Shown piece by piece: positions 1 through 64,000 of a DNA stretch of 64,000 nucleotides (within the stretch, counting starts at the first letter, position 1; every line of letters starts with the position of its first letter). Where the stretch lies: NCBI RefSeq assembly GCF_023556315.2, contig NZ_CP116221.1:558001-622000 (forward strand), in the 5' to 3' direction. The notes under the pieces are model-generated. The model was given only the letters and a program-made list of their open reading frames with translations. It did no database searches and was not told the origin of the DNA. This DNA is from Psychroserpens ponticola (GTDB lineage Bacteria; Bacteroidota; Bacteroidia; Flavobacteriales; Flavobacteriaceae). A program made the position numbers and the translations under genes.

Positions 1-826
1 ATTAGGAATGGGATTAGCTAAGTTAGCTGAAGAAGATCCTACATTTACTGTACGTTCAGACGAAGCTTCAGGACAGACAATTATTTCTGGAATGGGTGAG
101 CTTCACTTAGATGTTATTGTTGATCGTTTAAAACGTGAATTCAAAGTTGAGGTTAACCAAGGTCAACCTCAAGTAGAATATAAAGAAGCTATTACGGCTT
201 CTGCAGATCATAGAGAAGTTTATAAGAAACAATCTGGTGGTCGTGGTAAATTCGCAGATATCGTATTTACTATTGAGCCTGCAGATGAAGGACAAGTAGG
301 ACTTCAGTTTGAATCTGTAATTAAAGGTGGTAATGTTCCTAAGGAATTTATTCCTTCAATTGAGAAAGGATTCAAAATGGCAATGGTAAATGGGCCATTG
401 GCAGGTTTCGAAGTTGATGCTATGAAAATTACCTTAAGAGATGGTTCTTACCATGATGTTGATTCTGATCAATTATCTTTTGAGTTAGCAGCTAAATTAG
501 GTTTTAAAAACGTTGCAAAAGCAGCTAAAGCTGTTATAATGGAGCCTATTATGAAACTTGAAGTTATCACTCCAGAAGAAAATATGGGTGATATTGTAGG
601 TGACTTAAACCGTCGACGTGGTCAAGTAAGTGATATGGGTGATAGAGCTGGTGCAAAAACTGTTAAGGCTACTGTGCCATTATCTGAAATGTTCGGTTAT
701 GTAACAACATTAAGAACATTGTCATCAGGTCGTGCAACATCAACAATGGAATTTTCACACTATGCAGAAACTCCTAAGAATATTTCAGAGGAAGTTATAG
801 CAGTAGCTAAAGGCGTTGAATCGTAA
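1..826 (+). CDS. fusA: Elongation factor G, C-terminal part (5' end outside window)
   Basis: Translocation GTPase EF-G, which moves tRNAs and mRNA through the ribosome after peptide bond formation. Only the last 274 or so residues are present. The reading frame is open to the left edge (codons start at base 2), so the ATG at 8 is internal and not a start. The visible part begins in domain III, with the conserved [14 protein letters not shown] stretch about 30 residues in, and continues through domains IV and V to a TAA stop. The G domain lies off the window. It is followed 11 bases later by rpsJ, the usual str-to-S10 junction. Identity is certain; whether a second fusA paralogue exists cannot be seen. 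Confidence 0.97.
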
Positions 827-837
827 ATCTTAATAAA

Positions 838-1143
838 ATGAGTCAAAAAATCAGAATAAAATTAAAATCTTACGATCACAATTTAGTTGATAAATCTGCT
901 GATAAGATTGTAAAAACAGTAAAAAGTACAGGTGCTGTTGTAACTGGGCCAATTCCATTACCAACACACAAAAAGATTTTCACTGTATTACGTTCACCAC
1001 ACGTAAACAAGAAGTCTAGAGAACAATTTCAATTAAGCTCTTATAAGCGTTTATTAGATATTTACTCTTCATCTTCTAAAACTATTGACGCATTAATGAA
1101 ACTTGAATTGCCAAGCGGAGTTGAAGTGGAAATTAAGGTGTAA
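838..1143 (+). CDS. rpsJ: 30S ribosomal protein S10
   Basis: Small-subunit head protein S10, also known in other bacteria as the NusE partner of NusB in antitermination. At 101 residues it is the normal family length, and it starts with the typical [14 protein letters not shown]. It lies 11 bases after fusA. Unlike most of the operon it is followed by a long gap (141 bases) that contains a perfect 14-bp hairpin, so expression of rpsJ and of rplC onward could be uncoupled there. Confidence 0.98.
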
Positions 1144-1216
1144 GTGAATTTTATCGCTTAAGATTTAAAGCGAAACATGTCCTGAGCTGCGAGCAAAGGA
1201 AAAACGGTAAAAATAC

Positions 1217-1250
1217 AATTCAAGGTCGAATGTATTTTCGACCTTGAATT
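1217..1250 (+). promoter_or_regulatory. Perfect 14-bp hairpin between rpsJ and rplC (candidate ribosomal-protein leader or attenuator)
   Basis: Bases 1217-1230 (AATTCAAGGTCGAA) are exactly complementary to 1237-1250, with a six-base loop TGTATT. No run of T follows (the next bases are TTAATAAATA), so a simple intrinsic terminator is unlikely. It sits in the only long gap near the start of the S10 operon, 35 bases before rplC. A regulatory leader bound by an operon protein is an inference from position and structure. Confidence 0.5.
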
Positions 1251-1284
1251 TTAATAAATAGTAATAATAAATAAATTAATAATT

Positions 1285-1902
1285 ATGTCTGGGTTAATAG
1301 GAAAAAAGATCGGTATGACCAGCATTTTCGATGAAAACGGGAAGAATATTCCTTGTACAGTTATCGAAGCTGGACCATGTATCGTTACCCAAGTCAGAAC
1401 CGAAGAGGTCGACGGGTACAGTGCCCTTCAACTTGGTTTCGATGACAAGACAGAGAAAAGTGCCACTAAAGCTGAAATTGGTCATGCCAAAAAAGCTGGT
1501 ACTTCTGTTAAGAGAAAAGTCGCGGAATTTCAAGGATTTGAAGGAGATTACAAATTAGGAGATGCTATAACAGTAGAACACTTCATTGAAGGTGAGTTTG
1601 TTGATGTAGTTGGAACTTCAAAAGGAAAAGGTTTCCAAGGTGTTGTAAAACGTCATGGATTCGCAGGTGTAGGTCAAGCAACGCATGGTCAACACAACCG
1701 TTTAAGAGCTCCAGGTTCTATTGGTGCAGCTTCATATCCTGCGAGAGTATTCAAAGGTATGAAAATGGCTGGTCGAATGGGTGGCGAAAGAGTGAATGTT
1801 GAAAATTTAAGAGTCTATAAAGTGGTTGCTGAAAAGAACTTACTTGTGGTTAAAGGATGTGTTCCAGGACACAAAAACTCTTATGTAATTATTCAGAAGT
1901 AA
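1285..1902 (+). CDS. rplC: 50S ribosomal protein L3
   Basis: Large-subunit assembly-initiator protein L3, whose loop reaches toward the peptidyl transferase centre. The 205 residues are normal length. The start [15 protein letters not shown] is typical, and the conserved [13 protein letters not shown] and [16 protein letters not shown] segments are present. The stop codon TAA shares its last A with the ATG of rplD (TAATG), so the two genes are probably translationally coupled. A 141-base gap with a strong hairpin precedes it, suggesting a second control point inside the operon. Confidence 0.98.
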
Positions 1903-2531
1903 TGAAAGTAGCAGTTTTAGATATAAACGGAAAAGACACAGGTAGAAAAGCAGAGCTTTCTAAGGATGTGTTCGCTATTGAACCAAATAATCATGCAGTT
2001 TACTTAGATGTTAAGCAATATTTAGCTAATCAACGTCAAGGTACACATAAGTCTAAAGAAAGAGCTGAAATTTCAGGTAGTACACGTAAGATTAAAAAAC
2101 AAAAAGGTACTGGTACAGCAAGAGCTGGTAGTATCAAATCTGGTGTATTTAGAGGTGGTGGACGTATGTTTGGGCCAAGACCGAGAAATTACAGTATTAA
2201 ACTGAATAAAAACCTTAAGCGTCTAGCTCGTAAGTCGGCTTTGACAATGAAGGCAAATGCTAAAGATATCGTCGTTTTGGAAGACTTCAATTTTGATGCT
2301 CCAAAAACGAAAAACTTTACAGCAGTATTGAAAGCATTAGATGTACAAGACAAAAAATCGTTGTTTGTGTTGGGTGCTTCAAATAATAATGTATATTTGT
2401 CATCACGAAATTTTAAAGGGTCTGAAGTTGTAATAAACTCAGAATTAAGTACTTATAAAATTTTAAACGCAAATAAATTAATTCTTCTAGAGAGTTCTTT
2501 AGAAGGAATTGAATCGAATTTAAGTAAATAG
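1902..2531 (+). CDS. rplD: 50S ribosomal protein L4
   Basis: Large-subunit protein L4, which lines the exit tunnel and in Escherichia coli represses its own operon. I chose the ATG at 1902 over a longer in-frame extension from 1857: the protein then begins [15 protein letters not shown] as in relatives, has the normal 209 residues, and its ATG overlaps the rplC stop. The tunnel-loop region with [16 protein letters not shown] is present. Whether L4 autoregulates here is unknown, although a candidate leader hairpin lies upstream of rplC. Confidence 0.98.
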
Positions 2532-2537
2532 AAAGTC

Positions 2538-2828
2538 ATGAGTATCTTAATTAAACCTATAATCACCGAAAAAGCAACCATGCAAAGTGAGTTGTTAAAT
2601 GCTTATGCATTTCAAGTGAACACTAAGGCGAACAAGGTAGAAATCAAAAAGGCTGTGGAAGCAACCTATGGCGTTTCTGTTGAAAAAGTTCGTACTATAA
2701 ATGTCCGTCCAGATCGTAGTACTAAGTTTACAAAAACTGGTATTCAACATGGTAAAACAAATGCTGTTAAAAAAGCAATTGTACAACTGGCGGAAGGTGA
2801 AGTAATTGATTTATACACTAACATGTAA
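2538..2828 (+). CDS. rplW: 50S ribosomal protein L23
   Basis: Large-subunit protein L23, which sits at the tunnel exit and docks trigger factor and SRP. It has 96 residues, typical length, with the standard opening MSILIKPIITEKATMQSE and the NKVEIKKAVEATYGV segment. It begins six bases after rplD and ends ten bases before rplB, as expected inside the S10 operon. Confidence 0.98.
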   Translation: MSILIKPIITEKATMQSELLNAYAFQVNTKANKVEIKKAVEATYGVSVEKVRTINVRPDRSTKFTKTGIQHGKTNAVKKAIVQLAEGEVIDLYTNM

Positions 2829-2838
2829 TTAGACAATA

Positions 2839-3666
2839 ATGTCAGTAAGAAAATTAAAACCAATCACATCAGCTCAGCGTTTTAGAGTAGTAAATGGATT
2901 CGATGCCATAACTACTGATAAGCCGGAAAAGAGTTTACTCGTTCCGAACAAGAGATCTGGTGGTAGAAACAGTCGAGGAAAAATGACTATGCGCCATATT
3001 GGTGGAGGTCATAAAAGAAAGTATCGTATTATCGATTTTAAACGTAACAAAACAGGAGTTCCTGCTGAAGTTAAGTCTATCGAGTATGATCCAAACAGAA
3101 CAGCTTTTATCGCATTATTGAACTATCAAGATGGAGAAAAGTGTTACATCATTGCGCAAAATGGATTGCAAGTTGGGCAAAATGTAGTTTCTGGTAGAGA
3201 AGGAATTGCACCAGAAATTGGTAACGCAATGCCATTAAGTCAAATACCTTTGGGTACTATTATTTCTTGTATTGAATTGCGTCCTGGACAAGGAGCAGTA
3301 ATGGCAAGAAGTGCTGGAGCTTTTGCTCAACTAATGGCAAGAGACGGAAAGTTTGCTACTGTTAAATTACCTTCAGGTGAAACAAGATTAGTGCTTACAG
3401 AATGTATGGCAACTATTGGAGTTGTTTCTAATTCAGATCATCAATTAACGGTTTCTGGTAAAGCAGGGCGTTCAAGATGGTTGGGTAGAAGACCAAGAGT
3501 AAGACCTGTGGTAATGAATCCAGTTGATCACCCAATGGGTGGTGGTGAAGGTAAGTCTTCAGGAGGACATCCAAGATCTAAAAATGGTATTCCAGCTAAA
3601 GGTTATAGAACTCGTTCTAAGACTAAAGCGAGTAATAAATATATTGTAGAACGTAGAAAGAAATAA
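2839..3666 (+). CDS. rplB: 50S ribosomal protein L2
   Basis: Large-subunit protein L2, needed for subunit association and for the peptidyl transferase centre. Length is 275 residues, full size. The C-terminal [17 protein letters not shown] region holds the conserved histidine close to the catalytic centre, followed by the basic tail. It lies between rplW and rpsS in the standard order with short gaps. Confidence 0.99.
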
Positions 3667-3676
3667 TTGAGATAAT

Positions 3677-3955
3677 ATGGCACGTTCATTAAAAAAAGGA
3701 CCTTACATCCATTATAAATTGAGTAAAAAAGTTGAAGCTAATGTTGCTTCAAATAAAAAGACGGTAATCAAAACATGGTCTAGAGCCTCTATGATTTCTC
3801 CAGATTTTGTTGGACAAACAATTGCTGTTCACAATGGTCGTCAATTTGTACCAGTTTATGTAACTGAAAATATGGTAGGTCATAAATTAGGAGAATTTTC
3901 ACCAACACGATCGTTTAGAGGTCATGCAGGTGCAAAAAATAAAGGAAAAAAATAG
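3677..3955 (+). CDS. rpsS: 30S ribosomal protein S19
   Basis: Small-subunit head protein S19, which contacts S13 and the A-site region. It has 92 residues, normal length, opening [15 protein letters not shown] and containing the conserved [16 protein letters not shown] motif near the end. It lies ten bases after rplB and six before rplV. Confidence 0.99.
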
Positions 3956-3961
3956 TAAGCT

Positions 3962-4369
3962 ATGGGAAGTCGTAAAAAACAAATGGCAGACGCTATTAAG
4001 GAAGACAGAAAGAAAGTTGCTTTTGCAAAATTAAATAACTGTCCTACCTCACCAAGAAAAATGCGCTTAGTAGCAGATTTGGTAAGAGGGAAAGAAGCTG
4101 AAAAAGCACTTCAAATCTTAAGATTTAGTTCTAAAGAAGCATCACGTCGTTTAGAGAAATTGTTATTGTCAGCTATCGCTAATTGGCAAGCTAAAAACGA
4201 AGATGCAAGTATTGAAGATGCAGATTTATTTGTGCAAGAGATTAGAGTTGATGGAGGATCTATGTTAAAAAGATTGCGTCCAGCACCTCAAGGTCGTGCA
4301 CACAGAATTAGAAAAAGATCTAATCACGTTACAGTTGTGATTGGAGCAAAAAATAACACACAAGCTTAA
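3962..4369 (+). CDS. rplV: 50S ribosomal protein L22
   Basis: Large-subunit protein L22, whose long beta hairpin lines the nascent-peptide tunnel. It has 135 residues, longer than the roughly 110 of Escherichia coli owing to an N-terminal Lys-rich extension of about 20 residues. The core [19 protein letters not shown] and the basic hairpin [17 protein letters not shown] are intact. The ATG at 3962 lies six bases after rpsS; a later start would remove the extension, but the spacing supports the one given. Confidence 0.97.
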
Positions 4370-4377
4370 ATAGAGAT

Positions 4378-5097
4378 ATGGGACAAAAAACAAATCCAAT
4401 CGGAAATCGTTTAGGAATTATCAGAGGATGGGAATCTAACTGGTATGGAGGAAATGACTATGGCGACAAGCTAGCAGAAGACGATAAGATTAGAAAATAC
4501 GTTCACGCTCGTTTATCAAAAGCAAGTGTGTCACGAGTAATTATTGAGCGTACGCTTAAACTTGTAACCGTTACTATCACTACTGCAAGACCTGGTATCA
4601 TTATCGGAAAAGGCGGTCAAGAGGTAGACAAGTTAAAAGAAGAGCTTAAGAAAATTACTGGTAAAGAAGTTCAGTTAAACATCTTTGAAATTAAAAGACC
4701 TGAACTCGATGCGTTTTTAGTAGGATCAAGTGTTGCACGTCAAATTGAGAATCGTATCTCTTATAGACGAGCAATAAAAATGGCAATTGCTGCTGCTATG
4801 CGTATGAATGCTGAAGGAATTAAAATCCAAATTAGTGGTCGTTTAAATGGTGCTGAAATGGCACGTAGTGAACACTACAAAGAAGGACGTATTCCTTTAT
4901 CAACATTTAGAGCCGACATTGATTATGCTTTAGTTGAGGCGCATACTACTTATGGTAGATTAGGCGTAAAAGTATGGATTATGAAAGGTGAAGTATATGG
5001 TAAAAGAGAACTTTCTCCATTAGTTGGCTTGTCTAAGAAACAAGGTGGCAAGTCAGGAGGACGTGGTGGGAACAACAAATCTCGTCGCAGAAAGTAA
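4378..5097 (+). CDS. rpsC: 30S ribosomal protein S3
   Basis: Small-subunit protein S3 at the mRNA entry site. It has 239 residues, including the KH domain with the IIGKGGQEV loop around residue 80 and the C-terminal S3 domain with [13 protein letters not shown]. The C-terminus is a Gly/Lys/Arg-rich tail. Order and spacing (8 bases after rplV, 19 before rplP) are standard. Confidence 0.99.
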
Positions 5098-5116
5098 TTT
5101 TTAAAGACAAAGAACA

Positions 5117-5536
5117 ATGTTACAACCGAAAAGAACAAAATTTCGTAAAGTCCAAAAAGGACGTATGAAAGGAAATACTGGAAGAGGACATCAGCTTTCT
5201 TATGGTATGTTTGGTATAAAATCTCTAGACACAAACTTTTTAACGTCGCGTCAAATCGAGGCAGCTCGTATTGCAGCAACACGTTATATGAAAAGAGAAG
5301 GTCAATTATGGATTAAAATATTTCCAGACAAACCAATTACTAAAAAACCTTTAGAGGTTCGTATGGGTAAAGGAAAAGGTGCTGTTGAATACTGGGTAGC
5401 TGTAGTTAAACCAGGAAGAATCCTTTTTGAAGTTGGTGGTGTGCCAATGGACGTTGCTAAAGAAGCATTACGTCTAGCAGCTCAAAAACTACCAGTAAAA
5501 ACTAAGTTTTTAATAGCTCGAGATTACGAAGCTTAA
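5117..5536 (+). CDS. rplP: 50S ribosomal protein L16
   Basis: Large-subunit protein L16, which helps organise the A-site tRNA pocket. Length is 139 residues, normal. It opens [19 protein letters not shown], and the conserved segment [19 protein letters not shown] is present. It is followed 11 bases later by rpmC. Confidence 0.99.
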
Positions 5537-5547
5537 TATAAAAAATT

Positions 5548-5739
5548 ATGAAGCAAGCAGAAATTACACAGCTATCAGTAACCGAGTTACAAGAAAAATT
5601 TAGCGAAACAAAAAAGAGTTATGCAGACCTAAAAATGGCTCATGCAATCTCTCCATTAGAAAATCCAATTCAGTTACGTAACGTTAGACGTTCAGTAGCA
5701 AGAATTGCAACAGAATTAACTAAAAGAGAAATACAGTAA
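5548..5739 (+). CDS. rpmC: 50S ribosomal protein L29
   Basis: Small helical large-subunit protein near the tunnel exit, 63 residues, normal length. The opening MKQAEITQLSVTELQEK and the C-terminal NVRRSVARIATEL segment are typical. It lies between rplP and rpsQ in the conserved order. Confidence 0.97.
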   Translation: MKQAEITQLSVTELQEKFSETKKSYADLKMAHAISPLENPIQLRNVRRSVARIATELTKREIQ

Positions 5740-5757
5740 TTGTATTCTGGCTGAAAG

Positions 5758-6015
5758 ATGGAAAAAAGAAACTTAAGAAAAGAACGTATAGGAGTTGTTA
5801 CTAGTAACAAAATGATGAAATCAATCGTTGTTGCTGAAGTAAAAAAAGTAAAGCATCCTATGTATGGAAAATTCGTTTTGAAAACAAAGAAATATGTTGC
5901 TCACGACGAAACAAACGACTGTAACATTGGTGATACGGTAAAGATCATGGAAACACGACCTTTAAGTAAATCTAAATGTTGGAGATTAGTAGAAATATTA
6001 GAAAGAGCTAAATAA
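5758..6015 (+). CDS. rpsQ: 30S ribosomal protein S17
   Basis: Primary 16S rRNA-binding protein S17, an OB fold of 85 residues. It contains [19 protein letters not shown] near the N-terminus and the conserved [19 protein letters not shown] motif near the end. Its stop is two bases before the rplN start. Confidence 0.98.
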
Positions 6016-6017
6016 TT

Positions 6018-6386
6018 ATGGTACAACAAGAATCTAGATTAAAAGTAGCTGATAACACAGGAGCAAAAGAAGTATTGACAATACGTGTTCTTGGTGGTAC
6101 AAAAAGAAGATATGCTTCAATTGGAGATAAAATTGTAGTATCTGTAAAAGACGCTACACCTAACGGAAGTATTAAAAAAGGTGCAGTTTCAACTGCAGTA
6201 GTGGTTCGTACTAAAAAAGAAGTAAGACGTCCAGATGGATCTTATATTCGTTTTGATGATAATGCTTGTGTGCTTTTAAATCCAACAGGAGAAATGAGAG
6301 GTACACGTGTGTTTGGACCAGTAGCTAGAGAACTTCGTGACAAACAGTTCATGAAAATTGTATCATTGGCACCAGAAGTGCTTTAA
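6018..6386 (+). CDS. rplN: 50S ribosomal protein L14
   Basis: Large-subunit interface protein L14, 122 residues, and also the docking site of the silencing factor RsfS, which is encoded at 31091-31462 in this window. It opens [19 protein letters not shown] and keeps [15 protein letters not shown] near the C-terminus. Its TAA stop overlaps the rplX ATG by one base (TAATG), the same coupling arrangement as rplC-rplD. Confidence 0.99.
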
Positions 6387-6709
6387 TGACTAAAAAAATG
6401 ACAAAGCTTAAAATTAAATCAGGAGATACAGTTCAAGTAATTGCTGGAGACCATAAAGGTACAGAAGGTAAAGTGCTTAAAGTATTTAAAGATAAGAACA
6501 AAGCCATCATAGAAGGCGTGAACATGGTAAAGAAACATACCAAACCAAGTGCACAAAACCCTCAAGGTGGAATTGTAGAAAAAGAAGCACCTATGCATTT
6601 ATCTAACTTGTCGTTGTTAACTTCAAAAGGAGAAACAACTAGAGTTGGTTTTAAAATGGAAGGTGATAAGAAAGTTAGATTTTCTAAGAAATCAAATGAA
6701 GTAATATAG
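6386..6709 (+). CDS. rplX: 50S ribosomal protein L24
   Basis: Large-subunit assembly-initiator L24, 107 residues, with the KOW motif ([18 protein letters not shown]) near residues 14-31. The ATG at 6386 overlaps the rplN stop, which favours it, but an in-frame ATG at 6398 four codons later gives the start [10 protein letters not shown] and is a real alternative. rplE follows two bases after the stop. Confidence 0.96.
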
Positions 6710-6711
6710 TT

Positions 6712-7263
6712 ATGGCTTATATTCCAAGATTAAAACAAGAGTACAAGGACAAAGTAGTTTCTGCTCTTACAGAAGAATTCGGATATAAAAATGTAATGCA
6801 AGTTCCTAAGCTTATTAAGATAGTAATATCTAAAGGTGTTGGTGCAGCAGTTGCAGACAAGAAATTAATTGATCATGCTATTGATGAATTAACAAAAATT
6901 TCTGGTCAGAAAGCTGTAGCTACATTATCTAAAAAGGATGTTGCATCATTCAAATTACGTAAAGGAATGCCAATTGGTACTCGTGTTACGTTAAGAGGTG
7001 AGCAAATGTATGAGTTTTTAGATCGTTTAGTAACTTCAGCATTACCAAGAGTAAGAGATTTTAACGGTATCAAAGCTACAGGTTTTGATGGTCGTGGAAA
7101 TTATAACTTAGGTGTTGTAGAGCAAATCATCTTTCCAGAAATTGATATTGATAAAATCAATAAAATATCTGGTATGGATATTACATTTGTAACAACAGCT
7201 GATACAGATAAAGAAGCAAAATCGTTATTAACTGAAATGGGATTACCTTTTCAAAAGAACTAA
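6712..7263 (+). CDS. rplE: 50S ribosomal protein L5
   Basis: 5S rRNA-binding protein L5 of the central protuberance, 183 residues, normal length. It contains [16 protein letters not shown] and the PRVRDFNGI segment typical of the family. It is tightly packed between rplX and rpsN (gaps of two and three bases). Confidence 0.99.
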
Positions 7264-7266
7264 GAT

Positions 7267-7536
7267 ATGGCTAAAGAATCAATGAAAGCCCGTGAGGTTA
7301 AAAGAGCAAAAACAGTAGCTAAATATGCTGAGAAACGTAAAGCTTTGAAAGAAGCAGGAGATTACGAAGCATTACAAAAGTTACCTAAAAATGCTTCTCC
7401 AGTTCGTATGCACAACAGATGTAAACTTACAGGAAGACCTAAAGGGTATATGAGAACTTTTGGTATTTCACGTGTAACATTCCGTGAAATGGCTAACCAA
7501 GGTTTGATTCCAGGTGTTAGAAAAGCATCTTGGTAA
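7267..7536 (+). CDS. rpsN: 30S ribosomal protein S14, zinc-independent long form
   Basis: Small-subunit head protein S14. At 89 residues it is the long type without a zinc ribbon: the C-terminal [17 protein letters not shown] region has a single Cys instead of the paired CxxC motifs of the roughly 61-residue zinc type. The conserved [14 protein letters not shown] and the final KASW are present. The 88-base gap after it, before rpsH, carries two hairpins. Confidence 0.98.
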
Positions 7537-7540
7537 AATC

Positions 7541-7604
7541 TATCGCTCTGCGATAAACAATGAATTATAAATTGGTTTTAGGTTCGACAATAGTGTCGAA
7601 AACC
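7541..7604 (+). promoter_or_regulatory. Two hairpins between rpsN and rpsH (candidate leader)
   Basis: The first hairpin is TATCGC (7541-7546) with GCGATA (7550-7555) around a three-base loop. The second is TTCGACA (7583-7589) with TGTCGAA (7594-7600) around ATAG; GGTT (7574-7577) with AACC (7601-7604) could extend it with a bulge. The gap is long (88 bases) for this operon. In Escherichia coli the spc operon is regulated by S8 binding near rplE; S8 is the gene immediately downstream here, so an S8 site is a reasonable but unproved guess. Confidence 0.4.
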
Positions 7605-7624
7605 ACTACCGCAAATTAATATAA

Positions 7625-8023
7625 ATGAATACAGATCCAATTGCTGATTATTTAACAAGAATCAGAAATGCAGTTATGGCTAACCACAGAGTGGTCGAGA
7701 TTCCTGCGTCAAATTTAAAGAAGGAAATGACTAAAATATTATTCGATCAAGGATATGTTTTAAGTTATAAATTCGACGACTCAACTGTACAAGGAACAAT
7801 TAAAATTGCTTTGAAGTACAATAAAGAAACTAAAGAGTCAGTAATTAAGAAAATACAAAGAATCAGTACACCAGGTTTACGTAAGTATGCTAATGCTAAA
7901 GAAATGCCCAGAATCCTTAACGGTTTAGGTATTGCGATTGTTTCTACATCTAAAGGTGTAATTACAGGTAAGCAAGCTGAAAGAGATAATGTTGGTGGAG
8001 AATTATTGTGTTACGTATACTAA
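7625..8023 (+). CDS. rpsH: 30S ribosomal protein S8
   Basis: 16S rRNA-binding protein S8, a spc-operon regulator in Escherichia coli. It has 132 residues, normal length, opening MNTDPIADYLTRIRNAVMA. The family signature GLGIAIVSTSKGVITGKQA lies near the end. It is preceded by an 88-base hairpin-bearing gap and followed 17 bases later by rplF. Confidence 0.99.
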   Translation: MNTDPIADYLTRIRNAVMANHRVVEIPASNLKKEMTKILFDQGYVLSYKFDDSTVQGTIKIALKYNKETKESVIKKIQRISTPGLRKYANAKEMPRILNGLGIAIVSTSKGVITGKQAERDNVGGELLCYVY

Positions 8024-8040
8024 TTTAAAGCAGAAAGAAC

Positions 8041-8583
8041 ATGTCAAGAATAGGAAATAATCCAGTAGCAATTCCAGAAGGAGTTACAGTAGATATTAAA
8101 GACAGCGTAGTTACTGTTAAAGGTAAATTAGGAGAATTAACACAAAACTATGATACTGTAGAGATTAAAGTTGAAGACGGAAACGTACTTGTAACTAGAT
8201 CAGCAGATAATAAAGAGCAAAAAGCTAAACATGGCTTATACAGATCTTTAATGAACAACATGATAGATGGTGTTTCTAAAGGATGGACTAAAGAATTGGA
8301 ATTAGTTGGTGTAGGTTATAGAGCTTCAAATCAAGGTCAAAAATTAGATTTGGCTTTAGGGTTTTCTCATAATATTGTTTTAAATATTGCTCCAGAAGTG
8401 AAAATTGAAACAATTTCTGAAAAAGGAAAAAATCCAGTAATAAAATTAACATCATTTGACAAACAATTGGTTGGTCAAGTTGCTGCAAAAATACGTAGCT
8501 TCAGAAAACCAGAACCTTACAAAGGAAAAGGAATCAAGTTTGTTGGTGAAGAATTAAGAAGAAAAGCAGGTAAATCAGCTTAA
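8041..8583 (+). CDS. rplF: 50S ribosomal protein L6
   Basis: Large-subunit protein L6 near the factor-binding region, 180 residues with the two-fold repeated alpha/beta domain. It opens [15 protein letters not shown]. The C-terminal signature [13 protein letters not shown] is present. It lies between rpsH and rplR as in other spc operons. Confidence 0.99.
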
Positions 8584-8593
8584 AAAATTAGTT

Positions 8594-8950
8594 ATGGCAT
8601 TAACAAAGAACGAAAAAAGACTAAGAATAAAAAGCAGAATCCGCAAGGTTGTTTCTGGTACAGAAGCAAGACCTAGATTAGCTGTTTTTAGAAGCAATAA
8701 AGAAATCTACGCTCAAGTTGTAGATGATGTAACAGGTAAAACTTTAGCTGCAGCATCTTCTAGAGACAAAGATGTAGCTTCTGCAAAAGGAACTAAATCA
8801 GAAATGGCAGCCTTAGTTGGTAAAGCTGTTGCTGAAAGATCAATAAAAGCTGGTATAAATACTATTTCTTTTGATAGAGGTGGATACCAATATCACGGAA
8901 GAGTAAAATCATTAGCTGAAGGCGCAAGAGAAGGCGGACTTAAATTCTAA
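8594..8950 (+). CDS. rplR: 50S ribosomal protein L18
   Basis: 5S rRNA-binding protein L18, 118 residues, normal length. It contains [21 protein letters not shown] and the C-terminal [21 protein letters not shown] segment. It lies ten bases after rplF and six before rpsE. Confidence 0.99.
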
Positions 8951-8956
8951 GACACT

Positions 8957-9481
8957 ATGTATCAAAAATATAAAAACGCAGAATTAGTAAAACCAAGTGG
9001 AATTGATCTTAAAGATCGTTTAGTTGGTGTTCAAAGAGTTACTAAAGTAACAAAAGGTGGTAGAGCTTTTGGTTTTTCAGCGATCGTAGTGGTTGGTGAT
9101 GAAGCTGGAGTTGTAGGTCACGGTTTAGGAAAATCTAAAGATGTAGCTACAGCAATTGCAAAAGCAGTTGAAGATGCTAAGAAAAACTTAGTAAGAATTC
9201 CTATCATTAAAGGTACCTTACCTCATGAACAAAAAGGTAAATTTGGAGGCGCTAGAGTTAACATTATTCCTGCTGCTCCTGGTACAGGTGTAATTGCTGG
9301 TGGTGCTGTAAGAACAGTATTAGAAGCCGTTGGTATCCATGATGTGTTATCTAAATCTCAAGGATCTTCTAATCCTCACAACGTTGTAAAAGCAACTTTT
9401 GATGCCTTATTACAATTGAGAGATGCAAAAGCAATTGCAAAGGATAGAGGAATTTCTCTTGAAAAAGTATTTAACGGTTAA
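8957..9481 (+). CDS. rpsE: 30S ribosomal protein S5
   Basis: Small-subunit protein S5, involved in decoding fidelity and mRNA unwinding. It has 174 residues. The double-stranded-RNA-binding-like N-terminal domain carries [21 protein letters not shown], followed by the C-terminal S5 domain with [16 protein letters not shown]. It opens [15 protein letters not shown]. Confidence 0.99.
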
Positions 9482-9493
9482 TCAATTAGGACG

Positions 9494-9676
9494 ATGGGAA
9501 AGATTAAAGTAACAAAGGTGAAAAGTGCAATCAATCGTACTCAAAACCAAAAAAGAATATTAGAAGCTCTTGGACTAAAAAGAATTGGTCAAACAATTGA
9601 GCATGATGCTTCACCAAGTGTTCTTGGTATGGTAAATAAAGTTTCACATTTAGTTTCTGTTGAAGAAACAAAATAA
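9494..9676 (+). CDS. rpmD: 50S ribosomal protein L30
   Basis: Small large-subunit protein L30, 60 residues, containing VKSAINRTQNQKRILEALGL and ending with a KVSHLVSVEE segment. Gene order between rpsE and rplO is standard. The start at 9494 is 12 bases after the rpsE stop. Confidence 0.97.
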   Translation: MGKIKVTKVKSAINRTQNQKRILEALGLKRIGQTIEHDASPSVLGMVNKVSHLVSVEETK

Positions 9677-9685
9677 TAATATAGA

Positions 9686-10138
9686 ATGGACTTAAGTAAT
9701 TTAAAACCAGCAGAAGGTTCTGTAAAGAATCAAGGTAAAAGAATAGGTCGAGGACAAGGTTCTGGAAAAGGTGGTACTGCAACTCGTGGTCACAAAGGAG
9801 CTAAATCTCGTTCTGGTTATTCTAAGAAATTAGGTTTTGAAGGTGGTCAAATGCCGCTTCAAAGACGTGTGCCAAAATTTGGATTTACAAATATTAACCG
9901 AGTGGAATATCAAGGTGTTAACTTAGATAAACTACAAGAGTTAGTAGACAATAAGAAAATAAAAGATGCAGTTGATTTTCAAACTTTAGTTGATCTAGGT
10001 TTGGCGGGAAAGAACGAATTAGTAAAAATTCTTGGACGTGGTGAATTAAAATCAAAATTAACAGTAACTGCTCATAAATTTACTGCTTCAGCAAAAGCTG
10101 CAATTGAAGCTGCAGGTGGAGAAGCTGTAACTTTATAA
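9686..10138 (+). CDS. rplO: 50S ribosomal protein L15
   Basis: Large-subunit protein L15, 150 residues. The long Gly/Lys/Arg-rich N-terminal arm (RIGRGQGSGKGGTATRGHKG) reaches into 23S rRNA, and the globular part follows. It is the last ribosomal gene before secY, 14 bases upstream of it. Confidence 0.99.
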   Translation: MDLSNLKPAEGSVKNQGKRIGRGQGSGKGGTATRGHKGAKSRSGYSKKLGFEGGQMPLQRRVPKFGFTNINRVEYQGVNLDKLQELVDNKKIKDAVDFQTLVDLGLAGKNELVKILGRGELKSKLTVTAHKFTASAKAAIEAAGGEAVTL

Positions 10139-10152
10139 GACAACTTTAGAGT

Positions 10153-11502
10153 ATGAAATTAATAGAAACATTAAAGAATGTTTGGAAAATAACCGAACTA
10201 AAAGATAGAATCATTCTAACGCTTGGTTTGCTTTTAGTATACCGTTTTGGTGCTCAGGTTGTACTTCCAGGTATTGATGCAAGTCAACTAAGTAATTTAC
10301 AATCTGAAACTGGACAAGGTCTACTTGGATTATTAAATATGTTTACTGGTGGTGCTTTTGCTAACGCTTCTGTTTTTGCATTGGGTATTATGCCTTATAT
10401 TTCGGCTTCTATTGTAGTTCAGTTGATGGGAATAGCAATTCCGTATCTTCAAAAACTACAAAAAGAAGGTGCAAGCGGACAAAAGAAAATCACTCAGATT
10501 ACACGTTGGTTAACTATCGTTATCTGTTTATTTCAAGCACCAGGATATTTAGCTAGTTTACCAACTGCGTTTGGTATTCCTCAATCTGCATTCTTATTAG
10601 GTACAGGACCTACATTCTATATATCTTCAGTGATTATCTTAGTTACTGGATGTGTATTCGCAATGTGGTTAGGTGAAAAGATAACAGATAAAGGTATTGG
10701 TAATGGTATTTCATTATTGATTATGGTTGGTATTATAGCAACTTTGCCTGCTTCATTCATTCAAAATGCGCTTTCACGATTAAGTGGTGGTGGTAATGGA
10801 GGATTAATGATGATCTTAATTGAATTAGTAATATGGTTCGTCATTATTATGGCATCTGTAATGTTAGTTATGGCTGTTCGTAAGATCGCTGTTCAATATG
10901 CAAGAAGAACTGCTTCTGGTGGATATGAGAAAAATGTTTTTGGTTCTAGACAGTTTTTACCATTAAAGTTGAATGCATCTGGTGTAATGCCGATTATCTT
11001 TGCTCAAGCGATTATGTTTGTGCCTAGTTTAATAGGTAAATCAATTGATGGTAGTGACGCTGGTCAATGGATGATTGCTCAATTTTCTGATATTTTTGGA
11101 TTATGGTACAACATCGTATTTGCTTTATTGATTATCATATTTACCTATTTCTATACTGCTATTACTGTTCCAACGAACAAAATGGCAGATGATTTAAAAC
11201 GTAGTGGCGGTTTTATTCCTGGTATTAGACCAGGAACAGAAACTTCAGAATATTTAGACAAAATCATGTCTCAAATTACTTTACCAGGTTCTATATTCTT
11301 GGCATTAATAGCTGTGTTCCCAGCAATTATTGTAAAGCTTATGGATGTACAAGCTGGATGGGCTTTATTCTTTGGTGGTACATCGCTATTAATTATGGTT
11401 GGAGTTGCAATAGACACGATGCAACAAGTTAATTCATACTTGTTAAATAAGCATTATGATGGCTTGATGAAAACTGGTAAAAATAGAAAAGCGGTTTCGT
11501 AA
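10153..11502 (+). CDS. secY: Sec translocon channel subunit SecY
   Basis: Central pore of the SecYEG translocase in the inner membrane, which exports or inserts unfolded proteins. It has 449 residues and about ten hydrophobic segments, starting around residue 20. The plug and pore-ring region ALGIMPYISASIVVQLM is present near residues 76-92, and the cytoplasmic loop PTNKMADDLKRSGGFIPGIRPG around residues 340-360. It sits at its usual place in the spc operon, directly after rplO and before infA. Confidence 0.99.
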   Translation: MKLIETLKNVWKITELKDRIILTLGLLLVYRFGAQVVLPGIDASQLSNLQSETGQGLLGLLNMFTGGAFANASVFALGIMPYISASIVVQLMGIAIPYLQKLQKEGASGQKKITQITRWLTIVICLFQAPGYLASLPTAFGIPQSAFLLGTGPTFYISSVIILVTGCVFAMWLGEKITDKGIGNGISLLIMVGIIATLPASFIQNALSRLSGGGNGGLMMILIELVIWFVIIMASVMLVMAVRKIAVQYARRTASGGYEKNVFGSRQFLPLKLNASGVMPIIFAQAIMFVPSLIGKSIDGSDAGQWMIAQFSDIFGLWYNIVFALLIIIFTYFYTAITVPTNKMADDLKRSGGFIPGIRPGTETSEYLDKIMSQITLPGSIFLALIAVFPAIIVKLMDVQAGWALFFGGTSLLIMVGVAIDTMQQVNSYLLNKHYDGLMKTGKNRKAVS

Positions 11503-11514
11503 TAATATAATACT

Positions 11515-11730
11515 ATGGCAAAGCAAGCAGCAATAGAACAAGACGGATCAATTATAGAGGCATTGTCAAATGCAATGTTTCGTGTTGAACTTGAAAATGG
11601 TCACATTGTGACAGCACATATCTCTGGTAAAATGCGTATGCATTATATAAAATTATTACCAGGTGATAAAGTGAAATTAGAAATGAGTCCTTACGATTTA
11701 ACTAAGGCTCGTATAACTTATAGATACTAA
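11515..11730 (+). CDS. infA: Translation initiation factor IF-1
   Basis: Small OB-fold factor that binds the 30S A site during initiation. Its 71 residues are the normal length, with the conserved [20 protein letters not shown] and the [19 protein letters not shown] core. It lies 12 bases after secY and 57 bases before rpmJ, the arrangement commonly seen in Bacteroidota. Confidence 0.99.
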
Positions 11731-11787
11731 TTAGATAAAATCGCAAGATTCCATATCTAACAGTTAAATAACTAATAAAGAAAACAG

Positions 11788-11904
11788 ATGAAAGTAAGAG
11801 CATCAGTTAAAAAAAGAAGCGCCGACTGTAAATTAGTGCGCAGAAAAGGTAGACTTTACGTCATTAACAAAAAGAATCCTAGATTCAAACAAAGACAAGG
11901 GTAA
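11788..11904 (+). CDS. rpmJ: 50S ribosomal protein L36, form lacking zinc ligands
   Basis: Smallest large-subunit protein, 38 residues, read from the ATG at 11788 to the TAA at 11902-11904; rpsM starts two bases later. It opens [21 protein letters not shown] and ends FKQRQG. The zinc form has ligands near positions 11, 14, 27 and 32. Here positions 11 and 27 are Ser and Asn, only the Cys at 14 remains, and the final ligand position holds Arg/Phe. This is therefore a C-minus, probably zinc-independent L36, in keeping with the zinc-free S14 of the same operon. Confidence 0.95.
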
Positions 11905-11906
11905 TT

Positions 11907-12281
11907 ATGGCAAGAATTGCAGGTGTAGACATACCAAAACAAAAAAGAGGAGTGATCTCATTAACTTATATCTACGGAGTAGGTAGAAGTAGATCACAAG
12001 AAATTTTAGCTACAGCTAAAGTAGACGAAAGCATCAAAGTAGAAGATTGGACAGATGAGCAAATTGGAGCAATCCGTGAGGCTGTTGGAACTTTTACTAT
12101 TGAAGGTGAATTACGTTCAGAAACACAAATAAACATCAAACGTTTGATGGATATTGGTTGTTACAGAGGAATTCGTCATAGAGCTGGTTTACCTTTAAGA
12201 GGGCAACGTACTAAAAATAATTCTAGAACTAGAAAAGGTAGAAGAAAAACTGTTGCTAACAAGAAAAAAGCAACTAAATAA
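11907..12281 (+). CDS. rpsM: 30S ribosomal protein S13
   Basis: Small-subunit head protein S13, which forms intersubunit bridges and contacts P-site tRNA. It has 124 residues, opening [19 protein letters not shown], with the C-terminal [18 protein letters not shown] signature. It begins the alpha-operon portion, two bases after rpmJ. A 105-base gap without a clear hairpin separates it from rpsK. Confidence 0.99.
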
Positions 12282-12386
12282 TAATTAAGACATTAGTCAT
12301 TAGTTTAAAGCGTTAGACGAATCTGTTTGAAATAGTAATGTTTAGGATTCTAACAACTCAAAACTAACAACTAGAAACTAAAAAGT

Positions 12387-12770
12387 ATGGCAAAGTCAAG
12401 TACTAAAAAACGTAAAGTTATAGTTGATGCTGTTGGAGAAGCGCATGTTGCTGCTTCATTCAATAATATCATCATCTCTTTAACAAACAAAAAAGGTGAC
12501 GTTATTTCATGGTCATCTGCAGGTAAAATGGGATTCAGAGGTTCTAAAAAGAACACACCTTACGCTGCTCAATTAGCTGCAGAAGATGCTGCAGGAGTTG
12601 CAAAAGAAGCTGGACTCAAAAAAGTAAAGGTATACGTTAAAGGTCCAGGTAACGGAAGAGAATCTGCTATCAGATCTATCCATAATGCTGGTATAGAAGT
12701 AACAGAAATTATTGATGTTACTCCATTGCCACACAATGGATGTCGTCCTCCTAAACGTAGAAGAGTTTAA
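12387..12770 (+). CDS. rpsK: 30S ribosomal protein S11
   Basis: Small-subunit platform protein S11, lining the mRNA exit region. It has 127 residues, with an N-terminal Lys-rich lead ([17 protein letters not shown]) and the C-terminal signature [19 protein letters not shown] 213-base gap follows, holding a terminator-like stem and a probable promoter, so rpsD-rpoA-rplQ may be a partly separate transcript. Confidence 0.99.
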
Positions 12771-12830
12771 TCTGAACCACCTTCAGATACTACATGATTT
12801 TAATTATGTAATCTCATAAAATTTAAGATA

Positions 12831-12872
12831 AACTAATATTAATACATTTATGTATGATATTAGTTTATTTTG
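12831..12872 (+). terminator. Possible partial terminator after rpsK
   Basis: AACTAATAT (12831-12839) pairs with ATATTAGTT (12857-12865), and ATACAT (12842-12847) with ATGTAT (12850-12855), separated by a small internal mismatch; TTTATTTT follows. The stem is AT-only and the apical loop would have to open to be viable, so it may terminate only part of transcription. The palindromic DNA could instead be an operator for the promoter just downstream. Confidence 0.35.
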
Positions 12873-12874
12873 CA

Positions 12875-12882
12875 TAAATTTG
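12875..12882 (+). promoter_or_regulatory. Probable -7 promoter box upstream of rpsD
   Basis: TAAATTTG matches the Bacteroidota TAnnTTTG -7 consensus. It lies about 100 bases before the rpsD start, immediately after the terminator-like stem following rpsK. I see no convincing TTG at the -33 position, so this is position plus one box only. It would give rpsD a roughly 95-base untranslated leader containing ATCAACG repeats (12907-12931). Confidence 0.4.
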
Positions 12883-12983
12883 CAAACTGAAAAATTATAA
12901 ACAAGTATCAACGAGAGATCAACGTTTGTCGAAGGATAAGATTAAGACCTTAATTCATAAACACTCTCAAAACAAATTTTAAA

Positions 12984-13589
12984 ATGGCAAGATATACTGG
13001 TCCTAAAACTAAAATAGCCCGAAAATTCGGTGAAGCTATTTTTGGAGATGATAAAGCTTTCGAAAAAAGAAACTATCCTCCAGGTCAACACGGAAACGCA
13101 AGACGTCGTGGAAAAAAATCTGAATATGCAATCCAATTAATGGAGAAGCAAAAAGCAAAATATACGTATGGTATATTAGAAAAGCAATTCAGAAACATGT
13201 TCAAAAAAGCAACTGCTGCACAAGGTATTACTGGTGAAGTATTATTGCAATTATGTGAGTCTCGTTTAGATAACGTCGCTTACAGAATGGGATTATCTCC
13301 TTCTCGTAGTGGTGCAAGACAATTAGTGTCTCACAGGCACATTACTGTAAATGGTGGAATTGTAAATATTCCTTCTTACCAATTAAAAGCAGGAGATGTT
13401 GTTGCTGTTAGAGAAAAATCTAAATCTTTAGAATCTATTCAAAACTCATTGGCTAATTCTAGCAAAGTATATGAGTGGATTACATGGAATAACGATACTA
13501 AGAATGGAACTTACGTTTCTGTTCCAGAACGTATCCAAATTCCAGAAAATATCAATGAGCAATTCATTGTCGAATTATACTCTAAATAA
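12984..13589 (+). CDS. rpsD: 30S ribosomal protein S4
   Basis: Primary 16S rRNA-binding protein S4. It has 201 residues, an N-terminal domain without zinc-binding Cys clusters, then the S4 RNA-binding domain ([27 protein letters not shown]). S4 is the repressor of alpha operons in several bacteria. Here rpsD has its own probable promoter and a long leader, which would suit autoregulation, but the leader has not been matched to any known motif here. A 92-base gap precedes rpoA. Confidence 0.99.
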
Positions 13590-13681
13590 TTAATTAATCA
13601 TATTGGAATTTAGCCAAAGGATTTATTAGTCTTCTTCATACTATAAATCGCGCAACTAAATAACAATCAAAACGAAGAAAT

Positions 13682-14674
13682 ATGGCAATATTAAATTTTC
13701 AGAAACCTGACAAGGTTATAATGATCGATTCAACTGAGTTTGAAGGTAAATTCGAATTCAGACCTTTAGAACCAGGTTACGGTTTAACAGTGGGTAATGC
13801 ACTTAGACGTGTCTTATTATCTTCTTTAGAAGGATTTGCAATTACTTCAATTAGAATTGAAGGTGTAGATCATGAATTTTCTACAATTGCAGGTGTAGTT
13901 GAAGATGTAACTGAGATGATTTTGAACTTAAAGCAAGTAAACTTTAAGCGACAAATTGATGAAGTTGATAACGAATCTGTTTCAATTTCTATTTCTGGTC
14001 AAGATCAAATTACTGCAGGTGACTTCCAAAAGTTTATCTCAGGATTCCAAGTATTAAACAAAGACTTAGTCATTTGTAACTTAGATCCAAAAGTGAGCAT
14101 CAATATGGAAATCACTATTGAAAAAGGTAGAGGATATGTTCCTGCTGAAGAAAACAAAAAAGCTTCTGCACCAATTGGAACTATCTTTACAGATTCAATA
14201 TATACACCAATTAAGAATGTAAAATATAGCATTGAAAACTGGCGTGTTGAACAAAAAACAGATTTTGAAAAATTAGTTTTTGAAATTATTACTGATGGTT
14301 CAATTGCACCTAAAGATGCATTAACTGAAGCCGCTAAAATATTAATTCATCACTTCATGTTATTCTCTGATGAGCGTATCACTCTTGAAGCTGATGAAAT
14401 TGCACAAACTGAAACTTATGATGAAGAATCACTTCATATGAGACAACTATTGAAAACTAAATTAGTTGATATGGATCTTTCAGTCCGTGCATTAAATTGT
14501 TTAAAAGCAGCAGAAGTAGATACTTTAGGAGACTTAGTATCGTTCAATAAGAATGACTTAATGAAGTTCCGTAATTTTGGTAAGAAATCTTTAACTGAGC
14601 TTGAAGAGCTTGTAAATGTTAAAGGTCTTAACTTCGGAATGGATTTAGCAAAATACAAATTAGATAAAGATTAA
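13682..14674 (+). CDS. rpoA: RNA polymerase alpha subunit
   Basis: Alpha subunit that nucleates RNA polymerase assembly. It has 330 residues: the N-terminal dimerisation domain with [20 protein letters not shown] near residues 33-52, and a complete C-terminal domain (residues about 250-325) with the helix-hairpin-helix [20 protein letters not shown] used for promoter and activator contacts. It lies between rpsD and rplQ as usual. Confidence 0.99.
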
Positions 14675-14691
14675 ATTATAATAATCATATT

Positions 14692-14721
14692 TTGCTCCTC
14701 AGAAATTGAGTTTGGAAGCAA
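14692..14721 (+). promoter_or_regulatory. Small hairpin between rpoA and rplQ
   Basis: TTGCTCC (14692-14698) pairs with GGAAGCAA (14714-14721) through one bulged base, and TCA (14699-14701) with TGA (14707-14709) around a GAAAT loop. It lies 18 bases before the rplQ start in a 65-base gap. No T run follows, so it is not an obvious terminator. A role in rplQ translation or mRNA processing is only a suggestion. Confidence 0.25.
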
Positions 14722-14739
14722 GATGATAAATAGAAAGTC

Positions 14740-15210
14740 ATGAGACACGGAAAGAAATTTAACCATTTAGGAAGACAAACTGCTCATAGAAAAGCAATGT
14801 TAGCTAACATGGCATGTTCGTTAATCGAACACAAACGTATCAACACAACTGTAGCTAAAGCAAAAGCTTTAAAACAATTTGTTGAACCAATGATTACAAA
14901 GTCTAAATCAGATACAACTCACAACAGACGTATTGTTATGGCTAAGCTAAGACAAAAAGATGTAGTTGCTGAATTGTTCAGAGATGTAGCGCCTAAAATT
15001 GGCGATCGTCCAGGTGGTTATACTAGAATCATTAAATTAGGAAACAGACTTGGTGATAACGCTGATATGGCAATGATTGAGTTAGTAGATTACAACGAAA
15101 TCTACAACGCTGGTAAGAAAGAGAAGAAAACGACTCGAAGAAGTAGAAGAGGAGGTTCAAAAACTGAAACTACTCCAGTTCCACCAGTAGCAACTAACGA
15201 AGAAGAATAA
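14740..15210 (+). CDS. rplQ: 50S ribosomal protein L17 with C-terminal extension
   Basis: Large-subunit protein L17 near the tunnel exit. The conserved core ([20 protein letters not shown] to about residue 125) is followed by an extension of about 30 residues that is first Lys/Arg-rich and then acidic, giving 156 residues against about 127 in Escherichia coli. Such tails are common in Bacteroidota. It is the last gene of the operon and is followed by a strong terminator. Confidence 0.98.
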
Positions 15211-15233
15211 ATGTTAATAAGCATTTAATATAT

Positions 15234-15267
15234 AAAGGATAATCTGTTTTAGATTATCCTTTTTTTT
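15234..15267 (+). terminator. Strong intrinsic terminator after rplQ
   Basis: AAAGGATAATCT (15234-15245) pairs perfectly with AGATTATCCTTT (15251-15262) around a GTTTT loop, followed directly by more T. It marks the end of the S10-spc-alpha super-operon. Confidence 0.93.
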
Positions 15268-15291
15268 ATAGATTTTTGTGAAACTATTTTT

Positions 15292-15408
15292 GGCGTTACT
15301 TTTTACTCATACCTACAAGGTTTTTAAAACCTTGCAGGATCGCAAAAAGTCAGGCTTTCACTACTCGCTCTCTGCGAGGAGCTCAAACAGGCCGTTCAAT
15401 CCTTAACG
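15292..15408 (+). repeat. Structured palindromic intergenic element (GGCGTTAC...TAACG type)
   Basis: An unusually GC-rich block between the rplQ terminator and carA. Outer arms CGTTA (15294-15298) and TAACG (15404-15408) enclose two hairpins: CCTACAAGGTTTT (15312-15324) with AAAACCTTGCAGG (15326-15338), one mismatch, and CTCGC (15364-15368) with GCGAG (15374-15378). From memory, similar GGCGTTAC...GGCTTTC...CAATCCTTAACG blocks recur between genes in flavobacterial genomes; that is not verified here. It could be a mobile miniature repeat or an RNA structure in the carA leader. I find no second copy in this window. Confidence 0.5.
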
Positions 15409-15471
15409 TAGGAGAAACATAATAGGAAAATTAGACAAAACAACAAACAACGTTTACGACACACAACAACA

Positions 15472-16575
15472 ATGGCATACTTAAAACGTAAAAAAGCACT
15501 AATCTTACTTGCAGACGGAACAATTTTTCACGGAAAATCAATCGGCAAAGAAGGTACTGCCTTTGGTGAAGTTTGTTTCAATACTGGAACTACAGGCTAT
15601 CAAGAAATTTTTACAGATCCTTCCTATTATGGTCAGCTAATGGTAACCACCAATGCACATATTGGTAACTACGGAACCAAAGCTGATGAAGTAGAATCTG
15701 ATTCTATCAAAATCGCAGGATTGATTTGTAAAAACTTTAGCTTCAACTATTCACGTCCTTCAGGAGATAAGTCTTTAGAAGAATTTCTAAATGACAATAA
15801 TTTGTTAACAATTTCAGATGTAGATACGCGTGCTCTAGTAAGTCATATTAGAGATCATGGCGCAATGAATGCAGTAATTTCTACAGATGTTGAAAATATT
15901 GAAGATTTGAAAAAGCAATTAGCCGAAGTGCCAAGTATGGAAGGCCTAGAATTAGCGTCGCAAGTTTCAACTAAAGAACCTTATTATTTTGGAGATGAAA
16001 ATGCAACGCATAAAATTGCTGCACTAGATATCGGAATTAAAAAGAACATCCTTCGTAACCTTGCTAAGCGAGATGCGTATATTAAAGTGTTTCCTTATAA
16101 TTCAAAGTTTGAAGATTTAGAAGCGTTTAAACCAGATGGTTATTTCTTATCTAATGGGCCTGGAGATCCAGAACCTTTAGTAGAAGCTCAAACAGTAGCT
16201 AAAGAAATTATTAAACGAGATTTACCGTTATTTGGAATTTGCTTAGGACATCAAGTAATAGCTTTGGCTAACGGAATTTCAACCTATAAAATGCACAATG
16301 GTCATAGAGGAATCAATCATCCTGTGAAGAATTTAGTAACGACAAAAGGTGAAATTACTTCTCAAAATCATGGTTTCGCAATCAATAGAGAAGAAACTGA
16401 GGCAAATCCAAATATTGAAATCACTCATGTACATTTAAATGATCATACTGTGGCAGGAATTAAATTGAAACATAAAAATTGCTTTTCAGTACAATATCAC
16501 CCAGAAGCAAGTCCTGGACCAAACGATTCGACCTATTTGTTTGATGAGTTTATTCAGAATATTAAAAATAATTAA
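15472..16575 (+). CDS. carA: Carbamoyl-phosphate synthase small subunit (glutaminase)
   Basis: Class I glutamine amidotransferase subunit that supplies ammonia to CarB for carbamoyl phosphate, the precursor of pyrimidines and arginine. It has 367 residues. The N-terminal CPSase domain (FGEVCFNTGTTGYQEIFTDPSY) is followed by the glutaminase domain with the nucleophile Cys257 in GICLGHQ and the His343/Glu345 pair in YHPEASPG. carB is not adjacent, as in other Flavobacteriaceae where carA stands between rplQ and eno. The 5' region carries the structured repeat at 15292-15408. Confidence 0.97.
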   Translation: MAYLKRKKALILLADGTIFHGKSIGKEGTAFGEVCFNTGTTGYQEIFTDPSYYGQLMVTTNAHIGNYGTKADEVESDSIKIAGLICKNFSFNYSRPSGDKSLEEFLNDNNLLTISDVDTRALVSHIRDHGAMNAVISTDVENIEDLKKQLAEVPSMEGLELASQVSTKEPYYFGDENATHKIAALDIGIKKNILRNLAKRDAYIKVFPYNSKFEDLEAFKPDGYFLSNGPGDPEPLVEAQTVAKEIIKRDLPLFGICLGHQVIALANGISTYKMHNGHRGINHPVKNLVTTKGEITSQNHGFAINREETEANPNIEITHVHLNDHTVAGIKLKHKNCFSVQYHPEASPGPNDSTYLFDEFIQNIKNN

Positions 16576-16579
16576 TATT

Positions 16580-16617
16580 AAAAAGGCAACGAAACTATAA
16601 ATTTGTTGCTTTTTTTA
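16580..16617 (+). terminator. Intrinsic terminator after carA
   Basis: AAAAGGCAAC pairs with GTTGCTTTTT (one G-U), with AAA/TTT continuing inside and a long T run (16610-16616) following. It sits just after the carA stop. Confidence 0.8.
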
Positions 16618-16658
16618 TTTTACGAAAACATTATAGTTGAGATATAATGTAATTCTGA

Positions 16659-18023
<1,365 letters not shown>

Positions 18024-18045
18024 GAATTTTTCAAATAGAGATTAT

Positions 18046-18078
18046 AAAACCTATCCGTTGATTCGTGTAGGTTTTTTT
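18046..18078 (+). terminator. Intrinsic terminator after eno
   Basis: AAAACCTA (18046-18053) pairs with TAGGTTTT (18068-18075), followed by further T to 18078. The open reading frame of the next remnant begins inside this terminator tail. Confidence 0.75.
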
Positions 18079-18079
18079 G

Positions 18080-18886
18080 TTTTTAGACGCAACCTTTTGT
18101 ATATTAATACATCTTATTGAAAAACCAGCTGTTAATATTGATGATCAATTAGACTTTTTGGCAACCATAAATCCTATTGGTAGTGATGAAACACCAGATG
18201 ATAATGAGTTTAGCTTCGAACAAGAAGTTATTGGTTCTTATGATCCTAACGATATTACTTGTTTAGAAGGTGATATTGTTTCGCCAGATAAAATAGGAGA
18301 CTACCTGCATTACACTATCAATTTTGAAAATACAGGTACAGCTGCTGCAACCTTTGTAGTTGTTAAAGATGATATTGATGAGACTAAGTTTGATATGAAT
18401 ACGTTGCGAGTTATGCACGCTTCTCATGAAATGATGACAAGAATAACTGATAATCGTATTGAGTTTGTTTTTGATAATATTAACCTAGAACCTGAAGGAA
18501 GAGGAAATGTCGTATTTAAAATTAAAACTTTGAATTCGTTATCTATTGGTGATTCAGTTTCAAATAAAGCAGATATTTATTTCGATTATAACTATCCTAT
18601 TGAAACCAACATTGCAACCACAACTTTTGATGCCTTATCAGTTGATGAATTTGGACTAAAGAATTCTGTTTCTGTGTATCCAAATCCAACAAATGGACAA
18701 CTTTTTATCAATTCAACTTATAAAATTGATGATATAATTCTATATGATATTCAGGGACGAAAGGTTGAAGGTTTTAATGTCTCTGAAACAAATATGCTCA
18801 ATATATCAAGCGTTTCTAAAGGAGTCTACTTCCTAGAAATTACTTCGGTTAAAGGAAAGTCCACTAAAAAAATAATTAAAGACTGA
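18080..18886 (+). pseudogene. 5'-truncated T9SS secreted protein remnant (DUF7619-like plus sorting domain)
   Basis: An open frame of about 265 codons without a credible start: it opens inside the T tail of the eno terminator, its only upstream in-frame start is a TTG at 18077, and there is no signal peptide. Residues from about 50 onward (VIGSYDPND, then LHYTINFENTGTA and IYFDYNYPIETN) resemble the beta-rich domain that precedes the sorting signal in large flavobacterial secreted proteins. The end (SVYPNPTNGQLFINS to KKIIKD) is a complete T9SS type A sorting domain. Without a signal peptide it could not reach the T9SS. I read it as the 3' remainder of a larger gene lost by deletion or left by recombination next to eno. 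Confidence 0.75.
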
Positions 18887-18890
18887 TAGT

Positions 18891-19643
18891 TTAGAACGTG
18901 TATAGCAAGCCATTAGTCAATTCATATTGAGTCTTCGGAATCGAAGAACTCACAGGAAATGCATCAAAGAAATAATTAAATGTAGTTTTAAAAGCTAAGT
19001 CATCAAAGATTTTAAGTAGTACAGAGGTATTACTTGATAATCTATGATCTTTTAAAGCATCAATTTTAGGCTGAAAGTAGCTCGTGCTAATGATGCTTAA
19101 TGTTTCCGTAGGATATAAACTAAACGATAGATAGATACTTCCTCTAATATCTTCTTGAAGTCGATCTGTTATTTCATCTGAAGCTTTTTCATGTTCATAC
19201 ATTATTAATGTGCCCAAGTAAAACTTATACTTGTCGTTTTCGCTTAGTTTAAAACGTGGACCAGTTCCTAATAAAAACCGTAGATCTATATTAGAAACCG
19301 CATCGTACTGAGCTTGGGTAAAGACTTCCCATTTTATGCTCTTTGTGAGTTTTCTGTTGTATCTTAAATGTTGTGTGCCTCTATTAACTAAAGAATTGCC
19401 TTCAATTTTTTGGAGATTGATATCATTAACAAACAACCATAAATTACTTGAATCTTTATACTGAATGTGTGCTTTATTCTCAATTTTGAAAATATCATTG
19501 GTATTCTTAATCAAGGATAAATTTAAACTTGTAGCTCCAGTCCATTTTGTCGAATCTGTAGGTTTTCGAAGGGTTTCTACATTTATAACTTGAGCATTAG
19601 CAATAGACGTTATAAAAAATAATACAAATAAAAAGCGTAACAT
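18891..19643 (-). CDS. DUF481-like predicted outer-membrane protein
   Basis: About 250 residues. I take the ATG at 19643 (MLRFLFVLFFITSIANAQ) because it gives a clean signal peptide and because a -7 box lies at 19662-19669, inside the longer reading that would start at 19673. After the signal, the sequence alternates polar and aromatic residues in short beta strands and ends in Phe, as outer-membrane barrels do. It resembles DUF481 (YdiY-like) proteins of unknown function. It is convergent with the truncated T9SS remnant, four bases apart. Confidence 0.7.
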   Translation of the reverse strand: MLRFLFVLFFITSIANAQVINVETLRKPTDSTKWTGATSLNLSLIKNTNDIFKIENKAHIQYKDSSNLWLFVNDINLQKIEGNSLVNRGTQHLRYNRKLTKSIKWEVFTQAQYDAVSNIDLRFLLGTGPRFKLSENDKYKFYLGTLIMYEHEKASDEITDRLQEDIRGSIYLSFSLYPTETLSIISTSYFQPKIDALKDHRLSSNTSVLLKIFDDLAFKTTFNYFFDAFPVSSSIPKTQYELTNGLLYTF

Positions 19644-19661
19644 ATGAATCGTATTTAGAAA

Positions 19662-19669
19662 CAAAAATA
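19662..19669 (-). promoter_or_regulatory. Probable -7 promoter box for the DUF481 gene
   Basis: On the minus strand this reads TATTTTTG, fitting TAnnTTTG. It lies about 20 bases upstream of the chosen start at 19643, and it argues against the longer start. Confidence 0.45.
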
Positions 19670-19856
19670 CCATTTAACTCCTAAAAATCAAGAAGTCAAT
19701 TTGTAAAACATAATTTTGACCATCGCTAGTATACTTTTATTTTGCTATCTGTTTTATGAATATCATAATTGTTAAAACCATTATAAATAGACTTTATAAA
19801 TCCTTAGATATTTTGTAATTTTACAAGACTTAAATTAATATATAAAACATCAACAA

Positions 19857-21143
19857 ATGTCAGATAAAGCTACATTAGAAATTAATGGTAAAAAATATGA
19901 ATTTCCTATAGTTGTAGGTACAGAAAATGAAGTTGCGATAGATGTAAAAACTTTAAGAGGTGCTACTGGAGGAGTTATTACTATTGATCCTGGATATAAA
20001 AATACAGGAAGTTGTGAAAGTGCTATTACTTTTTTAGATGGAGAAAAAGGAATCTTAAGATATAGAGGATACTCTATCGAGGAATTAGCTGAAAAAGCAG
20101 ATTTTCTAGAAGTAGCCTATTTGTTAATCTTTGGTGAGTTGCCAACTCAAGATGAATTGGATCAATTTCATTCAGATATCAAAAAACACGCTGTTGTTGA
20201 TGATGATATCAAGAAAATATTAGATGCATTTCCTAAATCGGCACATCCAATGGGTGTTTTAGCATCACTCACTAGTGCGCTAACGGCATTTAATCCAACG
20301 TCAGTAGATGTGAATTCTGAAGAAGAAATGTACAATGCTATCGTTAGAATTCTAGGAAAATTTCCAATTCTTGTAGCATGGACAATGCGTAAAAAACATG
20401 GAATGCCATTAGACTATGGAAGTTCATCTTTAGGATATGTAGAGAATATTTTACAAATGATGTTTAAACGTCCAGATCAAGATTATGAGCAAAACCCAAT
20501 TTTAGTAAATGCTTTAGATAAATTATTAATTCTTCATGCAGATCACGAGCAAAACTGTTCAACATCTACTGTAAGAATTACAGGGTCATCACATGCTGGA
20601 TTATTTGTTTCATTATCTGCTGGAATCTCTGCACTTTGGGGACCATTGCATGGTGGAGCAAATCAAGCAGTTTTAGAAATGCTTGAAGCTATTAAAGAAG
20701 ATGGAGGTGATACGAAGAAATATATGGCGAAAGCTAAAGATAAAGAGGATCCTTTCCGTTTAATGGGCTTCGGACATAGAGTCTATAAAAACTTTGATCC
20801 AAGAGCTAAGATAATTAAAGTTGCTGCTGATGAAGTATTATCAGACTTAGGAGTAGAAGACCCTATTCTTGATATTGCTAAAGGTTTAGAAAAAGAAGCT
20901 TTAGAAGATCAATATTTCGTGGATAGAAAGTTATATCCAAACGTAGATTTCTACTCAGGAATCATTTATAGAGGCATGGGAATACCTACGGAAATGTTTA
21001 CAGTAATGTTCGCTTTAGGACGCTTGCCTGGTTGGATTTCACAATGGAGAGAAATGCGTATGCGTAAAGAACCAATTGGTCGTCCACGTCAGTTATATAC
21101 AGGTGAAACGTACAGACCATTTAAAGACATTTCAAATAGATAA
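19857..21143 (+). CDS. gltA: Citrate synthase
   Basis: Condenses acetyl-CoA and oxaloacetate to citrate, the entry step of the TCA cycle. It has 428 residues, the size of the type II enzyme of Gram-negative bacteria. Active-site landmarks are HADHEQNCSTSTVR, GPLHGGANQAVLEML with the catalytic His, FGHRVYKNFDPRA, and the Asp in NVDFYSGIIYRGMGIP. It stands alone, with a terminator straight after it. Confidence 0.98.
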   Translation: MSDKATLEINGKKYEFPIVVGTENEVAIDVKTLRGATGGVITIDPGYKNTGSCESAITFLDGEKGILRYRGYSIEELAEKADFLEVAYLLIFGELPTQDELDQFHSDIKKHAVVDDDIKKILDAFPKSAHPMGVLASLTSALTAFNPTSVDVNSEEEMYNAIVRILGKFPILVAWTMRKKHGMPLDYGSSSLGYVENILQMMFKRPDQDYEQNPILVNALDKLLILHADHEQNCSTSTVRITGSSHAGLFVSLSAGISALWGPLHGGANQAVLEMLEAIKEDGGDTKKYMAKAKDKEDPFRLMGFGHRVYKNFDPRAKIIKVAADEVLSDLGVEDPILDIAKGLEKEALEDQYFVDRKLYPNVDFYSGIIYRGMGIPTEMFTVMFALGRLPGWISQWREMRMRKEPIGRPRQLYTGETYRPFKDISNR

Positions 21144-21165
21144 GTCTTTTAATATAAAGATTAAT

Positions 21166-21196
21166 AAGCTTCATAAGTAATTATGGAGCTTTTTTT
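21166..21196 (+). terminator. Intrinsic terminator after gltA
   Basis: AAGCTTCATAA pairs with TTATGGAGCTT (one G-U) around GTAA, followed by a T run. The T run merges with the TATATTTG box of the next gene, so terminator and promoter overlap. Confidence 0.75.
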
Positions 21197-21203
21197 ATAT
21201 TTG
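21196..21203 (+). promoter_or_regulatory. -7 promoter box placing the start site at or near the next ATG
   Basis: TATATTTG fits TAnnTTTG and ends six bases before the ATG at 21210. Transcription would begin at or within a base or two of the start codon, giving a leaderless or nearly leaderless mRNA. Confidence 0.55.
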
Positions 21204-21209
21204 TAATAT

Positions 21210-22121
21210 ATGAAACTACACATACAAAACGAAACGTCTCGTCTTAGAGCCGTTATATTAGGTACAGCCGAAAGTAATGGTCCAACACCTAAAATTGAAG
21301 ATGCTTACGACCCAAAATCAGTGCAACATATCAAAGCTGGAACATATCCAAAAGAAGCTGATATGATTAAAGAAATGGAAGCAGTTGCTGATGTTTTAAA
21401 AAAGTATGATGTAAAAGTATATCGACCAGAAATCATCAAAGATTACAATCAAATTTTTGCTAGAGACATTTCGTTTGTAATAGAAGATAAAATTATTATC
21501 GCTAATATTTTACCAGATCGTGAGCGAGAAGTAGAAGCAACCAAATATATTTGGCAAGATGTACCAAAAGAAAACCGTATTGTGTTGCCTGAAGAATGTC
21601 ATGTTGAAGGTGGTGATGTAATGCCATGGAATGATTATGTTTTTATTGGTACGTATTCTGGTGACGATTATGCCGATTATATTACTGCTCGTACTAATAT
21701 GGACGCTGTGATTGCCTTACAAGAGTTGTTTCCTCATAAAACAGTGAAATCCTTTGAGTTGCGTAAATCAAATACAGAACCGAAAGACAATGCTTTGCAT
21801 TTAGATTGCTGTTTTCAACCTATCGGAAAAGATAAAGCCATTATTCATAAAAATGGATTTTTAGTTGAAAGTGAATACCAATGGTTAGTTGATTTCTTCG
21901 GAAAAGAAAATGTTTTTGAAATCACCAAAGATGAAATGTACAATATGAATAGTAATATCTTTTCAATATCTGAAGAGGTGATTATTTCTGAACGCAATTT
22001 TACGCGATTAAATTCGTGGCTTCGTGACAACGGATTTACAGTTGAAGAAGTTCCTTATGCTGAAATAGCAAAACAAGAAGGTTTATTGCGTTGTAGTACG
22101 ATGCCTTTGATAAGGGATTAG
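21210..22121 (+). CDS. Arginine deiminase/amidinotransferase-superfamily hydrolase
   Basis: 303 residues of the guanidino-group-modifying superfamily (arginine deiminase, DDAH, amidinotransferase). Visible features are FARDISFVIEDK near residue 88, ECHVEGGDVMPWND near 130, LHLDCCFQPIG with the likely catalytic His near 197, and a C-terminal nucleophile Cys in LLRCSTMPL. The family acts on arginine-like substrates through a covalent thiouronium intermediate; the exact substrate cannot be read from the sequence. In relatives I recall this gene beside ctlX; here ctlX lies 16 kb away at 38448. Confidence 0.8.
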   Translation: MKLHIQNETSRLRAVILGTAESNGPTPKIEDAYDPKSVQHIKAGTYPKEADMIKEMEAVADVLKKYDVKVYRPEIIKDYNQIFARDISFVIEDKIIIANILPDREREVEATKYIWQDVPKENRIVLPEECHVEGGDVMPWNDYVFIGTYSGDDYADYITARTNMDAVIALQELFPHKTVKSFELRKSNTEPKDNALHLDCCFQPIGKDKAIIHKNGFLVESEYQWLVDFFGKENVFEITKDEMYNMNSNIFSISEEVIISERNFTRLNSWLRDNGFTVEEVPYAEIAKQEGLLRCSTMPLIRD

Positions 22122-22470
22122 GGAAAGATGTTATAATATTAATGCGTAATGTTTATCAAATATGACTAAGAACAATAGTTAATCTAATTTAGAAAATAAT
22201 TGTAGTAATGTCAATAGGTAGTTCTACGTATAGAAATTATATTAGTCAACTACAAAGTCTGGCCAACGTTTCATATAAGTAACAAATTTATCGCTTAAGC
22301 CTTCCTTAGCTGTTGTTGCTAGTAAGAAATTTTATTTAGAAATCATGTAAAAATAGTTGTAGGCTAATATTAGAAGATTGTCTGTAGAAAATCAACTTCA
22401 ACAAACCTACATCTATTATTTAATATAATATTAAATCGCAATTATTTTTAAACGATTTTAAATGTCACTA
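22122..22470. other. Intergenic region carrying a stray copy of the oxidoreductase gene end
   Basis: 349 bases between the deiminase-like gene and the lipoprotein gene. Apart from the 98-base duplication at 22210-22307, it shows AT-rich sequence with no convincing gene, promoter or terminator. Confidence 0.6.
22210..22307 (-). repeat. 98-bp direct repeat, copy A: fragment of an old-yellow-enzyme gene end
   Basis: Bases 22210-22307 match 23252-23349 with a single difference (G at 22217, C at 23259). Copy B contains the last 21 or so codons of the NADH:flavin oxidoreductase gene plus 32 bases downstream of its stop. Copy A therefore holds a non-functional gene tail (minus-strand stop equivalent at 22242-22244) that breaks off at 22308. 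The two copies bracket the Cys-rich lipoprotein gene. Confidence 0.9.
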
Positions 22471-23016
22471 TTATAGTTCAACTTCGCAACCGTCACTTGT
22501 TGTAATTATTACAGATGTTGAAGGATCTGTAGGTGGACATCCACAGTTATATCTATCTGATCCTGTTTCTTTCCATTGACAACAGTTACCTCCACTACAG
22601 CTAGCAGAACCTCTATTTACAATGTAGGTAATGGTTGATTTATCATCGATATTTGAATTACCCTTTACAATTTGAACACTGTGTTTGTCTTTCAGTAAAA
22701 TATAATCCTTGTCAATTTCAATAACTTTTAATAATGATACAAATTTATCATCTTCATAGTAATTTATAACACCTAGCGTATACTTTTGTTTTTCAATATA
22801 TTTGATATTTTGAAAAACAATATTATTTATCTGATTTTTAGATGTTGATTTAACGATGTTTTCTAAATCATTTAAATTTTTAGCTAAAATATTTCCTTTA
22901 GGAGATATCAGTTTCAAGTTTGTATTATTGTCTATATCATTTGTGTCAGATTGACAACTAACAACAAAAACAGTTACTACTAAGAGCATGGTTGATAATC
23001 GAATAAATTTTTTCAT
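22471..23016 (-). CDS. Small Cys-rich predicted lipoprotein, function unknown
   Basis: 181 residues. The N-terminus (MKKFIRLSTMLLVVTVFVVSC) is a signal peptide with a lipobox ending at Cys21, so the mature protein should be a lipoprotein. The middle is charged and Ile/Lys/Asn-rich. The C-terminal 45 residues hold six closely spaced Cys (ASCSGGNCCQWKE, YNCGCPP) and one near the end (DGCEVEL), suggesting disulfides. I recognise no family. It lies between two copies of a 98-bp repeat, and its base composition is more AT-rich than its neighbours, so it may be a recent arrival. It has no operon partner. Confidence 0.7.
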   Translation of the reverse strand: MKKFIRLSTMLLVVTVFVVSCQSDTNDIDNNTNLKLISPKGNILAKNLNDLENIVKSTSKNQINNIVFQNIKYIEKQKYTLGVINYYEDDKFVSLLKVIEIDKDYILLKDKHSVQIVKGNSNIDDKSTITYIVNRGSASCSGGNCCQWKETGSDRYNCGCPPTDPSTSVIITTSDGCEVEL

Positions 23017-23251
23017 AATGTTTAATTTATTAAGCTCTATTAAGCTTCTGAGCGATTAGTATTTGATTTCTAAATAGTCATTAACTTCTTCATTCTGTTT
23101 GCTTTTCAAAGTTCAATCTCTTTTTAAGTGAGTGACTTTAGCTATTTTATTTAGATAGTTTTTTTTTTGAACGATTGATTTTTCTACATAATGTTTTTCA
23201 AAAATGACTATAAAAAAATGTTTATCTAAAATAGCGAATAAAAATAATAAA

Positions 23252-23349
23252 GTCAATACGTAGTTCTACGTATAGAAATTATATTAGTCAACTACAAAGT
23301 CTGGCCAACGTTTCATATAAGTAACAAATTTATCGCTTAAGCCTTCCTT
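23252..23349 (-). repeat. 98-bp direct repeat, copy B (native 3' end of the oxidoreductase gene)
   Basis: The intact counterpart of copy A. It covers the C-terminal codons and 32 bases of downstream sequence, including a small palindrome TACGTAG-TT-CTACGTA just after the stop that could act in termination. In copy A that palindrome is shortened by the one base difference. Confidence 0.9.
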
Positions 23350-24363
23350 CTTTAAGTAGACTTCAGTAACTGGAGTTGGAGTTGGTTTAAAGTTTGGATT
23401 TGCTAAAACTTGCTCTGGGAAATCATGATGTAAAATAGCTGCACGACCAATAGAAACAAAATCTACCTTTGCATTTAGTATCTTAGTAACGTCGTTTCCA
23501 GTTCTTATGTTTCCAGCCACAGTAAGCTTTATATGTTTATAATCTAAACTAGTAAAATGTTCTAATAAACTTTGGTCTTTATATTTATTTTCTTCGGGAT
23601 CTTTAAAGCAATCCCAAAGTGAGATATCTAAAAAATCAATTTGACCTTCAGAAATAAAACGTTGACAAACAGTTTTTACTTCTTGTAATTTCATTCCAAA
23701 GCGTTCAGGAGATAGCCTTACACCTAATAAAAACTTTGGACCACAAGCAGTTCTTATGCCATTAGTAACATCAAATAAAAGACGAGCTCTATTCTTTAAG
23801 CTTCCACCATAATTATCTGTTCGCGTATTAATATCTGAACTTAAAAATTGTGTCAAAATATAACCATGAGCACCATGTACTTCAACACCATCATACCCAC
23901 ATTGTTGTGCTCTTAATGCTGCGGAAATAAAATCGTCTTTGAGTTGATGTACTTCTTCAAGTGTTAAGCCACGAGCATTGTACTTTTTCATATCAGATGC
24001 AGAAACTGGTTGCCCTTCAATGATGTCTTCTGGTGATCGCATACCAGCATGATGTAATTGTATTACAGCCAAACTACCATGAGATTTAATACCTTTCACT
24101 AATCGTTTATGACCATCAATATGTGTGTCTGAGAAAATACCTAACTGTCCAGGAAACCCTTTTCCAACAGCTTGTACATGTGATGCGCAAGTCATTGTTA
24201 AGCCAAATCCACCTTTAGCTCGCATAACTAGCCAATTGTATTCATCGTCAGATAATTTGCCGTCTTCATGACTTTGGGTATTTGTCATTGGCGCTAACAT
24301 GAAACGATTTTTTAATTCTGCTCCACAAGAAAATTTGAGTAGATTTTTTGAAGATTTGTACAT
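23284..24363 (-). CDS. NADH:flavin oxidoreductase (old yellow enzyme family)
   Basis: 359-residue FMN-dependent TIM-barrel enzyme, predicted cytoplasmic, of the family that reduces activated alkenes. Visible motifs are LAPMTNTQS near residue 24, QLHHAGMRSP near 102, GYDGVEVHGAHGYILTQFLS near 158-178 and NTRTDNYGGSLKNRARL, then LTVAGNIRTG and VSIGRAAILHHDFP for phosphate binding. The physiological substrate is unknown. It follows the TPR gene by six bases, suggesting co-transcription. Its last codons are duplicated at 22210-22307. Confidence 0.88.
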   Translation of the reverse strand: MYKSSKNLLKFSCGAELKNRFMLAPMTNTQSHEDGKLSDDEYNWLVMRAKGGFGLTMTCASHVQAVGKGFPGQLGIFSDTHIDGHKRLVKGIKSHGSLAVIQLHHAGMRSPEDIIEGQPVSASDMKKYNARGLTLEEVHQLKDDFISAALRAQQCGYDGVEVHGAHGYILTQFLSSDINTRTDNYGGSLKNRARLLFDVTNGIRTACGPKFLLGVRLSPERFGMKLQEVKTVCQRFISEGQIDFLDISLWDCFKDPEENKYKDQSLLEHFTSLDYKHIKLTVAGNIRTGNDVTKILNAKVDFVSIGRAAILHHDFPEQVLANPNFKPTPTPVTEVYLKKEGLSDKFVTYMKRWPDFVVD

Positions 24364-24369
24364 AGGTTG

Positions 24370-25383
24370 TTAATTTTTTTGCAACCATAAATCAAATGCA
24401 TCAACTTGGTCTGTATTGACTTCCATCCAAGCTTTAGAATATGGATTAATAGCTTGCATCACGAAATAGCAATAGGCATTCATGTGTTCACTTTGCGCAA
24501 GATTATTGAAAAAAGGAATATAGATATCCCAATAAATACTTTCCTTGTTTTTGTTTTTGCGCTCTCCAAGAATTTTGAAAAATGACGTTGTGTTCTTGAT
24601 GAATAATTCATCTTCTGTTTTATCTATATTCTCTTTTAGGGTTTTTGAAGCTTCTAACATAGACAGCATTAATTCTGTAGAACCAAATTCATTGTCTTTA
24701 TCAGGAACAGACCATGTTAAATTTATAGTGTTTGGTTTATTTGGATCTTGAGATACATTGCTTCTCATTATTTCTTGAATCAATTTACCAGCTTCTGCTG
24801 AACGTCTAGAATTCGGTTCTAAAAACAAAAAATAATGCAAGTTTAAAAGGCTTTGTGTACGTTTATTATTGTTATAATTAATGTATGCTAAAATAAGATG
24901 ACTGCTTGAATGATTGCTGTTAGAAGCAATGCCTTTTGTTACATAGTTTTCTGCGTTTTCAAAATCTTGAAGTTTATAATAGTTTAAGGCGAGGTTGTAA
25001 TATAACATCACATCATTGTCAAACGTTTTGATGGCTTTTTTGAAAAGTTTAATTGACGCTTTAGTGTTTCCTAAATTATCAAGGGAAGATCCTTTTGTGA
25101 CATATGCCTCTTTAATGTATTGGTCTTTGTTATTTAAGACTATATCACAATGCTTTATTGCATTTTTGAAATCTTTGTTGTAAAAATAACTCAGTGCAAT
25201 TTCATAATTCACTAAGGAAGATTTACTGTCTATATCAAGTGCTTTTTGATAAGTTTCAATAGCTTTTTCAAAGTTGCCTTTATCATGAAAACCAATGCCA
25301 CTTTCAACCAAAGCATTTATGTTATCCTGACTATAATTAATATTATAACTTAAAAAGAAAAGAAGTAAAATGATGCGTTTCAT
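24370..25383 (-). CDS. Secreted or periplasmic tetratricopeptide-repeat protein
   Basis: 337 residues with an N-terminal signal peptide (MKRIILLLFFLSYNINYSQ). Residues about 20-190 form five or so TPR units (for example GFHDKGNFEKAIETYQKALD and YYNLALNYYKLQDFENAENY), a protein-interaction scaffold. The C-terminal 120 residues (EDELFIKNTTSFFKILGE to VDAFDLWLQ) are a distinct domain that I do not recognise. It lies directly upstream of the old-yellow-enzyme gene, six bases apart. Confidence 0.72.
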   Translation of the reverse strand: MKRIILLLFFLSYNINYSQDNINALVESGIGFHDKGNFEKAIETYQKALDIDSKSSLVNYEIALSYFYNKDFKNAIKHCDIVLNNKDQYIKEAYVTKGSSLDNLGNTKASIKLFKKAIKTFDNDVMLYYNLALNYYKLQDFENAENYVTKGIASNSNHSSSHLILAYINYNNNKRTQSLLNLHYFLFLEPNSRRSAEAGKLIQEIMRSNVSQDPNKPNTINLTWSVPDKDNEFGSTELMLSMLEASKTLKENIDKTEDELFIKNTTSFFKILGERKNKNKESIYWDIYIPFFNNLAQSEHMNAYCYFVMQAINPYSKAWMEVNTDQVDAFDLWLQKN

Positions 25384-25456
25384 AAGTTAAAATTTAAGCT
25401 AACTAAAAATGCAAAAACTTTAATCAGAAACAAAGTAAATAACCGAAAAAGGACTA

Positions 25457-26617
25457 TTATTCTATAATGAGCTTTTTAATAAGGCGTTTGTTATTGATTT
25501 TAAACACTCCTAAATAGTGTGCTGCAACCAAATTATCAATAGCAATATTCTGTGTTTGCTCTCTAAGTGTACTTTTATAAACTTGCTTACCAAGCATATC
25601 AATGATTTTAAAATCGACCACTTGATCTAACGGTTTTGAAAATGAAATGGTTAAAAAATTATCAGAAGGATTTGGTGAAATCCTAATTAAATGATCTAAG
25701 TTAGATGCTTCTTCAAGGCTTAACGTTTCGTATGCTACTGCAAATTCTAAAGCAGCTCCAATTGTACCTTTTGTGACTTCATATAAATAAGGCACATCCA
25801 TATTTACTAAAAGATCGTTAGCTGTATGCGCATATGGAGTTTCGTTTTTTTCATACAAACCTGTGATGATTTCACCATTATTCTCAAAAGGAATATAATC
25901 TGAAGCATATGCATTTGAGATTTCGGTATTCAGGTTAGTATACAATTCAATAAGCGTTGCTAAATCATTGGTAAATGCATTTGATGCAGCATTGTTAGAA
26001 GAAGGAGAGCTTAGGTCACGTTCACAAACTATAGTATTGTTATTTGTTCCTGCAAGTCCGCCAACTTCATCAATATTAAGCACCAATTTAATGTCTAAAT
26101 CTTGAGGAATTACTGTATTGTTAACATAATAGTTACTTCCTATAAGACCATCTTCTTCACCAGAAAAGTGAATAAATTTAATAGAGTATTCAGTATTAAT
26201 GTCTTTAAGTAAACGTGCCAATTCTAGGATTAACACTGTTCCAGAACCATTATCGTTAGTTCCTGCACCATTGATTGTATCGTAATGGCCATCAATAATT
26301 AGATAGGTATTAGGATAGACAGTTCCTGTTTTGGTGACAATGATATTATTACTTGTTCCAGCCGAATAGCTAAAGGGTTGCAAAACAACATCAGTATAAC
26401 CTAAGTTTTGGTAACGTGAAGTAATCCAGGTTTCAGTATCTGTAAGACGAGTAGAACCAACATTTTTTATTCCGAAGCTTTCAAAAGTTGTTAAGTCGTT
26501 TAAAATGTTAGTTTGGGACGTGTTTTCAAGAATGGTCGAGTAAAACGAATTAAATGTTTGTGCATATGTAGAAAATGAAACTACCGAAACTAAACAGAAT
26601 ATAGCAAACTTTTTCAT
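25457..26617 (-). CDS. Secreted M28-family zinc aminopeptidase with T9SS sorting domain
   Basis: 386 residues. There is a signal peptide (MKKFAIFCLVSVVSFSTYAQ). The M28 metal ligands are visible in order: DGHYDT (near 109), GTNDNGSGT (Asp bridging two metals), SGEEDGLIGS (catalytic and metal-binding Glu), NIDEVGG (Asp) and YAHTANDLL (His). The last 80 residues (HLIRISPNPSDNFLTISF to RLIKKLIIE) are a T9SS type A sorting domain, so the enzyme should be secreted or surface attached. It probably feeds on peptides. It lies downstream of the acbp-psd operon on the same strand, 26 bases away. Confidence 0.88.
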   Translation of the reverse strand: MKKFAIFCLVSVVSFSTYAQTFNSFYSTILENTSQTNILNDLTTFESFGIKNVGSTRLTDTETWITSRYQNLGYTDVVLQPFSYSAGTSNNIIVTKTGTVYPNTYLIIDGHYDTINGAGTNDNGSGTVLILELARLLKDINTEYSIKFIHFSGEEDGLIGSNYYVNNTVIPQDLDIKLVLNIDEVGGLAGTNNNTIVCERDLSSPSSNNAASNAFTNDLATLIELYTNLNTEISNAYASDYIPFENNGEIITGLYEKNETPYAHTANDLLVNMDVPYLYEVTKGTIGAALEFAVAYETLSLEEASNLDHLIRISPNPSDNFLTISFSKPLDQVVDFKIIDMLGKQVYKSTLREQTQNIAIDNLVAAHYLGVFKINNKRLIKKLIIE

Positions 26618-26643
26618 TGGGCGATGACTAAGATAATTTGATG

Positions 26644-26910
26644 TTATTCTCTATATAAGAAGTAATTATTGACTAAATCTATGTACACTTGTTTGGCTTC
26701 ATCTTCAGTGACATCTTGAACTTGAAACAGTGCATTTGTTTTAAATGCATTGATTATAGCTTTACTACTACTTGGACGACCGTAATTATTAGTCGCTTTT
26801 TTGTAGTAAGCATATAAACGTAGAAGAAAATCTGCAGGAAAAGGTTCTGTATGTGCATTGATACGCGCAACAGATTCTTGAAATGTTATGTCTAATTCCT
26901 CTGAAGTCAT
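26644..26910 (-). CDS. Acyl-CoA-binding protein
   Basis: 88-residue ACBP fold: four helices, with LRLYAYYKKATNNYGRP in the middle matching the family's ligand-binding core and AKQVYIDLVNNYF at the end. It binds long-chain acyl-CoA in the cytoplasm. ACBPs are best known from eukaryotes but are regular in Bacteroidota. Its start overlaps the psd stop by four bases, so it is coupled to phospholipid synthesis genes, which fits a role in handling acyl donors. Confidence 0.88.
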   Translation of the reverse strand: MTSEELDITFQESVARINAHTEPFPADFLLRLYAYYKKATNNYGRPSSSKAIINAFKTNALFQVQDVTEDEAKQVYIDLVNNYFLYRE

Positions 26911-27560
26911 GATTTTTCGGCGATAATACTTTCGCCTCCTTTTACTTTTTGGTTAAGCTCTACTTTTATATCAGCATCTAAAGGTAAATATAAATCTACA
27001 CGACTTCCAAATTTAATAAACCCAGAATCACTTCCTTGAACAGCTTGATCTTCAGTTTTAGCATAATTGACAATTCGTTTAGCTAGAGCACCTGCAACTT
27101 GTCGGTATAAAACTCGGCCAAAATTTTTATTATCAACAACTACAGTTGTACGTTCGTTTTCTTCACTAGCTTTTGGATGCCAAGCTACCAAGTATTTTCC
27201 TGGATGATATTTACTGTAACTAATTTTTCCACTGATAGGATATCGTGTTACATGCACATTAATAGGTGACATAAACACAGATACCTGAATGCGTTTATCG
27301 TTAAAGACTTCCTTTTCAAATACTTCTTCAATGACAACAACTTTACCATCAACAGGAGAAACAGCAGTATGATCTTCTAGTTTGGTATGACGTTTCGGAT
27401 TTCTAAAAAATTGCAAGATTAGAAATAGAAAAACAAGTAGTGTAATTGATAGCAATAGTCTAAGCCATTCAATATCAATAAACCAATCAATAGCCAGAAT
27501 TGAAACGATTACCACAACTAGTGTGATGACTATAATTTTATAACCTTCTTTATGAAACAT
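26907..27560 (-). CDS. psd: Phosphatidylserine decarboxylase
   Basis: 217-residue short-form enzyme producing phosphatidylethanolamine at the inner membrane. Two hydrophobic segments occupy the first 45 residues. The C-terminal FIKFGSRVDLYLP carries the Gly-Ser pair where self-cleavage creates the pyruvoyl cofactor, in place of the LGST motif of the long form. PVDGKVVVIEE and SPINVHVTRYP are conserved. It overlaps cdsA by 11 bases and the acyl-CoA-binding gene by four, indicating a translationally coupled operon. Confidence 0.93.
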   Translation of the reverse strand: MFHKEGYKIIVITLVVVIVSILAIDWFIDIEWLRLLLSITLLVFLFLILQFFRNPKRHTKLEDHTAVSPVDGKVVVIEEVFEKEVFNDKRIQVSVFMSPINVHVTRYPISGKISYSKYHPGKYLVAWHPKASEENERTTVVVDNKNFGRVLYRQVAGALAKRIVNYAKTEDQAVQGSDSGFIKFGSRVDLYLPLDADIKVELNQKVKGGESIIAEKS

Positions 27561-28371
27561 ATGATACGAGTCTTAAAAATAAAAATATAAATGGTGCAGC
27601 AAAGATAATACTATCTAAACGATCTAGTAAACCTCCATGTCCAGGCATAATCATGCCACTATCCTTTACATTGGCCTGACGCTTAAATTTTGATTCTATC
27701 AAATCGCCAATGGTGCCAAATACACTAATAATAATAGCTAAGATAAGCCAAATTGTAAAACTTAAAGTTTCGGTATATTCAGCAATAAAATAACTTGAAA
27801 TACATGAAAAGAATAAACCACCTAGAAAACCTTCAACCGTTTTTTTAGGTGAGACACTAGGGAATAATTTTTGTTTTCCGAATTTTTTACCAACTAGAAA
27901 AGCAAACGTATCGTTAACCCAAACTAATATAAATGATCCTAGTAATAGAAGAGGTGTAAAGGTTTGTTCAAAATTTGCAATAGCAACTAAAAACACAAAA
28001 CCACTTGATAAATAAAAGGTGGTTATGATAAATCGTTTTGATTCAAATAGCGGAATGGTTTTTTCAGAAAATAAATCTTTCATTAAAATAAGCAGGACAA
28101 AGATTGTAATTACCAAAAAAATTTGACTAGCTTCATCAAAACCTTTGGTAGTGTTTGATAGGGTTTCCCAATAGGCAAAACCTAAATATAAAATGACAAA
28201 TACGACGTAAGGGAAAATATTTTTTAAGTTAATGAGTTTTTTAAACTCTGCTATAGAAATGAGCCCGAAAACAAAAAAGAGTCCAATTAGCGCATTTTGC
28301 CAATATAGAGAAGCAATAAGAAGTGAAACATATAATAGTCCGGAGAATGCTCTTGTTAGGATTTCTTTCAT
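27550..28371 (-). CDS. cdsA: Phosphatidate cytidylyltransferase
   Basis: 273-residue polytopic membrane enzyme that makes CDP-diacylglycerol, the branch-point of phospholipid synthesis. About seven to eight hydrophobic segments are visible. The family signature FKRQANVKDSGMIMPGHGGLLDRLDS, split over residues about 228-253, contains the metal-binding Asp residues. It begins directly after the stop of the LUD gene and overlaps psd. Confidence 0.95.
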   Translation of the reverse strand: MKEILTRAFSGLLYVSLLIASLYWQNALIGLFFVFGLISIAEFKKLINLKNIFPYVVFVILYLGFAYWETLSNTTKGFDEASQIFLVITIFVLLILMKDLFSEKTIPLFESKRFIITTFYLSSGFVFLVAIANFEQTFTPLLLLGSFILVWVNDTFAFLVGKKFGKQKLFPSVSPKKTVEGFLGGLFFSCISSYFIAEYTETLSFTIWLILAIIISVFGTIGDLIESKFKRQANVKDSGMIMPGHGGLLDRLDSIIFAAPFIFLFLRLVSYVS

Positions 28372-28977
28372 TTATAAATCTTCTAGGAGCAGCAAATACA
28401 AGTTTTTTGAGCTACTTCCATAGGTGAGAAAATCTTTATCTTCAATAGCTTTAAAGTGTTTAATTGTGGTGATATTTGTAGGTATTTTATCTTTATTTTT
28501 TCCTTTAATACCTCTTAAACCTTCACCAATATTTTGAACGAATTGACTGGTTGTTGCGTAAATGATGAAATTAGCTGGGAGTTCTTTTAGCTTCTTTTCT
28601 GCGATTTGATTTGAAGATATTAAAAGTGATCCATCATCTGAAATTAAGTACTCACACGTAGATAAAAAGTAAGTGCTTTCAGATACCTTTTTGGAAGTCT
28701 TAAATTTATAATCTTTGAACATCTGATTAAGGCGTTCATCGAAAATTAATACATTATCATCTTCCCAATTATTTTCTTTTAAAATATTGTTTAGATTAGT
28801 ATTGACATCGTGTATGTTTTCACAATACAAAAATTTACCACCATTAGCTTTAAAATTAATTGTGAATTGCTCATCAATAGGCAGCTTTATTTCAGGCATA
28901 TACTTGCCTCTCTCTTCGCTTTGTATGTGATCTTCGGGAGTGTCTTTTAAACCGAAAATTTTACGAAATAGACTCAT
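28372..28977 (-). CDS. LUD-domain (LutC-like) protein
   Basis: 201 residues resembling the LUD/LutC domain used in lactate oxidation complexes, but here without lutA or lutB. The middle segment YFLSTCEYLISDDGSLLISSNQ resembles the conserved core of the family. In flavobacteria this gene regularly sits between ftsH and cdsA, which points to a housekeeping role that remains undefined. It directly abuts cdsA and follows a terminator-like stem after ftsH. Confidence 0.7.
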   Translation of the reverse strand: MSLFRKIFGLKDTPEDHIQSEERGKYMPEIKLPIDEQFTINFKANGGKFLYCENIHDVNTNLNNILKENNWEDDNVLIFDERLNQMFKDYKFKTSKKVSESTYFLSTCEYLISDDGSLLISSNQIAEKKLKELPANFIIYATTSQFVQNIGEGLRGIKGKNKDKIPTNITTIKHFKAIEDKDFLTYGSSSKNLYLLLLEDL

Positions 28978-29025
28978 TTAAGAAATTGCTATTAACCTAT
29001 TTTTATAATAGTATTTATCAAATAT

Positions 29026-29065
29026 AAAAAAACTTAAATTAATGATTAGTTAATTTAAGTTTTTT
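29026..29065 (-). terminator. Intrinsic terminator after ftsH
   Basis: CTTAAATTAA (29033-29042) pairs exactly with TTAATTTAAG (29050-29059) around TGATTAG, flanked by runs of A (29026-29032) and T (29060-29065). On the minus strand this gives a stem followed by a U run, seven bases after the ftsH stop. Confidence 0.75.
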
Positions 29066-29071
29066 ATAAGA

Positions 29072-31060
29072 TTACTCTTCTTCCGACTGTGCTGTTTGAA
29101 GATCTTCTGTAACGATAGTCGTTTTAGGTTCAACAAGTTCACGCGTTTCAAAAGGACGTTTGCCAAATATTTTTTCAAGGTTATCTTTAAAGATGACTTC
29201 TTTTTCTAGTAGTACTTCTGCTAATTGAGTTAGTTTGTCTTTGTGTTGCTCCAACAATGTAATTGCACGTTGGTATTGCTCTTCGATAATATCTGAAATC
29301 TCCTTATCTATTAACTCTGCTGTTTTTTCACTATATGGTTTTGAAAAGCCATATTCTGATTGCCCTGAAGAATCATAATAGGTGAGGTTTCCAACTTTGT
29401 CACTCAAGCCATAAATTGTGACCATAGCTCTCGCTTGCTTCGTAACTTTTTCAAGATCACTCAATGCTCCTGTAGATATTTGATCAAAAATTACTTTTTC
29501 AGCAGCTCTACCACCAAGAGCAGCACACATTTCATCTAGCATTTGCTCAGGACGAACAATAAGGCGTTCTTCAGGTAAATACCAAGCAGCACCAAGGGAT
29601 TGACCACGAGGAACAATTGTTACTTTTACTAAAGGCGCAGCATGTTCAAGCATCCAGCTTACTGTTGCGTGACCAGCTTCATGATATGCAACTGCTTTTT
29701 TCTCTTCAACAGTTATAATTTTGTTTTTCTTTTCAAGACCTCCAACAATCCTATCTACAGCGTCTAAGAAATCTTGTTTACCGACAGCTTTTTTTCCACC
29801 TCTAGCAGCTATAAGTGCAGCTTCATTACAAACGTTTGCAATATCAGCTCCAGAGAAACCTGGTGTTTGTTTTGCAAGGAAATCGATATCTAATTTTTCT
29901 GATTGTTTAATTGGTCTTAAGTGAACTTCAAAGATTTCTTTACGTTCTCTTACATCTGGTAAGTCGACAAAAATCTGCCTATCAAAACGTCCAGCACGCA
30001 TTAAAGCTTTATCAAGAACATCTGCTCTGTTGGTTGCTGCTAATACAATGACGTTAGTATTAGTTCCAAAACCATCCATTTCTGTAAGCAATTGGTTTAA
30101 AGTATTTTCACGCTCATCATTAGAACCTGAAAAGTTGTTTTTTCCACGAGCTCTACCAATAGCATCAATCTCATCAATAAATATAATAGCTGGTGATTTT
30201 TCTTTAGCTTGTTTGAATAAATCGCGAACTCTAGATGCACCAACACCAACAAACATTTCTACAAAATCTGAACCAGATAATGAGAAAAAAGGTACTTTTG
30301 CTTCTCCAGCTACAGCTTTAGCTAATAAGGTTTTACCAGTTCCTGGTTGTCCTACTAATAAGGCTCCCTTTGGTATTTTTCCTCCTAGAGACGTGTATTT
30401 TTCTGGGTTTTTAAGGAAGTCAACAATTTCTTGTACTTCTTCTTTAGCACCTTCAAGGCCAGCTACATCTTTAAACGATGTTTTTATGTCAGTCTTTTCA
30501 TCAAACAGCTTTGCTTTAGATTTTCCGATATTGAAAATCTGTCCGCCAGCACCACCTCCAGAACCTCCAGACATACGTCTCATAATAAAGATCCAAACGC
30601 CAATAATTAGAATGAAAGGTAATAATGAAAATAAAAAATTTCCCCAATGATTTTCTTCGGTTTTAAAGGATACAGGAACATTGAGGCTAGGGTTGTTTTC
30701 TTTTATAGTGTCAATTTCTCGTTGAAATAATTCTAATTCACCAAACTCAAAAGTGTAATTAGGTTGTGGTGCAACGGAAGGTAATAGGGTATTTGGTTTT
30801 GATTTTTTATGGATTTCTAGTTTTGCAGCTTCTTTTGTTAAATATACTCTAGCTTCTCTACCATTTATAACCTCGACACTAGCGACATCACCTTTGTCTA
30901 AATATTTAAAAAACTCAGAAGGGTTTATTTTTTTAGTAGTAGAATCACCAAATCCTCCAGAAAATAATTGGATACCCAAAAAAGCAGCAATGATAATTCC
31001 GTAAATCCAGAACGGATTTATTTTTGGTTTCTTATTTGTATTTTTATTGTTTTTTGCCAT
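29072..31060 (-). CDS. ftsH: ATP-dependent membrane zinc metalloprotease FtsH
   Basis: 662-residue inner-membrane AAA protease that degrades misfolded membrane proteins and short-lived regulators. Transmembrane segments lie at about 17-35 and 141-160 with a periplasmic domain between. The AAA domain has Walker A GQPGTGKT (237-244), Walker B IIFIDEID (292-299) and the second region of homology around 341-361. The zinc site is HEAGH (460-464). It follows rsfS by 30 bases. Confidence 0.98.
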   Translation of the reverse strand: MAKNNKNTNKKPKINPFWIYGIIIAAFLGIQLFSGGFGDSTTKKINPSEFFKYLDKGDVASVEVINGREARVYLTKEAAKLEIHKKSKPNTLLPSVAPQPNYTFEFGELELFQREIDTIKENNPSLNVPVSFKTEENHWGNFLFSLLPFILIIGVWIFIMRRMSGGSGGGAGGQIFNIGKSKAKLFDEKTDIKTSFKDVAGLEGAKEEVQEIVDFLKNPEKYTSLGGKIPKGALLVGQPGTGKTLLAKAVAGEAKVPFFSLSGSDFVEMFVGVGASRVRDLFKQAKEKSPAIIFIDEIDAIGRARGKNNFSGSNDERENTLNQLLTEMDGFGTNTNVIVLAATNRADVLDKALMRAGRFDRQIFVDLPDVRERKEIFEVHLRPIKQSEKLDIDFLAKQTPGFSGADIANVCNEAALIAARGGKKAVGKQDFLDAVDRIVGGLEKKNKIITVEEKKAVAYHEAGHATVSWMLEHAAPLVKVTIVPRGQSLGAAWYLPEERLIVRPEQMLDEMCAALGGRAAEKVIFDQISTGALSDLEKVTKQARAMVTIYGLSDKVGNLTYYDSSGQSEYGFSKPYSEKTAELIDKEISDIIEEQYQRAITLLEQHKDKLTQLAEVLLEKEVIFKDNLEKIFGKRPFETRELVEPKTTIVTEDLQTAQSEEE

Positions 31061-31090
31061 TATTTAAATGCCACAAAGTGGCTAATTTTG

Positions 31091-31462
31091 TTAGTAACTA
31101 GTTTCAATAACTGTAGTCTTCGCATCTCCCCAAAGACTTTCAATGTCGTAGTAAGATCTGATATGTTTTTGGAACACATGAACAACTACATTTACATAAT
31201 CCATTAAAACCCATTCAGCATTATCAACACCTTCAACATGCCAAGGATTGTCTTTAAGTTCTTTGCTTACTTTTTTCTGTATGGAATTTACAATGGCGTT
31301 TACTTGTGTATTTGAAGTACCTTCACATATTATAAAATAGTCACAGACTGTATTTTCAATTTCTCTTAAATCCAGAATTGTAATCTCTTTTCCTTTTACA
31401 TCCTCAATACCAGAAATTACTGTTGCTATAAGTTCGTCTGGGCTCGTATTTTTTTTCGCCAT
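31091..31462 (-). CDS. rsfS: Ribosomal silencing factor RsfS
   Basis: 123 residues. It binds L14 (encoded here by rplN) and blocks subunit joining when nutrients are limited. Typical segments are LDLREIENTVCDYFIICEG and WHVEGVDNAEWVLMDYVNVVVHVF. It is transcribed with ftsH from a TAnnTTTG box at 31483-31490 and is divergent from birA. Confidence 0.96.
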   Translation of the reverse strand: MAKKNTSPDELIATVISGIEDVKGKEITILDLREIENTVCDYFIICEGTSNTQVNAIVNSIQKKVSKELKDNPWHVEGVDNAEWVLMDYVNVVVHVFQKHIRSYYDIESLWGDAKTTVIETSY

Positions 31463-31482
31463 TAAATTGATTTAATTTTGTG

Positions 31483-31490
31483 CAAAGTTA
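31483..31490 (-). promoter_or_regulatory. Probable -7 promoter box for the rsfS-ftsH unit
   Basis: On the minus strand TAACTTTG, matching TAnnTTTG, 20 bases upstream of the rsfS start. Confidence 0.5.
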
Positions 31491-31558
31491 TTATTTTTTT
31501 TACTCTTATTATGTTTAATTCTTGATAAGAAAATCTTAAAGTTTTTCAACACAATACT

Positions 31559-32290
31559 ATGCGTACAATCAAACTTAATGCCATTGACTCTACGAATTCT
31601 TTTTTACGACAGCTTAGTGCTGAAGAAACAGTTGAAGATTTTACTGTAGTTACAGCTGAGCACCAAACAGGTGGTCGTGGACAAATGGGAACGAAATGGG
31701 AATCTCAAAGCGCTAAAAACCTTATGTTTAGTGTGTTTAAAGATACGCGTGTTCTTGATGTTGAATGTCATTTTTATTTAAGTATGGCTGTGTCATTAGC
31801 CGTTTTTGAAGCTTTAAAGTCGTTTCAAATTACTTCGCTTAAAATTAAATGGCCTAACGACATTTTGTCAGACCAACAAAAAGTATGTGGTATTTTGATA
31901 GAAAATGTCATTAAACAAAATCAATTACAATCTTCAATTATAGGAATTGGTATCAATGTGAATCAAACTATATTTAATGATTTGCCAAATGCTACTTCTA
32001 TGCAGTTAATTTCTGGAACTCATTTTAATCGAGATCAAGTGCTTCAAGAGGTTTTAAATCAATTGAAGCATTATATTTCTTTTTTAGATTCAAAATCATA
32101 TGATTTATTAAAGCAAGCTTATGAAAATAATTTATTCAGAAAAGATAAGCCCTCAACTTTTAAAGATAAACAAGGTAATTTGTTTTCTGGATACATTAAA
32201 GGCGTAAGTAATTCTGGTCATCTCAAGGTGTTAATTGAAGATGGTATTGTGAAGTTGTATGAGCTCAAAGAGGTGCAATTACTGTTTTAG
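31559..32290 (+). CDS. birA: Biotin--[acetyl-CoA carboxylase] ligase
   Basis: 243-residue biotin protein ligase that adenylates biotin and attaches it to the carboxyl carrier protein. The catalytic GGRGQMGTKWES loop (residues about 37-48) and LKIKWPNDILSDQQKVCGIL are present. There is no N-terminal winged helix, so it is the monofunctional type without repressor activity. Its stop overlaps the convergent SRPBCC gene by four bases. It is divergent from rsfS. Confidence 0.95.
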   Translation: MRTIKLNAIDSTNSFLRQLSAEETVEDFTVVTAEHQTGGRGQMGTKWESQSAKNLMFSVFKDTRVLDVECHFYLSMAVSLAVFEALKSFQITSLKIKWPNDILSDQQKVCGILIENVIKQNQLQSSIIGIGINVNQTIFNDLPNATSMQLISGTHFNRDQVLQEVLNQLKHYISFLDSKSYDLLKQAYENNLFRKDKPSTFKDKQGNLFSGYIKGVSNSGHLKVLIEDGIVKLYELKEVQLLF

Positions 32291-32682
32291 ATAACTTCCG
32301 GAATATTAGTAGCTAAGGTCTCAATGAATTTTGTAATCGGTCCTTTAATCATCATGGCCATCATGGCATTAAATTCGCCTTCAAAGGTTAGTTGAGTTTC
32401 ACTAGTGTTGTCGTCTATTGCAGTTATATTTGCTGTAAGAGAGAAATCTAATTTTCCACCTGCAGCACCTAATACAATTTTGTTTGGAGACATGGCTTCT
32501 TTCTTTTTGAGCACGATTTCTGGCATTCCTTTTAATGCAAATAAAAATTTGTCATCTTCAAGAACTTCAAATTTGCTGATATTTTCTGGCATTAACTTTT
32601 CGAAATTTTTCACATCTGATAAAAAATCAAAAGTGTCTTTTGCAGATTTTGGAGTGATTGTTTTTGGTGATTCTAAATTCAT
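32287..32682 (-). CDS. SRPBCC-fold small protein
   Basis: 131 residues of the START/Bet v1-like SRPBCC superfamily, a hydrophobic-ligand-binding fold. The pattern TFDFLSDVKNFEKLMPEN near the N-terminus and a C-terminal amphipathic helix (IKGPITKFIETLATNIPE) support this. The ligand is unknown. It follows pyrE by 35 bases, a pairing I recall as conserved in flavobacteria, and ends tail to tail with birA. Confidence 0.75.
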   Translation of the reverse strand: MNLESPKTITPKSAKDTFDFLSDVKNFEKLMPENISKFEVLEDDKFLFALKGMPEIVLKKKEAMSPNKIVLGAAGGKLDFSLTANITAIDDNTSETQLTFEGEFNAMMAMMIKGPITKFIETLATNIPEVI

Positions 32683-32717
32683 TCTTTAACTATTTATATT
32701 AATTATTAAGTATGCAT

Positions 32718-33362
32718 TCAAAATCCGTTCCATTCACTTGGATTGGCATTCCAAAGTGCTAAAATGTCCTGTTCTTTTGAAGTAATATATTTTGTATCAA
32801 GTGCTTGTTCTAACAAATTTTCATAGTTACTTAAGGTGTGTAACTCAACTTCTGCATTTTCAAAATTAGTGTTAGCGACTTCAAATCCGTATGAAAAAAT
32901 AGCAACCATACCTTTAACATTTACTTTAGCTTCTTCTAATGCTTTTACAGCATTAAGACTGCTTTTTCCTGTGCTTATTAAATCTTCAACGACTACTACA
33001 TTCTGTCCGCTTTCAACAAAGCCTTCAATTTTATTTTGACGACCATGGGACTTAGCTTCTGGTCTAACATAAACGAAAGGTAAACCTAATTCTTCAGCAA
33101 CTAAAGCACCAATTCCAATAGCACCAGTAGCAACACCTGCAATAACATCGATGTTACCATATTTTACTTCAATTTGCTTAGCCATTGTTGTACGAATGTA
33201 ATTTCTAATTTTAGGAAATGAGAGTACAATTCTATTGTCACAATATATTGGAGATTTCCAGCCTGAAGCCCAAGTAAAGGGATTGTTAGGTTGCAATTTT
33301 ATTGCATTAATCTGAAGTAGAACTTCAGCGGTTTGTTTGGCGGTTTCTTTGTCAAAAATCAT
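32718..33362 (-). CDS. pyrE: Orotate phosphoribosyltransferase
   Basis: Converts orotate and PRPP to orotidine 5'-phosphate in pyrimidine synthesis. It has 214 residues, with the PRPP-binding motif VVVVEDLISTGKSS near residues 121-134 and YVRPEAKSHGRQNKIEG upstream. A TAATTTTG box ends five bases from the start codon (33367-33374), so the transcript may be leaderless. Confidence 0.96.
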   Translation of the reverse strand: MIFDKETAKQTAEVLLQINAIKLQPNNPFTWASGWKSPIYCDNRIVLSFPKIRNYIRTTMAKQIEVKYGNIDVIAGVATGAIGIGALVAEELGLPFVYVRPEAKSHGRQNKIEGFVESGQNVVVVEDLISTGKSSLNAVKALEEAKVNVKGMVAIFSYGFEVANTNFENAEVELHTLSNYENLLEQALDTKYITSKEQDILALWNANPSEWNGF

Positions 33363-33366
33363 GATG

Positions 33367-33374
33367 CAAAATTA
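33367..33374 (-). promoter_or_regulatory. -7 box immediately upstream of pyrE
   Basis: Reads TAATTTTG on the minus strand, fitting TAnnTTTG. The predicted start of transcription falls on or next to the pyrE ATG at 33362. Confidence 0.45.
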
Positions 33375-33487
33375 CATAATTTTAGCCTAATTTAATTTTA
33401 AACTTTAAATAAAATTAATTTTAAAATTGAGTCTTGTAGTTTAAAAAAATGATACTTTTACTTTCCAAATACTATATGACTAAACTA

Positions 33488-34069
33488 ATGTATCGCGTTT
33501 TTGTAAATGATAAGCCTATAATTCTAACAACTCAAGTTAGTCCTGAGCGTAATTTTAAAAATTACCTTTTGTCAACAGTAAATATTGGTAAGGTTATAAA
33601 AGAGTTAAACACAACAACTTTAAAAGAAGTTAGACTTATTGGTAAAAAAGAGGATCGTCTTATTAATCAATTCTTAAAAAAACTTCCTAATGTTATTGCA
33701 GGTGGTGGAAAAGTAATTAATGATAATGGTGAGATACTTTTTATTTATAGAAATAATAAATGGGATTTACCAAAGGGGAAAGCTGAACAGAACGAAACGA
33801 TTAATGAAACTGCGTTGCGCGAAGTTGAAGAAGAAACAGGCGTTTCTGGTTTATCAATAGTAAAACCAATTGAAACCACGTTTCATATTTTCAAGCGTAA
33901 TGGAAAACATAAAATTAAAATTACGTATTGGTTTGAAATGAAAACGTCTTATTCTGGACCCTTATTTCCTCAAGAAAAGGAAGGTATAACTAAGGTTGAA
34001 TGGTTAAATTCTGATGCGTCTACAAAAGCGCTAGAAAATAGCTATGCTAATATTAAAATCTTGGTTTAA
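33488..34069 (+). CDS. NUDIX hydrolase
   Basis: About 193 residues from the ATG at 33488 (MYRVFVNDKPIIL), which I prefer over in-frame ATGs at 33449 and 33476 because relatives begin this way; the upstream codons are Leu/Tyr-rich and look untranslated. The N-terminal 80 residues are a lineage-specific lead domain. The NUDIX box GKAEQNETINETALREVEEETG fits GX5EX7REUXEEXGU exactly. Such enzymes cleave nucleoside diphosphates linked to other groups; the substrate is unknown. It is divergent from pyrE. Confidence 0.85.
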   Translation: MYRVFVNDKPIILTTQVSPERNFKNYLLSTVNIGKVIKELNTTTLKEVRLIGKKEDRLINQFLKKLPNVIAGGGKVINDNGEILFIYRNNKWDLPKGKAEQNETINETALREVEEETGVSGLSIVKPIETTFHIFKRNGKHKIKITYWFEMKTSYSGPLFPQEKEGITKVEWLNSDASTKALENSYANIKILV

Positions 34070-34073
34070 TATC

Positions 34074-36008
34074 TTATTCTGGAGATTTTAATGTTTCTTT
34101 ATTTAATAGCATATACTGAAAAGTTTGAAGATTCGCTTTAGTATATGTTTCCATAGATTTAATAATTTCAGGGTAATCTTTAGAATAATCTGTGGTATTA
34201 TTGTTCTTGTATTTATACAATTTTGGCGCTTCTTTTTCCTTGAGTATTAAAAATAAGCTATCACTAAGAACACCAATTTTATCATCGTCATTTATAAAAA
34301 TATAAGGTCGCTGTTCTTTTAATAAATCTATTCCTAAAGTATTATTTATATAAGGTTGTTTTAATAAGCCCATAAGTGTAGGGAAAACATCAATCTGACC
34401 ACCAATTTGAGTATATGTTTGTGGTGTTTTAATAAGTTTAGGTGAGTAAAACAATAATGGCGCATGATGATAGTCTAACGAAATATCATAAGGAGCAGAA
34501 ATTGGTGCTCCATGATCTGCTACAAAAATAAAGATTGTATTATCAAACCATTCTTCTTTTGAAGACATTTGGACTAATTGACGTAAAGACCAATCGGCAT
34601 ATTCTACAATTTTATGTCTATTTTTTTCATTATCTGCTTCAAAATATTCAGGAATGTAAAACGGCATATGATCACTAGTAGTCATAAAACTTACAAAAAA
34701 TGGTTTGTTTTCTTTATGTAAATCATTAATGATTGGAATTGAAAACCTAAACATAAAGTCATCAGGAACTCCTAATATCGTTTTGATTTCAGAGGATGGA
34801 TATTTACTTTCCGTATAAATATTTTCAAAGGCGTTATCTTTTAGAAAGCCTTCAACATTATCAAATTGTCCGTCATGTGTAGTGAAATATGTAGTTGAAT
34901 ATCCTTTTTTTCGAAGCACTGTGCTTAATCCATGATAGTTATTCATACTCTTTAAACTATGTTGTCTATAAATTGCTGGAAACGAAAACATAGTGCCAAA
35001 AATTCCATTGAAAGTGTGTTTTCCAGCAGTATATATGTTTTCAAAATAAATAGACTTGTGAGATAAGCTATCAAGAAAAGGTGTAAGATTTCTAGTATTG
35101 CCATGACGCTTCATTTTTGAAGCACTCATGCTTTCCATCATCACTAATACGATATTGGGTTGGTTAGTTTGTGTTGAATCAGGAATAATTTTTCTTGCAA
35201 TTGGTGATTCATATTGATTAAGATTTGTAAGGCCTAAAGCGTTTTGAACTTTAGCAATAGCGACTTGATCATCCATCATTTGAATGGTGTCGTTTTCATT
35301 ATTTTGGCTATCAATATAACTTCTCATTAACGTAAATACAGGATTCAATCCCATTTGATTCAGAAATGAATGGTTTGAAATATAAGCAGTGCCAATTCGT
35401 ATTGGAGATTTTTCTTCTAATCGTCCTCTTATTCCAAGAAATATAAGCCCAAGACAAAAAATGAAAGTGGAAATTTTAATGACAATATGAGCATCATTTT
35501 TTGATAGATCTTTTCTGAAAATTTTTCGCAGTTTAGAATAAAATAAATACAACAAGGTTAATAATGGAATAGCAAATAACAATTGTTTAGGTTCTTGAGA
35601 TATCATTTTAAAGACGAAACCAAAACTATCAACCCAAGCTAAAGCACCAACGGATAATCTTGAGAAAAACTGATTAAAATATGGGATGTCTATGGTAGAA
35701 ATAATGAAGGCTATAGTGAATAATAGAGCTATCCAATAGAATATTATGGTTTTTATGAGAGAACTTTTCTTATTAAGGATTTCCATTACGAAAAGTACTA
35801 AAGCTGGCAGAATTAAAATATAGCTTGAAATTACAGTGTCGAAACGAATTCCCATTATAAATGAATTTATAATAGTAAACATGCTTACCTCTTGAAAATC
35901 TATTCTATCCAGTTCAGTAAAGAATAAAATACATCGAAATACAAAAAACACACCTATTACTAGTGCGTAGGTTCTGAGTATTAGTTTAATACTTCCGAAT
36001 TTTTTCAT
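34074..36008 (-). CDS. LTA-synthase-like membrane sulfatase
   Basis: 644 residues. The first 170 hold about five transmembrane segments. An extracytoplasmic alkaline-phosphatase/sulfatase domain follows, with NIVLVMMESMSASKMKRHG (nucleophile region), YFTTHDGQFDN, FFVSFMTTSDHMPF and IFVADHGAPIS (metal-binding Asp-His). Family members transfer phosphoglycerol or phosphoethanolamine. In a Gram-negative organism without lipoteichoic acid a phosphotransferase acting on lipid A, glycans or lipids is more likely, but that is inference. It lies 73 bases after the M14 gene on the same strand. Confidence 0.85.
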   Translation of the reverse strand: MKKFGSIKLILRTYALVIGVFFVFRCILFFTELDRIDFQEVSMFTIINSFIMGIRFDTVISSYILILPALVLFVMEILNKKSSLIKTIIFYWIALLFTIAFIISTIDIPYFNQFFSRLSVGALAWVDSFGFVFKMISQEPKQLLFAIPLLTLLYLFYSKLRKIFRKDLSKNDAHIVIKISTFIFCLGLIFLGIRGRLEEKSPIRIGTAYISNHSFLNQMGLNPVFTLMRSYIDSQNNENDTIQMMDDQVAIAKVQNALGLTNLNQYESPIARKIIPDSTQTNQPNIVLVMMESMSASKMKRHGNTRNLTPFLDSLSHKSIYFENIYTAGKHTFNGIFGTMFSFPAIYRQHSLKSMNNYHGLSTVLRKKGYSTTYFTTHDGQFDNVEGFLKDNAFENIYTESKYPSSEIKTILGVPDDFMFRFSIPIINDLHKENKPFFVSFMTTSDHMPFYIPEYFEADNEKNRHKIVEYADWSLRQLVQMSSKEEWFDNTIFIFVADHGAPISAPYDISLDYHHAPLLFYSPKLIKTPQTYTQIGGQIDVFPTLMGLLKQPYINNTLGIDLLKEQRPYIFINDDDKIGVLSDSLFLILKEKEAPKLYKYKNNNTTDYSKDYPEIIKSMETYTKANLQTFQYMLLNKETLKSPE

Positions 36009-36081
36009 TTAATAATTGTGCTTATACGTTGAATTAAAAATCAGCTACGAAGTTCGAATATTTTTATCTGAACAGCAAGTT

Positions 36082-37815
36082 TTATTGAACCCGATACACT
36101 GGGTACTGTAAATGTGCTTTTTCATAATGATCACTTTGTTTGTGTAGCCAATCTAATTGAGCATACCAATTTGAAGCAAAATCTTGATCGTTTGTCTTTT
36201 TTAAGATGAATTCTTTTTCAAGTTCTGGATTTTGTTCTAAAATGAAACTCGCTTGATCTTCCCATACATAAGGTGAAAAGCCTTCTTTTTGCTGTAGAAT
36301 GGTGTCAAAAAAGTTCCAATTAAAAAATGAATCTGGAGCTTGTGGTTCTAGTGTTTCAATAATATATCTAAAGCCATTTTGGTTTGTGGTTATCAAATAA
36401 TCGCCTCTTGAAAAAGTGACTTGTTCTTCTGAATTCTCTAGATCCACATTGTAATGCGGATAATGACCTTCGTAAGCCTGAGTTCTAGTTTCGTAGTTTT
36501 TTATCTTGTAAGACTTTACGAGTAATGTTGTGTCGTTTTGAAAGGTGGTCATTTCGATATCATTAAGTTTTAGTAAATCTAAAACTGCCCACCAATTTTG
36601 AGGAATCACATATGCTTTTGGTATGTCAATTTCTAAAGTAGGTTTCATATGGTTTCTATACATGATATCTTTTGTAAACGGCTTTGTTGTATTGTATTTT
36701 AAACGTTGTGCTCCAGTTATTTTACTTGGCATCATTTGGCCTTCAAAGCCTTTAAACTGAAGTGTTGTTGATTGCGTTGTGTCAGTAGTCCACTGAATTG
36801 GATAGGTCTTGCTTTTTTGAAACTCTTCAACGGCATTTTGTCTTAATTTTGAAATATTATCACCTTCGATTTCTATGATTTCAATCATACTTTTCATGAG
36901 CTCGTAAGTGCCTTCAACACGTTGCTTATAAGGTTTTAACATATGAGTTTCGACCATCATTCCTAAGGTGTTCCAAAGTGTTGTGTAACCTGTTGAATAT
37001 CTCGGGTAATCCATAAATTGGCTAAAGCCTTTTTCTGGAGTTCTATTAAATACATTCACATATGGTGTGATGTCCCAATTTTTCTCTTCTAATTTTTGCT
37101 CAAGTTGTGGCATCATTTTGGCGTGTAAAAAATCACCTAAGCTTCCACCTAATTTATCATGTTGTGTAAATAAATGTGTTAACGTATATTGGTAATCAGC
37201 TCCATTACTGACATGGTTATCTATAAAAATATCGGGTTTTACTAAATGAAATATTTTTGCAAAAGTCTTCGCGTTTTTTGTGTCACTTTTTATAAAATCT
37301 CTATTCAAATCATAGTTTCGAGCATTGCCTCGAAAACCATATGCTTTTGGTCCATTTTGATTGGTTCTTGTTGTAGAATTTCGATTCAAACTTCCACCTA
37401 CATTATAAATAGGAATAGTAACCAAAGCAGTTTGTTTAGGCATGTCGATTTTTCCTTGCACGATATCACGAAATAATAACATTGTTGCATCGATTCCATC
37501 AGATTCTCCTGGATGAATTCCATTATTGATAAGTAGAATACGTTTGTTTTTTCTTATATCAGGAAAATCAAAATTTAAATCAGGATTAAGAGTTACCATA
37601 TGAAGAGGCTTACCAGAGTCTGTTTCACCTATAGCTTGGATAGAAATTTCTGAATATGTTTCAGCTAAACTAGTGTAGAAACTTATTGTTTGTGCATAAG
37701 TTGCTGTCTCTTTACCATTTGAAGTTTCAAATACAGTTGTGAAATCGATAGGACTTGTATTCTTTTTTGATGTACAAGAAGTTAGAATTATCAGTAATAA
37801 AACGATGTTTTTCAT
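36082..37815 (-). CDS. Predicted lipoprotein M14-family metallocarboxypeptidase
   Basis: 577 residues. The N-terminus MKNIVLLLIILTSC is a short lipoprotein signal. Zinc ligands are seen in NNGIHPGESDG (HxxE, near 97-103) and FIDNHVSNGADYQY (His near 200), and the catalytic Glu is probably in VETHMLKPY near 288. The C-terminal half (about 300-577) is an additional domain whose role is unknown. It probably trims peptides in the periplasm or at the outer membrane. A TAATTTTG box lies upstream. Confidence 0.82.
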   Translation of the reverse strand: MKNIVLLLIILTSCTSKKNTSPIDFTTVFETSNGKETATYAQTISFYTSLAETYSEISIQAIGETDSGKPLHMVTLNPDLNFDFPDIRKNKRILLINNGIHPGESDGIDATMLLFRDIVQGKIDMPKQTALVTIPIYNVGGSLNRNSTTRTNQNGPKAYGFRGNARNYDLNRDFIKSDTKNAKTFAKIFHLVKPDIFIDNHVSNGADYQYTLTHLFTQHDKLGGSLGDFLHAKMMPQLEQKLEEKNWDITPYVNVFNRTPEKGFSQFMDYPRYSTGYTTLWNTLGMMVETHMLKPYKQRVEGTYELMKSMIEIIEIEGDNISKLRQNAVEEFQKSKTYPIQWTTDTTQSTTLQFKGFEGQMMPSKITGAQRLKYNTTKPFTKDIMYRNHMKPTLEIDIPKAYVIPQNWWAVLDLLKLNDIEMTTFQNDTTLLVKSYKIKNYETRTQAYEGHYPHYNVDLENSEEQVTFSRGDYLITTNQNGFRYIIETLEPQAPDSFFNWNFFDTILQQKEGFSPYVWEDQASFILEQNPELEKEFILKKTNDQDFASNWYAQLDWLHKQSDHYEKAHLQYPVYRVQ

Positions 37816-37834
37816 GTTTTAAATTATTTTTTAT

Positions 37835-37842
37835 CAAAATTA
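37835..37842 (-). promoter_or_regulatory. Probable -7 promoter box for the M14 gene
   Basis: Minus strand TAATTTTG, 19 bases upstream of the start codon at 37815. Confidence 0.4.
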
Positions 37843-37971
37843 ATTAAAATAATGTCTGTTATTTAGATAGTTAAGAATTAATGTTAATATGTTGTGAATT
37901 GTTTTATTAAGAAAGTGTAGTAGATGCTTTTTTTTGTTATAATTTTAGATATCCCTTTAAAATAAGACCAA

Positions 37972-38364
37972 ATGAAACAAAGTGAAAATGTTTATAAACT
38001 GTCCTTTGGAACAATCATTATTATAAATAATCAGCTTGCTGAAGTCATTATAGATGAAGAAGTTGAGATGAACGTGGAGTTAGTAGATACTTATCATGAT
38101 TTCTTATTATCACATCTAAGAGCTCCTTTCTCCTTATTAATAAATAAAAAGTTTTCCTATTCATATACGTTTGAGGCTCAAAAAATCATAGCTAATATTG
38201 AAGAGATTGATTATATGGCGGTTTTGGTAGGTACGCTAGGAAGTACTTTAGCAACTAAGACTATAATTAGCTTAAAAGATAGAGAAAATATTAAAATTTT
38301 TGTTACCAGAGAAGAAGCTTTAACCTGGCTTAGTGATCAACAAAATAAGAAGGCCGTAATTTGA
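37972..38364 (+). CDS. STAS/SpoIIAA-like small protein
   Basis: 130 residues, no signal peptide. The alternation of strands and helices, with LLINKKFSYSYTFEAQKII and YMAVLVGTLGSTLATKTII, resembles STAS or SpoIIAA-like proteins found singly in Bacteroidota. The function is unknown and it has no partner kinase or phosphatase beside it. It is 83 bases upstream of ctlX on the same strand. Confidence 0.55.
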   Translation: MKQSENVYKLSFGTIIIINNQLAEVIIDEEVEMNVELVDTYHDFLLSHLRAPFSLLINKKFSYSYTFEAQKIIANIEEIDYMAVLVGTLGSTLATKTIISLKDRENIKIFVTREEALTWLSDQQNKKAVI

Positions 38365-38377
38365 TTTTTGGCAACAT

Positions 38378-38385
38378 TAATTTTG
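38378..38385 (+). promoter_or_regulatory. Possible -7 promoter box for ctlX
   Basis: TAATTTTG about 63 bases before the ctlX ATG. A weaker TAATTTTA lies closer to the gene (near 38420) and may be the true box. Confidence 0.3.
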
Positions 38386-38447
38386 TTTTGATATTTATAC
38401 TTTTCAATTATAAAAAATGCTAATTTTACGCATATTTTTTAAGTAAT

Positions 38448-39380
38448 ATGCAACAAACTACAAATACCATACTCATGATTCGTCCAATAAATTTTAGGAT
38501 GAATGAGCAAACAGCAATTAATAATTATTTTCAAGAAGATTTAGAGATTAAAAATGCTCAAATTAACGCAAAAGCGCAAGTAGAGTTTGATGCTTTTGTT
38601 GAAAAATTAAGAGCTGTTGGTGTGAATGTTATTGTAGAGCAGGATGATAAATTGCTGGATACTCCAGATTCTATTTTTCCGAATAATTGGGTGAGTTTTC
38701 ATAAAAATGGAGATGTTGGTTTGTATCCTATGTTTGCTGAAAATAGGAGGAAAGAACGTCGAGATGAGGTGTTTATTCGCCTTGAGAAAGAAGGCTTTAA
38801 AATTGAAAACATTATAGATTATACCAGTGCAGAAGATGAAGGTATATTCTTAGAAGGTACAGGGAGTTTGCTCATAGATCGTATTAACTCTAAAGTATAT
38901 TGTGCATTATCTGCACGTGCTAATGAAGAATTAGTTATTGAGTTTTGTGAGGATTTTGAATGCACACCTGTTATTTTTGTTGCAAATCAAACCGTTGAAG
39001 GTAATCGTTTACCTATTTATCACACCAATGTAATGATGTGTTTGGCAGAAAAATTTGCTGTGATTTGTTTGAACAGTATTGATGACAAAAAGGAACGTAA
39101 AAATGTGATTAAAAATCTTAAACAAGATGGTAAAGAAATCATAGAAATTACAGAAAAACAAATGCATCAGTTTGCAGGTAATATGTTGCAAGTTCAAGGA
39201 CACGATAGTCAGCGTTATTTAGTAATGAGTAAAACTGCACATGATAGTTTAACTCAAAATCAAATTGCAACTATAGAAAAGCATTGTCCTATTTTGTCAA
39301 GTTCTCTAGAAACTATAGAAACTTGTGGAGGCGGAAGTGCTCGTTGTATGATGGCTGAAGTGTTTTTGCCTAGAGTTTAA
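38448..39380 (+). CDS. ctlX: Citrulline-utilisation hydrolase CtlX-type (arginine deiminase superfamily)
   Basis: 310 residues of the guanidino-modifying superfamily, matching proteins annotated CtlX. Landmarks are MIRPINFRMNEQT, DTPDSIFPNNWVSFH near residues 72-86, FLEGTGSLLIDR near 135, the His in PIYHTNVMMCL near 195 and a C-terminal nucleophile Cys in GGGSARCMMAEVF. Naming follows the family; the reaction is unproved. Its stop shares bases with the stop of the convergent CpcT gene (TTAA). Confidence 0.82.
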   Translation: MQQTTNTILMIRPINFRMNEQTAINNYFQEDLEIKNAQINAKAQVEFDAFVEKLRAVGVNVIVEQDDKLLDTPDSIFPNNWVSFHKNGDVGLYPMFAENRRKERRDEVFIRLEKEGFKIENIIDYTSAEDEGIFLEGTGSLLIDRINSKVYCALSARANEELVIEFCEDFECTPVIFVANQTVEGNRLPIYHTNVMMCLAEKFAVICLNSIDDKKERKNVIKNLKQDGKEIIEITEKQMHQFAGNMLQVQGHDSQRYLVMSKTAHDSLTQNQIATIEKHCPILSSSLETIETCGGGSARCMMAEVFLPRV

Positions 39381-40018
39381 TCTATTTTATTAAAAATATA
39401 ACCTCCTTTTTCTGCTCCCCAAATATGTTCATCTTTATCATCAAATCCACGATCCCAAGAAATAATTTTGTCTGATAAAATTTCAACTTCACTTGTAGCA
39501 TATGAAGCACCATATAAAGTGCTTTCACAAGTTTTGTTCCCTGTTTCACCTTTAAAGTAATCAGATTTAATTCTTTTAAGAACTACTTCACAGCCTTCTT
39601 TTTTAGAAACTTGCTCCATTGTTAAAGTATCAAATGTTTCTGGAGTTTTCCATTTTCCTATCCATAATGAATCATGCTCTATCGTGTAAATAGCAGAACT
39701 GAACATACTGTCATTTAATTGGGTTACTTCATAAACACGTTGTCTGTAAGGTTTGTTCTGTTTTTTAGTTAATGCTTGCTCTACATATAAAAAATTCCCT
39801 TTGTCTTCCCAAATTGGGTACATATGGAGTGATATATTGAAATATGTGGAATCATTTTCTGCTTGAATTTCAGAACTAAAAGAGCCTTGCATCATGCCAA
39901 ATAAATCTTGCAGATGATTTGCTTTGTCTACTTGTTTTGTGTCTTCCGTTTTTGTTTCAGCATTTTTACAGTTAAATAGTGTTGCGAGAATAGCAAGTGA
40001 TAGGATAAAATATTTCAT
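39377..40018 (-). CDS. CpcT/CpeT-family lipoprotein
   Basis: 213 residues. The N-terminus MKYFILSLAILATLFNC is a lipoprotein signal. The rest matches the CpcT/CpeT chromophore-lyase fold: LHMYPIWEDKGNFLYVEQA, PYRQRVYEV, GCEVVLKR and CESTLYGASYATSEVEI, ending in WGAEKGGYIF. Characterised members attach bilins to phycobiliproteins in cyanobacteria. No phycobiliprotein is evident here, so the ligand must be something else. It overlaps the ctlX stop by four bases. Confidence 0.82.
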   Translation of the reverse strand: MKYFILSLAILATLFNCKNAETKTEDTKQVDKANHLQDLFGMMQGSFSSEIQAENDSTYFNISLHMYPIWEDKGNFLYVEQALTKKQNKPYRQRVYEVTQLNDSMFSSAIYTIEHDSLWIGKWKTPETFDTLTMEQVSKKEGCEVVLKRIKSDYFKGETGNKTCESTLYGASYATSEVEILSDKIISWDRGFDDKDEHIWGAEKGGYIFNKID

Positions 40019-40055
40019 TGGAAATTGCTTTTAACGAATATAAACAAAAAAGCAA

Positions 40056-42116
40056 TTACTCTGTTGGCTTATTTTTTGGAAGTTCAACATAGAATTTAGT
40101 TCCAACATTTGGTGTGCTCTCAACCCAAATGCGACCATCATTTAATTCTACTAATTCTTTACAAATACTAAGTCCTAATCCAGTTCCTTTTTCGTTGTTG
40201 GTTCCTCTGGTTGTGAACGTTCCGCTTTGGAATAATTTATCAACGTTTTCGCGTGAAATTCCAACACCAGTATCTTCAATACAGATTAGAGTTTTTCCGT
40301 TATGATCGTTATTAGACACAGTAATCACATCTCCAACGCGAGTAAATTTTACAGCATTAGTGATTAAGTTTTGAACCACGATTTCAATCATACTTTTATC
40401 TGCATAGACAAAGTCTCTATTTGATTCATCAATAAGTACAATGCGTTTTTGTTCTACTTTTTGTTCTACAAGAGCCATCTTGTTTTGGAAAACCTCCTGA
40501 ATGTTGAATAGTTCCGCTTTCGGATTAAGGTTTTGCATTTGAGACTTAGACCAGTTTAATAGGTTGTATAATAATGACGATGCATTATCTGCATTTTCAC
40601 TCAGCTCTGGAATCAAATTATAAAACTCTTCTGTAGAGATGCTGTCTTCTTTTAAAAGATCAATAAATGCTTTAATTGATGAGATAGAGTCTTTCAAGTC
40701 ATGAGAAACAATTGAGAACAAACGATCTTTTACTTTATTGATTTCTTCTAAGCTTTGAGTTTGCTCAGAAAACACTTCGTTTTGTAATTGTATTTGTTCG
40801 TTTTTATCTTTTAATTCTTTGTTAAACTTTAAGGTGTTTTTGCGCTTTAAATAAATAAGAAGCAAAATAGTAGATACAATTAAAAATGCTGCAATTAAAA
40901 CATATGAAATGGCTTTTAATCGTTTTACTTCTTCTTGGTTTTTTTGATCTTCTTCATGTTTTGCTATAGAATTAAATTCTTCATCATCAGGTGTGTCAAT
41001 TACTACATTTTTAATAACTTCAGTGTTTACTGGAATTTTTGGCTGTTTTGCTATATCTAATTCTGTTTTTAAATCATAGAATTTGCTTTGCCAAAAGAAT
41101 GCATTTTGAAACTTTCCATTTGTAGAATCTAGTTCCTTACGTAATCTGTAGTTTTTTAGAAGCTCAGGTTTGTTGTTAATTCTTGAAGCAATTGTGTAGG
41201 CTTCATTAAGTTGAATTTCAGCAAGCTTAACCTTTTTTTGTTGCATGTTGAGTTCTCCAATAGCATTCAAAGTTCTTAAAATGCCATCGTCATTTTTAGT
41301 TCTTCTATTAAATTTCAACCCTTCTACTAAATATTCTGCAGCTTTATTATAGTCTTTAAACTGTAAATATTCGCTACCAATTCTTGGGAGTACTTCTCCT
41401 CTAATAGCTTGATCTTTTGTTGGGTTTAATAGCTTTAAAACTTTTTCGTAATACTCAATTGCTTTTCTGTGTTCTTTTCTATCTGAATATAAGGCCGCTA
41501 TGTTCTTAGTTGAGGTTTTTATTCCAGAACTATCATTAAGTTGATTTCTTACATTTAAAGCTTTGATATTAAATTCTAAGGCTTTATCGACTTGATGTGT
41601 ATTGTAATAGGCTTCTGCTAAATTATTATAAGCTAAACTAAGTTCATCTAAAAGGTTTTTGGTTTCAAATGTTTGTATAGCTGATAATGAGTTTTCAAGT
41701 CCAACACGATAGTTACCACGCTTAATTTCAATAAGACCAATACTATTATTCACTTTAGCAATTCCTAAAGTGTCTCCAAGTTGTCTGTAGTATTTTCTTG
41801 ATTTGTTGTAGCCATCAATTGCATTGTAGTAATCATCTTTTTGAGAGTAGATTAATGCTTTGTAATAATTAACATCTGCAATACCTTTGGTGTGATTCAA
41901 AAACTTTGAAAGTCGTTCAGTTTGGTCAATATACAATAGCGCCTTTTTATAGTTCTTGCTTTTATACAATGATTTAATCAAATACAAAGATGTATCCACC
42001 TTAGATGAATCTTGTTTTTGATAAGCTAACTGTATAGTGAGACTATCGATCTCATTTGTTTGGGAAAAACAAAAAAGCGACGAACACAAAACAGCTAATG
42101 TGATTAACTGCTTCAT
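40056..42116 (-). CDS. TPR-containing membrane sensor histidine kinase
   Basis: 686 residues. There is a signal peptide, then eight or so TPR units (about 30-340) predicted in the periplasm, a linker, one transmembrane helix (about 404-424), a coiled coil (KELKDKNEQIQLQNEVF), and a kinase core. The core has LFSIVSHDLKDSISSI (phospho-acceptor His), QNLITNAVKFT (N box), CIEDTGVGIS (G1) and GTGLGLSICKEL (G2). No response regulator is next to it, so its partner is elsewhere. The 325-base upstream gap contains an unexplained repeat of TCGACGAATAG type. Confidence 0.93.
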   Translation of the reverse strand: MKQLITLAVLCSSLFCFSQTNEIDSLTIQLAYQKQDSSKVDTSLYLIKSLYKSKNYKKALLYIDQTERLSKFLNHTKGIADVNYYKALIYSQKDDYYNAIDGYNKSRKYYRQLGDTLGIAKVNNSIGLIEIKRGNYRVGLENSLSAIQTFETKNLLDELSLAYNNLAEAYYNTHQVDKALEFNIKALNVRNQLNDSSGIKTSTKNIAALYSDRKEHRKAIEYYEKVLKLLNPTKDQAIRGEVLPRIGSEYLQFKDYNKAAEYLVEGLKFNRRTKNDDGILRTLNAIGELNMQQKKVKLAEIQLNEAYTIASRINNKPELLKNYRLRKELDSTNGKFQNAFFWQSKFYDLKTELDIAKQPKIPVNTEVIKNVVIDTPDDEEFNSIAKHEEDQKNQEEVKRLKAISYVLIAAFLIVSTILLLIYLKRKNTLKFNKELKDKNEQIQLQNEVFSEQTQSLEEINKVKDRLFSIVSHDLKDSISSIKAFIDLLKEDSISTEEFYNLIPELSENADNASSLLYNLLNWSKSQMQNLNPKAELFNIQEVFQNKMALVEQKVEQKRIVLIDESNRDFVYADKSMIEIVVQNLITNAVKFTRVGDVITVSNNDHNGKTLICIEDTGVGISRENVDKLFQSGTFTTRGTNNEKGTGLGLSICKELVELNDGRIWVESTPNVGTKFYVELPKNKPTE

Positions 42117-42441
42117 AGCGTTGTATTAAAAGTTACCGAGTTAATTAAACACTTTTCGGCTTTGAGGGAAAGGAAAAACAAGTTTAAAAAAGTCAAGGTC
42201 AACCTTAATAATGATTGAGTATTAAGTTTCATCAATGTTTGGGACTCTTGATTAATAGCTTACCAAAAATGTATAAAAGGGTTCTAAAATGCTAATTTTC
42301 GGGTTTTAATACCTAAAAATTAGTTAAAGTGATCATTAGATTTTATGAAAAAATCGACGAATAGATGAACGGCAAAAAACATAGAAAAACAACACTTTTG
42401 TCGATGAAATGCACGCGTATTGTTAACATGTTGATTATTAG
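42117..42441. other. 325-base intergenic region upstream of the histidine kinase
   Basis: No gene seen. The distal part contains TCGACGAATAGATGAACGG (42354-42372) and, 24 bases on, TTGTCGATGAAAT (42398-42410). Read on the kinase strand these give two TCGTCGA/TCATCGA-type elements about 260 bases before the start. They could be regulator sites; no regulator can be named. Confidence 0.35.
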
Positions 42442-43572
42442 TTAATTATGTTTGTAAACATCAAAAACAGGCAATGCAATATGATTAAAATCAAATAGAC
42501 ATTGGTTTTCCCAAGAACTTCCTGATGTTGAGGTGTTTTCATTTCCAGTAAAAGCAACCCAATCTGGAGCCCAATAACAAAATCCGATTCCTCGCTTATT
42601 TGGGATGCTTTGTATGGCGTTTACCAACCATTCAAAATAAGCTTTTTGCCCTTGAGGTGTAGCTGGAAATTCAGCTAAAATTTGATCATTACTTCCAATA
42701 TAGTTTGTGTAGTTGTCATCCCAAGCTAATGTAAAAGGATATGCAACTTCTACCATGAGGATCTCTTTTTCAAAAGTAGTAGCGAGTTCATTCATCTTAG
42801 TTTGAACAAGCGTTAAGTTTTTAATTTGAAATTGAGGATAATAGGACAAACCGATAATATCAAAATCAACATTAAAAGGTTCTAGTTCATTAAAAAAGTA
42901 TATAGCATTTTCAACGCTTGAATGATGCAGCATAATTTTAATCGAGCCATCAGTATCTACATCTTTTATCGCTTTTATGGCTTCGTTAACTAATAGTGCA
43001 TAGTTACTCCAGTTATTTGAAAAATCATCCCAAACTTTTCCATAATTCCATAAAAAACCACTGTCAGTTTCATTGCCAATTTGAATGATATCAGGAAGCG
43101 TGTTTTGATTTTTTAATTGTGTGACGACATCTTTTGTGTAGTCGTAAATAGCAACTCTTACCTCTTCACTGGTCATGTTTTGCCAAGCTAAAGGAGGTGT
43201 TTGCGTTCCTGGATCTGCCCAAAAATCACTATAATGAAAATCTAATAAAAAATCCATTTGCTTTGTCTTGATGCGTTGTGCATAGGCTTTAACATCTTCT
43301 AAGCTATTTTCTCCATCTTGAGGTGTATGCCATAATTTAAGACGTATAAGATTGGTTCCATTTTCCGAAACAAAATCTAGAAGTTCAACAGGAACTCCGT
43401 TTTCATCTTTGTAGTTGATGTTGTAATCTTCTAATTCAGATTGAAAGGATAAATCCATGCCTTTATAAAAGATAGAAGTGTCTTCTGGTGGATTGTTTTG
43501 TTGTTTTGAATCGTCGGAATTGCTACAACTCACTATTAAAAAAAGTAATGCAATCAGTTTAAGGTGTTTCAT
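42442..43572 (-). CDS. GH53 endo-beta-1,4-galactanase lipoprotein
   Basis: 376 residues. A lipoprotein signal ends at Cys16 (FLIVSC). The rest is a GH53 barrel: FYKGMDLSF, NLIRLKLWHTPQDG and DFHYSDFWADPGTQTPP, the acid/base Glu168 in QIGNETDSG, and the nucleophile Glu275 in ILMVEVAYP. It hydrolyses arabinogalactan or galactan chains, such as those from plants or algae, probably at the cell surface. No SusC/SusD or other glycan genes are adjacent, so it is not in a standard polysaccharide-utilisation locus. Confidence 0.93.
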   Translation of the reverse strand: MKHLKLIALLFLIVSCSNSDDSKQQNNPPEDTSIFYKGMDLSFQSELEDYNINYKDENGVPVELLDFVSENGTNLIRLKLWHTPQDGENSLEDVKAYAQRIKTKQMDFLLDFHYSDFWADPGTQTPPLAWQNMTSEEVRVAIYDYTKDVVTQLKNQNTLPDIIQIGNETDSGFLWNYGKVWDDFSNNWSNYALLVNEAIKAIKDVDTDGSIKIMLHHSSVENAIYFFNELEPFNVDFDIIGLSYYPQFQIKNLTLVQTKMNELATTFEKEILMVEVAYPFTLAWDDNYTNYIGSNDQILAEFPATPQGQKAYFEWLVNAIQSIPNKRGIGFCYWAPDWVAFTGNENTSTSGSSWENQCLFDFNHIALPVFDVYKHN

Positions 43573-43644
43573 TTATTTAATTCTTGCCGAATTTAATCCT
43601 GTTTCTATTGTTGTCTAGAACTTGATTTCAAAAACACAATGAAA

Positions 43645-43778
43645 CGTTAGTTCGAGTGATTTTGAGGTACGAAAAATTGTGTCGAGGACTAATTTAAAGT
43701 AAAAATTCATATTCTCGATACAAATTTTACTCATTTTCAATCGTAAAATTTACTCGAATTGACGAATTTCGTCAAAAT
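43645..43778. repeat. Long inverted-repeat intergenic element
   Basis: Outer arms CGTTAGTTCGAGT (43645-43657) and ACTCGAATTGACG (43752-43764) pair fully if two G-U pairs are allowed. Inner arms 43674-43688 and 43712-43726 (core TGTCGAG against CTCGATACA) also pair. The right end runs into a second hairpin, TTGACGAA-T-TTCGTCAA. G-U-compensated arms suggest selection on an RNA or cruciform structure. I recall near-identical palindromes between flavobacterial genes, but cannot confirm copies here. Confidence 0.55.
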
Positions 43779-43850
43779 GGACAATAGGTTTATAAACTCT
43801 AAAATAATCAATTAAAGCGAGTCATACTCCTAAAAAAATAATAAAAAACC

Positions 43851-43858
43851 TATCTTTG
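43851..43858 (+). promoter_or_regulatory. Probable -7 promoter box for argS
   Basis: TATCTTTG fits TAnnTTTG, 24 bases before the ATG. No clear -33 element is visible in the A-rich stretch upstream. Confidence 0.5.
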
Positions 43859-43881
43859 CAGACTTATAAAATAAGATAAAA

Positions 43882-45666
43882 ATGAATCTTCAGGATACAC
43901 TTTCAAAGCATGTGAAACAGGCTATAAATTCAATTTATAGTGCTGAATTAGAATCGGTTGAATTTCAAGCCACTCGTAAAGAGTTTGTAGGAGATATAAC
44001 CGTTGTAGTGTTTCCTATGTTGCGTGTTGTTAAGGGAAATCCTGTTCAGATTGGTGAGCAAATTGGTAATTATTTGGTTGAACATGTTTCTGAAGTTAAA
44101 GGATTTAATGTCGTTAAAGGGTTTTTGAATGTTGAAATTGATGATGCTTATTATATTGATTTTTTCAACAGAATAAAAGATCAGCAAGACTTCGGATTTG
44201 TGTTACCTAAAGCTTCTGATAAAGCTATTATGGTTGAATATTCTTCGCCTAATACAAATAAGCCATTACACTTAGGTCATATTAGAAATAACTTATTAGG
44301 TTATAGTGTTTCTGAAATTTTAAAAGCTTCTGGAAAGACCGTTTATAAGACACAGATTATTAATGATAGAGGGATTCATATTTGTAAAAGTATGTTGGCT
44401 TGGAAAAAATACGGAAATGAAGAAACTCCAGAATCGACTGGTTTGAAAGGCGATAAACTTGTTGGGAATTATTACGTGAAGTTTGATCAAGAGTATAAAA
44501 AAGAAATTCAGCAGTTAGTTTTAGAAGGACAAAATGAAGATGAAGCTAAAAAGAATGCACCATTATTATTAGAAGCACAACAAATGCTTCAAAAATGGGA
44601 AGCAGGAGATGATGAGATTGTAGCATTATGGAAAACGATGAATGGTTGGGTGTATGAAGGTTTTGACGAAACCTATAAAAACTTAGGTGTCGATTTCGAT
44701 ACACTCTACTACGAAAGCGAAACCTATTTATTAGGAAAAGAATTTGTTTCTGAAGGTTTAAAAACTGGTGTCTTTTTTCAGAAAGAAGATGGTTCTGTTT
44801 GGTGTGATTTAACCGAAGATGGTTTGGATGAAAAAATCGTTTTGCGTAGTGATGGTACAGCAGTGTATATGACTCAAGATATTGGGACAGCGATTCAACG
44901 TGTGAAAGATTTTCCAGATGTTGGTGGAATGGTGTATACTGTGGGAAATGAGCAAGAATATCATTTTCAAGTGTTGTTTTTAATCATAAAAAAACTAGGT
45001 TTTGAATGGGCTAAAAATTTATTTCACTTAAGTTACGGAATGGTAGATTTACCTTCAGGAAAAATGAAGAGTAGAGAAGGAACTGTTGTAGATGCTGATG
45101 ATCTAATTGTTGAAATGGCTCAAACTGCTGAAGAAATTTCAGAAGATTTAGGCAAGCTAGATGGTTATTCAAATGATGAAAAACAAGAGCTTTATAAAAC
45201 GATTGGTTTGGGAGCTTTAAAATATTACATATTAAAAGTAGATCCGAAAAGACGTATCTTATTTGATCCAAAAGAGTCTATCGATTTTCAAGGAAATACA
45301 GGGCCTTTTATTCAATATACTTATGCTAGAATTCAATCCATACTTAGAAAGTCGAATACGAATTCTAATGTCACATTGAGTGCATTCGAAGTATCTTTAC
45401 ATCCTAAAGAAAAAGAACTGCTTAAACAATTAGAGTTGTTTCCAGAAGTGATTCAAAATGCAGCAGAGCATCACAGTCCTGCGCTTATAGCAAACTACAC
45501 GTATGAATTGGTAAAAGCATTCAATTCATTTTATCAAAATGTATCTATTTTAGGTGCAGATAATGATAATGAAAAAACATTTAGAGTACAGCTATCTCAA
45601 ACCGTTGCAAACGTTATTAAAAATGCATTTGGTTTATTAGGAGTTGCTGTGCCAGAACGTATGTAG
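43882..45666 (+). CDS. argS: Arginyl-tRNA synthetase
   Basis: Class I synthetase, 594 residues, charging tRNA-Arg. The N-terminal Add-1-like domain is followed by the HIGH equivalent PLHLGHIRNN (HLGH at 130-133), a catalytic core, a KMSK equivalent KMKSREGT near residue 394, and the C-terminal anticodon-binding DALR domain ending PERM. It has its own promoter box. Only 11 bases separate its stop from the convergent TonB-receptor gene, and there is no terminator between them. Confidence 0.98.
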   Translation: MNLQDTLSKHVKQAINSIYSAELESVEFQATRKEFVGDITVVVFPMLRVVKGNPVQIGEQIGNYLVEHVSEVKGFNVVKGFLNVEIDDAYYIDFFNRIKDQQDFGFVLPKASDKAIMVEYSSPNTNKPLHLGHIRNNLLGYSVSEILKASGKTVYKTQIINDRGIHICKSMLAWKKYGNEETPESTGLKGDKLVGNYYVKFDQEYKKEIQQLVLEGQNEDEAKKNAPLLLEAQQMLQKWEAGDDEIVALWKTMNGWVYEGFDETYKNLGVDFDTLYYESETYLLGKEFVSEGLKTGVFFQKEDGSVWCDLTEDGLDEKIVLRSDGTAVYMTQDIGTAIQRVKDFPDVGGMVYTVGNEQEYHFQVLFLIIKKLGFEWAKNLFHLSYGMVDLPSGKMKSREGTVVDADDLIVEMAQTAEEISEDLGKLDGYSNDEKQELYKTIGLGALKYYILKVDPKRRILFDPKESIDFQGNTGPFIQYTYARIQSILRKSNTNSNVTLSAFEVSLHPKEKELLKQLELFPEVIQNAAEHHSPALIANYTYELVKAFNSFYQNVSILGADNDNEKTFRVQLSQTVANVIKNAFGLLGVAVPERM

Positions 45667-45677
45667 TTTTTAAAGAA

Positions 45678-47993
45678 TTAAAAGCGTACTCTAAAGCTAA
45701 TATTTGGTGTCACACCTAAAGATAAATTATCGATGCTTACAATCTCGCCATTTTCGTCTTCAGCAAAATAAGTATTTATAATATTTCTTCGATCAAACAC
45801 ATTCCAGATTGAAGCACCTATAGAAGCATCTAGTTTTTTTCCGAATTTTAATTTATATGTTATAGACATATCTGTTCTAAAATAACTACTCAAATTAGTG
45901 CTATTTGGTGATTTGTATTCAATGCTAGAATTAGCGGTGTTTTGAACTTCTGTAGGTAATGTAGTTGGTTTGCCTGAATGCCAATTAAAACCCAGAGCTA
46001 GATTTAAATTGTTGATTGCATATGTACTCGCAAATGTAACAGCATGTCTTACGTCTAAATTGTTTCTAAAAGCAGTATTGTTATTTATATTATCGAAGGT
46101 GTAATTATTATTACTAAATGAATAACTCAGCCAAGTACTGAAAGTTTCAAATTGTTTATTGATTAAAAAATCAATACCTAAAACTTGATATTTGCCAATG
46201 TCATTTACAAACTGAAACTGATTTTGAAATCCTTGACTTCTACTCGTAATTCCCTTAACATTTTTAATAAATGCTTCAGCACTTATGAACAATTTGTTTT
46301 TGTTATAATGAATGCCGAAAGCGCCTTGAGCACTTTTAATAATTGGAATGTCTTCATTGTTTGATAATATCCAACGTCGTTTTTCAATGCCTAAAAAGTC
46401 ATTTTGAAGGTCTATAATTTGTGAGGTCGTTTGACTTTTAAATTCTGCCAGAAACTCCAATCTAAAGTTGTTACTTAGTTTGTGACTTACTGATAATCTA
46501 GGCTCTGTAAAAAACTCTGAAAATTTTTCAATAAAATTAGTTCTTATACCTATTCTAGCATAAGTGTTTTTATCTGCTGAAGTAAATTCAGCTTCACCAT
46601 AAATAGAATGTGTTCGATTAACTTCTTTAACAAAACTAGTAAAGTCAGGAAAGTCTACTTCTTCAAAATTGCTAATAATAACTTCATTAAACTGGTAGCC
46701 ACCATGTAATTTTAAGTTGTCATCAATATGATTAGTTGCATTTATTTTTATGCCCAAATCCTTTACTTTGTTTTCTTGATTTTGACGTTGATTATTTATA
46801 ACATCAAAATCGGTCGCAATGAGATCATAGTTTGAAATGTAAACTTGTGCTGTAGTTGTGAGTTTGCTATTCCAATACTTTAAATATTGTACTCCTGCAG
46901 CAAAATTATTTTGCTCTAAGGTATTTGTTAAGGATACATTTTCGTCAGCAATAGAAAGTTGATCGTAAGTCAAACTATTATTTATTGTCGAAAAATTAAA
47001 TCGAATTTGATCCTGATCTGTGATATCATATAACAGCTTCGCTGCGATGTCATAGAAATAAAACCGCTCGTTATTTGACACAATTTGAGTTGAATTCTGT
47101 GGTGAATTAGAAAAATCTGAATCTTGAAATACACGTTGTAAATATTGATCGTAAGTTGGTGTGAAAATGAAATCTGTAACCGACCGTCTTGCAGATAATT
47201 GAATTTCAGCTTGTTTAGTTAATGGTACTTTTGCAAAGCCATCAGCATGAATAAGATTAAAACCAGCTCCAGATTTAAAGTCTTGATCTAGGCTATTGGT
47301 TTGTTGCATGTCAATGACGCTTGAAACACCGTCACCATAAATAACACTAGTCCCATTTTTTGAAACATTTATATCTGTTGTAAGATATGGATTGAAAGCA
47401 GATACTAAGCCAAAAAAATGTCCAGATTGATACATTTTTATGCCATCCCAAAGAATAAGGTTTTGGTCATGTGTGCCACCTCTAACGTTTATATTTGAAA
47501 CAGTTTCATCAACGCTTAATATTCCTGGAAGTGCTTGTATGGTTTGTAGAATATCTGGTTCAATCAGTCCTGGAAGGATTCCGAAGTCTTCAGTTTTAAT
47601 AGTTGTTTTTCCATCACTTTTTCTAGAAATTCCTTTAGTTAAATAATTGGTGATAACGATTTCTTCTAATTTTTGTGTGATAAATTTACTCAATGGATTA
47701 ATCCGTTTTGAGATGACAACATTATAATTGTCAATGAGAATAAAATCTAGATTTGCATACGTTTTTAAGTAGTCTAAAAGTTCTTCTAAGGAGAAGTTTT
47801 TATCTGGCCTTATAATGCTGATGTCTTCAATCGTTTGATCAACATAGGTGAAGTTTATGTTGTATTGAGCTTCTAATCCTGTTAAAATGTCGGTAAGAGG
47901 TTGTATCTCTTTAGATGTATTTTGAGCAATACTGCTGTTTATACTAGAGAAAATTAAAAAGATAAAAAGATAAATGACACCTTTCTTACTCAC
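45678..47993 (-). CDS. FecA-type TonB-dependent receptor with STN signalling domain
   Basis: 771 residues, outer membrane. After a signal peptide (to about residue 23) there is an STN/secretin-like domain (about 30-95: NINFTYVDQTIEDISII, LDFILIDNYNVVIS), then a plug (ILSVDETVSNINVRGG, LWDGIKMY) and a beta barrel ending NISFRVRF with a terminal Phe. There is no SusD partner. The STN domain and the adjacent anti-sigma and sigma genes indicate a receptor that signals ligand binding into the cell. The ligand is unknown. It overlaps the FecR gene by eight bases. Confidence 0.9.
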   Translation of the reverse strand: MSKKGVIYLFIFLIFSSINSSIAQNTSKEIQPLTDILTGLEAQYNINFTYVDQTIEDISIIRPDKNFSLEELLDYLKTYANLDFILIDNYNVVISKRINPLSKFITQKLEEIVITNYLTKGISRKSDGKTTIKTEDFGILPGLIEPDILQTIQALPGILSVDETVSNINVRGGTHDQNLILWDGIKMYQSGHFFGLVSAFNPYLTTDINVSKNGTSVIYGDGVSSVIDMQQTNSLDQDFKSGAGFNLIHADGFAKVPLTKQAEIQLSARRSVTDFIFTPTYDQYLQRVFQDSDFSNSPQNSTQIVSNNERFYFYDIAAKLLYDITDQDQIRFNFSTINNSLTYDQLSIADENVSLTNTLEQNNFAAGVQYLKYWNSKLTTTAQVYISNYDLIATDFDVINNQRQNQENKVKDLGIKINATNHIDDNLKLHGGYQFNEVIISNFEEVDFPDFTSFVKEVNRTHSIYGEAEFTSADKNTYARIGIRTNFIEKFSEFFTEPRLSVSHKLSNNFRLEFLAEFKSQTTSQIIDLQNDFLGIEKRRWILSNNEDIPIIKSAQGAFGIHYNKNKLFISAEAFIKNVKGITSRSQGFQNQFQFVNDIGKYQVLGIDFLINKQFETFSTWLSYSFSNNNYTFDNINNNTAFRNNLDVRHAVTFASTYAINNLNLALGFNWHSGKPTTLPTEVQNTANSSIEYKSPNSTNLSSYFRTDMSITYKLKFGKKLDASIGASIWNVFDRRNIINTYFAEDENGEIVSIDNLSLGVTPNISFRVRF

Positions 47994-48882
47994 GTTTTAA
48001 TGTAATGATATTGTCAGTTTTACTGTACGTTAAATGTAACGGTAAAGTAATGGATTTTAAGGCAATTTCAATATCATTATGAGTAAAACTTCCTGTGAAT
48101 AATTGCGAATCGTCAATATTTTCAAGTGAAATAAGTACGTCGTGTTGTCTTTCAAACTCAGCAATAACCTCTCTATATGGTAAGCTTTTAAAACGACTTT
48201 GGTTTTGTAACCATGATGGAGTAGATTGATTTTCTTTTTCAGTAGTAAATAATTTCCCATCTAATATGAAGAATGAATCTCCAGGTAATAATTTGGCTGT
48301 GTTAGCTTTATAAGTAACGGCAACTTTTCCTTCGTAACAAATTACTTCAAAATAATTGTCGCGTTGTTTTACATTAAACTGTGTTCCTAAAACAGAAATG
48401 ATACCATCTTCAGTTTTTACATCAAATTGTGAGCCTTTTGCGACTTTGAAAAATGCTTCACCTTGTAAAGTTACCTCTCTTTTACTTGTCCAATTACTTT
48501 TATTAAATGCTAGTGTAGACATCGCATTAAGTTCAACTACTGAGGTGTCTGGTAATTCAATAGATTGTTTTTGAGACGCAATGGTATTAAATGTAGTATC
48601 TAAAGTTGTTGTATAAAAATAAACGCCAAAACATATCACAAAAACAGCTGCTATTTTCATGGCAGTTGAGATCCAATTTGTTTTGTTTAGAGGGTTCGAT
48701 TTAATAGTACTCAATACTTGTTCTAAACTCTCAGAAGTATTGTGTTCTGGAGCTTTGAAGTGTTTAAGATTAGTGTCTAGCTTCGTTAATGCTTCATAAT
48801 CTTCAAGCTGTTTGAAAGCTTCAAGTTCTTGTGCATTAAGGTTATGATCTAACCACTTTTGTATGAGTTCTTCTTTATTCAT
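47986..48882 (-). CDS. FecR-family anti-sigma factor
   Basis: 298 residues. The N-terminal cytoplasmic part binds sigma, one transmembrane segment lies near residue 75-92 (AAVFVICFGVYFYTT), and the periplasmic FecR domain contains FKVAKGSQFDVKTEDGIISVLGTQFNVK and a C-terminal DUF4974-like region. It transmits the state of the receptor to the sigma factor encoded upstream. Gene order sigma-FecR-receptor with a 59-base gap before it and an overlap after it supports a single operon. Confidence 0.92.
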   Translation of the reverse strand: MNKEELIQKWLDHNLNAQELEAFKQLEDYEALTKLDTNLKHFKAPEHNTSESLEQVLSTIKSNPLNKTNWISTAMKIAAVFVICFGVYFYTTTLDTTFNTIASQKQSIELPDTSVVELNAMSTLAFNKSNWTSKREVTLQGEAFFKVAKGSQFDVKTEDGIISVLGTQFNVKQRDNYFEVICYEGKVAVTYKANTAKLLPGDSFFILDGKLFTTEKENQSTPSWLQNQSRFKSLPYREVIAEFERQHDVLISLENIDDSQLFTGSFTHNDIEIALKSITLPLHLTYSKTDNIITLKRE

Positions 48883-48941
48883 GATTTGGTTTACATTTAT
48901 ATAACAGTTATACTATAAAAATTCCTACCTTTTATTTATTA

Positions 48942-49457
48942 TTATAATTCATCAATATCTTCTCTTAATTTTTTTAACGCGCCATAGATTCGTTTTTCAA
49001 CAGCTTTAGTCGAAATATCTAGTAATTGTGCAATCTCTTTAAAACGTTTTCCTTCGACTCTATTCATTAAAAAAGCCACACGTTGCGCATCGGTTAAATT
49101 TGAAATTGCAGTATTCAATTTTTTTTGATATTCTTTTTCTTGTAATAGAAATTCAGGTGTTTCGTTTGTACTAAATTTAGGTTTTATTTGCTCATGTTTT
49201 CGGACTACCTTTTGATGTGCATAGGCATTAAGCATTAAATTATTTGCAGTGGTAAACAGAAAACTTTTGGCTTTATTTGGTGCTATTTTTCCGCAGTTTT
49301 CCCAAAGCTTTACAAAAGCTTCCTGAGCTTTGTCTTTAGGGTCTAGAGTGCCACCAAACTTATAAAATAAGAAGTTAGTTAGATCTTCAGAATATTTATT
49401 AAATAGTGATGAAAATAACCGTTCATCACAAATATTGTCTTTAAGCGGTTTTGACAT
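48942..49457 (-). CDS. ECF-type RNA polymerase sigma factor
   Basis: 171 residues. Region 2 is around FLFYKFGGTLDPKDKAQEAFVKLW (near residues 30-54) and region 4 is the helix-turn-helix RFKEIAQLLDISTKAVEKRIYGALKKLR (near 138-165). It is the FecI-like partner of the FecR and receptor genes downstream, and probably drives its own operon. Confidence 0.94.
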   Translation of the reverse strand: MSKPLKDNICDERLFSSLFNKYSEDLTNFLFYKFGGTLDPKDKAQEAFVKLWENCGKIAPNKAKSFLFTTANNLMLNAYAHQKVVRKHEQIKPKFSTNETPEFLLQEKEYQKKLNTAISNLTDAQRVAFLMNRVEGKRFKEIAQLLDISTKAVEKRIYGALKKLREDIDEL

Positions 49458-49659
49458 AGTTTGTTACTTGAAACTAAGTTTGAAATTTAGGTAAAGGTAG
49501 GGGATTTTTAGATTTAGCTGTTATATAATAAAACAATAGTAAGAATATTATTTCTGTTCTTTAGAAAACAAAATTGATATAAATGAACTGTTGTTTGAGA
49601 ATTCATATAATAGTTAGTAAAACTGAACCGCTTGGTTTTTAGTTTTAGTTTTTAGTTGG

Positions 49660-49694
49660 AAAAAAAGGATTGTTGTCATAGCAATCCTTTTTTT
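49660..49694 (+). terminator. Strong orphan intrinsic terminator
   Basis: AAAAAAAGGATTG (49660-49672) pairs exactly with CAATCCTTTTTTT (49682-49694) around a nine-base loop. It can act in either direction. It lies between two divergently transcribed genes, where neither needs a terminator. Possibly it once served argS before the receptor cassette was inserted, or it ends an unannotated small RNA. Confidence 0.85.
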
Positions 49695-49740
49695 ATGCTT
49701 AATTTATAGTGCATCACTTTATAAATACATCACAAATACT

Positions 49741-49748
49741 TAAATTTG
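49741..49748 (+). promoter_or_regulatory. Probable -7 promoter box for ffh
   Basis: TAAATTTG, matching TAnnTTTG, 59 bases before the ffh ATG and downstream of the orphan terminator. Confidence 0.5.
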
Positions 49749-49806
49749 CATTTTTCCAAATATGCCTATAATAAATAGTGTGTATTAATTAATCTGAAGA
49801 AAGACT

Positions 49807-51135
49807 ATGTTTAATAATTTAAGTGAAAAGTTAGATAAGGCGTTACATGTTTTAAAAGGTCATGGAAGCATAACAGAAGTTAATGTTGCAGAAACTTTAA
49901 AGGAAGTTCGTAGAGCATTATTAGATGCCGATGTTAACTTTAAAATTGCTAAAGAGTTTACTAATAAAGTTAAAGAGAAAGCTTTAGGTCAAGATGTTTT
50001 AACAAGTTTACAGCCAGGACAATTAATGGTGAAACTTGTAAAGGATGAACTTACTGAGCTTATGGGAGGTGATGCTGAAGGAATTAATCTTTCAGGAACT
50101 CCAAGTGTAATTTTAATGTCTGGTCTTCAAGGTTCTGGTAAAACAACTTTTTCAGGAAAATTAGCGAATTATTTAAAAAACAAAAAAACTAAAAAACCAT
50201 TGTTAGTTGCCTGTGATGTCTATCGTCCTGCAGCAATAGATCAGTTACATGTTGTAGGAGATCAAATAGGAATTGAGGTTTATAGTGATAAAGGAAATAG
50301 CGATCCAATTGCTATTGCTCAAGCAGGTATTGCTCATGCAAAGGCAAATGGACATAATGTCGTTATTATTGATACAGCTGGTCGTTTGGCTGTAGATGAG
50401 GCAATGATGACCGAAATATCTAACATTCATAAAGCAATTCAACCGCAAGAAACACTTTTTGTTGTCGATTCTATGACAGGTCAAGATGCTGTAAATACAG
50501 CAAAAGCATTTAATGACATCCTAAATTTTGATGGTGTTATTTTGACTAAATTAGATGGTGATACTCGAGGTGGAGCTGCCATTTCTATTAAATCTGTAGT
50601 TAATAAACCAATTAAATTTATTGGTACAGGTGAGAAGATGGAAGCTATTGATGTGTTCTATCCATCACGTATGGCAGATCGTATCTTAGGAATGGGAGAT
50701 GTTGTGTCTCTTGTTGAAAGAGCGCAAGAACAATATGATGAAGAAGAAGCGAGAAAAATTCAGAAGAAGATTGCTAAAAATCAATTTGGCTTAGATGATT
50801 TCTTAAAGCAGATTCAACAAATCAAGAAGATGGGTAATATGAAAGACCTTATCGGAATGATTCCTGGAGCTGGGAAAATGATGAAAGATGTTGATATTGA
50901 TGATGATGCTTTTAAAGGAATTGAAGCTATTATTCATTCTATGACACCTGATGAACGTTCTAATCCTGCAGTTATAGATTCTAATAGAAAAAAACGTATA
51001 GGAAAAGGATCTGGAACATCAGTTCAAGAAGTGAATCAATTGTTGAAACAATTCAACCAAATGAGTAAAATGATGAAGATGATGCAAGGCGGAAAAGGAA
51101 AAGCAATGATGCAAGCCATGAAAGGTATGAAATAA
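49807..51135 (+). CDS. ffh: Signal recognition particle protein Ffh
   Basis: GTPase of the signal recognition particle that takes nascent membrane proteins to FtsY and SecY. It has 442 residues: N domain, G domain with P-loop GLQGSGKTT (106-114), DTAGR near 190 and TKLDGDTRGG near 247, then the Met-rich M domain (about 320-442) with IPGAGKMM and the C-terminal QMSKMMKMMQGGKGK stretch. It has its own promoter. Confidence 0.98.
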   Translation: MFNNLSEKLDKALHVLKGHGSITEVNVAETLKEVRRALLDADVNFKIAKEFTNKVKEKALGQDVLTSLQPGQLMVKLVKDELTELMGGDAEGINLSGTPSVILMSGLQGSGKTTFSGKLANYLKNKKTKKPLLVACDVYRPAAIDQLHVVGDQIGIEVYSDKGNSDPIAIAQAGIAHAKANGHNVVIIDTAGRLAVDEAMMTEISNIHKAIQPQETLFVVDSMTGQDAVNTAKAFNDILNFDGVILTKLDGDTRGGAAISIKSVVNKPIKFIGTGEKMEAIDVFYPSRMADRILGMGDVVSLVERAQEQYDEEEARKIQKKIAKNQFGLDDFLKQIQQIKKMGNMKDLIGMIPGAGKMMKDVDIDDDAFKGIEAIIHSMTPDERSNPAVIDSNRKKRIGKGSGTSVQEVNQLLKQFNQMSKMMKMMQGGKGKAMMQAMKGMK

Positions 51136-51170
51136 TTTATTATTGCTTTTTAATAAAAATAAATTAGTCA

Positions 51171-51238
51171 CCTCGAGCGCAGTCGAGAGGTCTTTAAAAT
51201 AATAGAAATATTAATTAGGTCTCGACTGAGCTCGACCT
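51171..51238. repeat. Palindromic intergenic element between ffh and folD
   Basis: TCGAGCGCAGTCGAGA (51173-51188) pairs with TCTCGACTGAGCTCGA (51220-51235), one mismatch, across a 31-base AT-rich loop. It is much more GC-rich than its surroundings. It resembles, from memory, dispersed flavobacterial repeats with GGTCTCGACTGCGCTCGACC cores. It may fold as a terminator-like stem for ffh or be a miniature mobile repeat. Confidence 0.5.
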
Positions 51239-51254
51239 AACAAACAACACCAAC

Positions 51255-52130
51255 ATGACAATTTTAGACGGAAGAAAAGTTAGTAATGATATCAAAGATG
51301 AAATTACTGAACAAGTCAAAAAAATGAAAGCTAAAGGCGAAAAAGTACCACACTTAGCTGCAGTTATTGTTGGGAATGATGGAGCAAGTTTAACGTATGT
51401 TGGTAGTAAGGTTCGCGCTTGTGAACGTGTAGGATTTGAATCTACAATGGTTCGCATGTCTAACACAACTAGCGAAATAGAGCTGCTAGATCAAATAGAA
51501 GAATTAAACCAAAATGATGATATCGACGGTTTCATTATTCAGTTGCCATTACCTCCACAAATCAATACTCAAAAAGTGCTAATGGCTGTAGATCCTAGTA
51601 AAGATGTTGATGGATTTCATCCAGAAAACTTCGGAAAAATGGCATTAGATATGAGTACCTTTATTCCTGCTACACCTTTTGGGATTCTTGAATTACTAGA
51701 TCGTTATGAAGTTGATACACAAGGAAAGCATACGGTTGTTATTGGACGAAGTCATATTGTTGGACGACCAATGAGTATTTTAATGGGACGTAAAGGGTTT
51801 CCTGGGAACTCAACAGTGACATTAACACATAGTCATACAAAAAACATTACGCAAATTACGTCTCAAGCAGATATTATCATTTCAGCACTAGGCGTTCCAA
51901 ATTTTCTGAAAGCTGAAATGGTTAAAGATGATGTCGTTATTATTGATGTTGGTATTACTAGAGTTCCTGATGAAAGTTCTACAAAAGGATATATAATTAC
52001 TGGAGATGTTGATTTCGAAAATGTAAGTAAAAAAGCGAGTTATATTACTCCTGTTCCCGGAGGTGTTGGTCCCATGACTATTGCTATGCTTCTTAAAAAC
52101 ACCTTACTAGCAAGAGAGCAACGTATGTAA
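51255..52130 (+). CDS. folD: Bifunctional methylenetetrahydrofolate dehydrogenase/cyclohydrolase
   Basis: 291-residue FolD of one-carbon metabolism, interconverting 5,10-methylene- and 10-formyl-tetrahydrofolate. The conserved KDVDGFHPEN (near 115), VVIGRSHIVGRPM (NADP-binding, near 163) and YITPVPGGVGPMTIAML (near 260) are all present, as is the catalytic Lys in LTYVGSKVRAC. It lies downstream of ffh and is separated from it by a palindromic element. Confidence 0.97.
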   Translation: MTILDGRKVSNDIKDEITEQVKKMKAKGEKVPHLAAVIVGNDGASLTYVGSKVRACERVGFESTMVRMSNTTSEIELLDQIEELNQNDDIDGFIIQLPLPPQINTQKVLMAVDPSKDVDGFHPENFGKMALDMSTFIPATPFGILELLDRYEVDTQGKHTVVIGRSHIVGRPMSILMGRKGFPGNSTVTLTHSHTKNITQITSQADIIISALGVPNFLKAEMVKDDVVIIDVGITRVPDESSTKGYIITGDVDFENVSKKASYITPVPGGVGPMTIAMLLKNTLLAREQRM

Positions 52131-52152
52131 ATCAGTTTAGTTATATTGCTAG

Positions 52153-52869
52153 ATGCATTTTTTAACTACTTTATTACTACAAAGGGTTGCAATTGGTTCA
52201 TTAGAACATCTTATTCCAATTGGAATTGCTATTGTTTTTTCTGTTCTATTTATTAGATTTGCTAAACAATCTTCCAATCAAAATATCAAAGTAAGACTAT
52301 TTAATGGTTTAGCTGTTTTTGTGTCTTTAAGTGTTTTTAGTTTTCATCTGTATTATTTTGGCTTCGAGTCCTATAATATTAAAACAGATTTGCCTCTTTA
52401 TTTATGTAGCCTAATAGCATTATTAATACCTATATTCTCTTACAACAGAAAGTATTGGATGTTTGAAATACTTGTGTTTTGGATAATTGCAGGTACATTA
52501 CAAGGCGTTATAACTCCAGACATAGTCGAAGGTTTTCCAAGTTTTGATTATTTTAGATATTGGATTGTGCACTTAGGACTATTATCAATAATTTTTTATG
52601 CTGTTTTTGTTTTTGAAATGAAGCCTAGATTTAATAGTGTTTTTATTTCTTTTTTTGCACTTCAATTGTATGTTGTTTTTATGGTAATTATAAATTTTGT
52701 ACTCGATGCCAATTATTTTTATCTTAATCAGAAACCAGAATCTGCGTCACTTTTAGATTATTTTGGAGAATGGCCATATTACATAATAATTACTCAATTA
52801 ATAATTATTCCTTTCTTCTTTATTATTTATTTAGGGTTTAATTTTATTTGTTTCAAAAAAAAGCGTTGA
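52153..52869 (+). CDS. YwaF/TIGR02206-type integral membrane protein
   Basis: 238 residues with six or seven hydrophobic segments. It has the family pattern: LPLYLCSLIAL near 78-90, a conserved His after the fourth segment (RYWIVHLGLLS), and NYFYLNQKPESASLLDYFGEWPYY split around residues 187-210. The function of this family is unknown. It starts 22 bases after folD and may be co-transcribed. Confidence 0.82.
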   Translation: MHFLTTLLLQRVAIGSLEHLIPIGIAIVFSVLFIRFAKQSSNQNIKVRLFNGLAVFVSLSVFSFHLYYFGFESYNIKTDLPLYLCSLIALLIPIFSYNRKYWMFEILVFWIIAGTLQGVITPDIVEGFPSFDYFRYWIVHLGLLSIIFYAVFVFEMKPRFNSVFISFFALQLYVVFMVIINFVLDANYFYLNQKPESASLLDYFGEWPYYIIITQLIIIPFFFIIYLGFNFICFKKKR

Positions 52870-53133
52870 TTGGGTTTGGTGTATAATATTGTATAACAGT
52901 ATTTTAACCTTAAACAATTATGACTAAGGTTTTTCTTACAACCTAAATCTTTTAAACTTCTTTTTTTTGGGAGTTGTCTAAAAGTCAATTCAACATATTC
53001 ATTTTTTTGTACATTTCGTCCGATTTAATATCACATTTTCCCTACAGATATTATTTGTTTACAATGGCATTTTTTATTTCGGTTGATTAATAGCCTATCA
53101 ACCCAAATTTACATTATAATCATGTAATCAATC

Positions 53134-53141
53134 TATGTTTG
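53134..53141 (+). promoter_or_regulatory. Probable -7 promoter box for the giant secreted protein
   Basis: TATGTTTG fits TAnnTTTG, 25 bases before the ATG at 53167. The rest of the 297-base upstream region (52870-53166) shows no gene or clear -33 element. Confidence 0.45.
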
Positions 53142-53166
53142 GTTTAACTAAAAAAAACCAATCATT

Positions 53167-56100
53167 ATGAATGCTGTAGCTATTAATTCAATTAAAATTT
53201 GTTGCGCTTTTTTCAACAATATTTTTTTAAAACTTCAAGTCAAAAGGCAAGTATTGCTCGTTTTGACTTTTTTATTGTTTAGTCTTTTCTCAATTCAAGC
53301 TCAAACGTATTGTGAAGATATTGCAGGGAGAAATTGTGATGACTGTCCAACGATTCCTGTAAGTCCTAATCCAGATATGTTAGTGAACTGCGAAGACTCA
53401 ATTGATATTATTTTAATTATTGATGAATCTAATTCTATAGATTCTCAAACTTTAGAAAATAATGTTAGAGATGGTGTGTTAGCATTTTTAGGTGAACTTG
53501 AATGTAAACCAGTGAGAGTGGCATTGATAGAATTTGGATCAGTAGCTAATTATGTCGTTCCAACCTATAGAGCAGTTGGAACCTCGCTTACTACTGATAT
53601 TACAAATTATTTTAATGATAATGTTGGTTTTAATGGTAATACCTATACACCAGATAATTTTTCTAATAATAATTTAGGTGGTACCAATTGGCAGGCAGCT
53701 TTATTAAGAGCTAATGCGTTACCAACTGCAGATTTGTTATTAATGTTTACCGATGGAAAACCAACAGCATATTCTCCAAATGCTAATAATCCAGGATCTA
53801 GTTATGATTTTTGTGATAGTGGTAGTGACACAGAAGAGGCAGAAATATATAATGCTGCTATTGTGGCAAACTTATTAAAAGCTAAAGATACACACATGTT
53901 TGTTTTAGGTATTGGAAATGCTTCTTCTACTTATATTCCAAGTATAACAGGGACAAATGAATATAATCCATCAGATGGAGATCTAATTTCTAATTCAGAT
54001 TATGAAATTGATCCTAATTTTGCTAATCTAGCAGCTTGTTTTCGTAATATAGCTAATAATTTATGTTCTATTATAGTTGAAAGTGTAGGTTCTACTGTAT
54101 GTCAGGGAGAAACAAATGGAGTTATTGATATTACATTAACAACACTTGCTATTGGGCCTTTTACAGTAACAGTAACAAATGGGCCAACGAGTGTTAGTCC
54201 ATTTTCTACTTCTCAAACAAATTTTTCTGTATCTAATCTTGCTGCAGGAACGTATAAAGTTAAAGTAGAATCTAATGATGGATGCTATGAAGAAGGAAGT
54301 GTGTTTGTAACTATTGGAGTTGATACTCCTGATGCTACTTGTAATAATTTAGCAGATGTACTATTAGAAACTTGTACTGCAACGATTCCAACTAATTTTG
54401 ATGCTGGTGATACAGATGGCGAATTAGCTGATGTATTTTCAGATGTATTAACTTGTGGAACAGCAGGAATTAGACATGAAGATAGTAATCCAGGAGATAT
54501 TTGTAATGGAACAACTATTACTAGAACTTATTATTTAACTGATGATACAGTAGATGTTCAAGGAGTAACTTGTACAAGAGATTTTGTGTTTACAGCTCCA
54601 GCATTAGCATTAAGTGCAGCTCCAGCAGATGTTACTACATCAGCTTGTGTGAATCCAGCAGATGAGTTTGCAGCATGGATATTAGCATTAGAAAACATGA
54701 GTGCCACAGGAGGTTGTAATGCAGAGGTAGAATATTCAGAAGATCTAAATACATTATCTGTATCTGGATTCTGTAATACAACAGCACAAGTAATTACAGT
54801 AAATATAAATGCAAAGGATGATTGCGGTGAAACAACACCAGTAACAGCGACATTTACTGTTTCAGCTTATTCAAATGATTTAACATTGGTTGGCACTTGC
54901 CCAACAGCTAATGAAGTAGATGGTTGTTCAACAAATTTAGAAATATCAGCAGCATTCGATACATGGAAATCAGCAGTATTAGCAAACTTTAGTGCCACTG
55001 GAGGTTGTAATGCAGAGGTTGAGTATTCTACAGATGTATCAGCTTTACAAGCACCTACACAGTGTGGTAGTACAGATCAAATAATCTCAGTAGATATCAA
55101 TGCTAAGGACGATTGTGGAGAAACATCAATAACAACTTGTAGTTTTACAGTGAAAGCTTTTGCTTCAACATTACTTGTTACAGAGGTAACAGATGAGAGT
55201 TATAATTCATGTGATTATACAAGTCAGTCAGGATTAGATGCAGCGTTTCAAGCGTTCTTAGATAAATTTGGATATACAGGAGGTTGTGATGCTTCAGGAC
55301 AATTAGCAAGTGCTTATAGTGCACCAGACTTATGTTCAGGAGGAACAGTAAGTGTGACTTATAATGTAACAGATTTATGTGAATCTGATAATGAAACAGC
55401 AAGTTTCACGATTACACCTTCAGAAGCATTAGAAGTGAGTTGTGCAACAGCTGTTAGTTTAAGTTCTTCATCAACACAACAAGAGATAGAAGATGCTTAC
55501 GATGCATGGAAGCTAGAGTTCACTAAAACAGGAGGTTGTGAAGCAACCGATAACTTAGATACGTTCCCAAGCTTACCAAGTTTTGATTGTGGTACAGCTG
55601 TAGACCTTAGTTTTACATACACAGCAATAGATCGTTGTCATCCAAATGGCGTAAGTTGTAGTTCAACATTCTTTGTGCCTGGAATAGTAGGTTTGACAGT
55701 AACATGTCCAGATCCAGTTAATTTACCAGCATGTAGTTCTGATGCAGATATTTTAGAAGCCTACAATGCATGGAAAGCAGGCTTTGTTGTCAACGGTGGA
55801 GATAATCCAACATCAAATATTGCTTTACTTGAAGCCTTTGACACCACACAATTATTGAATTGTTATGGAGGTACATCTTTAGGCTTTAATTTTTATGCTT
55901 ATGATGCTTGTCATCCAAATGGAGTAAATTGTCGTTCAGATTTTATAATTGATTCAAGTGAAATATTAGGATTAAGTAGAAAACCAGCTGATGTAACTAC
56001 ATCAGCCTGTGTAAATCCAGCAGATGAGTTTGCAGCATGGATTTTAGCTTTAGAAAATATGACAGTATCAGGAGGTTGTAATGCTGAGGTTGAGTATTCA

Positions 56101-59100
56101 GTAGATTTAGCAACATTGTCTGTAAGTGGCTATTGTAATACAACAGCACAAGTCGTATCAGTAGATATTAATGCTAAGGATGATTGTGGAGAAACAAATC
56201 CAGTAACAGCAACGTTTACAGTTCCAGCTTACTCAAATGATTTAGCTTTAATTGGTGATTGCCCAACAGAAAATGGAGTAGATGGCTGTTCAACCAATGC
56301 AGAGATTTCAGCAGCTTTCGATACATGGAAAGCAGCAGTATTAGCTAACTTTAGTGCAACAGGAGGTTGTAATGCAGAGGTAGAATATTCTACAGATGTA
56401 TCAGCTTTACAAGCACCAACTCAATGTGGAACCGCAGACCAAATCATTTCAGTAGATATAAATGCTAAGGATGAATGTGGACAAACTTCAGTAACAACAT
56501 GTAGCTTTACAGTTAAAGCTTTTGATTCTACCTTAGAAGTGACAGATGTATCAGATGAGAGTTATGATTCATGTGATTATACAAGTCAGTCAGGAGTAGA
56601 TTCAGCATTCCAAGCATTTTTAGATAAGTTTGGTTATACAGGAGGTTGTGATGCTTCAGGACAATTGGCAAGTGCTTATAGTGCACCAGACTTATGTGTT
56701 GGAGGAACAGTAAATGTGACGTATAACGTAACCGATTTATGTGAATCTGATAATGAAACAGCAAGTTTCACGATTACACCTTCAGAAGCATTAGAAGTGA
56801 GTTGTGCAACAGCTGTTAGTTTAAGTTCTTCATCAACACAACAAGAGATAGAAGATGCTTACGATGCATGGAAGCTAGAGTTCACTAAAACAGGAGGTTG
56901 TGAAGCAACCGATAACTTAGATACGTTCCCAAGCTTACCAAGTTTTGATTGTGGTACAGCTGTAGACCTTAGTTTTACATACACAGCAATAGATCGTTGT
57001 CATCCAAATGGCGTAAGTTGTAGTTCAACATTCTTTGTGCCTGGAATAGTAGGTTTGACAGTAACATGTCCAGATCCAGTTAATTTACCAGCATGTAGTT
57101 CTGATGCAGATATTTTAGAAGCCTACAATGCATGGAAAGCAGGCTTTGTTGTCAACGGTGGAGATAATCCAACATCAAATATTGCTTTACTTGAAGCCTT
57201 TGACACCACACAATTATTGAATTGTTATGGAGGTACATCTTTAGGCTTTAATTTTTATGCTTATGATGCTTGTCATCCAAATGGAGTAAATTGTCGTTCA
57301 GATTTTATAATTGATTCAAGTGAAATATTAGGATTAAGTAGAAAACCAGCTGATGTAACTACATCAGCCTGTGTAAATCCAGCAGATGAGTTTGCAGCAT
57401 GGATTTTAGCTTTAGAAAATATGACAGTATCAGGAGGTTGTAATGCTGAGGTTGAGTATTCAGTAGATTTAGCAACATTGTCTGTAAGTGGCTATTGTAA
57501 TACAACAGCACAAGTCGTATCAGTAGATATTAATGCTAAGGATGATTGTGGAGAAACAAATCCAGTAACAGCAACGTTTACAGTTCCAGCTTACTCAAAT
57601 GATTTAGCTTTAATTGGTGATTGCCCAACAGAAAATGGAGTAGATGGCTGTTCAACCAATGCAGAGATTTCAGCAGCTTTCGATACATGGAAAGCAGCAG
57701 TATTAGCTAACTTTAGTGCAACAGGAGGTTGTAATGCAGAGGTAGAATATTCTACAGATGTATCAGCTTTACAAGCACCAACTCAATGTGGAACCGCAGA
57801 CCAAATCATTTCAGTAGATATAAATGCTAAGGATGAATGTGGACAAACTTCAGTAACAACATGTAGCTTTACAGTTAAAGCTTTTGATTCTACCTTAGAA
57901 GTGACAGATGTATCAGATGAGAGTTATGATTCATGTGATTATACAAGTCAGTCAGGAGTAGATTCAGCATTCCAAGCATTTTTAGATAAGTTTGGTTATA
58001 CAGGAGGTTGTGATGCTTCAGGACAATTGGCAAGTGCTTATAGTGCACCAGACTTATGTGTTGGAGGAACAGTAAATGTGACGTATAACGTAACCGATTT
58101 ATGTGAATCTGACAATGAAACAGCAAGTTTCACGATTACACCATCAGCAGCATTAGAGGTAAGTTGTCCATCAGCTGTTAGTTTAGATTCGTCTTCTACA
58201 GAGCAAGAGATATCAGATGCTTATGAAGCATGGAAATTAGAGTTCACTAAAACAGGAGGCTGTGAAGCAACCGATAACTTAGGAACTTTCCCAAGCTTAC
58301 CAGATTTTAATTGTGGAACAGCAGTAGATCTTAATTTTACATATAGAGCAACAGACCGTTGTCATCCAAATGGTGTGACTTGTAGTTCAACATTCTATGT
58401 TCCTGGAGTAACAGGATTAACAGTAAATTGTCCAACAGATGTAAATTTAGACTCATGTACAAGTTCAGCAGATATCTTAACGGCTTATAATTTATGGATA
58501 GCAGGATTTGGAGTCAATAATGGCGATAGTCCAACATCTAATATTGGAGATATACCAGCATTACCAGCTTATGAGTGTGGAACAGCAATAGACTTATCAT
58601 TTACATTGTCTGCAACGGATACTTGTAATCCAAATGGCGTAAGTTGTACATCAACATTTAAAGTTGAAGCAGCAGCAGACTTAACATTAGTAGGTACTTG
58701 CCCAACAGTTAATGAAGTTGATGGCTGTTCAACCAATGCAGAGATTTCATCAGCGTTTGAGATATGGAAAGCTGCAGTTTTGGCTAATTTTAGTGCCACA
58801 GGAGGTTGTAATGCAGAGGTTGAATATTCAACAGATGTATCTGCTTTACAAGCACCAACACAATGTGGAACAACAGATCAAGTAATATCAGTAGATGTAA
58901 ACGCTAGTGACGATTGTGCAAAAACAACCGCTATAACATGTAGCTTTACAGTTAAAGCTTTTGAATCAACTTTAGAGTTAGCTGAAGTAGCAGACGAGAG
59001 TTATGCGTCATGTGATTATGCAGATCAAACTGGAGTAGATGCAGCCTTCCAAACGTTTTTAGATAAGTTTGGTTATACAGGAGGATGTGATGCATCAGGA

Positions 59101-61032
59101 CAATTGGCAAGTGTTTATAGTGCTCCAGACTTATGTGCTGGAGGAACAGTAAGCGTAACGTATGATGTCACTGATTTATGTGAGAATGGTAGTGATACAG
59201 CAAGTTTCACGATTACACCTTCAGAAGTATTAGAAGTGAGTTGCCCAACAGCAGTTAATTTAGATGCCTCTTCAACACAGCAAGAAATAGAAGCTGCCTA
59301 TGCAGCATGGAAATTAGGATTCAGCATGACAGGAGGCTGTGAAGCAACTGATAATTTAGGAAGCTTCCCAAGCTTACCTAGTTATGTTTGTGACACCAGT
59401 ATTGATTTATCATTTGACTATGTTGCAACAGATCGTTGTCATCCAAATGGTGTAAGTTGTAGTTCTACTTTTAATGTTGAAGGACGTGAGTCTGTAAATG
59501 CAGGAGGAAATGGAGCGCTTACAATTTGTGAAAATGGAACAGTTACTGCTCAAGAGTTATTTGAAGCTTTAGGAGGTGATCCTGATGAAGGTGGAACATG
59601 GAGTCCAGAACCAAATGGGGCAAATATATATACTTACACGGTTCAAGGAACTGATCCTTGTCCTGATGCTATGGCAACAATAACAGTTGAAGAATTGAAT
59701 CTAGAAATTTCAGCTAGTGAACCAATATGTGATGAAGAGATTGGAACTTATACAGTAAATGTTCAAGTTTCAGAAGGAACAGTTTCAAGTACGTTAGGGA
59801 TTCCAGTTGATAATGGTGGTGGTTCTTGGACTATTATTAATATTCCAACAGATAATAATATTGTTGTAACCACAACATCAACGGTTTCTAATGATGTAGA
59901 ATGTACTAGTTATATTGAAGTGATCTCTCCAGATTGTATTTGTATAGAGTTAGAAGTAGATTATACAGATGTATCATGTTTTGGTCTTGATGATGGAACA
60001 ATAACTATAAGTTATGTAACAGAAGGAGCAATAGTAACTGTAAATGGTGATCTGTATGATGCTGACATGTTTTATGAGCCAGGAACTTATACTGTTGTGG
60101 CTTATTTTGAAGGTAATGACGATGACGATTGTATCATTTCTCAAGATGTCACAATTGTAGAACCAGTATTAGTTGATGTACAGGTGAGTTCTACGGATGC
60201 GACTTGTTTTGGAGCTGATGATGGCACGATAACTATAGAAAGTTTAAGTGAAGGTGCATTTTATACAATTAAATTAAATGGTATTGGTTCAGATCTAAGC
60301 GGACAAGATTATTTTTCTCCAGGAACTTATGTTGTAGAAGCTAAATTAATTGATAATGCATTAAATAGAAATGGTTCATTTGATAAAAAGAATGAAACTA
60401 CTAGATCTCAAAACCCATGTGTTGATGGGAAATTAGTTGTAATTGGAGAGCCAAATGAGTTGATTTGTAAAATTGGTTCACCATTAAGTGGAGATTTAGT
60501 TAAATGTCAAGAGAGTTTTGATAATACTTTATCTGTTGCTGCTTTAGGAGGAACAGGTCCCTACACTTATGAGTGGACTATAAATAAAGTAGGAAGAATA
60601 CATGGTTGGGCATTTGATTCAGCTATAGATGGTTCAACAATTAGCTATTTTACAGGTATTGAAAATGTTAGGTTTACTGTTGAAATTACAGATGCTAATG
60701 GTTGTACAACAATGTGTGATTATCAGCTATCTTCTACATGTTCGAAGTCAGATTATTACAACATGTTTGGAAGAGATAATGATTTTAATTTTGAAACATT
60801 CCCTAATCCAACTAAAGGTAAGTTAACTATCAAGACTAATAGATTAACTGATAATAATGCAATTGTAGAGCTTTATGACTTGATTGGGACTAGAATATTT
60901 AGTCAATCATTTAATAAGATTAGTGATAAGAAAATTAATATTGATCTTTCTGGTTTAGCGAGTCAAGTGTATTACTTAAAAGTAATTACCAAAGATGGAA
61001 CTAAAATCAAAAAAGTTATTCTAGATAAATAA
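53167..61032 (+). CDS. Giant (2621 aa) T9SS-secreted vWA protein with 18 Cys-rich modules
   Basis: Architecture: signal peptide (about 1-46, ending FSIQAQ); a von Willebrand A domain (about 78-300) with the metal site DESNS (86-90) plus TDG at 195-197; a SprB-like segment (about 305-390); then 18 tandem modules (about 480-2105) of roughly 91 residues, each with an IxxAFxxW-type helix, a TGGC (once NGGD) turn and 4 or more Cys. Module types run [1-2-3-4-5] three times, then [2-3-4]. After these come a GGTW segment, two CFGxDDGTI SprB-like units and a T9SS type A sorting domain (about 2545-2621: FPNPTKGKLTIK to KKVILDK). It should be a cell-surface or secreted adhesin, stiffened by disulfides and binding through vWA. 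The ligand is unknown. It stands alone with its own promoter and terminator. Confidence 0.88.
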   Translation: MNAVAINSIKICCAFFNNIFLKLQVKRQVLLVLTFLLFSLFSIQAQTYCEDIAGRNCDDCPTIPVSPNPDMLVNCEDSIDIILIIDESNSIDSQTLENNVRDGVLAFLGELECKPVRVALIEFGSVANYVVPTYRAVGTSLTTDITNYFNDNVGFNGNTYTPDNFSNNNLGGTNWQAALLRANALPTADLLLMFTDGKPTAYSPNANNPGSSYDFCDSGSDTEEAEIYNAAIVANLLKAKDTHMFVLGIGNASSTYIPSITGTNEYNPSDGDLISNSDYEIDPNFANLAACFRNIANNLCSIIVESVGSTVCQGETNGVIDITLTTLAIGPFTVTVTNGPTSVSPFSTSQTNFSVSNLAAGTYKVKVESNDGCYEEGSVFVTIGVDTPDATCNNLADVLLETCTATIPTNFDAGDTDGELADVFSDVLTCGTAGIRHEDSNPGDICNGTTITRTYYLTDDTVDVQGVTCTRDFVFTAPALALSAAPADVTTSACVNPADEFAAWILALENMSATGGCNAEVEYSEDLNTLSVSGFCNTTAQVITVNINAKDDCGETTPVTATFTVSAYSNDLTLVGTCPTANEVDGCSTNLEISAAFDTWKSAVLANFSATGGCNAEVEYSTDVSALQAPTQCGSTDQIISVDINAKDDCGETSITTCSFTVKAFASTLLVTEVTDESYNSCDYTSQSGLDAAFQAFLDKFGYTGGCDASGQLASAYSAPDLCSGGTVSVTYNVTDLCESDNETASFTITPSEALEVSCATAVSLSSSSTQQEIEDAYDAWKLEFTKTGGCEATDNLDTFPSLPSFDCGTAVDLSFTYTAIDRCHPNGVSCSSTFFVPGIVGLTVTCPDPVNLPACSSDADILEAYNAWKAGFVVNGGDNPTSNIALLEAFDTTQLLNCYGGTSLGFNFYAYDACHPNGVNCRSDFIIDSSEILGLSRKPADVTTSACVNPADEFAAWILALENMTVSGGCNAEVEYSVDLATLSVSGYCNTTAQVVSVDINAKDDCGETNPVTATFTVPAYSNDLALIGDCPTENGVDGCSTNAEISAAFDTWKAAVLANFSATGGCNAEVEYSTDVSALQAPTQCGTADQIISVDINAKDECGQTSVTTCSFTVKAFDSTLEVTDVSDESYDSCDYTSQSGVDSAFQAFLDKFGYTGGCDASGQLASAYSAPDLCVGGTVNVTYNVTDLCESDNETASFTITPSEALEVSCATAVSLSSSSTQQEIEDAYDAWKLEFTKTGGCEATDNLDTFPSLPSFDCGTAVDLSFTYTAIDRCHPNGVSCSSTFFVPGIVGLTVTCPDPVNLPACSSDADILEAYNAWKAGFVVNGGDNPTSNIALLEAFDTTQLLNCYGGTSLGFNFYAYDACHPNGVNCRSDFIIDSSEILGLSRKPADVTTSACVNPADEFAAWILALENMTVSGGCNAEVEYSVDLATLSVSGYCNTTAQVVSVDINAKDDCGETNPVTATFTVPAYSNDLALIGDCPTENGVDGCSTNAEISAAFDTWKAAVLANFSATGGCNAEVEYSTDVSALQAPTQCGTADQIISVDINAKDECGQTSVTTCSFTVKAFDSTLEVTDVSDESYDSCDYTSQSGVDSAFQAFLDKFGYTGGCDASGQLASAYSAPDLCVGGTVNVTYNVTDLCESDNETASFTITPSAALEVSCPSAVSLDSSSTEQEISDAYEAWKLEFTKTGGCEATDNLGTFPSLPDFNCGTAVDLNFTYRATDRCHPNGVTCSSTFYVPGVTGLTVNCPTDVNLDSCTSSADILTAYNLWIAGFGVNNGDSPTSNIGDIPALPAYECGTAIDLSFTLSATDTCNPNGVSCTSTFKVEAAADLTLVGTCPTVNEVDGCSTNAEISSAFEIWKAAVLANFSATGGCNAEVEYSTDVSALQAPTQCGTTDQVISVDVNASDDCAKTTAITCSFTVKAFESTLELAEVADESYASCDYADQTGVDAAFQTFLDKFGYTGGCDASGQLASVYSAPDLCAGGTVSVTYDVTDLCENGSDTASFTITPSEVLEVSCPTAVNLDASSTQQEIEAAYAAWKLGFSMTGGCEATDNLGSFPSLPSYVCDTSIDLSFDYVATDRCHPNGVSCSSTFNVEGRESVNAGGNGALTICENGTVTAQELFEALGGDPDEGGTWSPEPNGANIYTYTVQGTDPCPDAMATITVEELNLEISASEPICDEEIGTYTVNVQVSEGTVSSTLGIPVDNGGGSWTIINIPTDNNIVVTTTSTVSNDVECTSYIEVISPDCICIELEVDYTDVSCFGLDDGTITISYVTEGAIVTVNGDLYDADMFYEPGTYTVVAYFEGNDDDDCIISQDVTIVEPVLVDVQVSSTDATCFGADDGTITIESLSEGAFYTIKLNGIGSDLSGQDYFSPGTYVVEAKLIDNALNRNGSFDKKNETTRSQNPCVDGKLVVIGEPNELICKIGSPLSGDLVKCQESFDNTLSVAALGGTGPYTYEWTINKVGRIHGWAFDSAIDGSTISYFTGIENVRFTVEITDANGCTTMCDYQLSSTCSKSDYYNMFGRDNDFNFETFPNPTKGKLTIKTNRLTDNNAIVELYDLIGTRIFSQSFNKISDKKINIDLSGLASQVYYLKVITKDGTKIKKVILDK
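55372..56733 (+). repeat. 1362-bp tandem repeat, copy 1 (454 residues)
   Basis: A unit of five Cys-rich modules (residues 736-1189 of the giant protein), phased from the end of one type-3 module to the end of the next. As far as I can compare by eye it is identical to 56734-58095 at the DNA level. The same period continues upstream and downstream in diverged form. Confidence 0.88.
56734..58095 (+). repeat. 1362-bp tandem repeat, copy 2 (454 residues)
   Basis: The second copy (residues 1190-1643). Identity to copy 1 stops just after the boundary: downstream at about 58112 the sequence reads GACAAT instead of GATAAT, then diverges. This marks a recent unequal crossover or slippage event. Confidence 0.88.
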
Positions 61033-61066
61033 CCAACTAGAATAATTGATTCTTAGCAACCTTCAG

Positions 61067-61107
61067 CACCTTTAATCTGTAACAAGATTGGAGGTGTTGT
61101 TTTTTTA
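61067..61107 (+). terminator. Intrinsic terminator after the giant gene
   Basis: CACCTTTAATCT (61067-61078) pairs with AGATTGGAGGTG (61085-61096), with two G-U pairs, around GTAACA, followed by TTG and a run of T. Confidence 0.85.
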
Positions 61108-61151
61108 TTTCGAAAAACCTGATTGATACCTTTAAAAGTATATATAACCAT

Positions 61152-61712
61152 TTACCTTGTGCAGTCGATTTTCCAAGTTGGATAGACAATGGTTTCAGTT
61201 AAATCTACCCATTCGCCAATCCATTTATAACCAGATTTGCTCATGTCATAAAACGTTAGCCTGAAGTAGCCGTCTGTTCCATTTGGTGCTTTTTGCTCCT
61301 TGTACAATATTATTTTGTCGTCTATTTTATTGCCTTCCCAAATGGGAAATTTTGTTGAAGGTGTTTTAGCAGAAAACCAATGCACATACCATTTGCTACT
61401 ATCTTTAATGAATTGTCTTATACTTCCTGAATGCGAACCATCAGGCTTTAAAGTTTGATCTTGAACAGCAGTGCCATTCATAATATATTTCCATTCCCAA
61501 GTGATGTCTTCTGAAGCATTCCAAGTGCCATCTTGTTTTCGGGTTGTAGATTTGCAATTGCATAAACCTATCATAGCTTTATAGTCTGTGATTTGTTCAG
61601 GTGCTTTCGGATTTGGAAGTCCGAATGGGTTTGTTTTCGAAACCTCATAATCATATTGTCCAAAACAAATTGAAGCGCATAAAGTGAAGCAAATAATAAA
61701 TGTCGTTTTCAT
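61152..61712 (-). CDS. Secreted protein of unknown function (DUF1579-like)
   Basis: 186 residues with a signal peptide (MKTTFIICFTLCASICFGQ). The mature part is rich in Trp and aromatic beta strands: WEWKYIMNGTAVQDQTLKPDG, WYVHWFSAKTPSTKFPIWEG and RLTFYDMSKSGYKWIGEW. This resembles DUF1579-type barrels that may bind small ligands. The Cys pair in GLCNCKST could form a disulfide. The function is unknown; it is a single gene after the LytTR gene, 105 bases away. Confidence 0.6.
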   Translation of the reverse strand: MKTTFIICFTLCASICFGQYDYEVSKTNPFGLPNPKAPEQITDYKAMIGLCNCKSTTRKQDGTWNASEDITWEWKYIMNGTAVQDQTLKPDGSHSGSIRQFIKDSSKWYVHWFSAKTPSTKFPIWEGNKIDDKIILYKEQKAPNGTDGYFRLTFYDMSKSGYKWIGEWVDLTETIVYPTWKIDCTR

Positions 61713-61817
61713 AACTGTTCGTTTTTGGTTGAATTCAAATCAAACAAAAAAAAGGGAGTTCTGCTAAGTTATTGCAGAGAGCGGTGTTTTATTTGCAGTA
61801 AAGAGCGTTAAGAAAAT

Positions 61818-62696
61818 CTAAATACTATTTAAAAAGTCTTTAACAGTTTTTAGGTTACTTTTAGATACAGGAACTTCAGTTTCATTTTGAAGAATAAGGT
61901 TTGGAGTATTTGCAAGATGTAATTCTGTTGCCAAATCCATGTTTACAATGGCTTTTCTGTGGACACGTAGAAAGTTGGTGTTGAGTTTTTCTTCTAAGGC
62001 TTTAAGAGAACTTCGCATTGTATAAGTTTTGTTTGTGATCGTATGAACTTTCACGCAATAATCGTCTGCTTCAATCCAACTAATTTGATCTACAGGAATA
62101 ATTTTACGTTTATTTCCGATTTTAATATTTAATACGGTTGATTTTTCATCAACTTGAGACCGTAATTTCTGATACAGTTTACTGTTTGTTAGTTTTAATT
62201 CTGAAAGTTGCTGTACTTCAATTTGAAGCTTTTCATTTTCAAAATATAAATATAGAATCAAACTTATGGCGATGTAGCCAAGTGTATAAATTGGTGCTTT
62301 TTGATAAGTGAAAAATGGAATATATTCTGAAAACAATTCAGTTATTGAAAACTCATTATTTGAAAGCATCATTTGTATCAAGGAAATGGTAATCATATTT
62401 ATGAATATCAGACTAAAAATTATTCCGATAAGTTTAAAAAGACCAAGCGTTGTTTTTTTTCGTGTAGTTTGTGCTTTTACAAACTTGATTAAAATGAATG
62501 AAAAGATCAACCAAATTAGCCAACGATAAGATTGTGTTTTTAGAATATCAAAAAATGTGATATCATCTGCTATCTGAAACCTTTTAATGTAATACAGTTG
62601 CTGAAAGGTTTCAAAAGTAATAGCAATTACTATGATTAAAGCGATAATTAGTACACTTTGTTTAGAGTTTGATATGTCTTTTAGCTTTAAAAGCAA
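61818..62696 (-). CDS. Membrane-anchored LytTR DNA-binding regulator
   Basis: 292 residues. The N-terminal 170 hold about four transmembrane segments (first at 16-34). A short coiled coil (NEKLQIEVQQLSELK) leads to a C-terminal LytTR domain (about 190-290) with ISWIEADDYCVKVHT, MRSSLKALEEKL, FLRVHRKAIVNM and VPVSKSNLKTV. It lacks a receiver domain, so it is a one-component regulator that would bind DNA from the membrane. Targets are unknown. It starts six bases after rluF. Confidence 0.88.
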   Translation of the reverse strand: MLLKLKDISNSKQSVLIIALIIVIAITFETFQQLYYIKRFQIADDITFFDILKTQSYRWLIWLIFSFILIKFVKAQTTRKKTTLGLFKLIGIIFSLIFINMITISLIQMMLSNNEFSITELFSEYIPFFTYQKAPIYTLGYIAISLILYLYFENEKLQIEVQQLSELKLTNSKLYQKLRSQVDEKSTVLNIKIGNKRKIIPVDQISWIEADDYCVKVHTITNKTYTMRSSLKALEEKLNTNFLRVHRKAIVNMDLATELHLANTPNLILQNETEVPVSKSNLKTVKDFLNSI

Positions 62697-62702
62697 TTGG
62701 TT

Positions 62703-63455
62703 TTATGTTCTAGTTGACTTTGCTTGATAATTCTTTTGAGAATTCTCAAGTAAAGCACTCAGTTCTTTAAATTCATCTTGGGTGAGTTCACGATATTCTC
62801 CAACAGGAGTGTCTAAAGCAATGTTCATGATTCTGACACGTTTTAAAGTTTGTACTTCGTAGTTTAAATAATCGCACATGCGTCTAATTTGCCTGTTTAA
62901 TCCTTGTGTCAATACAATTCTGAATGAAAACTTGCTCAGTTTTTCAACTTCACATTTCTTAGTGGTCTTTTTTAAATCATCAATATAAATTCCTCCAGAC
63001 ATACGTGTTATGAAGGTTTGAGAAATAGGTTTGTCTACGGTTACTATGTATTCTTTTTCGTGATTATTACTAGCGCGAAGAATTTTATTTACGATATCTC
63101 CATCATCAGTTAAGAGAATCAAACCTTCACTTGGTTTGTCTAATCGTCCAATAGGAAAGATGCGCTTAGGATAATTAATAAAGTCAATTATATTATCTTT
63201 TTCTACTCTAGTATCTGTTGTGCAAACAATGCCAATAGGCTTGTTGAAAGCTAGGTAAACAAATGCTTCTTTAGTGTTTTTAATTAATTTTCCATCTACA
63301 TGTACTTCATCGCTAATAGCGACTTTTGTTCCCATTTCAGGAACGACTCCGTTAATAGTTACACGTTTAGCATCAATTAATTTATCTGCTTCACGTCGTG
63401 AGCAATATCCAGCTTCGCTAAGGTATTTATTGATTCTTTTTAATTGTTCTGACAT
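62703..63455 (-). CDS. rluF: 23S rRNA pseudouridine synthase RluF-type
   Basis: 250 residues from the ATG at 63455. A TTG two codons further upstream is a weaker alternative. An S4 domain (LSEAGYCSRREADKLIDAKRV) is followed by the synthase domain with the catalytic Asp in IGRLDKPSEGLILLT, and LTQGLNRQIRRMCDYLNY. RluF modifies U2604 of 23S rRNA in Escherichia coli; the same target is assumed. It has 18 bases to the upstream hydrolase and six to the LytTR gene. Confidence 0.9.
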   Translation of the reverse strand: MSEQLKRINKYLSEAGYCSRREADKLIDAKRVTINGVVPEMGTKVAISDEVHVDGKLIKNTKEAFVYLAFNKPIGIVCTTDTRVEKDNIIDFINYPKRIFPIGRLDKPSEGLILLTDDGDIVNKILRASNNHEKEYIVTVDKPISQTFITRMSGGIYIDDLKKTTKKCEVEKLSKFSFRIVLTQGLNRQIRRMCDYLNYEVQTLKRVRIMNIALDTPVGEYRELTQDEFKELSALLENSQKNYQAKSTRT

Positions 63456-63473
63456 ATTCAAAAATACAACAAT

Positions 63474-64000
63474 CTAATTACTTACAAATGCCAAAATATG
63501 ATCATCAATAGTTTCAGATTTTAGCCCATGACCAAACCCTTCAGTAGTTATTAATTTAGCGTTTTTGTAGAAATTTCTAAAATCTTCAGCATCACTATAA
63601 GGAATTATAGCATCAAATTTGTCATGAATTAAAAGCCCTTTGGCTGTTATGGATTCAGAAAACTTAGCAGCATTAAAGTGTTCGGGTTTGTTGTTAAATC
63701 GCTCTTGAATAATTACATCCATAGATTTTGATGTTCGCATATTATAACCCATCATATTAACATATCTACTAAAAACAGATACAAAATTTGAAGGCGATCC
63801 AAGTAATATTAGTTTTTCAATAGTAGGCAATTGATATTTATGCTGAAAAAACGTTGTTGCCATTCCGCCAACCGAATGTCCAATAATAATTTTTGCATTA
63901 AATTTCTTTGCTACCACATTAATACATTCCGAATAAATCACAGCATTAAACCGTTTTCCACTTGATCTGCCATGAGCAGGAGCATCAAGTGCAATGATAT
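63474..64000 (-). CDS. Alpha/beta hydrolase, C-terminal part (5' end outside window)
   Basis: The frame is open to the right edge; the GTG at 63941 is internal. At least 174 residues are visible. ALDAPAHGRSSGKRF precedes the nucleophile elbow GHSVGG, then the catalytic Asp in IHDKFDAIIPYSD and His in EGFGHGLKS. A serine hydrolase acting on esters or similar substrates, substrate unknown. Probably in one operon with rluF. Confidence 0.85.
   Translation of the reverse strand, partial: IIALDAPAHGRSSGKRFNAVIYSECINVVAKKFNAKIIIGHSVGGMATTFFQHKYQLPTIEKLILLGSPSNFVSVFSRYVNMMGYNMRTSKSMDVIIQERFNNKPEHFNAAKFSESITAKGLLIHDKFDAIIPYSDAEDFRNFYKNAKLITTEGFGHGLKSETIDDHILAFVSN

Follow-up and report, generated by a model that had tools for sequence, protein, structure and literature searches.

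Cysteine parity across module junctions in the HYR-like stalk of a predicted T9SS surface adhesin from Psychroserpens ponticola

Known ways in which bacterial stalks of Ig-like domains are stiffened include calcium bound at the junctions and covalent cross-links inside the domains. The first is exemplified by SiiE of Salmonella, a protein with 53 BIg domains in which, according to the available portion of the source, type I Ca2+ sites built from residues of two neighbouring domains hold the junction, and these sites at domain pairs rigidify the rod (PMC5466336). The second is found in the giant adhesin of Mobiluncus (51 Ig-like domains), for which the accessible text places the covalent cross-links within domains and describes the interdomain linker as flexible (PMC10619420). 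A long stalk of HYR modules with a terminal binding domain is described, in the available part of the paper, for HycP of Clostridium cellulolyticum, in which 23 such modules are combined with a CBM3 (PMC3723904). As to secretion by the T9SS, two articles state that PorV receives the type A substrates, which are then either released or linked to LPS, and that SprB of Flavobacterium johnsoniae is a type B substrate that stays on its own carrier, SprF, and travels on the gliding track (PMC12635249, PMC9143113). Mfa5 of Porphyromonas gingivalis is a vWA-bearing surface protein of the Bacteroidota found at the fimbrial tip (PMC7835359).

Here we have analysed a window of 64,000 nucleotides from Psychroserpens ponticola (assembly GCF_023556315.2, contig NZ_CP116221.1, positions 558,001 to 622,000), which belongs to a single-contig genome of 4.03 Mb that is 99.91% complete. 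One gene of this window (Table 1) encodes a protein that we read, with reasonable confidence, as a type A T9SS surface adhesin with a vWA head on a rod of modules joined to one another by disulfides. Like SiiE, it would have junctions held by residues of two neighbouring domains, and its disulfides would do the rigidifying job of the SiiE Ca2+ sites; it differs from SiiE in relying on disulfides instead of calcium, and SiiE is secreted by a type I system. It would share repeated, putatively Ig-like domains and covalent cross-links with the Mobiluncus adhesin, in which, unlike in our model, the cross-links lie within domains and an interdomain linker is described as flexible. HycP has a comparable stalk and terminal binding domain, whereas its head is a CBM and its host is clostridial; to our knowledge, this clostridial protein is not a T9SS substrate. 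SprB resembles our protein as a T9SS surface protein with repeats of the same Pfam name and differs in its type B sorting, its SprF carrier and its gliding track, while Mfa5 resembles it in the vWA domain and differs in being a fimbrial tip protein; we know of no HYR-like stalk in Mfa5. The cysteines of our stalk come in even numbers per junction but often in odd numbers per module, which suggests a solution different from those described above, namely covalent staples between domains.

Table 1. Coordinates, within the window, of the adhesin-like gene and its features.
Feature	Position	Strand	Evidence
Adhesin-like gene, 2621 aa, open ORF	53167..61032	+	ORF analysis; start backed by the N-terminus of positional homologues
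N-terminal signal region, residues 1-46	53167..53304	+	Similar in positional homologues; cleavage site putative
vWA domain, residues 80-265	53404..53961	+	PF00092 E 1.8e-5; Foldseek matches to vWA structures
MIDAS DxSxS, residues 86-90 (DESNS)	53422..53436	+	Invariant in 8 aligned heads
MIDAS partners T173 and D196	53683-53685 and 53752-53754	+	Invariant in 8 aligned heads
Small domain between vWA and first HYR-like domain, residues 311-390	54097..54336	+	Homologous piece in P0043-P0047; strands in head model
HYR-like domain before array, residues 391-478	54337..54600	+	Sequence inspection
Modules m01A-m05E, super-repeat 1	54601..55959	+	
Modules m06A-m10E, super-repeat 2	55960..57321	+	
Modules m11A-m15F, super-repeat 3 (m15, divergent fifth type)	57322..58674	+	
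Modules m16B-m17C-m18D, final three	58675..59484	+	AlphaFold2 model, mean pLDDT 95.3
Exact 1379-base duplication, copy 1	55372..56750	+	Spacing 1362
Exact 1379-base duplication, copy 2	56734..58112	+	
D-E junction m04/m05	55423..55959	+	D without C15, E without C38; C54 and C68 retained
Junctions m09/m10 and m14/m15	56785-57321 and 58147-58674	+	Same cysteine losses as m04/m05
Post-array domain, residues about 2107-2180	59485..59706	+	C15-like and C68-like cysteine only; sequence inspection
SprB repeat, best of 3 stretches, residues 2341-2372	60187..60282	+	PF13573 E 9.9e-10
T9SS type A C-terminal sorting domain, residues 2545-2618	60799..61020	+	PF18962 E 2.6e-15; TIGR04183 over cut-off
Terminator-like hairpin, 15 pairs and T run	61064..61099	+	7 sites in region vs 3.8 expected

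The database record of this protein (P0002) starts 29 residues further in than position 53167, the start at which the N-terminus is similar in positional homologues. A first-pass annotation of the gene had proposed a T9SS-secreted, adhesin-like protein with a MIDAS-bearing vWA head, a long cysteine-rich stalk and, after the stalk, SprB-like units and a sorting domain. As far as the sequence can tell, this picture is borne out by the type A domain, the PF00092 match and the 18 modules, and the matches of the terminal part to PF18962/TIGR04183 and PF13573 all exceed the cut-offs; no Pfam model did so over the HYR-like domain that precedes the array (stretch 54313-54600). The combination of a TIGR04183/PF18962 domain with a PorU sortase in the genome (1379 bits) makes the protein a type A cargo. 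The two marks of an SprB-type gliding adhesin, a type B domain and an adjacent carrier, were not found: no CHU_C/type B sorting model was among the matches on the window protein, and no PF11751 (PorP/SprF) gene lies near it, the nearest of the eight in the genome being about 380 kb away. A gliding role, which the annotation had also suggested and in which the protein would be borne on a moving track as SprB is, would suit the flavobacterial names of the relatives, the SprB-like repeats and the long stalk; set against the type B sorting and dedicated SprF that the available excerpts give for SprB (PMC12635249, PMC9143113), the type A domain and the lack of any PorP/SprF gene nearby render it extremely improbable. 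Elsewhere in the genome, a frame of 4686 codons with 31 HYR_4C-profile matches adjoins a PorP/SprF-family gene (L085, G000:C1:1356500-1373500, the carrier-family gene at G000:C1:1356786-1357601) and may be a type B cargo that has a dedicated carrier.

The head has a PF00092 domain with the DxSxS, T and D residues of what we take to be a MIDAS, intact as the annotation had it, and these residues are invariant in eight aligned heads, the window's included, at 28-82% identity to the window head. With a head model of modest confidence, Foldseek returned vWA structures, including SpaC, PilB and Mfa5 (6to1). A protein with such a head could nevertheless be something other than an adhesin, either a structural protein of the surface or matrix or the carrier of another activity, with the vWA serving assembly. 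We judge this unlikely. It would fit the 37 of 44 module-bearing proteins examined that have no vWA, as well as HycP, whose combination of HYR and CBM3 has a function called unclear by its authors and for which a table fragment, taken as the HycP column, gives no adherence role (PMC3723904, available part). The retention of the MIDAS residues across such divergent heads argues against it, as do the structural matches to proteins of pili (SpaC, PilB) and of a fimbrial tip (Mfa5). Head and stalk do not always occur together: a vWA occurs in seven of the 44 module-bearing proteins (G004 and P0017, the same gene, being counted twice among the seven) and modules are absent from six of 13 vWA-headed proteins, which rules out a vWA head tied to the module stalk.

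The protein had further been put forward as a possible undescribed adhesin class, built on a module that was not recognised as a named family, with the hedge that it could fall in the HYR-like group. Seven window modules tested singly matched no Pfam model, even at E 10, so that none of the seven matched HYR_4C (PF23237) over its cut-off; among modules from across the family, three of 32 reached E <= 0.1 with PF23237 (best E 0.015). The module profile, in contrast, sits beside both HYR families. In hhalign, a profile of 136 diverse modules scored 39.5 against HYR (probability 94, 73 columns aligned) and 34.4 against HYR_4C (probability 92), both being profiles built here from Pfam-located stretches and not Pfam's own models, against at most 15.8 for seven unrelated domains, whose profiles held 1-19 sequences each (three of the seven only one), and at most 14.9 for reversed or permuted columns. 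Because these two scores exceed all controls, we place the module among the relatives of PF02494/PF23237, as a helix-bearing branch of the HYR-like group. The hedge thus proved apt, the profile comparison rules out an orphan fold, and a new adhesin class is hard to maintain for a HYR-like branch that occurs in 41 listed proteins and is not bound to the vWA head.

The module resembles HYR (PF02494) in its CP start and its T.V.YTATD.CG...CSFTV end, and HYR_4C in its four core cysteines, which on inspection of the sequences occupy apparently corresponding positions, and in its tandem arrays in Bacteroidota T9SS proteins; it differs from both in a helical insertion, from HYR also in extra cysteines, and the seven window modules tested have no direct match to either model. 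The AlphaFold2 model of the last three modules, with a high mean pLDDT (Table 1), places this helix of 12-18 residues between the first two core cysteines, and its best Foldseek matches are tandem Ig-like or cadherin ectodomains. Searches of PDB sequences with the module yielded no convincing relative, NCBIfam models nothing convincing, and viral models generic Ig-like and other long proteins only. A search with the stalk had 41 proteins among the matches listed, one of them the window's own, and an HMM of the window modules matched all 41 (722 matches, window protein and duplicate record included). The source organisms named are Bacteroidota (Flavobacteriaceae, Saprospiraceae, Bacteroidales and others), and a contig of Psychroserpens jangbogonensis encodes the same kind of module. 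Its occurrence is patchy: 10 of 296 genomes and nine of 140 genera sampled across the phylum, at no more than 19 candidates scored per genome, and within the genus some match in 11 of 23 genomes and a strong array in three. HYR_4C and the module co-occur within single proteins and within the genome of the window. Two short proteins of this genome, L088 and L089 (G000:C1:1740053-1740763 and 2922645-2923124), have adjacent matches to the module profile and to HYR_4C and are a possible link between the two families. Two adjacent giant frames of 3042 and about 2700 codons (L087, G000:C1:2194000-2213500), with near-identical beginnings and HYR_4C-like repeats, are likely tandem paralogues.

The 18 modules, of 87-97 aa each, span residues 479-2106 (54601-59484) in the order ABCDE, ABCDE, ABCDE', BCD. 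The number and the ordered cycle of five types had been correctly noted, except that the final cycle lacks A and E and that module 15 (E') is a separate type, F, which is present in relatives too and shares 48% identity with E and 46-52% with D. Likewise, the described TGGC turn holds as GGC in 15 of the 18 modules, with GGD or NGD in its place in the three E/E' modules. E' apart, copies of the same type are 71-100% identical and those of different types 16-47%. A run of 1379 bases is identical between units 2 and 3, and the identity of unit 1 with unit 2 is 91-93%, by register; TRF, whose longest period is 500, found nothing. The same-type identities and the exact repeat rule out modules arising by chance or artefact. 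The 1379-base repeat is either a recent duplication of a five-module block or a question of assembly. An assembly artefact, with a true module number other than 18, would fit an identity that is exact across more than one unit. We consider it very unlikely given the single-contig, nearly complete genome, the divergence of unit 1 from unit 2, which makes the super-repeat real in any case, and the repeated B-C-D-F blocks of two relatives. When seven close proteins, the window's included, were scored with HMMs of the window types, these two, P0003 (Psychroserpens sp.) and P0004 (Winogradskyella sp.), read AAAAB CDF BCDF BCDF BCD and BABB CDF BCDF BCDF BCD (one D of P0004 weakly called), F being that of window module 15. 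All seven contain B-C-D runs and six B-C-D-F (window included), BCD ends the array in four, and the arrays of P0005, P0008 and P0024 are less regular. Based on this, B-C-D-F is probably the basic cycle, and the five-type unit of the window a local variant to which A was added and in which F diverged to E.

The cysteines of the stalk are even per junction, not per module. The core four are C15 before the helix, C38 (of GGC) after it, and C54 and C68 on either side of a long strand; a further pair within the module, C6 and C74, behaves as if optional (phi 0.87). All four are present in 11 of the 18 window modules (A, B and C), the four D modules lacking C15 and the three E/F modules C38, and three of the four in 93 of 721 scored modules. 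We defined a junction as C15 and C54 of one module (i) together with C38 and C68 of the next (i+1), and scored 655 of 691 (36 skipped for gaps; duplicates P0002 and G004 left out), as raw counts. Writing x for a lost cysteine in that order, 612 of the 655 junctions are CC/CC and 41 have lost exactly two cysteines: 25 are xC/xC (11 proteins), nine Cx/Cx (three proteins) and seven xx/CC (three proteins), while CC/xx does not occur among the 655. Two apparently odd junctions (xC/CC, in two proteins) have a cysteine just upstream of a clipped local alignment, and under a stricter column rule none of 653 junctions is odd. Independent losses would give about 77 odd junctions, and 1000 shuffles of module order within arrays gave 71.7 on average and never fewer than 56. 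Collapsed at 45%, 117 junctions remain (107 full, nine even altered, one clipped). All three D-E/F junctions of the window obey the rule. After the terminal D comes, in the window and in six relatives inspected by eye (P0003, P0004, P0005, P0017, P0024 and G016), a domain with a C15-like and a C68-like cysteine only, which appear to match the D-type end. For HYR_4C, nine of 82 junctions are odd with strict columns and one of 88 with wider bands that were chosen after that result; an extension of the rule to this family is consistent with these counts, weakly so. This test needs only sequences and could suit any repeat array.

In the xC/xC and Cx/Cx junctions, the remaining cysteines lie on different modules, so that these 34 junctions, the three D-E/F ones of the window among them, would need a disulfide between modules if the two are oxidised with each other. 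As such cross-junction losses outnumber within-module ones (34 against 7, and 7 against 2 classes when collapsed at 45%), full junctions probably carry two inter-module disulfides. In a scan of co-losses, C15 and C38 of the next module gave phi 0.88, and C54 and C68 of the next module 0.72, just under a correlation of neighbouring C74 (0.75) that probably reflects shared module type. At the 25 xC/xC junctions, the lost pair is replaced by S with D in 13 cases, by G with I in five and by S with S in three; at the nine Cx/Cx junctions, it is replaced by L with L in six. These replacements are at least compatible with contact. At array starts, C38 is missing from eight of 44 first modules against 22 of 638 inner ones, and at array ends C15 from 11 of 41 last modules against 31 of 618; this is suggestive but not clean, because arrays may adjoin other cysteine-bearing domains.

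The stalk might instead be an ordinary HYR-like one with disulfides inside the modules (C15-C54 at one end, C38-C68 at the other, and C6-C74), the D-E junction having been rewired locally so that two orphan cysteines happen to pair across it, with head and function unchanged. The seven xx/CC junctions argue this way, as do the co-loss of C15 and C54 (phi 0.33; 12 modules in eight proteins) and the terminal modules of P0007, P0009, P0011, P0013 and P0016, which lack both; the last module having no partner, however, these terminal losses fit either wiring. Within-module pairing would also lead one to expect CC/xx about as often as xx/CC, yet none was seen, and together with the excess of cross-junction losses this leaves it somewhat unlikely. 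Within-module C15-C38 or C54-C68 bonds are not favoured either, since in the model these cysteines flank the helix and a strand of 10-11 residues; a joint loss of C54 and C68 within one module was found in none of 783. From the annotation's disulfide-stiffened stalk, then, the cysteine richness stands, with odd counts per module that point to bonds between modules, and its paired cysteines do not hold for the D and E modules, which carry five each.

In the model that we prefer, the protein would be exported by Sec and then, as type A cargo, by the T9SS, with disulfides forming in the periplasm ahead of export. The N-terminal vWA would bind a ligand via a metal at the MIDAS, and the 18 HYR-like modules with their helical insertion would form a rod that keeps the head off the cell, about 70 nm long if each module measures about 4 nm, a typical module size. 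As the SprB-like units would lie at the cell end together with the type A sorting domain, the protein would be linked to LPS by PorU, or released. At each junction, C15 and C54 of module i would face C38 and C68 of module i+1, preferably wired C15-C38' and C54-C68'. Since type D, which has lost only C15 of this set, is followed by a module lacking C38, a rule of cysteine compatibility would constrain module order, and multi-module blocks would be the natural unit of duplication or exchange. We hold the chances to be evenly balanced that full junctions carry two inter-module disulfides, perhaps across HYR_4C as well, which would turn the stalk into one unbroken, covalently stapled rod, and that such a cysteine key sets module order and block duplication; if it does, it would explain the ordered super-repeat and the duplication of blocks rather than single modules, and it gives direct predictions for disulfide mapping. 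Literature searches whose scope left out preprints and most subscription journals returned nothing on inter-domain disulfides with Ig-like terms, nor on HYR-like domains in connection with T9SS adhesins or with Flavobacteria.

The chromosomal position of the gene shows how such surface proteins changed in the genus while their ends stayed fixed. A gene that we take to be ywaF-like (52153-52869) precedes it and is present in 21 of 23 genus genomes, our own included. Downstream of it, in 19 of the 20 other genomes (the partial match of G011 was left out), a large ORF of the adhesin kind follows on the same strand in six, as in the window, and an ORF on the opposite strand in 13. The six positional homologues share a window-like N-terminal region (in G016, within the first ORF). 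Three of them, in G004, G014 and G016, are not truncated by the end of a contig, and these also have SprB-like units and a sorting domain, the SprB match of G016 being below cut-off. Between these ends, the heads are a vWA, a P-domain with a vWA, or another head, and the stalks hold 18 modules in the window's genome (G000), six in G004 with PKD-like domains in addition, and five in G016, or else PKD-like domains (G006, G009), a two-cysteine repeat of 27 aa (G014) or HYR_4C (G012). P0043 of Psychroserpens luteus has a vWA head 82% identical to that of the window, no module match and a distant sorting domain (27%). Because the proteins at this slot differ between shared ends, and because the P0043 head occurs without modules, heads and stalks are exchangeable. 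The G014 stalk (L066, 1821-6737) consists of about twenty of the 27-aa repeats with two cysteines each (CYETATFNTQTCEW...) and had no Pfam cover at E <= 0.01. The positional homologue of G016 is divided between two frames, of 154 and 1237 codons (L070, 1883-6181).
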